Shown here piece by piece: positions 1 through 35,477 of a stretch of 35,477 nt of DNA (positions within the stretch are counted from its first letter, which is position 1; every line of letters begins with the position of its first letter). The notes beneath the pieces were generated by a model. That model worked only from the letters and a program-made list of their open reading frames with translations. It was not told the DNA's origin and searched no databases. The position numbers and the translations under genes were made by a program. The stretch spans positions 1 through 35,477 of the forward strand of contig MEEW01000009.1 of NCBI GenBank assembly GCA_001724985.1, written 5' to 3'. The DNA is from Phenylobacterium sp. SCN 69-14. Lineage in GTDB: Bacteria; Pseudomonadota; Alphaproteobacteria; Caulobacterales; Caulobacteraceae.

Positions 1-250
1 CGCGCATTGCCGATCGCCACCCGCACGTCGGCCTCGGTGACGTCGCGCCCGGAGTCGGCCATGGCCGCGACGGCGGAGACCGCCTGCTTGGCGCCGGCCC
101 GCGACTTGGCGTCGCCATCGACCGAGACCCCGCCGCCGGGGGTTTCGATCAGCACGTTGAAGGCGTCTTCGATCAAGGCCGCATGGCGGCTGGCCGGGCC
201 GGCGACGGCGCGCGCCGCCGCGTCGGAGAGCGGGATGTATTCGGGGCGGC

Positions 251-254
<4 letters not shown>
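1..254 (-). CDS. phoH: PhoH family protein, N-terminal part (runs off window start)
   Basis: Minus-strand reading from GTG at 254: (M)[58 protein letters not shown]...; PhoH-like N-terminus; 4-nt GTGA overlap with miaB stop. Confidence 0.7.
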
Positions 255-1591
<1,337 letters not shown>

Positions 1592-1651
1592 CCGCGCGTT
1601 ATGGGGTCGCAAAGGCCCCCACGCAAGTTTCACCCCGGATTCGGCTGTCCC

Positions 1652-2059
1652 CTAGTCTTCCAGCGGCATGCCGTAGAGTTCGAGCCGGTGATCGACCAGC
1701 TTGTAGCCGAGCTTGCGGGCGATGGCTTCCTGCAGGGCCTCGATCTCCTCGTCGACGAACTCGACGACCTTGCCGGTCTTCATGTCGATCAGGTGGTCGT
1801 GGTGGACGTCGGTGGCTTCCTCGTAGCGCGAGCGGCCGTCGCGGAAATCGTGGCGGGCGATGATGCCGGCCTCCTCGAACAGGCGCACGGTGCGATAGAC
1901 CGTGGCGATCGAGATATGCGGGTCGACCTCGTGGGCGCGGCGATAGAGTTCTTCCACATCGGGATGGTCGTGGGCGGCGGACAGCACGCGCGCGATGACG
2001 CGGCGCTGCTCCGTCATCCGCATGCCCTTTTCGATGCAGAGGCTCTCGATGCGATCCAC
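1652..2059 (-). CDS. fur: Fur family ferric uptake regulator
   Basis: VDRIESLCIEKGMRMTEQRRVIARVLSAAHDHPDVEELYRRAHEVDPHISIATVYRTVRLFEEAGII...HHDHLID; GTG start inferred. Confidence 0.88.
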   Translation of the reverse strand: MDRIESLCIEKGMRMTEQRRVIARVLSAAHDHPDVEELYRRAHEVDPHISIATVYRTVRLFEEAGIIARHDFRDGRSRYEEATDVHHDHLIDMKTGKVVEFVDEEIEALQEAIARKLGYKLVDHRLELYGMPLED

Positions 2060-2105
2060 GAACAGTCTCCCTGGGGAATTCAACTTGGGCCCGAGGATAG
2101 GGCCG

Positions 2106-2558
2106 TTAAACCTTTCGGCCAAGGTCGCGGCGCATGACGATGGCGTCAGCGGCCGGCGCAGGGCCGCGATCATAATAGCCGCGGCGCAGGCCGACGCGGG
2201 CGAAGCCGGCGGCTTCGTAGAGTCTGATGGCCGGCAGGTTGTCGTGCGCGACCTCCAGGAACATCGTCTCCGCGCCGGCCATTTCGCCCGCCCCGGCGGC
2301 GGATTCGACCAGGACGCGGGCCAGGCCCCGGCGGCGCAGGGCGGGATCGACCGCCAGGGTCAGGATCTCGGCCTCGCCGGCGATGGCCCGGCAGAGGATG
2401 AAGCCGGCCGGCGCCTGGTCCTCGACCAGCAGGGCGAAGCCGCCCGGCCCGTCGATCAGGGCGGCGATCTCGGCGGCGCTCCAGGCATGGTCGAAGGCGG
2501 CCGCGTGGACGGCGGCCAGGGCGCGGGCCTCATGGCTCCAGGCGCCGCGCAGCTTCAT
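2106..2558 (-). CDS. rimI: Ribosomal-protein-alanine N-acetyltransferase RimI (GNAT)
   Basis: GNAT motif (LAVDPALRRRGLARVLVE), FLEVAHDNLPAIRLYEAAGF; adjacent to tsaB. Confidence 0.88.
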   Translation of the reverse strand: MKLRGAWSHEARALAAVHAAAFDHAWSAAEIAALIDGPGGFALLVEDQAPAGFILCRAIAGEAEILTLAVDPALRRRGLARVLVESAAGAGEMAGAETMFLEVAHDNLPAIRLYEAAGFARVGLRRGYYDRGPAPAADAIVMRRDLGRKV

Positions 2559-3193
2559 GGGACAAGGCTCCGGCCGCCCGGCAGCTTGGCGTCGGGCGCG
2601 CGCAGATAGAGCGGCCGCGGCGGGACGGGGGCGCGGGCGGCGGCGAGGGCGGCCACGGCCGCGGGGTCGGTATGGTCGAGCGGTTCGATGCGGGCGGCGG
2701 GGCGGACCTCGGCCAGCAGCGGCGCGCCGGTTCCGACCATGACCTGCGGCGCGAACTCGGCCACGCGGGCGGCGGCGGTCTCCAGCGGAAGGGCGTCGGG
2801 GGCGCTAACCGCCGTCCCGTCCTCGAAAGCCTGCAGGTAGACCTGGCCCCGCTTGGCGTCGAGCGCGGCCAGCACCCGGCCGGGAAAGGGCTGGGCCAGG
2901 GCTTCCAGCGACCCGACCCCGACCGCCGGGATCGACAGGGCCGCCGACAGCCCCTTGGCGAAGGCCAGGCCGACGCGCAGACCGGTGAACGAGCCTGGCC
3001 CCACCGTAACGCCGATGCGGTCCAGGGCTTCGAAAGCCAGCCCGGCCTGCGACATCACCTCCTGGACCAGAGGGGCGAGCCGTTCCTGGTGGCCGCGGGC
3101 CATGGGGTCGATGCGGCGCGCCAGCAGCTCTCCGTCCCGGACCACGGCGGCCGAGCAGGCGAAGAGGCAGGTGTCGAGGGCGAGCACGATCAT
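2555..3193 (-). CDS. tsaB: tRNA threonylcarbamoyladenosine biosynthesis protein TsaB
   Basis: MIVLALDTCLFACSAAVVRDGELLA...GVTVGPGSFTGLRVGLAFAKGLSAAL, characteristic TsaB motif. Confidence 0.93.
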   Translation of the reverse strand: MIVLALDTCLFACSAAVVRDGELLARRIDPMARGHQERLAPLVQEVMSQAGLAFEALDRIGVTVGPGSFTGLRVGLAFAKGLSAALSIPAVGVGSLEALAQPFPGRVLAALDAKRGQVYLQAFEDGTAVSAPDALPLETAAARVAEFAPQVMVGTGAPLLAEVRPAARIEPLDHTDPAAVAALAAARAPVPPRPLYLRAPDAKLPGGRSLVP

Positions 3194-3723
3194 GGCCGCG
3201 CCGATGTCCAGCACGGGGCCAGCCGCCGCAAGGCCTTTTCCATCCAGAGAGCGGGCGGCGAGCCATCGGTGGCGCGCAGTTCGAGCTGGCCGGAATGGCG
3301 CACATTTCCCAGGCGCGCGTCCTGGACCCAGACGAAATAGCTGGAGCCGTCGGCCGGCTGGTCGGGCGTGGCGGGCTTGCGGCCGGCCAGGGGAACCTCG
3401 ATCCGCGCCGGCGGCAGGGTCTCCAACTCCGCCAGGGCGGGCGCCAGGGCCGGGCAGGTCCTGGAACTGGCCCAGGCGATCGCGGCGGCCTCGCCGCTCC
3501 GGGTCTCGACCCGGCGGGCGATCAGGGCGTTGTCGCGCACGAAGAGGGTGACGCCGGTGGTCGGCCGGTCGCCGGCCCGATAGACCGCGAACGCGCCCCA
3601 GGGCATCTGGCCGTCCAGGCGCGCGCCCTTCAGCGCCGGCCAGTCGTCCTCGCTGGCCGCGGCCGGCGCAGCCAGGATCGCAGCGCCGGCCAGCGCCAGG
3701 ATGATCGTCCGGAACGCCCCCAC
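3190..3723 (-). CDS. Hypothetical exported protein
   Basis: N-terminal signal peptide MGAFRTIILALAGAAILAAPAAASEDD; overlaps tsaB start by 4 nt. Confidence 0.7.
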   Translation of the reverse strand: MGAFRTIILALAGAAILAAPAAASEDDWPALKGARLDGQMPWGAFAVYRAGDRPTTGVTLFVRDNALIARRVETRSGEAAAIAWASSRTCPALAPALAELETLPPARIEVPLAGRKPATPDQPADGSSYFVWVQDARLGNVRHSGQLELRATDGSPPALWMEKALRRLAPCWTSARP

Positions 3724-3732
3724 GAACTGGAC

Positions 3733-4305
3733 CTAGAGCGTCTGCTCGACGCGGGTCACCTCGGGTACGTAATGCTTGAGCATGTTCTCGACCCCGGCCT
3801 TCAGGGTCGCCGACGAGGATGGGCAGCCCGAACAGGCGCCGCGCATGTGCAGCCAGACCACGCCGGTGTCGGCGTCGAAGCGGTTGAACAGGATGTCGCC
3901 GCCGTCCTGGGCCACGGCCGGGCGGATGCGGGTGTCCAGCAGGTCCTTGATCTCGGCCACCACCTGGGCGGTCTCGCCTTCGTAGACCACCTCGTCATGG
4001 CCGCCGGCCTGGGCGCTTCCCTCGGCGAACAGCGGCCGGCCGGAGGTGAAGTGGTCCATGATGGCCGCCAGGATCGGCGCCTTCATATGCGGCCAGTCGT
4101 GGTGCGGCCCCTTGCCGACCGTCACGAAGTCCGGCCCGAAGAACACCCGCGTCACGCCTTCGATGTCGAAGAGGTCGGCGGCCAGGGGCGAAACCTGGGC
4201 GTCCTCGAGGCTGCGGAAATCGTGCGATCCCTCGGCCAGCACCTCGCGGCCAGGCAGGAACTTCAGAACCTCGGGGTTCGGCGTGGCTTCGGTCTGGATG
4301 AACAT
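3733..4305 (-). CDS. NifU-family Fe-S cluster scaffold protein (Nfu N-terminal + NifU C-terminal domains)
   Basis: MFIQTEATPNPEVLKFLPGREV... and C-terminal GACSGCPSSSATLKAGVENMLKHYVPEV. Confidence 0.9.
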   Translation of the reverse strand: MFIQTEATPNPEVLKFLPGREVLAEGSHDFRSLEDAQVSPLAADLFDIEGVTRVFFGPDFVTVGKGPHHDWPHMKAPILAAIMDHFTSGRPLFAEGSAQAGGHDEVVYEGETAQVVAEIKDLLDTRIRPAVAQDGGDILFNRFDADTGVVWLHMRGACSGCPSSSATLKAGVENMLKHYVPEVTRVEQTL

Positions 4306-4388
4306 GCGCCAGATGTGGCGTTTCGAGCGCCAATTCGCAAGTTTTCCGTCCGTTCTTTGAGGGCGGGCTTCAATCGGTGTCACCCAGT

Positions 4389-4490
4389 TTCGCCATAGGC
4401 GAAGACCGGGACCCATTCGCGTCTGAGTTCGAGGATGGGGCGCGGCCGCGCCGCGTCCTGATCCATCCGGTGTTCATAGGTCCCGGTCTT
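4389..4490. repeat. Intergenic palindromic element (nested inverted repeats)
   Basis: 12-bp arms AAGACCGGGACC (4402-4413) / GGTCCCGGTCTT (4479-4490), internal GGCGCGGCCGCGCC palindrome and TTCGCC-ATA-GGCGAA hairpin at 4389-4403. Confidence 0.65.
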
Positions 4491-4512
4491 GCTTCGCAAA
4501 CCGGGAGGACAC

Positions 4513-4986
4513 CTAGGCCAGATCGGCGATCTCTTCGTCGGTCAGGTCGCCGGGGACCACCGTGACCGGCAGCTTGCGCGCGCCCCATTTCACGCCGTCC
4601 TTGGCGATGGAGGCGACCAGCGGGCCGGGGCCGCGGCCGCCGACCCCGGCGGCCAGGACCAGCACCTTGATGGCCGGGTCGTCGGAGATCACCTTGCGCA
4701 AGGCCAGGCGCGTGCTCTCGGCGTTGACGATGACGAACTCGGGCGGGACGCCGGTCTCGGCGACGACGAATTCGGCCATCTTCTGGAGCACGGCCTCGGC
4801 CTCCTCGCGGGCCTGGCGCTCGATCTCCTGGCGCACGCCGCTCCAGTGCTCGAACACCGCCGGCTCGATGACCCGCAGCAGGGCGACATGGCCTCCCGTC
4901 GAGCGCGCGCGGCGGCAGGCGTAGCGCAACGCGGCCTGGAACTCCGGGCTGTCGTCGGCGATGACGAGGAACTTGCGCTGGCTCAT
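4513..4986 (-). CDS. Universal stress protein (UspA family)
   Basis: MSQRKFLVIADDSPEFQAALRYACRRA...ALLRVIEP, USP fold. Confidence 0.85.
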   Translation of the reverse strand: MSQRKFLVIADDSPEFQAALRYACRRARSTGGHVALLRVIEPAVFEHWSGVRQEIERQAREEAEAVLQKMAEFVVAETGVPPEFVIVNAESTRLALRKVISDDPAIKVLVLAAGVGGRGPGPLVASIAKDGVKWGARKLPVTVVPGDLTDEEIADLA

Positions 4987-5043
4987 GGCGCGGACGGTGG
5001 CCTGCGCAGGCGCTCTGCGCAAGCCACCTTGAGCGCTAGGGTA

Positions 5044-6078
<1,035 letters not shown>

Positions 6079-6224
6079 GGGATCAGGCTTTTTCTAGGAA
6101 AAACAGGCAGGCGCGCGCCTCCGCGCCAGGAGGGGCGGGATCAGGCGCTACGCCATCGCCACGTGTCGCGTCCGAAAGCCATGGCCGATGCGAATAAGGC
6201 CTGGCGGCCCCGACCGCAAGCCCG

Positions 6225-7862
6225 TCAGAGGTCGGCGGAGATCGCCGCCTCGCCCGGCCGGCGGCGCAGGGCGGCCCTGATCTCTGCGGGCGTGATGCCG
6301 CGGAAGGCGAGCAGCAGCAGGCCATAGAGCGCCCCGCCCGCCGCGACGGTGGCCAGGACCGCGATCTCCTTGGCCCCCAGGCCGACGAAATGGAACCCGC
6401 GCAGCAGCGCCTCGATCAGGGCGCGCTGGTGCGAGGCCAGACCCAGCACGGCGCCGAAGGCGATGCTGGCCGCGGCGATGCGGGCGATGCGGCTCCAGGC
6501 CGCCCTGGCGGGGGAATAGTCGCCGCGCCGGGCCAGCAGCAAAGCCATCTGGGCGACATTGATCCAGGCCGCGGCGCTGGTGGCCGCGGCGATGCCCTTG
6601 ACCCCGACCACCTGGAAGAGGGCCAGGCCCAGCACGATGTTGACCGCCACCGAGATCAGGCCGAAGCGCATCGGCGCCCTGGTGTCGGCGCGGGCGAAGA
6701 AGGCCGGCTGCAGCACGCGGGCCAGCACGAAGGCCGGCACGCCCCAGCCGTAGTTGAAGAGGATCCAGCCGGTCTCGCGCGCGTCCTGCACGGTGAAGGC
6801 GCCGCGGGTGAAGAGGCCGTCGATCAGGAAGAAGGGCATGGCCACCAGGGCCGCCGCCGCCGGGGCGGTCAGGGCCAGGGAGAAGATCACCGCCTGATCG
6901 GTGGCGGCCTGGGCGTCGTCGTGGTCGGCGGCCTGGATCGCGGCCGAGAGCCGCGGCAGCAGGGCGACGCTGACCGCCACCCCGATCAGGCCCAGCGGCA
7001 ACTGGTAGAGCCGGGCGGCGACCTCGGTCCAGGCCCGGCCGCCGGCCACCTGGGAGGCGAGGATGCCGGAGATGAAGATGTTGATCTGCACGGCGCTGGC
7101 GGCGATGGCGCCGGGAATGGCCAGGGAGACCAGGGCCTTGATCTCCGGCGTCAGCTTCGGCCAGCGCAGGCGGATGTGCGCCCCGGCCTTGCGCGCGCCC
7201 CACCAGAGGAGGCCGGCCTGCAGCACCCCGGCGATGGGGATGCCGATCGAGGCGGCCCAGGCGGCGCGCACCGGATCGGTCTGCGGGATCACCGCGGCCA
7301 GCATCACCAGGTTGAGGATGGTCGGGAAGATGCCGGTCAGGATGAAGCGCCGGTGGGCGTTCAGCACCCCCGACAGCAGGGCGCCGATGGCCATGCAGGG
7401 CAGGTAGGGCATGCTGATCTGGGTCAGCACGATGGCCAGCTTGAACTTCGCAGGGTCGGAGGCGTAGCCGGGATTGATGACGTACATCAGCCACGGCATG
7501 GCGAGCTGGGCGGCCAGGGTCAGGGCGATGGTCGCCGCCGCCAGGGTGGCCAGGGCGTCGGAGGCGATGCGGTCGGCCTGCGCTTGGCCCTCGCCGGTCA
7601 GGGTCTTGGTGTAGGCCGGGATGAAGGCCGAGGAGAAGGCGCCCTCGGCGAAGATCCGCCGGAACAGGTTCGGGAAGGCGAGCGCGGTGTAGTAGGCGTC
7701 GGCGGCGATGGTGGCGCTGGCGCCCAGGCGCGCGGTCAGCACCAGGTCGCGCGCCAGGCCCATGAACCGGCTGACCAGGGTCAGCCCCGACAGCAGCAGC
7801 GACGAGCGGATGAGGCCGCCGCCTTGCGAGGCTTTCCTGGGCGTGGGCGCGGTCTCTGTCAC
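6225..7862 (-). CDS. murJ: Lipid II flippase MurJ/MviN
   Basis: LIRSSLLLSGLTLVSRFMGLARDLVLTARLGASATADAYYTALAFPNLFRRIFAEGAFSSAFIP. Confidence 0.95.
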   Translation of the reverse strand: MTETAPTPRKASQGGGLIRSSLLLSGLTLVSRFMGLARDLVLTARLGASATIAADAYYTALAFPNLFRRIFAEGAFSSAFIPAYTKTLTGEGQAQADRIASDALATLAAATIALTLAAQLAMPWLMYVINPGYASDPAKFKLAIVLTQISMPYLPCMAIGALLSGVLNAHRRFILTGIFPTILNLVMLAAVIPQTDPVRAAWAASIGIPIAGVLQAGLLWWGARKAGAHIRLRWPKLTPEIKALVSLAIPGAIAASAVQINIFISGILASQVAGGRAWTEVAARLYQLPLGLIGVAVSVALLPRLSAAIQAADHDDAQAATDQAVIFSLALTAPAAAALVAMPFFLIDGLFTRGAFTVQDARETGWILFNYGWGVPAFVLARVLQPAFFARADTRAPMRFGLISVAVNIVLGLALFQVVGVKGIAAATSAAAWINVAQMALLLARRGDYSPARAAWSRIARIAAASIAFGAVLGLASHQRALIEALLRGFHFVGLGAKEIAVLATVAAGGALYGLLLLAFRGITPAEIRAALRRRPGEAAISADL

Positions 7863-7988
7863 GACTGGCTCAATGCGCCGCGCCGCGCGGAGCGGTCAAG
7901 CGGCGCGATCGGCGTAGGCGACGGCGTAGGCGACGAAGGCCCTGGTCGCCTCCACCTCGCCCGGATCGGCGGGCGCGCCAGCCGATTC

Positions 7989-8189
7989 ATGGCCTTTCCT
8001 GAGCGCCCTGGCGTGGGCGATGAGGCAATCCTGACGGCGATGCTGGAGCACCCGATTCTCGTCAACCGACCGATTGTGGTCACGCCCATGGGCGTCAAGC
8101 TTTGCCGTCCGTCTGAGGTCGTGCTCGACCTTCTGGGGCGAAAGCCGGACAGCTTCACCAAAGAAGATGGCGAGGTCGTGCGCCTCTAG
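7989..8189 (+). pseudogene. arsC: 3' fragment of glutaredoxin-type arsenate reductase ArsC
   Basis: DEAILTAMLEHPILVNRPIVVTPMGVKLCRPSEVVLDLLGRKPDSFTKEDGEVV matches the ArsC C-terminal third; catalytic N-terminal Cys region absent. Confidence 0.8.
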
Positions 8190-8277
8190 GCGCGTAGCCC
8201 GTCGATTTGGTGTGCGAGCTTGATGCGCTCGCAGCCTCTCAGGTTCAGGTCCATCGCCTATCGACGATAGACGGCAA

Positions 8278-8295
8278 TTGTCATAAAATTGTTAT
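8278..8295 (+). promoter_or_regulatory. Candidate Pho box upstream of pstS
   Basis: TTGTCAT-AAAA-TTGTTAT (15/18 to CTGTCATAWAWCTGTMAY), with -10-like TAGAAG at 8306-8311 after a 10-bp spacer. Confidence 0.75.
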
Positions 8296-8374
8296 TCGAG
8301 AATTCTAGAAGAGTGCCGCGTTGGGGGCGATCGGTGGTGATCGTCGCGCACCTGCATTCTCGATGAGGACGGCG

Positions 8375-9424
8375 ATGAAAAAGATCATTCTCTGCGGCGC
8401 GGCGGCCCTGGCGCTGACCGCCTGCGGCAAGACCGCGGACAAGAGCGGCGGCGAAGTCAAGGCCCCGGCGGGCGGCGCGGTTGTCCAGATCGACGGCTCA
8501 AGCACGGTGTTCCCGATTTCCGAAGCGCTCGGCGAAGAGTTTCAGAAGTCGAGCGGTACGCGGGTCACGGTCGGCCTGTCGGGCACCGGTGGTGGCTTCA
8601 AGAAGTTCTGTCGCGGCGAAACCGACATCTCGGGCGCTTCGCGACCGATCAAAAAGGAAGAGATCGAACTCTGCGCGCAAAGCGGCGTGGAATACATTGA
8701 ACTGCCGGTCGCCCTGGACGCCCTGGCGGTGATCGTAAATCCCACCAACAGCTTCGTCGACTGCCTGACCGTCGATGAACTGAAGGCGCTCTGGGCCCCC
8801 GAATCGCAAGGCAAGGTGAAAACCTGGAAACAAGTCCGCGGGAACTTCCCGGCCGAACCGGTGAGGCTGTTCGGAGCCGGCACCGACTCGGGCACGTTTG
8901 ACTATTTCACCAAGGCCATCAACGGTGAGGAAGGTGCCTCGCGCGGCGACTACACCGCCACCGAGGACGACAACGTCACCATCACCGGGGTCTCCGGCGA
9001 CAAGGACGCGCTCGGCTACCTGGGTCTCGCGTATGTGACCGAGAACGCCGGCAAGGTGAAGGCCATTCCGATCCGTCAGAAGGACGGCAAGTGCATCGTG
9101 CCCTCGGTTGGGACCGCGCGAGACGCCAGCTATCAGCCGCTGTCGCGCCCGTTGTTCTACTACGTGAACAAGAAGCACGCCGACGAACGTCCGCATCTGC
9201 GAGAGTTCATCAAGTTCGCCTTCAGCCCGGCCGAAAGCGAAAAGCTGGTCGGCGAGGTCGGTTACGTGCCGCTGCCGGCCCAGGCCTACAGCCTAGCCTT
9301 GGCGAAGTTCGACGCTCGCCGCACCGGCACCTACTTCGGCGGCGGCTCCAAGATCGGCGTCACCGTGGAGGAGCTGTTGTCGGACGCGGGCGAGGGCGCG
9401 GCCGCGGCCCCCTCCCAGAAGTAG
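8375..9424 (+). CDS. pstS: Phosphate ABC transporter substrate-binding lipoprotein PstS
   Basis: [19 protein letters not shown] (lipobox) ... [21 protein letters not shown]...[24 protein letters not shown]. Confidence 0.93.
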
Positions 9425-9496
9425 CGTAGCCGCATAAGGCATGTGGCGGCGGAGCTGACGGCTCTGCCGCCACATCGCTTCTCGGAAGGAGTTGAG

Positions 9497-10432
9497 GTGA
9501 CGGCGCAGTCCGACGACCTGACATTTGAGGCGTTGCGAAGCAGCACCGTTCTGCGCCGCGGCCGAATCCTCGCCCGTACCATGAGCGTAGTGCTGTTCGC
9601 ATGCGCGGTCATCTCGGTCCTGATCACCACCGCGATCATCTGGGTGCTGGTTTCCGAATCCTGGGTTTTCTTCCGGCAAGTTCCGCTGCTTACTTTCCTG
9701 ACCGACACCCAATGGACACCGGTCTTCACGAACGCGCGTTACGGGGTGTTGCCGCTGCTCACCGCCACCCTGTGGGCGGCCGGTATCGCCATGGCGGTCG
9801 CCACACCGCTCGGACTTGTGCTGTCGGTCTATCTCAGTGAGTTCGCCCGCCCACGCTTCCGCGAGATACTCAAACCCATCCTGGAATTGCTGGCGGCGGT
9901 GCCGACGGTCGTGTTCGGCTACTTCGCCCTGATCTTTCTGACCCCGCTAGCCAAACAGTTCATTCCCGGCCTCTCAGGGTTCAATCTGCTCGTTCCCGGC
10001 TTCGTCATGGGGATCATGATCCTGCCCTACGTGGTGTCGATCAGCGAGGACGCCATGCGCGCGGTGCCAATGAGTCTCCGGGAGGGCGCATTCGCGCTGG
10101 GGATGAGCCGTTGGCGAACCGCCTTCTCCGTTGTCATTCCTGGAGCCTTTTCGGGCGTTACCGCTGCCTATCTTCTGGCGTTCTCCAGGGCTGTTGGCGA
10201 AACCATGGTCGTCGCAATTGCTGCGGGTCAAAACCCGAACTTGACCAGCGATCCACGCGAGGGAGCCGCCACCATCACCGCCTACATCGTGCAGATGAGC
10301 CTGGGCGACCTGCCGCACGGTTCCCTAGCCTACGCCACGATTTTCGCGACCGGGTTGGTGCTTTTCGCCATCACCCTGGCCTTCAACGTACTGGGTTTCT
10401 TCCTGCGTCGCCGTTTCCGGGAGGCATACTGA
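9497..10432 (+). CDS. pstC: Phosphate ABC transporter permease PstC
   Basis: Multi-TM permease, ELLAAVPTVVFGYFALIFLTP, EAA loop; GTG start after AAGGAG. Confidence 0.92.
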   Translation: MTAQSDDLTFEALRSSTVLRRGRILARTMSVVLFACAVISVLITTAIIWVLVSESWVFFRQVPLLTFLTDTQWTPVFTNARYGVLPLLTATLWAAGIAMAVATPLGLVLSVYLSEFARPRFREILKPILELLAAVPTVVFGYFALIFLTPLAKQFIPGLSGFNLLVPGFVMGIMILPYVVSISEDAMRAVPMSLREGAFALGMSRWRTAFSVVIPGAFSGVTAAYLLAFSRAVGETMVVAIAAGQNPNLTSDPREGAATITAYIVQMSLGDLPHGSLAYATIFATGLVLFAITLAFNVLGFFLRRRFREAY

Positions 10433-11355
10433 TGGCCGACGCTCTTCACACGTCCGAGGCCCGTATCGTTGCGGCCAGCCGTGTACAGGATATGGTCTTC
10501 GCCGTCCTCGGTATCACGGTGCTGCTGATGGCGATGGCGGTGCTGGCCACGCTCGTGGCGGACCTAATGAGCGACGGTCTGGCGCGGATCGATCAGCAGT
10601 TTCTGACCAGTTTCCCATCGCGGCGCCCAGAATCGGCCGGCATTCTCTCGGCCTGGGTGGGCACTACCCTGATAATGCTCGTGACCGCGTTCCTAGCGAT
10701 TCCACTGGGAGTTGGCGCCGGCATTTACCTCGAAGAGTATGCACCCAAGCACTGGATGACCGACGTCATCGAGATCAATGTCAGCAATCTCGCCGGCGTC
10801 CCGTCGATCATCTACGGCCTGCTGGCGTTGGGTTTCTTCGTCTATGGCCTCGGAATGGGACAGACGATCCTGGTCGGCGGCATGGTGCTTGCGCTGCTGA
10901 TCCTGCCGATCGTCATCGTCGCCACCCGTGAGGCAGTACGATCAGTGCCTAGCGGACTGCGCGAGAGCGCTTACGGCGTGGGTTGCAATCGCTGGCAAGT
11001 CGTCTGGCGCTATGTGCTGCCTGCGGCACGCCCCGGCATTCTCACTGGGGCCATCGTGGGGTTGTCGCGAGCGATCGGCGAAACCGCGCCGATCATCACC
11101 ATTGGCGCGCTCACCTTCATCGCCTTCCTACCCCCCAGTCCGATCCAGGCCACTGCGCCGTTCGTCAATTTCGACTGGTTGAACTCTCCATTTACTGTGA
11201 TGCCGATCCAGATGTTCAACTGGATCTCCCGGCCCCAGGCGGGCTTCCACGTGAACGCGGCCGCCACCGGCCTCTTGCTGCTGCTCATGACCCTGGTCAT
11301 GAACGGCTTTGCGATTTTCTTGCGCTACCATTTGCGCCGAAGCTTGCGGTCCTGA
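10432..11355 (+). CDS. pstA: Phosphate ABC transporter permease PstA
   Basis: [23 protein letters not shown]..., [19 protein letters not shown] overlap with pstC. Confidence 0.93.
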
Positions 11356-11360
11356 CCAGA

Positions 11361-12203
11361 ATGACATCGACGAGTCCTCCCGCCCTTCGCGCCGACCTTC
11401 CGGAGACCCGCTTTCCGATGCTCACCGCACCCGAGGGGCCCCACGTCCTGCGCGCGGAGGTCAAAAGCCTGAAATTCTGGTACGGTAAGTTTCAAGCTCT
11501 GCATGGCGTGAACATGCCGATTTGGGATCGCCAAGTGACGGCGATTATCGGCCCCTCCGGCTGCGGAAAGAGCACTCTGCTGCGCTGCTTCAATCGCATC
11601 CACGACCTCTATCCGGGTATCCGCTATGAGGGCGAGGTCAACCTCGCTCCCGAAGGTGTCAATCTGGTGGATCGGCAAATCGATCCCATAATGGTAAGAC
11701 TCCTAGTTGGGATGGTGTTCCAGAAGCCCAACCCGTTCCCCAAATCGATCTTCGAGAATGTCGCCGCCGGCCTCTACGTGCGGGGGATCAAGAACCGCAG
11801 CGAACTGGAGGGACGCGTTGAGACTGCCCTACGTCAGGCCGCACTGTGGGATGAAGTGAAGGATCGCCTGCCCAAGCCAGCCTACGAGCTATCGGGAGGC
11901 CAGCAGCAGAGGCTCTGCATCGCCCGCGCGCTGGCGCCACAGCCAAAACTTCTGCTGCTCGACGAGCCCACCTCGGCGCTAGATCCCATCGCCACGGCAC
12001 GGATCGAGGAACTAATCGATGAACTGGTGAAGGACGTCACCATAGTGATCGTCACCCACAACATGGCTCAGGCCGCCCGCATCTCGCATCAGACCGCATT
12101 CATGCATCTGGGCAGCTTAGTGGAGTTCGGCGACACCGGGACGATCTTCACCAACCCGCAGGCAGCGCAGACCCAGGACTACGTCACCGGTCGTTTCGGC
12201 TAG
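11361..12203 (+). CDS. pstB: Phosphate ABC transporter ATP-binding protein PstB
   Basis: Walker [21 protein letters not shown], signature [15 protein letters not shown], Walker [14 protein letters not shown]. Confidence 0.95.
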
Positions 12204-12212
12204 GAGAGGGCT

Positions 12213-12605
12213 TTGGCGAGAAAGCAACCTCTTGCGAAGCGCACGGCCAAGGCTGCAGACAGCGCTTCCACTTTAGATCTCGACGCTGGCCAGGCCGAGC
12301 GCATTGCGGCCCTCGCCAAGGCTCTCGCTCATCCGGCACGGATCAACATCGTCCGCATCCTCATGGCCAGGACGACCTGCGTCGGCTGCGATATCGTCGA
12401 GCAGATAGGCTTGGCCCAGTCGACTACGTCAGAGCACCTGCGCGTACTCAAGGCGGCCGGCGTGATTGTCGGGGAGATCGAACGACCGCGTGTCTGCTAT
12501 TCGCTTGCGCCGGGCGCAACAGCGGCTCTGGCGGAGTTCCTTGAACAGATGGTGAGCGCCCCCTCGCTCAACGGCGCAGAATCGACTGACGTGCAGCGGT
12601 TTTAA
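12213..12605 (+). CDS. ArsR/SmtB-family transcriptional regulator
   Basis: ALAHPARINIVRILMARTTCVGCDIVEQIGLAQSTTSEHLRVLKAAGVIVGEIERPRVCYSL; winged HTH with CVGC; TTG start, 10 nt after pstB. Confidence 0.85.
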   Translation: MARKQPLAKRTAKAADSASTLDLDAGQAERIAALAKALAHPARINIVRILMARTTCVGCDIVEQIGLAQSTTSEHLRVLKAAGVIVGEIERPRVCYSLAPGATAALAEFLEQMVSAPSLNGAESTDVQRF

Positions 12606-13078
12606 AGGAAGGCGGGCGTACAGTGGGCCGGCGGGCCCTTGTGAGCTTGCCTCTCCAACCTGGCCAGTGAGACGTTGCATGCGCGGCGGCAATTCGATTG
12701 CCAGGACCACTCGCCCCAAGATCGCATTGCCCTTCGCCAGCCTCGAGACTGGACGCCGCCCCAATTCGGTGCCGGCGGAAGAACGCGCGCGCAGAATTCC
12801 TTTGGAACAGATCTCGCACCGAGGACTGAACGACCTAAGAGCGCCCCTGGCTCGATCGTCCGGAATTGGCTGACAGAACCCGAAAGCAACGCCCCGCCCA
12901 CAACAAAACTAAGTCAAACATCCGACAGCCACCGCAATGTCATGCGTACGTCACAATATATTAGAATAACCATCAATATTCACAAACAATGTTTGGACAC
13001 TCACAACACAGACATTGACCACATCCCGAAAAACAACAGAAAACATTCCCTCCGCAGACGCACAAGGGCGCCCGGTCG

Positions 13079-13702
13079 ATGGGTCAGTTCGGCTTTCGTA
13101 TAGACGATGATCTCGTGAAGGCGTTCGATGCCTATGCCGCGAAACGCGGTGGCCGATCAAAGGTGATCCGGGGGCTGATGGCTGAGGCGCTGGCCCGGGA
13201 CGGCGTCGTGGCGCCGACGCCCCCACTCAAGCCGTCACGGGTCAACGGCAACTGGGAAGGCATTTTGGTCAAACTCGACCGGGCGGACTACGGGCCCCTC
13301 GACGAGCACGCCGCCTCCCTCGGCATGAGCCGCGGTCAATGGATCGTATCGTTGGTCAAGCGCCGACTCAAAGGCGGACGTCAGTACAACCCCATCGACC
13401 GCAAGCGCCTTGCCACAATTTTCCAAGACCTGCGCAAGATCGAAGGACATCTTGGCCGTGCGGGTCAATCTGTACGCGAAGCAGTGGAAGTGGGCCGCTC
13501 GCTCGAGCAGCCCTTGGCTCTGCTTACTCAATTTGAGTCGCGGATCGCCAGGATCAGCCACGCGCTGCACGAGGCATTCTTGGGAAACGATCGTTACTGG
13601 GACGACTTGGGTGCCACCCCACCGACGGATAGCGCTCACACCTTGCCGCCTGAAGTGGATCAGCACCTCCCTCACGATCGCAGCCTGGCCGAGGGCAGAT
13701 AG
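13079..13702 (+). CDS. RHH DNA-binding protein, relaxosome/mobilisation accessory (MobC-like)
   Basis: MGQFGFRIDDDLVKAFDAYAAKRGGRSKVIRGLMAEAL (RHH) followed by DEHAASLGMSRGQWIVSLVKRRL...LATIFQDLRKIEGHLGRAGQ; preceded by AT-rich DNA. Confidence 0.5.
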   Translation: MGQFGFRIDDDLVKAFDAYAAKRGGRSKVIRGLMAEALARDGVVAPTPPLKPSRVNGNWEGILVKLDRADYGPLDEHAASLGMSRGQWIVSLVKRRLKGGRQYNPIDRKRLATIFQDLRKIEGHLGRAGQSVREAVEVGRSLEQPLALLTQFESRIARISHALHEAFLGNDRYWDDLGATPPTDSAHTLPPEVDQHLPHDRSLAEGR

Positions 13703-13765
13703 GCGGCGGCCAAGCTTCGCGCATAGCCATCAGGCGGCCTCAGGCCGCCTACCGTCCAATGGCGG

Positions 13766-14083
13766 CTAGTGCGTCGCCGCCAGTTGGATGCGCTTCAACC
13801 GCATGTGTTCGGAGGCGCTCATGCACTTCGGAGCCGCCCAAACCGCGTTGGGGCGCGCCGCCTGCGCGGCGGTGACGAACTCGATCGCGCCATACTCCCG
13901 GGCGAACGACCGCCGAGTCAGGTCTCGGTTGTCGCAAATGTAGATCTTTCGCGCGCCCTGCTCAGACTGAGGCGCTTGTGCGGAAGCATCCTTGGCCGCT
14001 CCAACGACCGACCTGGCCTCCTGAGCGCCTGCGGTGCTCAAGCTCACGGCCGCGATGACCGCTCCCAGCATCAGCGAACGCAT
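13766..14083 (-). CDS. Small hypothetical exported protein
   Basis: MRSLMLGAVIAAVSLSTAGAQEARS signal peptide; about 105 aa, two Cys in mature part. Confidence 0.6.
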   Translation of the reverse strand: MRSLMLGAVIAAVSLSTAGAQEARSVVGAAKDASAQAPQSEQGARKIYICDNRDLTRRSFAREYGAIEFVTAAQAARPNAVWAAPKCMSASEHMRLKRIQLAATH

Positions 14084-14560
14084 TGCCTTCTCCCTACAAC
14101 CCAGCCGGTTGGATCCGGCGATCTCCACATGATACGCTTTTCGCAGTTCATGTGAATATTATGTGACTTCCAATCTTCAAAACATCAAACTGTCACAAAT
14201 CTTGCCAAGCACGCTGACCAAATAGCGCGCATGCGCACGCCTTCCGAAATAGCACATTCTTCTATCTTCTCAATACCTTAGCGGACCATCGACGAACGAT
14301 CACCATGGACGAAGCTCTCCGATCCAGCGGAGGTTCGGGCCAGCCAACCGGTGCACGCCCTTCCGATTGGGCGTCACGCTTGGGGCCCACTGGTCGCCGG
14401 CCCGGCCTTCGCCTCGCCCGCCAGCCTACGGCGTGGTTGATCCCTTGGTGACAGCCTTCACAGTTGGAAGAAGTATTCACGAAACTGTCGCCGGTCAGAT
14501 GGTAGCTGACTGTGATGGGCGGGCCGCCAAGCTCCTGCCGTGAGGAGTCTGCGGCCTAGA

Positions 14561-15091
14561 ATGCGATACGGGATCGTTGTCGAAGGGCCGCAACTGCCGT
14601 CCGCCGAGACCCAGAGGACGCTTTTGGCGACCTGCGGATGTGGCGCCCTCATCGAAGAACCGGCCATGACCGCCGACGCCCGACGGCGGCTGACGCGATT
14701 GATCTCTCGTCTGCGGCGGAGCGACGAGCTCGCTGTTTGCACTCTAGGCGTCTTTCATCTGACCACGGGCGAACTAGCTTTGCTTCTAAGGGAGGTCTTT
14801 CAAGCAGGCGCTAGCGTGATCCTCGTCGGTCAGCCTGATCAGCTGTTGAAGTTCGCCCCGGATGAGACATCGGAGGCTCTAATCGAGACTTTGGCGGACC
14901 ACGAGGAGAGCTGGACTACTGCGCCTGCCCGCCTGGGACGGCGCCGCGGCGAGACCGGGCAGCGCGTCCATTTGACGGCCCATCAGATCGGATACGTCCG
15001 CAAGCTCCACGCCGAGGGTGCTACGCCGCGGGCAATTGGCCTGCTGTTCCAGGTGACGCCTGACGATGTCAGACAAATCGTCGACGGTTAG
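14561..15091 (+). CDS. Serine-resolvase-like N-terminal domain plus HTH, apparently catalytically degenerate
   Basis: MRYGIVVEGPQLPSAETQRTLLATCGCGALIEEP...RLISRLRRSDELAVCTLGVFHLTTGELALLLREVFQAGASVILVG...YVRKLHAEGATPRAIGLLFQVTPDDVRQIV; alternative ATG at 14540. Confidence 0.5.
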   Translation: MRYGIVVEGPQLPSAETQRTLLATCGCGALIEEPAMTADARRRLTRLISRLRRSDELAVCTLGVFHLTTGELALLLREVFQAGASVILVGQPDQLLKFAPDETSEALIETLADHEESWTTAPARLGRRRGETGQRVHLTAHQIGYVRKLHAEGATPRAIGLLFQVTPDDVRQIVDG

Positions 15092-15094
15092 CGT

Positions 15095-15877
15095 ATGCCT
15101 TCCGCCATCGACATCTTGCCCGATTGGGGCTGGATGGCCCTCGCCTTCGCGCTTGGGCCTGCGTTTGGCAGTTTCATCGGGCTCGTCTCGCTACGTCTCC
15201 CGGTAGGGCAGCCGATCGGAGCGGATCGGTCCGCATGCAAAGGCTGTGGTCGCCGCCTTGGGATCCTCGACCTCATCCCCATCGCAAGTTTTGTAGCGCT
15301 TGGCGGCAGGTGCCGAAGCTGCAAGGCGCCGATCGCGCGCCGATACCTGGCGCTGGAGGTGACCTGCGCGCTGCTCCCGGTCTGGGCGGGTCTTGTCCAT
15401 CCGGGTCCGGCGGCCCTGGCAGGGGCGGTTCTGGGCTGGCAGCTTGTGCTGTTGTGTTTGCTGGACGCCGAGCACCTCTGGCTCCCGCGCGCGGCGACCC
15501 TCCCGCTTGTCGCGTCTGGTGTGGCGATATCGGCGATGGCCGGCGCAGAGGCCGCAACGCATAGCCTGATCGGCGCAGCCGTGGGCTTTGCGAGCCTGGC
15601 AGTGATCGCGGCGACCTACCGACGCTTGCGGGGACGCGACGGATTGGGGGGCGGCGACGCCTACTTGCTCGCCGGCTCCGGGGCTTGGGTAGGATGGATC
15701 GGAATTCCCACGACGTTGTTGTGGGCGAGCCTTGCCGGTTTGAGCCTGGTCGTCGCCGGCCTTGTCGTCGGACGGCCGATCAGGGCCGATCAGCGTCTGC
15801 CGTTTGGAGTCTTCCTGGCCGCCGGGACCTGGCTCACCTGGCTCTATGGCCCGCTGGGCGGCGTCACCGTCGGCTAG
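15095..15877 (+). CDS. gspO: Prepilin leader peptidase/N-methyltransferase (A24)
   Basis: GPAFGSFIGLVSLRLPVGQPIGADRSACKGCGRRLGILDLIPIASFVALGGRCRSCKAPI; GGGDAYLLAGSGAWVGW. Confidence 0.9.
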   Translation: MPSAIDILPDWGWMALAFALGPAFGSFIGLVSLRLPVGQPIGADRSACKGCGRRLGILDLIPIASFVALGGRCRSCKAPIARRYLALEVTCALLPVWAGLVHPGPAALAGAVLGWQLVLLCLLDAEHLWLPRAATLPLVASGVAISAMAGAEAATHSLIGAAVGFASLAVIAATYRRLRGRDGLGGGDAYLLAGSGAWVGWIGIPTTLLWASLAGLSLVVAGLVVGRPIRADQRLPFGVFLAAGTWLTWLYGPLGGVTVG

Positions 15878-16356
15878 GGCTCGCAGGCCACCAAGCCGCC
15901 AACGGGCATCATGGTCGTCCAACCAGAGGCCGCGCGGAGCTCCAGGGTTCCTTGACGGATCATCGCGCCGCCCAGCAGACGGCGGTCCGGATCGAACTCG
16001 ACATCGAGCGTCAGAGTGATGCCGTCGCCGGCGAAGGTCTGATGCTCAGCATGGCCGTAGACCACCGCGCCCGCCTGCCCTTGACGCGAGAGCTCTCGGG
16101 TCGCGCCATTGATCTGCAGCTTGCCGACCGCAGGGTTGTTTAGGGTCATGAAGACCCGGCGGCGATCCGAAAGAGTCCAGACCGCCAGTGCGCACTGCCC
16201 TTTGGCCAGTCGTTGCGGCGGGAGTTCCTGCAAGGTCGGACCGACCTCGGGTCCCGCCTGAGAGGTGCTAGCCGGAGCGGCGATGGCCTCGTGCGGGCTC
16301 ACGAGAGCCGCGGCAGCAGCCAGCATCCCCCCGCAAGCTTGTCTAAGCTGACGCAT
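15874..16356 (-). CDS. Hypothetical exported protein at the 3' end of the gsp operon
   Basis: MRQLRQACGGMLAAAAALVSPHEAIAAPAST signal; overlaps gspN stop by 14 nt. Confidence 0.65.
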   Translation of the reverse strand: MRQLRQACGGMLAAAAALVSPHEAIAAPASTSQAGPEVGPTLQELPPQRLAKGQCALAVWTLSDRRRVFMTLNNPAVGKLQINGATRELSRQGQAGAVVYGHAEHQTFAGDGITLTLDVEFDPDRRLLGGAMIRQGTLELRAASGWTTMMPVGGLVACEP

Positions 16357-17080
16357 CGATGCCAAGCCTGCCCCGATCCACACGCAAGAAGCCCCGCATT
16401 GTCCGCTCAAACCCCGCAAGCGCCGTCAAGGCTCCGAAGCTGGGATTTGCCGCGCGCAGAAGCGTTTCGAGACGATAGCCGCCCGAAGCGTCGATCGTCA
16501 TGAGCAGATCGAAAGCGATCCCTTCGACCTGACCGCTCAACGGCGTGACGAGCAAACCTCCCTTGCATGCCGGGACGCCTGAAAGCGCCAAGCTGGGCGC
16601 AAGTTGCGCGGCGCCGGGCAGGCTGATCCGGTCGATGGTGACGCGACCTGTCGCGGCGCTGCAAGCGCCGTTGCGGAACGCCGCCGTGACCCCATCGAGA
16701 CGAAGTCGCCCTCGAACAGGCGCCCTCGACATTATGCCTTCCAACGGCAGGCTGGCGTCGAAATCGCGGACGCCGAACTCTGCGCCGGTCATCACTGCCA
16801 CTCCGCGCGCGGAAATCGGTCCCTGGGCGTCGAACCACACCCGCCCGCCGCCGAGCAGAAGCCCGGGGACATGCAGTCCCAGACGGACATCGCCGAGGCC
16901 CACGCCGCCAAGACGCGCACCCTGCAGCTCCCCCCGCCAGATCGTGCCCGACACCGCGCGGGCTCCGAGTCCCTGGCGCTCGACGCTCTTCATCTTCAGT
17001 CCCAGTTGCAGGGGCGCGAGCCCAACGAGCAGCACCAGCAAGGCGACGGCGAAGATTTGCACCAGGCGCAGGCCGCTCAT
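16343..17080 (-). CDS. gspN: Type II secretion system protein N
   Basis: MSGLRLVQIFAVALLVLLVGLAPLQLGLKMKSVERQGLGARAVSGTIWRGELQGARLGGVGLGDV...; position after gspM. Confidence 0.85.
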   Translation of the reverse strand: MSGLRLVQIFAVALLVLLVGLAPLQLGLKMKSVERQGLGARAVSGTIWRGELQGARLGGVGLGDVRLGLHVPGLLLGGGRVWFDAQGPISARGVAVMTGAEFGVRDFDASLPLEGIMSRAPVRGRLRLDGVTAAFRNGACSAATGRVTIDRISLPGAAQLAPSLALSGVPACKGGLLVTPLSGQVEGIAFDLLMTIDASGGYRLETLLRAANPSFGALTALAGFERTMRGFLRVDRGRLGIDASA

Positions 17081-17550
17081 GAGCCCGCCCGGACCAGGGT
17101 GGCGTCGAGAGTAAGGCCGCCGGTTTCGTTCTTGACGATGGTGATATGGCTCGCCACGACGCCATGCTCGCGCTGCAGCAGGCTCAACCACGGGAACAGC
17201 ACGGTCGGCGCGACGGAGGGCGCCGAGACCCTGATGCCGCTCGAAGGGTCGTCCTCCACCCGACCGAGGGCGATACCCGCCGCGGCGGCCGTGGTGTTGA
17301 CTGCAGCGTCGAGCGGCAGGCGCCGCGCCGATGACTTCGGCGGAGCTCTCAGGCGACCGATCGCCGCGACGTTGCGGGCGACCTCGGCCTGAGTCTGCTG
17401 GGCTGCGGCGTAGCGCGCGGACGCAGCCCCGGCGGCGGCCTGGAGCGGCCGCGCGACACCGAACACGATCAGCGTCAGCACGACGCACAACGCCATAACC
17501 CCGAGCAACACCTGCTCGCGGCCGGAACGGCTGATCCACCAAGCTCTCAT
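17077..17550 (-). CDS. gspM: Type II secretion system protein M
   Basis: Short bitopic protein MRAWWISRSGREQVLLGVMALCVVLTLIVFGVARPL; between gspL and gspN. Confidence 0.85.
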   Translation of the reverse strand: MRAWWISRSGREQVLLGVMALCVVLTLIVFGVARPLQAAAGAASARYAAAQQTQAEVARNVAAIGRLRAPPKSSARRLPLDAAVNTTAAAAGIALGRVEDDPSSGIRVSAPSVAPTVLFPWLSLLQREHGVVASHITIVKNETGGLTLDATLVRAGS

Positions 17551-18662
17551 GAGCGTGCCCCCAAGATCACGTCGCTCACGATCCGAGCGCCCTCCTCCTG
17601 CGTCGCCTCTTCACGCGCGGTGACGCCCGCCGAACCCATCGCTTCGCGAAAGAGTTCGACATCCGAAATCTGGCCGTAGCTGATCCGCGCCCGAACTGAG
17701 CCGTCAGGCGACAGGACAAGGCCTTCCAGCTGGGAATCGCCGATGCCTTCGAGGGCGGTGAATAGGGCCGCGATGAGCGCCGTCGGTCCGCCGCCCGCGG
17801 CGAGCTGGAGATCGTGAAGGCGCGTGCGGGTCTGGGCGGCTGGATCAACGATGGCCTGCCCCTGGGGCAGGACGGCGGCGGCCGCCCGCGTCGCCTGCCG
17901 CTCCAATGACACGGCCGCCATGTGGTCGCGCAAGACCTGGGCGCCGAACAGTATCGGGATGCTGAGAGCCAGCGCACCGCCAAGCATCGCCGCGCGCTTG
18001 AGGTTCAGCCAGTCGAGCCGACTTTCGCGACCAAGATCGAATTCCCCCTGCAGGAGGTTGATCACCGGGTCGGCCGCCGCCGTCGCCAGCGCGCCTTCAA
18101 CGGCCTCGGCCCCATCGATCATCTCGATTTCGCGCCCTTGCAGGACGAGAGCGGCGAGATCCGGCTCCAGCGTCAGCGCCAGGCGACGCCCCCGAACGGC
18201 CATGACGCCGCCAAGGAACGCGCCGACCAGGCGCTCTTCGGGTGGCGCCGGCAACATGAGATGGTCTGGCAGCACCACGTCGGGAAACACGCCATGCAGC
18301 GCCGCGCCCGCAAGCCAGCCCTGCAGCAGGCGGCGCGCCGTCACCACGACAAGACGATAGCCATCGTCCTCTAAAGGGCCGATGGCGACATGGAGATCTT
18401 CCTCGGCGAGCGCCAGCTGATCGGCGAGGTGAAGGCGAGCCGCGGCCAGGGCCTGGGCGTGGCTGCGGGTAGGCAAATGCACCCAGCGGGCGCTCACCTC
18501 GGCGCCCGGCACGACGAGTACTTCCCGCAGCGGCTCGGACGGCCGAGCGACGCCGATGGGCGCCTCGCCACGGGCCGCCACTGCGCCAGCGAGATCCACA
18601 ATCAGATAGTGTGGTGCGGCGTCTGGCGTTCGAGGCGCCAGGACGATCCGGGTTCGGGTCAT
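17547..18662 (-). CDS. gspL: Type II secretion system protein L
   Basis: MTRTRIVLAPRTPDAAPHYLIVDL...VINLLQGEFDLGRESRLDWLNLKRAAML; canonical GspL layout. Confidence 0.87.
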   Translation of the reverse strand: MTRTRIVLAPRTPDAAPHYLIVDLAGAVAARGEAPIGVARPSEPLREVLVVPGAEVSARWVHLPTRSHAQALAAARLHLADQLALAEEDLHVAIGPLEDDGYRLVVVTARRLLQGWLAGAALHGVFPDVVLPDHLMLPAPPEERLVGAFLGGVMAVRGRRLALTLEPDLAALVLQGREIEMIDGAEAVEGALATAAADPVINLLQGEFDLGRESRLDWLNLKRAAMLGGALALSIPILFGAQVLRDHMAAVSLERQATRAAAAVLPQGQAIVDPAAQTRTRLHDLQLAAGGGPTALIAALFTALEGIGDSQLEGLVLSPDGSVRARISYGQISDVELFREAMGSAGVTAREEATQEEGARIVSDVILGARS

Positions 18663-19627
18663 TCTTCGATCGTCCAACGTCTGGCGGCCAGGCGGATTTT
18701 CCCGGCAGCGTCTTGTTCGAAAAGCGAGGTGGAAACCACGATCGCATCGCGGTGACTGACCTCGCTCTCAAGGGTGAAAAAGCGGGGGCGTACGACGACC
18801 TGGTTGACCGCATCGTCGGCGGGAAGCGCCTTGGCGAGGGCTGGCAGGCGCCAGAAGCTGGCGATGTCAGGCCACCCCTGCGGCGGCCTTGCGGCGATCG
18901 CCCGTCGCGCCGCCTCAATGGTGATGGCGCCATCGGTGAGCATTACGAGCAGCGGTGCGTGCCGCTCTGAAAGCACATTGATGTTGATGGGCGACAGGAT
19001 CGGCGTCGGCAGCGCGCAAACATGCGGTCGCAGGCGCGCGTACAGAGCCGCGTCGAAGCCTCGTACTGCGCGCAGTTCGCTGACCTCCGACAACAGGGTC
19101 CCTGCGGTCCGGTAAGGCCGGGCTCCGCGCTGATAGGTCTCGTCTTCCGCGCCGCCGGGCTCGCGCAGCGCATCGCTGTCGATCCAATCCACGAGGGCGC
19201 CCGCCAGGGCTTCGGCCTGCTGCGGCGCGACCTGCAGCGCGATCAGAAGGGCGGTGAACTGGGCGGTGCCGAGATCGCGGCGACGGAAGGTTTCGCCAGC
19301 GCCGTCCACCACGCTGTTCAAGTTGAAACAGGCCGCGCCATCGCTGATGCGGCCCTGGATCACTCCGTCGTCGAGGGGAAACCGAAAGGTCTTGCCGTTC
19401 CAATCCCCGGCGAGGGGAGCGTTGGCGGCCAGATCGGCCAGCCGCGCGCGCGCCATCGCTTCGGCTCCCAGAGCATACCACCGCGCCTGACTGACGGCCT
19501 CGCCGTTCGCGGTTCGGCGTATCCCGAACCGGACGTCGTCCAGCAACCCGACGGCCAGCGCCGACATCACCGCGACCAGCAGCAACACGGTCAGCAGGGC
19601 CACCCCCTCTTCCCCCGCCCGCTTCAC
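18659..19627 (-). CDS. gspK: Type II secretion system minor pseudopilin K
   Basis: VVKRAGEEGVALLTVLLLVAVMSALAV prepilin-like N-terminus; FNLNSVVDG; GTG start overlapping gspJ stop. Confidence 0.9.
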   Translation of the reverse strand: MKRAGEEGVALLTVLLLVAVMSALAVGLLDDVRFGIRRTANGEAVSQARWYALGAEAMARARLADLAANAPLAGDWNGKTFRFPLDDGVIQGRISDGAACFNLNSVVDGAGETFRRRDLGTAQFTALLIALQVAPQQAEALAGALVDWIDSDALREPGGAEDETYQRGARPYRTAGTLLSEVSELRAVRGFDAALYARLRPHVCALPTPILSPININVLSERHAPLLVMLTDGAITIEAARRAIAARPPQGWPDIASFWRLPALAKALPADDAVNQVVVRPRFFTLESEVSHRDAIVVSTSLFEQDAAGKIRLAARRWTIEE

Positions 19628-20205
19628 GACGCACCGCCCGGCAACAGGAACAGTTGCCGAATCTCGCCGACGGACTTGAGCCTCAGGGTCAGGCGTACGA
19701 CCTGCGGGGTAGGAGCGCTCGCCGAGGAGGTCCAGCTCGGGCGCCACGCCCCCTGAGACAGGAATTCGATGTCGGCCGCCTGCACGCCGTCGATCAACTG
19801 CTGGGCCTCTCCGAGCTGAGCGCCATCCAGTGCGGGGCGCGACCGTCGCTCGAGACGGCCGTCAACCACCCGGTATTCGACATATTGCAGGGAGGCTCGG
19901 GCGACCTTGTCCGGGTTGTCCCAGCCGCGACGGGTGAGGGCCAGCAGCACGCCGGGACCAGGTCCGCCCGAAAAGGCGCCTGGCGCCGGGGTTCCGGCTT
20001 CGTCGCGCGTCCTGCGGGGCGCAGCCTGCTCCAAATCTCCCTTCAGCAGAGCTCGTGCCCGCTGGAAATCGCCCAAGCGATCCATGCGGCTGCGCACCGC
20101 CATCTGATTGTCGAGCGTGAACCGCATCACAGTGACGCCAGCGGCCGCCAGCAGGCTGAAGATGAACAAGGCCACCAGCATCTCGACCAGCGTGAATCCC
20201 TTCAT
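19624..20205 (-). CDS. gspJ: Type II secretion system minor pseudopilin J
   Basis: MKGFTLVEMLVALFIFSLLAAAGVTVMRFT prepilin motif. Confidence 0.92.
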   Translation of the reverse strand: MKGFTLVEMLVALFIFSLLAAAGVTVMRFTLDNQMAVRSRMDRLGDFQRARALLKGDLEQAAPRRTRDEAGTPAPGAFSGGPGPGVLLALTRRGWDNPDKVARASLQYVEYRVVDGRLERRSRPALDGAQLGEAQQLIDGVQAADIEFLSQGAWRPSWTSSASAPTPQVVRLTLRLKSVGEIRQLFLLPGGAS

Positions 20206-20567
20206 CCCCGCCCCCGGAACACGGTGACCTCGCCAAGCGTGCGGTCGCTGTCGGCGCGGGTGACGCGGATGTCGATGCGGATCACCGACGGATCGGCGGT
20301 GCGGGCGACCTGCTGGGTCCAGGTCCACGTTCGGTCTCCGGCGGCTTCCACGCCACGGCTCACGCCCAGCGTCGGAAGGCCGGGGTCGGTGAGCAGTTCG
20401 ATGGCGCGGTTCTCGGCCACGACCGCGGCGAAGGTCTGCTCCTCCATGACGGCGGCGGCGCGGGTGTTCTCACCCGCCAGATTCAGTAGGGCGATGACCG
20501 CCAGGCTGAAGACGGCGAGGGCCACCAGGAGCTCGATGAGGGTGAAACCTTCAGCGCGGCGCGGCAT
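20202..20567 (-). CDS. gspI: Type II secretion system minor pseudopilin I
   Basis: MPRRAEGFTLIELLVALAVFSLAVIALLNLAGENTRAAAVMEEQTFAAVVAENRAIE. Confidence 0.92.
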   Translation of the reverse strand: MPRRAEGFTLIELLVALAVFSLAVIALLNLAGENTRAAAVMEEQTFAAVVAENRAIELLTDPGLPTLGVSRGVEAAGDRTWTWTQQVARTADPSVIRIDIRVTRADSDRTLGEVTVFRGRG

Positions 20568-21030
20568 CGAGCTTCACGTTTCCAGCGTCATCGACGAGCA
20601 CGCCGGCAAGGCGGCGGTCCCGCGACAGGGTGATCCGCACCGGTCCTGCCGTCCCTGTCGGATCAAAGCGAACGCCATGGCCGCCATCGGCGGCCGCGAC
20701 GACCGCCTTCAGCCCAGGGCTCCAGGAGGTCGGCGCGAATGGCGGTTCGGCCAGATCGATCCACCCACCGCGGTCCTGGACGCGAAATCGATAGCCGGCC
20801 GTGTCAATCGCCACATCGACGCTGCGATTGGTGAGCACGGCTTCCTCCTGGGCGCGTTTCAATCTCGCGGCCAGGATCTCCGCCTCCCCGCTCGGCGTCG
20901 GCGTCTTGTCCGGGACTGTCATGACAATGGCCGCACCGATAAGGCCAATGATGAACAGGGTCACCATCAGCTCGACGAGAGTGAAACCCTGCTCAGATCC
21001 CCGCTCAGCTCCAGTTGCCGATGTCGGCAT
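20551..21030 (-). CDS. gspH: Type II secretion system minor pseudopilin H
   Basis: MPTSATGAERGSEQGFTLVELMVTLFIIGLIGAAIVMTVPD; start uncertain. Confidence 0.88.
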   Translation of the reverse strand: MPTSATGAERGSEQGFTLVELMVTLFIIGLIGAAIVMTVPDKTPTPSGEAEILAARLKRAQEEAVLTNRSVDVAIDTAGYRFRVQDRGGWIDLAEPPFAPTSWSPGLKAVVAAADGGHGVRFDPTGTAGPVRITLSRDRRLAGVLVDDAGNVKLDAAPR

Positions 21031-21463
21031 CAGCGCCCTCGCCACCTTTGCGGCCATCGGCCCCGAACGAGAAGATGTCGAACTGCCCCTTCTCCCCGGG
21101 CGCCGCGTATTGGTAGGGATTGCCCCAAGGATCGGTCGGCAAGCGGCGGATATAGCCGCCCTCGCGGTAGCGGTCGGAGCGCGTCATGCCGCTTGGCGGC
21201 GTCACCAACGCCTGCAGGCCTTGCTCGCTGGTCGGGAAGGCGAAATTGTCGAGCCGGTAGCTTTCGATCGACTGCTCCAGAACCGAGATGTCGGCACGGG
21301 CCTTCTCCTTCATGGCGCGATCCTGACTCGGCAGGACGTTGACCATGACGATCGTCGCAAGCAGGCCGATGATGACGATCACCACCATCAGCTCCAAAAG
21401 CGTGAAGCCGGCCTCGGCATGGGGACGACGCGGTTCACGGGACTTGTTCATCGCTGGCTCCAT
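21005..21463 (-). CDS. gspG: Type II secretion system major pseudopilin G
   Basis: EAGFTLLELMVVIVIIGLLATIVMVNVLPSQDRAMKEKARADISVLEQSIESYRLDNFAFPTSEQGLQALV...DPWGNPYQY. Confidence 0.96.
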   Translation of the reverse strand: MEPAMNKSREPRRPHAEAGFTLLELMVVIVIIGLLATIVMVNVLPSQDRAMKEKARADISVLEQSIESYRLDNFAFPTSEQGLQALVTPPSGMTRSDRYREGGYIRRLPTDPWGNPYQYAAPGEKGQFDIFSFGADGRKGGEGADADIGNWS

Positions 21464-22677
21464 TAGCTCAGGGCGAGGGTGTTGATTTGCAGGATGGGCA
21501 GCAGGATCGAGAGCACGATCAGCGTGACCAGCCCGCCCATGATGAGGATGATCACCGGCTCGAGCAGGCTGAGCGCGACGGCCGTGAACGTGTTGAACTC
21601 GCGCTCGAGATACTCAGAGGCGCGCTCCAGCATCAGGTCCACTCCCCCGCTGCTTTCGCCGCCGGCGGTCATGTAGATCAGGAGCGGCGGGAACACCTCG
21701 GCGCGGCGCATGGCTGTCGAGAGGCTGCCGCCTTCTTCGATCGTGGTCGCCATCTCCTCGGTCGCCTGACGCAGCACATGGTTTCGGACCGTCGGCGCGG
21801 TAATGCGCAAGCCTTCCAGGACCGGCAATCCGCCGCTGATCATGGTCGCCAGGGTCCGGGCCAGCCGTGCGGCGTGCAGGTCCCGGATCAACTTGCCAAA
21901 CAGCGGGAGGGTCAGGATGAACGCGTCGACCTGCAAGCGGAAGGCGGGGCGTTGAAGGGCGCGCGCGAAGATCGCCGCGCCGCCCATCAGGATCAGCACC
22001 GCGAGCCATCCCCAATCGCGCATCCCGGTCGACATCGCGATGACCACGCGGGTCAGCAGGGGGAGCGCCTGCCCCATTGACTCGAACTGCTCGACGACCT
22101 TGGGAACGACGAACGTCATCAACGCCACGACGACCGCGATCGCGGTCACCGCGAGGGCGGCCGGATAGACCAGGGCGGTCACCACCTTGCCGCGGGCCTG
22201 TTCGTTGCGCTCCAGCAGGTCGGCCACCCGTTGCAGGATGACGGGCAAGGCGCCTGAGGTTTCGCCTGCCGCCACCATGGCGCGATAGAGCGGCGGAAAC
22301 GAACGCGGTTCGCGCGACAGGGCGACTGACAGGCGATGGCCCTCAAGCACCGCGGCGTGGACCGCCGACAATACCTGCCGCACTTGAGGCCGGTCGGCCT
22401 GCAGCGCGATCGTCCGCAGAGCCTCCTCCAAAGGCGCCACGGCGATCAGCGTGGCGAGTTGCCTTGTCACAAGAGCCAGCGGCTTGGCGCCGAGGCGAGG
22501 CGCAATCAGCGCCTGACCACGTTGTGCGCGCCCCTGGCTCGACGTAGGCGCCAGACGCGTCGGTACGAGCTTGCGGCTCTCCAGTTCCTGACGCGCCGCG
22601 CGCTCGCTAGGCGCCGAGATCACCCCTTTTCGGGTGCGGCCGCCGGCGTCCAGCGCCTGAGACTCAAACGCCGACAT
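21463..22677 (-). CDS. gspF: Type II secretion system inner-membrane protein F
   Basis: MSAFESQALDAGGRTRKGVISAPSERAARQELESRKLVPTRL...; EPVIILIMGGLVTLIVLSILLPILQINTLA. Confidence 0.95.
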   Translation of the reverse strand: MSAFESQALDAGGRTRKGVISAPSERAARQELESRKLVPTRLAPTSSQGRAQRGQALIAPRLGAKPLALVTRQLATLIAVAPLEEALRTIALQADRPQVRQVLSAVHAAVLEGHRLSVALSREPRSFPPLYRAMVAAGETSGALPVILQRVADLLERNEQARGKVVTALVYPAALAVTAIAVVVALMTFVVPKVVEQFESMGQALPLLTRVVIAMSTGMRDWGWLAVLILMGGAAIFARALQRPAFRLQVDAFILTLPLFGKLIRDLHAARLARTLATMISGGLPVLEGLRITAPTVRNHVLRQATEEMATTIEEGGSLSTAMRRAEVFPPLLIYMTAGGESSGGVDLMLERASEYLEREFNTFTAVALSLLEPVIILIMGGLVTLIVLSILLPILQINTLALS

Positions 22678-24148
22678 CGCTCGCCGTCTCCTGGCGCGTG
22701 ACCCGGATCGCCTCCTCGATCGTGGTGATCCCCGCCGCGACATAGGCGCGCGCTTCCTGGGTGAGGGCAGGCGCCGCTTCAAAGGCGATGGCGGCGATTT
22801 CATCCTCATTGGCGTTGGCGCCGATCAGCCGGCGGATGCGGTCGTCGATCCGAACGGCCTCGTAGATCCCGATCCGGCCGGCATATCCCGTCTGGTTGCA
22901 GGCGGGACAACCGGCCGCCCGAAAGAGGGTATGGCCGACCGATACGCCAGCCAGGCGCGCGGTCGCGGGATCGGCCGCTTCGGCCGTTCGGCAGACGTGG
23001 CAGAGCCGACGCACGAGCCTCTGGGCCACGATAACCCGCAGGGTCGAGGCCAGCAGAAAGGGCTCGATCCCCATGTCCCGCAGCCGGGTGATCGCGCCCA
23101 CGGCGTCGTTGGTGTGAACGGTGGAGAGCACGAGGTGGCCGGTCAGGCTGGCCTGAACGGCGATCTGAGCGGTTTCTGCGTCGCGGATCTCGCCGACCAT
23201 GACCACGTCGGGATCCTGCCGCAGAATGGCCCGAAGGCCCGCGGCGAAGGTCATCCCGACCTTCGTATTGACCTGCGTCTGGCCTATGCCGCTCACCGCG
23301 TACTCGACGGGATCCTCGATGGTCAGGATGTTGCGGCTCGCGTCGTTGAGCACGCCCAGACCGGCATAGAGCGAGGTGGTCTTGCCCGACCCGGTGGGGC
23401 CGGTCACCAGGATGATGCCGTTGGGCTCACGCAGCGCGGCGCTGAACACGTCCAACACCGCCGGCGTCATGCCCAGGTCCTCGAGCCCGAGCCCGGCCTG
23501 AGCCTGGTCGAGAATTCGCATCACGACCCGCTCTCCGGCCCTCGACGGGAGGGTGGAGACCCGCACGTCGAGCGATCGCCCGCCCAGGGACAGGGATATG
23601 CGGCCGTCCTGGGGGACGCGCTTCTCGGCGATATCCAGCCTGGCCATCACCTTGACCCGCGACACGAGCAGCGGCGCCAGCCGGGGCGACAGGCTGAGCA
23701 CCTCGCGCAGCACGCCGTCGACACGGAAACGCACGACGAGCGCGGCGTCGAACGACTCGATGTGAATGTCGGAAGCCCCCAGCCTCACAGCCTCGGCGAT
23801 CAAGCCGTTGATCAGGCGGATGATCGGCGCATCATCCTGGGCGTCCAGAAGATCAGCGGTGACTGGAATGTCGTCGACGAGGCCTTCCAGTCCGCCCGAC
23901 AGGTCGAGGTCCTCGGCCCCATTGGAGAGCCCCTCCCCGCCATAGGTCTCCGACAGCCGCCGCTCGAACTCGGTGCGCGACAGGCGCTCGACCCTCAATG
24001 GCCGGCGCAGGGCGCGGCGCGCCTCCACCAATCCCATTGGATCGGCGCCCTCCCTGAGTCCGACATGCGCCTCTTCGTCGACGCCAAGCAGCACGATCCC
24101 GTGCTGCTTGGCGAAGGCGTAGGCCAAGGGCGGCGACTGCGGCGTCAT
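22664..24148 (-). CDS. gspE: Type II secretion system ATPase E
   Basis: Walker A VTGPTGSGKTTSLYAGL, TIEDPVEYAVSGIGQTQVN, CxxC...CxxC zinc motif. Confidence 0.97.
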   Translation of the reverse strand: MTPQSPPLAYAFAKQHGIVLLGVDEEAHVGLREGADPMGLVEARRALRRPLRVERLSRTEFERRLSETYGGEGLSNGAEDLDLSGGLEGLVDDIPVTADLLDAQDDAPIIRLINGLIAEAVRLGASDIHIESFDAALVVRFRVDGVLREVLSLSPRLAPLLVSRVKVMARLDIAEKRVPQDGRISLSLGGRSLDVRVSTLPSRAGERVVMRILDQAQAGLGLEDLGMTPAVLDVFSAALREPNGIILVTGPTGSGKTTSLYAGLGVLNDASRNILTIEDPVEYAVSGIGQTQVNTKVGMTFAAGLRAILRQDPDVVMVGEIRDAETAQIAVQASLTGHLVLSTVHTNDAVGAITRLRDMGIEPFLLASTLRVIVAQRLVRRLCHVCRTAEAADPATARLAGVSVGHTLFRAAGCPACNQTGYAGRIGIYEAVRIDDRIRRLIGANANEDEIAAIAFEAAPALTQEARAYVAAGITTIEEAIRVTRQETASDVGV

Positions 24149-26202
24149 CGGGGCGCCGGCAAGGCGGCGGGGCGCGGTTCGGCCGCCGACGGCGCGCGCG
24201 AAGGATCGGTGGGCGGGGTGGTTCGCAGGTAGTCGCGGACCAACTGATCCAGTTCGCTGACGCCATCGGCGTTTCGCAGCGCCTGCTGGTCGCGGACGTA
24301 TCCGTAGCGCGGCGCGGTAACGGCGCGCGCATCGGCGGTGCTGCGGACGATCGTCGGGCGGATGAAGACCATCAGGTTCGTCTTGCCGCCTTCCCTGGCG
24401 GTGCTGCGGAACAGGTGGCCCACGCCGGGGATGTCGCCCAGCAAGGGTATCCGCTCGACCGACACCCGTTCGTTCTGGTCGAGCAGCCCGCCCAGGACGA
24501 TGATTTCGCCGTCATCGACGCTGACGGTCGTCTCGATCTCCCGCTTGTTCAGGATCAGCTCGTTGAAGTCGTCGCTGACCGGCCCGGCCACCGCAGAGAC
24601 TTCCTGACGAAGGAACAGGGTGATGGCTCCGCCAGCATTGATCTGCGGCTTGACCTCCAGCTGCACGCCGACGTTCTGGCGCTGGATGGTGCGGAAAGGG
24701 TTCGAATTGGCGTCGCCGAGCACCTCGCCTGTCGTGATCGGAACCTCTTGGCCGACCAGGATCTTGGCTTCCTGATTGTCCTGGGTGAGGATCGAAGGCG
24801 TCGACAGCAGGTTCGAGGCGGTATCGTTCTTCACCGCGTTGACGATGAAGCCGAAGAGCGCGTCGTCTCCGATGCGCCCGCCGCCGCCGGTGATGACCCC
24901 GTTCGCAGCCAGCAGCGACCTGATCGCGGTGGCCCGCAGGAGCTCCAGGGTCGCCGAATCCTCCGGCAGGTTCTGCTGCGCGGCTATGGCGCCGGTGATG
25001 GCCATCAGGTTGGGCGCGCTGTTGGAGTAGTTGGTGGCCATGAACGGGATGCTGGAGCCGTTCGTGCCGGCCAGGGCGAACTGGACGCCCAGCCGCTTGG
25101 CCGTGTCGTCGGACACCTCCACGACGATGGCCTCGACCAGCACCTGTTGGCGGCGCGTATCGAGTTGTCGGATCACCTCGGCCAAGGTCCGCTGAGTTTC
25201 CGGATCAGCGGCGATGACGATGGCGTTGGCGCCGGCGTAACGCGCGATGTTGGCGCGAGCCGCCCCGCCGCCCATCGCCGCCGCGGCGGGGGCGGACGCT
25301 GTCGTCGCCGACGTCTCTCCCGTCCCTCGGCCGGAGCTGGATGGAGCCGGCGAGGTCACCGCCTGGCCGACCAGTTGCTGGAGCACCGGCAGCAACTGAT
25401 CGGCGTTGGCGTGCTGCAACTGGATCACACGGATGTCGCTGCTGGACTCGGCGCGCCGATCCAGGTCGGCGATCGTGGCCAGCAGGGGACGGATCGTCGC
25501 GGCGTCGCCCCTCAGGATCAGGGAGTTGCTGCTCTCCACCACGACGACCGAAACCACGCCGTTGCGCGCATTGGGCGCTTCGCCCGGCGCCTTGAGGAGT
25601 TCGTTGATCACCTCCCCGATCTCTCGGGCCGAACTGCTGCGCAGGGTGACCGTCTCGGTGACTCCGCTGTCCTGATCGATCTGTGACAGCAGGGACCGGA
25701 TCCGGCGAAGATTGTCGGCGTAGTCGGCGACCACCAGCAAATTGCCCCGGCGGCTAGGCAGGATCACCCCCTGTCGGCCGACGAGAGGCTTGAGCGTCTC
25801 GGCCGCAGAGGCGGCGTCGAGCGTGCGAAGCCGGAACACCTGGGTGGCGAAACCGAGCCCTCCGCCGGCTGACGCGGGCTGGGACGCGGCGCCCTCATCG
25901 GGAGCGATCCGGTACGCGCCCGCCCCGGTCGGGATGGCGACCAGGCCGTTGGCCCGCAGGGTCGACAGCATCACCTCGAACAGCTCGGTGCGCGACAGCG
26001 GCTCCTGACTGGCCACCGAGACGCGGCCTTGCACTCGCGGGTCGATGACGAATGTCTGGCCGGTGGCTCCGGCGACATCCTGAATGAAGGCGCGGATGTC
26101 CGCATCGCGCAGATTCAGCACCTGCTCCTGGGCATGTACGGGCGCGCCAGGCGCGCCGGTCAGAATGGCCGCAGACAGCAGAAGCGAGACAATTTGTTTC
26201 AA
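24145..26202 (-). CDS. gspD: Type II secretion system secretin D
   Basis: Signal peptide, N0/N1-N3 domains, VPLLGDIPGVGHLFRSTAREGGKTNLMVFIRPTIV secretin signature. Confidence 0.97.
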   Translation of the reverse strand: MKQIVSLLLSAAILTGAPGAPVHAQEQVLNLRDADIRAFIQDVAGATGQTFVIDPRVQGRVSVASQEPLSRTELFEVMLSTLRANGLVAIPTGAGAYRIAPDEGAASQPASAGGGLGFATQVFRLRTLDAASAAETLKPLVGRQGVILPSRRGNLLVVADYADNLRRIRSLLSQIDQDSGVTETVTLRSSSAREIGEVINELLKAPGEAPNARNGVVSVVVVESSNSLILRGDAATIRPLLATIADLDRRAESSSDIRVIQLQHANADQLLPVLQQLVGQAVTSPAPSSSGRGTGETSATTASAPAAAAMGGGAARANIARYAGANAIVIAADPETQRTLAEVIRQLDTRRQQVLVEAIVVEVSDDTAKRLGVQFALAGTNGSSIPFMATNYSNSAPNLMAITGAIAAQQNLPEDSATLELLRATAIRSLLAANGVITGGGGRIGDDALFGFIVNAVKNDTASNLLSTPSILTQDNQEAKILVGQEVPITTGEVLGDANSNPFRTIQRQNVGVQLEVKPQINAGGAITLFLRQEVSAVAGPVSDDFNELILNKREIETTVSVDDGEIIVLGGLLDQNERVSVERIPLLGDIPGVGHLFRSTAREGGKTNLMVFIRPTIVRSTADARAVTAPRYGYVRDQQALRNADGVSELDQLVRDYLRTTPPTDPSRAPSAAEPRPAALPAPR

Positions 26203-27008
26203 CGGGACACCGTTCCTAGCCGGGTGGTCATGGGCTGGCCGTTCCGCTCGAAGCGCACCTCGACGTCCTGGGCCTTGGAGAGCAGGTCTGGCAGTTCACT
26301 GATCCGCTCGGGGTTGAGGCTGGCCCCGTCGACCGAGATCAGGATGTCGCCGTCCTGCAGCCCGGCGCGGGCCAGAGCATCGCCGCTTCCGCGCGCCATG
26401 ACGCGATAGCCGGCGACCTGACCATCCTTCATCGTGGGACTGAGCGCGGCTGCGCTGAGAAACTGGCTGGGGTCCAGACCGCCTGAACGCGGGGCCTGAA
26501 CGGGGCCTCCCGCCGGAGCGAGGACAGGGCCCACGGCCGCGGTTGGCGCCGGAGCCGACGCCGCGTCGGAAAACTCAACTCGGACGCGCGACCCTGCGCG
26601 GGTCAGGATCACATGATCTGGCGCAACCACGCGCAGCACCAGGCCGCCGCCCACATCGTCGCCCACGGCGAAAAGGTTTTGAGCGCCGCCGGGCGTCCCC
26701 AGGATCGCCGAGCCGCCGCCACGCCCGTCCGAGCGGACGCCAAAGAGGCTCAGACCGCCTTCGGAGGGCGCCTGCGCGGCGCCGCCCGGATCGGCCTGAA
26801 AACGAAAGAAAGGGTCCACGGCCCGGGTCGGCGGCCCGGCGACGGGCGCGGCGTCGCCGAGCGGACCGACCGGCGTAAGGAACAACAGGATAAGCCGGGC
26901 GCTCTGCAGTGCGAGCAGGAGAACCAGAGCCGTTTCGAGGGTGTGGCGGATCAGCTTTGGCGACGGACGGCCAGCCGACCACCGCCAATCCTCAAACACG
27001 CGCAACAT
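26199..27008 (-). CDS. gspC: Type II secretion system protein C
   Basis: N-terminal TM, C-terminal PDZ-like domain (GLQDGDILISVDGASLNPERISELPDLLSKAQDVEVRFERNGQ); alternate ATG 27056. Confidence 0.9.
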   Translation of the reverse strand: MLRVFEDWRWSAGRPSPKLIRHTLETALVLLLALQSARLILLFLTPVGPLGDAAPVAGPPTRAVDPFFRFQADPGGAAQAPSEGGLSLFGVRSDGRGGGSAILGTPGGAQNLFAVGDDVGGGLVLRVVAPDHVILTRAGSRVRVEFSDAASAPAPTAAVGPVLAPAGGPVQAPRSGGLDPSQFLSAAALSPTMKDGQVAGYRVMARGSGDALARAGLQDGDILISVDGASLNPERISELPDLLSKAQDVEVRFERNGQPMTTRLGTVSR

Positions 27009-27075
27009 ATGTCTTCTGTCCACTCGGTACGCCCCCCGAACTCTGGCGTTCGGCAACCTGCTATATGAAGCGCGG

Positions 27076-27093
27076 GCGACAGTTGTATGACGG
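27076..27093 (-). promoter_or_regulatory. Candidate Pho box upstream of gspC
   Basis: Minus strand CCGTCAT-ACAA-CTGTCGC (15/18 to consensus) then 10 bp and TATAGC at 27065-27060. Confidence 0.6.
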
Positions 27094-27126
27094 CGCCCGG
27101 TGTTGCCCGGACGCCGTCTAGTGGAA

Positions 27127-29695
27127 TTAGAACTTGGTGCTGAAACTCACTGAGAAACTGCGTCCCAGGCCATACTGGTTGGCGTAGACACGGCCGGAGG
27201 AGGTTGCGCGCCTCAAAGCCGAATTCGATGTCGTGGTCGCGCACCAGAACGCTTTTGCGATAGGTGAAGTCGAGAATGACGCCCGGGCTCTGAATGAGGT
27301 CGGGTTGTCCCGGCCGCCCGCGCGCGGAGGTTCGATCGCCCACGTACTTGACGAAGACGGTCGCCTGGGACGCCGCCGTGTCGTCCTCGAAGCCGAACTG
27401 GACGTTGGCCAGGTGCTCGGATTGTCCCTGCAGTTGGCTCCCGTCCTTGACGTAGTCCGTTGCGGGACGCGGGGCCCCGCCACCGGCCAGCGGGAAGACC
27501 ACGTCGCCTTCGTCCACCTGAACCTCGGACTTCGAATAGGTATAGTTCGCGCCGACCAGCCAACGCTTGGTCGCAAGCCAACCCGTCTCGGTCACAGGCT
27601 CGAAGTACTTTTTGATCTCGAACTCGGCGCCATAAAGGATCGCCTTGGGCGCGTTGATGTAGGTCTGCTGGACCGTGGCCCCGGCCTCATTCACGACGGC
27701 TTCCACCGGCCGGTCGATATCCTTGTAGAACACCCCGGCGGTAAAGAACTGCTGGTCGGCGAAGTACCACTCGAAGCGGGCGTCGAAGTTCAGCAGCTCA
27801 GTGTCGACCAGGTACGGATTGCCGATGAACAGGCGATCAAGATCCGGGTCAAAGTACTGCTGCGGTGCAAGTTCGCGGAACTGCGGACGCGCAATGGTCT
27901 TCGACACGCCGAAACGCGCCTGCATGTCCTCGGCGAAGTTCCAGGTCACCGTCGCGGCGGGCAGCCAATACTGGTTGTCGAGCGGGGCCGGCGCGAGCGG
28001 CGGCACGCCGCCGAACAGATCGACCGGCGTCACGCTCTGGGTCGCGTCCTCGTAGCGAAGTCCGAGCACCGTGCGCACCAGCGGGAGCACCTCGGCGTCG
28101 ACCTGCGCATAGGCGCCGAACACCTCAAGGTTGGCCGTATAGGCGGCCGCGCCTTCGGCGCCTGTGGTCTCGCGGATCACCAGCTGGTTCGGGCCGATGT
28201 TATAGTCGGCGAGCAGATAGTCGACGCGCTGACGCTGGACTTCGATCGGCAGGGCGCTGTTGAGCGCGAGGAAGCGATACTCGCGGGACTCGGCGTGACG
28301 ATCATTGTCGCTGTAGGACATCCCGGCGCTAAGCTCTAGGTTGCGCGTGTCCGAAAGTGGGAGGGTGTAGCCAACGTCGACACCGCCGCTCGCGATGGTG
28401 TCCTCGACCTCGCTGAAGCGGGTGTAATTCTGTTCTTGCGAGGCGTTGTGCAGATAGACGCCATCCACAAGACGGTAGCGAATGCCCTTTTCGTAGGGGG
28501 CGTCGCGCGTGCTTTTGGCGAAGGCGCCTCGCCAATCGACTTGCAGGGCGCCGTCGTAGAATTCGTGCGCCCCGGTCAGTTGCGTGTTGAGCAGCGTGCG
28601 CTCGAACCACTCGGTATAGTCATCGCGGACTTCGGCGCCGGCCAGTTCGTCGTTCCCGGCCCGGCTGCGCGCTTCCTTGGTCGTGGAGCGGACATAGAGG
28701 TTCGTCCACTTGATCTCGTGGTCGCCCCATTGGAGCGCCGTGCCGAGCATGCCGTTGAGGACGATGTCGTTCTGGGTCGACTGGTACTTGTAGTCGGTGC
28801 GGACCTCGAGGTTTTCGCCTTGGACGATCCCTTCCTGCTGCACCCCGTTCCGCGTGCGCCAAGCGTTATCGAACCCGCCGACCGCGATGAAGCCGAGCGT
28901 CCCCCAGCCGAGGTCCACGGACCTGCCGCCGCTGATATCGACGCTGAAGTCCGGCTCAACGCTGCTCTTGCGCTGCATGAGGTTGAGCGGCGCGTTGAGG
29001 AAACTCTGGCCGATCGTCTGAAGTTCAGCCGGCGTGAAATTCGCGTCGGTCAGGCGCTTGCCGGAAGCGAGCGCCATGCGAAGGGCGTCGGGCGTGTCGC
29101 GCGCGCCGTCGTCATAGCCCGTCCAATCGGTGTCCGAACCATAATAGGTCAGGCCATCTTCGAAGGTGGTTTCGGTGTTGCCGCCGATGCTCATGCCGAA
29201 GGAGAAGAACGGCTCGATGGGCACGGCCACAGTTTGCAGGTCGATCAGGCCGCCGCCGAATTCACCCGGATAGGTGACCGAGAACGTCTTCTGCACCACG
29301 GCGCTGGCCAGGATGTTGCTCGGGAAGAGATCGAGCGGCACCACGCGCTGCAGCGGTTCGGGGCTCGGCAGCGGCGAGCCGTTGAGCAAGGCCGAGGAAT
29401 AGCGTTCGCCAAGACCCCGGACATAGACGAAGCGCCCGCTCACCAAGCTCAGGCCGGACATCCGGGTGAGCGCCACGGCGGCGGTGTCATCTCCAGCGCG
29501 CTGGAGATCCTCGGCGGTCAAGATCGTCGCGACCTCCGAGGTCTCGCGCATGACGTCGGGGATGAAACGGCCAAGGACTTCGAGTTCCTCGACCTCGGTC
29601 GCCGCGGGGGCCTGCTGGGCCATGGCCGCGTGGGGCGCCATCAGCGCCGACGTCGCGAGCAGCAGCGTGCTCAGGGAAAGGGAGAGCTTCTTCAT
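27127..29695 (-). CDS. TonB-dependent outer membrane receptor (frameshift near the C-terminus)
   Basis: MKKLSLSLSTLLLATSALMAPHAAMAQQ signal; plug ...ILTAEDLQRAGDDTAAVALTRMSGLSLVSGRFVYVRGLGERYSSALLNGSPLPSPEP; barrel terminus GRVYANQYGLGRSFSVSFSTKF lies in another frame (ORF 27127..27576), while the main frame runs on to 26951. Confidence 0.88.
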
Positions 29696-29760
29696 GGTCG
29701 GAGCCTTGTCAATGTCAGCGGGGAGGCGATTGGGCGGCGTGATGTACGCCGCCCGCTCCG

Positions 29761-31227
29761 TCAGCAGGTCGAGCCGGCGGTCAGGCCGCAGGTCCAGCCC
29801 TGCCACCAGGTGTCGCTGGCGTTGCGGACCGCGCCGACATAGGTGGTCGGCGTGAAGAAGGATGAGATCGCCGTCAGGTTGGCGGCCGGGACCGCCGTCT
29901 CGTTGGCCCCGTTGATGAAGCCGCCCGTCAGGGTCGATTGGCCCTGGGCGGTGTTGTTGGCGCCGGCGTTGAAGATCGCAGCCGTGGCGGCGGCGTTGAT
30001 CCCGCTGTCGTCGCGGAACGGCATCGCGCAGGAGAAGATCACCGAGTTGAAGGAGCCGGCGGTGTTGCTGTCGTCGATGTCGAGGCAGGCGGCGCTGGTC
30101 GAGGGCGAGGTCACCACGCCGTTGGCGTAGACGCTGTTGGTGCCGGTGTTCATGACGATGACGTCGCCGCCGCCGGCTCGCCCCGTGCCGACGAAGGTGA
30201 AGTTCGCGAGCTTCGGATTGGCGGCGGGCGTACGCGACGAACCGCTGAACTCATTGATGCGGTCGCCGCCGTTGGCGCGCTGCACGGCGATGATGAACTG
30301 GAGTGCGCCGGTGAAGCCGACGTCGGTATCTAAGCTGTCGTCGTCATTTCCGGTGAGCACCAGGTGCTTGGCGTTCACATTGCCGCCGAACCACTCGATG
30401 CCGTCGTCCGAGCTGTTGTGCACCTGGACGTAGTCAACCGTCGTCCCATTGCCGACGCCGGCGAAGGTGATGCCGTTGAGTTCGTTGTTGGGCAGGATCT
30501 GGAAGCCCGAGTGCTGGACGCGCACGTACTTGATCACGCCGCTGTTGTCGGCGCCGGAATTGCCGCCGTAGAAGGCGTTCGTGCCTTCCACCTGCGCCTC
30601 GCAGGTCGCCGAACCCGGCGTCGAGGTGCCAGGGCAGTTGCTGATGGGAGCGCGGCCCAGAACCACGATGCCGCCCCACTGGCCGATCGAGTCGGTCGTG
30701 GTGGTGCCCTCGATGCTTTGCTTGCTGGTGAAGATGATGGGCTGGGTCGCGGTGCCTTCGGCGAAGATCTGCGAACCGCGGTTGACGACGATGTAGTCCA
30801 GACCAGCCGAACCGAAGATCTTGACGCCTGCGCCGACGGTCAGAACGCCCTTCTGCGCGCCGGCCTTCGGCGCCGCGCTGTCGCCGCCCTGGTCGTCGCC
30901 CACGTCCACCCGGCCCGTGACCGAGTAGACCGTGCCCGCCCGCAGCGGGACCGTAAAGTTGCCGACGATCTTTGCGGGCAACTGGCAGTTGCGCAGGGTT
31001 CCATTCACAACGGTGCCAGCGTTGGTGAAGCCCGCAGGGCAGTCGGTCGCGGCCGTGCCCGTGCCGCCGTTTCCGCCGCCATTGCCGCCCGTGCCGCCGC
31101 CGGATCCGCCACCGAACGAGCCTTCGCCGGGCGAGACCGGGGCGTCGCCGCCGCCGCCGCAGGACGCCAGCGCAATTGCGCTAAGCGACGTGATCAGGAG
31201 GGTTTTGAAATCCTTGAGGCCGGTCAT
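29761..31227 (-). CDS. Large Gly-rich secreted lipoprotein, parallel beta-helix-like (ElpS-like by context)
   Basis: MTGLKDFKTLLITSLSAIALASCGGGGD lipobox (LASC) with Gly-rich tether; GVKIFGSAGLDYIVVNRGSQIFAEGTATQPIIFTS..., HNSSDDGIEWFGGNVNAKHLVLTGNDDDSLD. Confidence 0.75.
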   Translation of the reverse strand: MTGLKDFKTLLITSLSAIALASCGGGGDAPVSPGEGSFGGGSGGGTGGNGGGNGGTGTAATDCPAGFTNAGTVVNGTLRNCQLPAKIVGNFTVPLRAGTVYSVTGRVDVGDDQGGDSAAPKAGAQKGVLTVGAGVKIFGSAGLDYIVVNRGSQIFAEGTATQPIIFTSKQSIEGTTTTDSIGQWGGIVVLGRAPISNCPGTSTPGSATCEAQVEGTNAFYGGNSGADNSGVIKYVRVQHSGFQILPNNELNGITFAGVGNGTTVDYVQVHNSSDDGIEWFGGNVNAKHLVLTGNDDDSLDTDVGFTGALQFIIAVQRANGGDRINEFSGSSRTPAANPKLANFTFVGTGRAGGGDVIVMNTGTNSVYANGVVTSPSTSAACLDIDDSNTAGSFNSVIFSCAMPFRDDSGINAAATAAIFNAGANNTAQGQSTLTGGFINGANETAVPAANLTAISSFFTPTTYVGAVRNASDTWWQGWTCGLTAGSTC

Positions 31228-31342
31228 CTTGCTCTCCACCACCGTGTTTTGTCGGCGCATACGGAGTCGCAACCCAAGTCCCAAGCCACGCTTGAGGGAC
31301 TCATACCGCCCGCCTGCCCGGTCGCGGTTCTAGGCGCGGCCG

Positions 31343-31371
31343 ATGACAGAGCCCCGAAGGATTGATGACAG
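31343..31371 (-). promoter_or_regulatory. Candidate PhoB-binding region upstream of the lipoprotein gene
   Basis: Two perfect CTGTCAT half-sites exactly 22 bp apart (7-4-7-4-7 layout, middle CCTTCGG degenerate); TAGAAC 10 bp downstream (31332-31327). Confidence 0.55.
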
Positions 31372-31641
31372 CTTTGTTGCAACCTACGGCACGCCGGGTC
31401 GCGACATGTCCGGGCCCGGCCCTGCTCGCCCCCCTCCCCCTAACGGAAAAGCTGAACGCTTCATCCAGACCAGTCTTAGAGAATGGGCCGTAAACGCAGG
31501 GTCTGACCGTTCTACCCCTCGGGTGCGACGCCGAGCCTGTAGGAATGCCAGTGAGGTTGGCAACGCGATCTGGGAGGCGGCGTCGCTACGAGCTCATTTT
31601 GCGCTAGGGAGGGCAAGGTTGCCGCGTTTTGAGGTGTTCCT

Positions 31642-31758
31642 GTGGACACACCACTTGAATCTAGACTGCGTACGGAAGTCGACCTGGCGGTCCGCAGGAT
31701 ACTGAGCGCAGTGGGCATAATGGTCGCCGTCGCCACCTTGATCAAACTACTTAAGTAG
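31642..31758 (+). CDS. Possible 38-aa membrane microprotein
   Basis: GTG start after GAGGTG; VDTPLESRLRTEVDLAVRRILSAVGIMVAVATLIKLLK with one hydrophobic segment. Confidence 0.3.
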   Translation: MDTPLESRLRTEVDLAVRRILSAVGIMVAVATLIKLLK

Positions 31759-32363
31759 CCAACCGCCCGGCACCGCTTGGAGCACAGACTCCGAACAGCG
31801 GTCATGCGACGCGGCCAACGCCGTGGCCCAATCGACAAGTTCAAGAATTCTAACGCCTGCTACAACTCCAAAGCTGCGCGCCTGTCGGGCGGGTATGAGT
31901 TCGCCTCGTTGTGGACCGCTGCCCGCCGCAAACCGGGAGTGGCCGGCGCTCGCGCGACCCGCGCGCGATGTAGCCAAGCACGCCAGCGGCGGGAGTCGTC
32001 AAGCGCAGCGAAGCCTCTCCCGCACGCGGCGTGAGGCGCCCGCCGAGGAGCCGATCACAATATTGTTTTTCAGCGAGTTCGGGGGCCGCCAACGGCCGCG
32101 GCGCGCTTTGACGCGTGGCGAAACGGCCCGAGGGCGGGTGAGACGACCGCCATGCTTAGAGTCTGGAATCTTTAGGAGCTAATAGTATTAGAAATAGCAA
32201 AATTCATAACAATTCGTGCTGCAGTATGTATAATTCTTCATTCAGATTAATGAACATCGCGGCCAATTTTTCGGCGTTTGGATTCCCGTTTTGTTCGAAT
32301 ACTTAACCTTACTCGCGATTGGCGAGCCGCCGCCCCAGACGGGCGTCATGAAAAAGGTTCTGT

Positions 32364-32552
32364 ATGAGCTCCACGAAGTTCCAGCTGCTGTCCTGGCGAA
32401 AACTGCAGCCTATGATCAGCGTCTCGCGCACCACCTGGTGGCGCATGATCCAGGCCGGCTCTGCGCCGCGCCCTATTCAAGTCTCGCCCGGCCGGGTCGC
32501 CTGGCTGGAGGCCGATGTGATCGCGTGGCTTGAGGCGCGACGACCAGCCTAG
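32364..32552 (+). CDS. AlpA-like / MerR-HTH_17-like DNA-binding protein
   Basis: MSSTKFQLLSWRKLQPMISVSRTTWWRMIQAGSAPRPIQVSPGRVAWLEADVIAWLEARRPA, typical AlpA/excisionase pattern. Confidence 0.65.
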   Translation: MSSTKFQLLSWRKLQPMISVSRTTWWRMIQAGSAPRPIQVSPGRVAWLEADVIAWLEARRPA

Positions 32553-32635
32553 CAATGAAGCGCTAGCGGTGAGCGGGAGGAGCCCGGCCACCGCAGCGCC
32601 CTGATCTTGGGCCGACGTGCGCGCGCCCCAGCGAT

Positions 32636-32823
32636 GTCCCCTCGCCGTCCCCTAATTGTCCCCTGGACGTCCCCTTTTTGTCCCCGACCGGGGTCTTGAG
32701 AGTCCGAATTGTCCCCTTTGTGTCCCCTCGCTGTCCCCTCGCCTCCGGCTTGCACCCTTGGCGTACTCGCGTTGGCGCCTGGATGTACTCTGGAAGTACC
32801 CGCGGCGTACTCGCGACGTACTC
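32636..32823 (+). repeat. Phased direct-repeat array: GTCCCC set then GTACTC set, 11-bp period
   Basis: GTCCCC at 32636, 32647, 32658, 32669, 32680, 32711, 32722, 32733; GTACTC/GTACCC at 32763, 32785, 32796, 32807, 32818 (degenerate GCACCC 32752, GGCGCC 32774). Confidence 0.9.
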
Positions 32824-32910
32824 CCGCTCAGGTTCATAGGACTGAGCGCCTCCCAGCCCTGCCCTGCGCACTGAATTGCCTGAGAATATCGCCCCCCTGC
32901 GCCCTTAAGG

Positions 32911-32945
32911 CGCTGATACACCATACGCACCTCGCGGGTGCACGC
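32911..32945 (-). promoter_or_regulatory. oriT: Candidate MobF-type oriT nic region (hairpin + nic)
   Basis: Minus strand GTGCACC-CGCGA-GGTGCGTATGGTGT/ATCAGCG; strong resemblance to R388 GCGCACCGAAAGGTGCGTATTGTCT/ATAG (recalled); predicted nic between 32918 and 32917. Confidence 0.65.
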
Positions 32946-33074
32946 AGCCAATTGAATTTACACATCTTTTCAGTCCGCCCCGAAGGGCGTCGCACTACGG
33001 CACAGTCTACGCGTCGCCAGCAAAGCCAAGCCCGATAAGGGCCTACCGCACTACCAGCAGCATTCCCGGAGCCC

Positions 33075-33431
33075 ATGCGTTTCTCAGACCCCATTCAACT
33101 CCGCCTTGAGCCTCAAAAGCGCAACGAACTCGAAGCGATTGCGGCCTCGCGCGGCATCCCGCTCTCCGAACTCATTCGAGAACGACTAGACCAAATGGCG
33201 ACCACCCTCGCCTCGATCACGAGCCTGCGGCTCGCTTTGGCCGTCGATGAGAAGCGTGCGCCTCAACCCGAAAAGCCGCCTGAGGCCTTTCCCGTCGAGA
33301 TCGAAGCGATGCTCGCCGAAATCCTGCTCACGCTGAGAGAGACCACCCCTGATGCTAAGCGCCGATATGTTCAGCTGCAGCTAAGGCAAATGTCTCTGCC
33401 GACCTGGAGTGACGCTCCCCGTCGGCGCTAG
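33075..33431 (+). CDS. TrwA-like RHH relaxosome accessory protein
   Basis: MRFSDPIQLRLEPQKRNELEAIAASRGIPLSELIRERLDQ resembles the R388 TrwA N-terminus; immediately upstream of the TrwC-like gene. Confidence 0.72.
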   Translation: MRFSDPIQLRLEPQKRNELEAIAASRGIPLSELIRERLDQMATTLASITSLRLALAVDEKRAPQPEKPPEAFPVEIEAMLAEILLTLRETTPDAKRRYVQLQLRQMSLPTWSDAPRRR

Positions 33432-33437
33432 CACACG

Positions 33438-35315
33438 GTGCTCAGCCACCAGATCCTCACGCGGCAGGATGTCGGCGACGTCGCCAGCTACTATGGCGAC
33501 GGCGCGGACGACTACTATGCAAAGGAAGGCGAGGCGCAGACCTGGCAGGGCCGAGGCGCTGAAATGCTCGGCCTTGTCGGCTCCGTGGACAGTCGGCGGT
33601 TCAGGGAGCTGCTAGCGGGCAAAATTGATCCGGACGGCGCACCGGTCCGGTCCTCCACTCGCGACGACAGCAAGTCGCGCATCGGCATCGATCTGACGTT
33701 CTCTGCGCCCAAGGGCGGTTTGGCCGAGGCCGAGGCGCAGTCGCGGCTCCAGGCAGACGCCGCCTCCGGCCGCCTTGTCATGGTGGAGGCGCGTTACACG
33801 ACGCCGGAGGCCCTGGCGAGGGAGCACGAAATCCTGCGGATCGAACGAGACGGCCGTAGCGCCTTAGCACCAGTGCTTTCGCTGCCGGACGCCGTCGCAC
33901 ACTTCGCTGACCGGCCATTGAACAATGGACAGCGATCGGCTGCCACGATGATGCTCTCCTCCAGCAACCGCGTGGTCGGGATCGAAGGGTTCGCCGGCAC
34001 CGGCAAAAGCCACATGCTTCGCTTCGCCACCGAAAAGATCGAGGCGCAGGGATACACGGTACGGGCGCTTGCCCCCTACGCCGGACAGGTCAAGGCGTTG
34101 CGCGGCCTTGGGGTCACCGCCAATACTGTGGCCTCCTTCCTCCGCGCGAGGGAACAACCGCTTGGACCAAAGAGCGTCCTGGTGATCGATGAGGCCGGGG
34201 TCGTGCCCGCCCGCCAGATGGCCAAGCTGCTGCAAACAGCCGAAAGCGCGGGAGCGCGCATCGTGCTCATCGGCGATCGCGCTCAGACGAAGGCGATCGA
34301 GGCCGGCCGTCCCTTCGACCAGCTGATCCGCAACGGCATGACAACGACCGAGATGGCGGAGATCCAGCGGCAGACCGACCCGAGGCTCCGGGAGGCGGTC
34401 GAGCTCGCCGCAAGGGGCCGTGCTGCGCCCTCGCTGGCGAAGGTCCGCAACATCGTGGAGTTGGAGGACGATACGGACCGGCGAACTGCAATCGCGCAGT
34501 CCTACGCCGAGCTGACGAAGTGGGATCGAGAGCGAACTCTGATCGTCGCCGGTACCAATGAAGCACGGCGAGAAATCAATGCCTTGGTGCGCGAGGCGAT
34601 CGGCACTGCCGGCGAAGGCAAGCAGGCGTCCTTTCTCGTCCGTCGGGACACCACCCAGGAGCAGCGTCGGTACTCGCGTAACTACGATGTCGGCGACACG
34701 ATCCAGCCGGAGCGTGACTACCCATCTGCAGGGCTCGTTCGAGGAGCCCTCTACACGGTTGAAGAAAATGGCCCCGGCAATCGATTGACCGTTCGGGCTC
34801 AGGACGGTGCAGCCGTCGAATTCAGCCCGTACAAATGCAGCAACCTCTCGGTCTACCAGACCGAACGCGCAGAGCTCTCAAGGGGCGATCTGGTCCGCGT
34901 GACCCGCAATGACGCGGCCCTCGACCTCGCAAACGGCGATCGGCTCCGGGTGGCCTTTCAAGTTCGCTCCACCGTCGTCCTCACCGATGGTGTTCGCACC
35001 ATCCATATGGACGCGAGCCGCCCCCTGCACCTAGACCACGCATATGCGACCACCGTGCACAGCAGTCAGGGCCTGACCACCGATCGCGTCTTCATCGAAG
35101 CGACCACGACCAGCCGAACGACCGCCAAGGACGTCTACTACGTTGCGATCTCACGAGCCCGCAGCGAGGCCCGCATCTTCACCAACGACCGCGAAGCCCT
35201 GGGCAACGCGATCAGCCGCGAGAACCCGAAGATCGCCGCAATGGACCTGACGACACCAAAACGGGCGCTGGATCGCGCGAAACGCGTGGAAGAGCTGGGT
35301 GATCGAGAGCGGTAA
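33438..35315 (+). CDS. MobF/TrwC-like protein with relaxase core deleted; helicase domain intact
   Basis: GTG start: (M)LSHQILTRQDVGDVASYYGDGADDYYAKEGEAQTWQGRGAEMLGL...RIGIDLTFSAPKG, then directly the post-relaxase linker and SF1 helicase (GFAGTGKSHML, VLVIDEAG, HAYATTVHSSQGLT). 625 aa. Confidence 0.88.
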   Translation: MLSHQILTRQDVGDVASYYGDGADDYYAKEGEAQTWQGRGAEMLGLVGSVDSRRFRELLAGKIDPDGAPVRSSTRDDSKSRIGIDLTFSAPKGGLAEAEAQSRLQADAASGRLVMVEARYTTPEALAREHEILRIERDGRSALAPVLSLPDAVAHFADRPLNNGQRSAATMMLSSSNRVVGIEGFAGTGKSHMLRFATEKIEAQGYTVRALAPYAGQVKALRGLGVTANTVASFLRAREQPLGPKSVLVIDEAGVVPARQMAKLLQTAESAGARIVLIGDRAQTKAIEAGRPFDQLIRNGMTTTEMAEIQRQTDPRLREAVELAARGRAAPSLAKVRNIVELEDDTDRRTAIAQSYAELTKWDRERTLIVAGTNEARREINALVREAIGTAGEGKQASFLVRRDTTQEQRRYSRNYDVGDTIQPERDYPSAGLVRGALYTVEENGPGNRLTVRAQDGAAVEFSPYKCSNLSVYQTERAELSRGDLVRVTRNDAALDLANGDRLRVAFQVRSTVVLTDGVRTIHMDASRPLHLDHAYATTVHSSQGLTTDRVFIEATTTSRTTAKDVYYVAISRARSEARIFTNDREALGNAISRENPKIAAMDLTTPKRALDRAKRVEELGDRER

Positions 35316-35477
35316 CGCTCTTTCACGTCCGACTGCGCCAGTACGACCGAAAAGGGCTCTAAGCGGTTCATCCGTATGTCCGCTGCCAGACATCAAGGGG
35401 GGCTCCGCGGCAATGACCGCGTTGGGCTCGTTGCTGACGATCGGGACGTCCGCTTTGGGGCATTGAGCTCACTCTCG

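Follow-up and report, generated by a model that had tools for sequence, protein, structure and literature searches.

In plasmid R388 the binding of StbA restrains transfer and secures segregation, and TrwA binds oriT DNA. StbA binds there to the stbDRs, ten 9-bp repeats that are divided into two sets of five and separated by 2-nt spacers (PMC3098194), and these sites thus do have the 11-bp period for which the preliminary description of the present locus had likened them to its repeats. Direct repeats one helix turn apart are also bound, with low sequence specificity, by proteins of the BldC and excisionase type (PMC7498355), and rdfS is located upstream of oriT and the relaxase (PMC11963761).

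The locus analysed here lies at the right end of a 35,477-nt stretch of DNA (the window), which is an entire 35-kb contig of a Phenylobacterium MAG of 2.69 Mb and 77% completeness (G000). An AlpA-like gene, an array of direct repeats, an R388-type oriT core, a trwA-like gene and a trwC-like gene follow one another there in this order (Table 1), with the array about 94-280 bp from the nic site.

Table 1 Features at the right end of the window
Feature	Position	Strand	Basis and remarks
AlpA-like winged-HTH gene, 62 aa	32364..32552	+	Pfam Phage_AlpA E 6e-5; excisionase/BldC-like fold
Array block 1	32636..32685	+	GTCCCC five times at 11-bp steps (32636, 32647, 32658, 32669, 32680)
Array block 2	32711..32738	+	GTCCCC three times at 11-bp steps (32711, 32722, 32733)
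Array block 3	32763..32823	+	GTACTC at 32763, 32785, 32807 and 32818; GTACCC at 32796
R388-type nic core	32904-32931	- (cleaved strand)	Pattern match; by comparison with R388 the cut should lie opposite 32917/32918
Inverted repeat GCACC-TCGCG-GGTGC beside nic	32927..32941		Sequence; putative relaxase-binding hairpin by analogy
TrwA-like ribbon-helix-helix gene, 118 aa	33075..33431	+	Weak RHH matches; tblastn to trwA of R388-like plasmids
TrwC-like MobF relaxase-helicase gene	33438..35315	+	Internal in-frame gap; HUH motif missing

The array, the transfer origin and the element around them

The array contains two classes of hexamer, as previously proposed, with eight copies of GTCCCC and five of GTACTC/GTACCC, and every claimed unit of these words was found at its expected position on the plus strand. 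Eight of the 11 GTCCCC on the plus strand of the window fall inside it. Autocorrelation of the segment, which had been suggested as a check, gave a self-match of 0.50 at lag 11, whereas lags other than 11 and its multiples mostly stayed near 0.27. Nowhere else in the whole window does a 188-bp stretch score better at lag 11 than the one beginning at 32625-32628 (101/188 matches). Windows simulated 200 times under a Markov-1 model and scored at lags 7-15 never rose above 88, so that a chance or low-complexity origin of the array is ruled out. The preliminary description had a single 11-bp step running through the whole array; this holds within the blocks but not between them, where the steps are 31 bp (32680 to 32711) and 30 bp (32733 to 32763), leaving three blocks in three registers. 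Of the two degenerate units that it had added, GCACCC at 32752 is passable, but GGCGCC at 32774 shares only 2/6 bases with GTACTC and is not credible.

The oriT suspected beside the array was borne out by a TrwC-type nic site adjoining it, with trwA downstream. The core was sought with the pattern CTTAA-N(4-12)-ATASACMATACGCACC, which matched in 7/101 genomes of the genus and nowhere in the controls, and gave 34 stretches in the species-wide collection; several of the matches (for example L036, L049 and L052) have neither a TrwA match nor an array and are probably due to chance. The trwA-like gene starts 172 bp from the nic core in the window, and this distance is about 172-178 bp there and in many relatives.

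The element itself has decayed. When compared with pMBUI4 TrwC, the TrwC-like product covers residues 1-92 and 407-918, and the equivalent of 93-406 is gone together with the HUH motif; a search of the window relaxase for P-x-[LF]-H-x-H found none. The tyrosine residues of the MOBF catalytic pair are kept. The sister trwC in G053 has another internal gap as well as a frame break. These breaks look like decay, though an assembly error in these MAGs is possible. In the window trwA and trwC are not separated by a trwB, and the same is true of the sister copies in G053, G057 and G081. Much of the same contig (17547-27056) is taken up by a TonB-dependent receptor and by genes for type II secretion (GspC, D, E, F and L), and since the secretion cluster looks chromosomal, the relic of the element is probably integrated in the chromosome.

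Place, period and word at related origins

At the origins found by the nic core, as much as 305 bp of upstream sequence was scanned at lags 7-15. In 27 of the 38 testable origins lag 11 was the best, and the period was significant (p<0.01) in 26/38. Strong arrays were present even at three origins with no nearby trwA or trwC, and the persistence of arrays at origins without a relaxase gene close by suggests that they are a working part of the origin and not only an element of the stb promoter. With one word fixed per locus, and with loci that are partly related, 108 inter-unit steps were exactly 11 bp, and of 21 further steps (9-70 bp, not multiples of 11) all but one fell 1-4 bp short of a multiple. 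The short joins between blocks look as if they took back the excess turn that builds up when sites 11 bp apart lie on DNA of 10.5 bp per turn, although a Rayleigh scan of the block gaps could not distinguish periods of 10.5 and 11 bp. Gaps between blocks of 10, 20, 21, 30-32, 41-43, 52 and 54 bp were seen at L017, L020, L029, L031, L034, L037, L042, L061 and other loci, lengths that approach full turns at 10.5 bp per turn. The place on the nic side, the 11-bp period and the arrangement in blocks are common to related origins and to R388, and by these marks the array belongs with the stbDRs.

The words themselves differ widely: GCATCA, GCTAY, GTCCYA, TGTACY, GTCTCA, GTCGAA and CTTCCT were found at other loci. 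The only GTCCCC triple elsewhere in the genus and order (L012, in G024) lies outside any oriT context and is unrelated. Even between sister elements the word changes. Blastn aligned the window with G053 at 86% over 32269-32599 and at 93% over 32885-33717, with no alignment in between, where the array lies; by segment, identity was 95.5% for trwA, 90% from core to trwA, 85% for alpA and about 45% over the length of the array. The G053 array has nine GTCTCC in the repeat GTCTCC-TCCTT, spaced by 11 bp at seven of the steps and by 21 bp at the remaining one, and three other sisters have TCTCACTTCCT. All of these are nearly perfect tandem repeats, and units therefore seem to spread by slippage and to diverge later.

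These comparisons bear on the earlier view that the units are phased same-face binding sites and not products of slippage. Its positive part is upheld by place, period and blocks, and by the co-variation of word and StbA described below; its exclusion of slippage is not, since the variation of the spacers leaves slippage possible. A failure of homologous loci to conserve hexamers or spacing was to count against binding sites. The hexamer does change between sisters, but position and 11-bp step are kept, and on these the conclusion that the units are binding sites stands.

Two further observations concern the make-up of such regions. In L044 and L059 (G057 and G081) the interval between alpA and oriT holds, besides the array proximal to nic, CGTACCT/CGTAGGT repeated every 11 bp and GTAGATC spaced by about two turns, which indicates that a single intergenic region can contain more than two classes of word. 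At L082 (G005), L083 (G065) and L084 (G068), where the origin has no relaxase and the 11-bp array is very regular, the neighbouring genes are for restriction-modification (MmeI-type IIG and GmrSD-like; HsdM/HsdS); oriT and array there look like a mobilization cassette for defence islands.

StbA-type and other candidate readers

Where stbA adjoins the array, the repeat word follows residue 4 of the StbA recognition helix, as far as can be judged from few, partly related pairs whose words were picked after the loci had been seen. The helix was predicted and assigned by alignment; a structure of the StbA domain exists (PDB 7pc1). Serine goes with GCA (TFRS in IncW, Oligella and Acidiphilium, TLKS in Pseudomonas, and TFKS in Solidesulfovibrio, grouped here by eye, its array having no 11-bp period), lysine with GTC (TFRK in Xanthomonas, Zoogloea and the L032 MAG, LLRK in Phenylobacterium), and asparagine mostly with GCTA (TFYN in pMBUI4 and P. 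silesiensis, TFRN in Pandoraea). L100, where TLKN pairs with TGTA, falls outside the simple Asn-GCTA rule, and L040 lacks the 11-bp period. The Zoogloea StbA is, outside the helix, nearest to StbAs of the serine type (63-65%), yet it has the lysine helix and a GTCC word, which looks like a joint switch of helix and word. Under this rule the GTCCCC blocks of the window would be of the lysine class, while GTACTC falls into none of the classes.

As previously noted, stbA is not beside the array: searches with two profiles and NCBIfam StbA_2 gave no credible StbA in the window, in the rest of G000 (77% complete), or in G053 and in G081, the latter 99% complete. On a separate small contig of G057 (contig 8, L085:3057-3386) a divergent StbA-like protein of 109 aa is encoded directly downstream of trwA (weak NCBIfam StbA_2 match, E 0.038; its strong profile match is to itself). 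It might be a divergent reader whose gene lies across oriT from the array.

Judging from these sequence comparisons, the array is probably an stbDR-type element at a MOBF oriT, made for coating by an HTH protein of the StbA family, its copy in the window being a relict or served in trans. StbA-type monomers would load on successive repeats, nearly on one face of the DNA; the 11-bp step and the shortened gaps would together hold the bound monomers near that face, and the loaded monomers would form a compact nucleoprotein patch beside nic. The most likely reader of the window copy is of the StbA type, probably of the lysine (GTC) class, acting in trans or lost, with AlpA in second place. The missing stbA and the cut relaxase would make this copy either a relic or one served by the StbA of another element. 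What counts against StbA as the reader is that the searches gave no credible StbA in G000, G053 and G081 and only the divergent protein in G057, and that one array contains two word classes.

The AlpA-like protein is the array's neighbour in the window, as in G053, G057 and G081, and might coat it head-to-tail as an RDF or transfer regulator that took over an stbDR-like array without stbA. As at RDF operators, an excisionase-like winged-HTH protein is encoded nearby; its AF2 model (pLDDT 88.6) matches in the PDB the excisionase 8c3t best and then RdfS and BldC, the low specificity of such proteins (PMC7498355) would tolerate a change of word, and rdfS has a similar place upstream of oriT and relaxase (PMC11963761). 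However, two architectures exist. In the first (window, G053, contig 33 of G057, G081) the order is alpA-array-oriT-trwA-trwC with no linked stbA; in the second (G018, G046, G055, G068) it is alpA-trwA-trwC-oriT(reversed)-array-stbA, so that the array is linked to alpA in the first but sits with oriT and stbA in the second, where alpA has no array beside it. This weakens the case for AlpA from linkage alone. Moreover, AlpA has the identical helix RTTWWR in both architectures, whereas the words of the arrays differ completely. Together these findings favour a reader of the StbA type and leave AlpA a less likely but serious alternative. A bolder version, in which AlpA took over the array beside oriT in stbA-less Phenylobacterium elements, or two proteins each read one word class, so that control of transfer was tied to excision, appears rather unlikely. 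The relatives of the AlpA-like protein in plasmids are distant AlpA proteins only. In L080, L081 and L085 the alpA-oriT module is repeatedly accompanied by an SSB gene and an HNH-nuclease-like gene; L080 and L085 also share a conserved protein, about 200 aa long, that matches no Pfam family, and L080 has a tyrosine integrase about 12 kb away.

The position of the trwA-like gene directly downstream of oriT would fit TrwA as the binder of the array, but trwA is 95.5% identical between the window and G053 while the arrays cannot be aligned, in the second architecture the array lies about 3 kb from trwA, past trwC, and origins with no trwA nearby keep their arrays, which makes this highly improbable. 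The broken relaxase, the recently expanded look of the sister arrays and the fast divergence of the array sequence are what would be expected of a tandem-repeat relic upheld by slippage only and with no present binding function. Such a relic is nevertheless improbable, since in the window the hexamer stays the same from unit to unit and the spacers do not, unrelated words in many genera share period and place, and pure slippage would fix neither an 11-bp unit nor gaps of nearly whole turns.

Comparison with known systems

The StbA-type reading extends the R388 arrangement of stbDRs and StbA to mobile elements of alphaproteobacteria, in which the place of the array and its 11-bp step are conserved while the word turns over quickly. 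It also suggests a code, open to testing, between one residue of the StbA helix and the first three bases of the repeat, which could explain how co-resident elements avoid each other's StbA and would allow arrays to be paired with readers from sequence. Of more interest than the copy in the window are the array word, which changes fast and apparently to match its reader, and the class of elements that lack stbA.

Like the stbDRs of R388, the window array lies between the stb side and nic, with trwA downstream of nic, and consists of directly oriented repeats of 11-bp period in more than one block. It differs in its words, having GTCCCC and GTACTC in one array where R388 has the 9-bp word TTGCATCAT, and in its surroundings, with an alpA-like gene in place of stbA or trwB beside the array and a decayed relaxase. 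The R388 word is also missing from other StbA-linked arrays, and since these vary, the word does not define the wider stbDR kind. Repeats between stbA and trwA, in the same place and at 11-bp steps, occur in pMBUI4 (GCTAY), in MOBF plasmids of Xanthomonas (GTCCTA) and in Pseudomonas plasmids (GCACCC); the GTCC of Xanthomonas is close to the GTCCCC of the window, but in all of these stbA adjoins the array, with a helix of the matching class. The sites of phage 186 Apl, lambda Xis and BldC resemble the array in being direct repeats one helical turn apart with a winged-HTH protein encoded nearby. Unlike these operators, the repeats described here follow oriT rather than alpA, and their word changes while the AlpA helix stays constant.

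Follow-up and report, generated by a model that had tools for sequence, protein, structure and literature searches.

A truncated TrwC-type relaxase gene, probably inactivated recently, in a small mobilisation module on the Phenylobacterium chromosome

The stretch of DNA analysed here, referred to as the window, is a whole contig (C9; 35,477 nucleotides) of a draft genome of Phenylobacterium comprising 245 contigs and 77% complete. Close to its end we found a small module with the order alpA, 11-bp phased repeats, an R388-like oriT, trwA, and trwC, the last of which stops 162 bases before the end of the contig. The upstream gene (32364-32552, + strand) encodes an AlpA-like HTH protein of 62 aa that matches the Pfam model Phage_AlpA at 6e-5. 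The trwA gene (33075-33431, + strand) is intact and encodes a TrwA-like oriT accessory protein of 118 aa, with 35% identity to the annotated TrwA of KC170278 (tblastn, 1e-4).

The trwC gene (33438-35315, + strand) has a GTG start and 625 codons and, as an earlier note made from the sequence alone had stated, remains open to its stop. It encodes a relaxase stub, a linker remnant, and an SF1 helicase. The stub (33438-33713, + strand) corresponds to TrwC residues 1-92 and retains two segments that the note had described as intact, YYGDGADDYY at residues 18-27, which carries the catalytic-tyrosine motif (Tyr18/Tyr26), and LTFSAPK at residue 86. The Pfam TrwC model is matched on residues 13-93 only, covering profile positions 2-85 of 286. 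A jump in the sequence had been noticed at about 33711-33725. We placed the deletion junction at codons 93-94 (33714-33719, + strand, GGC GGT), where identity to the nearest relative ends at 33717 and resumes at 33905. The junction is followed by the linker remnant (33720-33917, + strand), which aligns with the linker of full-length TrwC proteins and is missing in the nearest relative, and then by a helicase domain of the RecD2/TraI type (33918-35312, + strand). AAA_30 (3e-46) and further models of SF1 helicases match the protein from around residue 161 onwards. The helicase motifs Q (LNNGQ, at 161), I, II, III, IV, V, and VI are all present, in agreement with the earlier reading, and the protein thus has the C-terminal SF1 helicase of a MobF relaxase.

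The HUH fold with three metal-binding histidines, which also belongs to a MobF relaxase, is lacking. The 625-aa protein contains no H-x-H motif and its eight histidines are scattered, as expected from the reported absence of the three-His motif. The motif being located elsewhere was rejected, as searches of both the ORF and the genome did not find it. The gene's own assembly yielded neither a second TrwC nor a separate HUH fragment, either of which could be missed in a draft that is 77% complete. Full-length relatives (~60% identity) have some 309-315 extra residues between query residues 92 and 94. The window gene therefore lacks about 310 codons, which comprise the HUH core together with most of the linker, and the earlier claim that the HUH core was lost by an in-frame deletion was confirmed. 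Following the proposal of the note, we looked for the same junction in other genomes, about 500 from the genus and the order, and found it in none of them; the truncated form is carried by one genome only.

Between alpA and trwA, we identified an R388-like oriT (32912-32945, - strand) by comparison with the oriT of R388. It consists of a hairpin (GCACC...GGTGC) and a nic-like GGTGCGTATGGTGT/ATCAGC, corresponding to GGTGCGTATTGTCT/ATAGCC at the nic core of R388. Read on the bottom strand, the window has GCACC-CGCGA-GGTGCGTATGGTGT/ATCAGC where R388 has GCACCGAAAGGTGCGTATTGTCT/ATAGCC, and the predicted nic lies on this strand between 32917 and 32918. The oriT-like site that had been suspected next to trwC is thus present, and the gene adjoins a cognate oriT with nic and hairpin in the manner of MobF relaxase genes. 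Over the 34-base oriT core, the window and its nearest relative differ by one base. Similar oriT-like sites were found in L025 and L008. No R388-like nic was found in the 117-bp alpA-trwA interval of L081 (L081:11121-11238) or in the equivalent intervals of L082, L083, and L084; judging from these intervals, the oriT of this subgroup must be located elsewhere or differ in sequence.

The region between alpA and oriT is occupied by 11-bp phased direct repeats (32635-32823, neither strand assigned) detected with TRF and by autocorrelation, with the unit TGTCCCCTCGC followed by GTACTCGCGAC. The autocorrelation at 11 bp was 0.436, against a shuffle 95% value of 0.33. Short direct-repeat arrays were also observed at this place in L002:609-715, L025:2428-2741, and L008:5197-5269. 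The period is mostly 11 bp, with 21-22 bp in some arrays. The unit is wholly different between close relatives, the array of the nearest relative being built on CTTGTCTCCTC, while the period is the same in this relative and the window. At the same place, R388 has the stbDRs, to which StbA binds and in which repeats of 9 bp are separated by 2 bp (PMC3098194), and the AlpA-like protein stands in the window where R388 has StbA.

The comparison with R388 extends to the whole module. The window protein is homologous to TrwC of R388 (a MobF relaxase-helicase; 1OMH, NC_028464) in the N-terminal residues 1-92, the linker, and the SF1 helicase, the nic regions are alike, and trwA lies upstream in both. 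However, the window gene has lost the HUH core and the three histidines, the setting is chromosomal, a T4SS is lacking, and there is no counterpart of the trwB gene that R388 has between trwA and trwC.

The loci that match the window most closely are in Phenylobacterium genomes. The order alpA-trwA-trwC was shared by eight distinct loci (the window, L002, L025/G057, L008/G110, G055, G046, G018, and G125), L008 and L085 being one record and counted once. All eight carry a homologue of alpA at the same position and a homologue of trwA, and in none is trwB located between trwA and trwC. Six of the eight (L025/G057, L008/G110, G055, G046, G018, and G125) encode a full-length TrwC of 943-951 aa with 52-55% identity to the window helicase. 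These loci resemble the window in gene order, in the lack of an intervening trwB, and in the lack of a T4SS hit on the contig, but differ from it in the full-length TrwC. Neither VirB4 nor TrwB-type proteins were detected in the window's own assembly, where the 77% completeness means that a T4SS could be missed, nor were TrwB or VirB4 found on the module-bearing contigs of seven related genomes. In G055, a genome given as 100% complete, trwC is intact and neither TrwB nor VirB4 was found anywhere.

We also analyzed the surroundings of the module. Similarity between the window and its nearest relative starts at window position 32269 and stops at 35359, and the flanking DNA is unrelated, which indicates that the module occupies different surroundings in the two genomes. 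No integrase was seen from the module to the contig end or elsewhere in the window, no direct repeats of at least 9 bp flank the module in the window or L002, a search for a tRNA at the module site gave none, and none of the viral contigs searched matched the locus. Tyrosine recombinases were observed near the module in L081-L084. Some full-length loci were found to be adjoined by such recombinases together with copper-resistance genes encoding CopB, a P-type ATPase, and Cus-type efflux (L081:1-5000 and 16940-17590; L084:8257-14242 and 15804-17558), a neighbourhood resembling metal-resistance islands. L081 additionally contains a 105-bp direct repeat (6922-7026 and 8534-8638, 91% identical), one copy of which ends an alpha/beta hydrolase gene; this repeat is possibly the trace of an integration event.

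The nearest relative of the module is in JAGOQB010000021.1 (L002, equal to G053:C4), from the Phenylobacterium metagenome-assembled genome Gw_Bodden_bin_98. Its helicase is 94% identical to that of the window, and the DNA identity is 86% over 32269-32599, 93% over 32885-33717, and 89% over 33905-35359. This sister locus has the same module, and its trwC is also broken, in a different way. A 317-aa ORF encodes a complete nickase, including HETTRAQDPELHTHS, that matches TrwC 1-293 at 4e-110. Loss of the linker shifted the frame after ALTGL, and the ORF consequently stops at a TGA just where the helicase reading frame takes over. The helicase forms a separate ORF from an ATG at L002:2330, downstream of the Q motif LNNGQ. 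The linker segment missing from the sister is present in the window, and the HUH core missing from the window is present in the sister; both parts must therefore have existed in the common ancestor, and the lesions are independent. By this comparison of sequences, trwC was broken twice, once in each of the two close relatives. The linker may already have been shorter in the common ancestor. The last residues of the sister nickase, EAVAEALTGL, align either at the beginning of the linker or immediately before GLAEAEAQ of the window. Under the second alignment, the two lesions would complement each other exactly, and two 12-bp copies of CGCTGACCGGCC would flank the sister deletion; each genome shows only one of these copies.

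These observations bear on whether the missing segment was dropped, or a chimera made, during metagenome assembly. The genome is a draft of the quality given above and the contig ends 162 bases past the gene, as might be expected of such an error. However, no repeat longer than 9 bp was found near the break, so that an assembler would have had no k-mer overlap to collapse on, and collapse of a repeat was rejected for this reason. The reading frame is kept across the junction, the assembly contains no full-length copy elsewhere, and the sister gene is broken too, at a different break. The sequences before (93%) and after (89%) the junction have their match in one and the same sister gene, and a chimera of two TrwC genes was rejected on these grounds. 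We therefore regard an assembly artefact as improbable.

Synonymous divergence from the sister was observed to be 0.11-0.20 over 33075-33719 (trwA and the first 92 codons) and 0.42 over 33905-35315 (the helicase). This step at the junction could result from recombination or constraint. The intact pair L008/L025 shows the same tendency, with 0.38 in the first 92 codons against 0.53-0.94 in other windows, whereas L081/L082 shows the opposite, so the step is no evidence of a chimera.

To further characterize the truncated product, we used structure prediction together with alignment to TrwC and TraI, as the earlier note had suggested. In the AF2 model of the 625-aa protein, pLDDT was mostly 24-49 over residues 1-121, whereas residues 123-603, the helicase, were modelled with high confidence; the stub is thus unfolded in the model and the helicase folds well. 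The best Foldseek matches of the helicase in the PDB were TraI (5n8o, 3e-26) and RecD2 (3gpl, 4e-22). TrwC of R388 (1omh) matches residues 1-116 and the matches to the TraI helicase begin at residue 127. As a control, the intact nickase domain of the sister was modelled with a similar number of sequences. It gave strands at 2-8, 34-37, and 81-89 in the same 92 residues, with a mean block pLDDT of 51-93. In these models, the stub appears to depend on the deleted part for folding.

The helicase part also resembles the TraI translocation-signal domain 4l0j (TMt 0.75). This likeness is consistent with a helicase fragment that interferes with transfer, acting as a dominant-negative competitor of incoming TrwC elements via a T4SS recruitment surface. 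Such a role is reached purely by inference, our searches brought up no conserved family of proteins truncated in this way, and we consider it very improbable.

We then determined dN/dS for what remains of the ORF, another check raised by the note. Between the window and the sister, it was 0.066 in the helicase (NG86; bootstrap 95% 0.044-0.095), 0.17 in the first 92 codons (NG86; wide interval of 0.05-0.44), and 0.26 in trwA. The helicase value is lower than in closely related intact pairs, which gave 0.12-0.25 at dS values of no more than 0.75. When amino-acid changes were polarised with 11 outgroup sequences, 7 derived ones fell to the window and 11 to the sister, and neither copy shows a sign of relaxed selection. 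The gene resembles a pseudogene in having lost an essential part, the roughly 310 codons with the HUH core, but not in the usual decay, as the ORF is open and free of stops, frameshifts, and excess changes. Since the window and sister copies share an unbroken ancestor, most of the dN/dS record may have been written before the deletions. Either the lesions are young relative to the divergence or selection still acts on the helicase. The stub shows no greater decay despite having been cut off from the remainder of its fold; this favours a young deletion, although the interval for the stub is wide.

The alternative is that the truncated protein was kept as a stand-alone SF1 helicase, perhaps one that assists TrwA near oriT or takes part in DNA repair of the host, and that both sister lineages uncoupled the nickase from the helicase under selection. 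The low helicase dN/dS, the intact set of motifs, and a helicase frame that is open in both broken copies agree with this. However, the sister frame has no start before the ATG at L002:2330, past the Q motif, and any helicase made from that copy would lack this motif; the absence of decay extends equally to the functionless stub and to trwA, as a young deletion would explain; and the truncated form was found in a single genome. We therefore consider retention as a helicase unlikely. That a MobF gene turned into a selected stand-alone helicase specifically at a chromosomal oriT, with the same uncoupling reached independently in the sister by another deletion, is decidedly unlikely.

We favour, with a probability of about 0.75, the reading that a MobF relaxase gene of the TrwC type, part of a small module for mobilisation in the Phenylobacterium chromosome, was inactivated recently. 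A single in-frame deletion took the HUH core along with most of the linker and left the oriT, trwA, and the helicase part intact. Two points argue against a relic: the deletion is in frame, for which the chance is 1 in 3, and conservation of the helicase is no lower than in intact genes, as would also be predicted if a function had been retained. Of the two fates offered by the earlier note, the fresh relic is the better supported, by the different lesion in the sister, the lack of decay, and the stub that is unfolded in the model, and repurposing gained no positive support. A helicase acting on the adjacent oriT is accordingly considered unlikely. TrwC N293 alone performs sequence-specific nicking and strand transfer (PMC6049929). 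Because oriT nicking resides in the HUH domain, which is mostly deleted, the 625-aa protein is not expected to recognise oriT alone and should be unable to cleave it, although its helicase activity may persist. The protein, if made, would consist of an SF1 helicase preceded by an unfolded tail, and it could neither nick nor attach to oriT; the element would therefore be unable to start its own transfer. An element with its own relaxase would thereby become an oriT-only element, movable only if a related TrwC nicks its oriT in trans. As oriT and trwA are intact, such nicking could in principle occur, and the module is perhaps mobilisable in trans.

Helper-dependent integrated elements have been classified as iMOB and iOriT, having an oriT with or without a relaxase, and gene loss has been named as a source (PMC11389934). 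In the window, an oriT is present and the relaxase core absent, and the module may belong to the iOriT class if a helper mobilises it. We dropped a statement from a 2017 review that no MobF IME had been described (PMC5704250), since IMEs with MOBF relaxases are known in Mesorhizobium (PMC8627217). These are integrated and helper-dependent, as the module in the window would be, but are mostly of the Ti type with traACD, whereas the window has a freshly broken relaxase of the R388 type. The setting of an integrative mobilisable element is thus not a new kind, and in the literature that we covered, the R388-type module without trwB seems less described.

The locus also calls for caution in annotation, as the helicase part together with a short TrwC match could lead to the gene being called a relaxase. 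Elements with only an oriT are thought to arise from mobilisable ones by loss of the relaxase, but this step has rarely been observed. In the present case, the joined relaxase-helicase has just been lost in both of two close relatives, by different deletions and with the rest of the module intact. As full-length related relaxases are found in the same genus, it can be asked whether an element reduced to its oriT is still mobile immediately after losing its relaxase.
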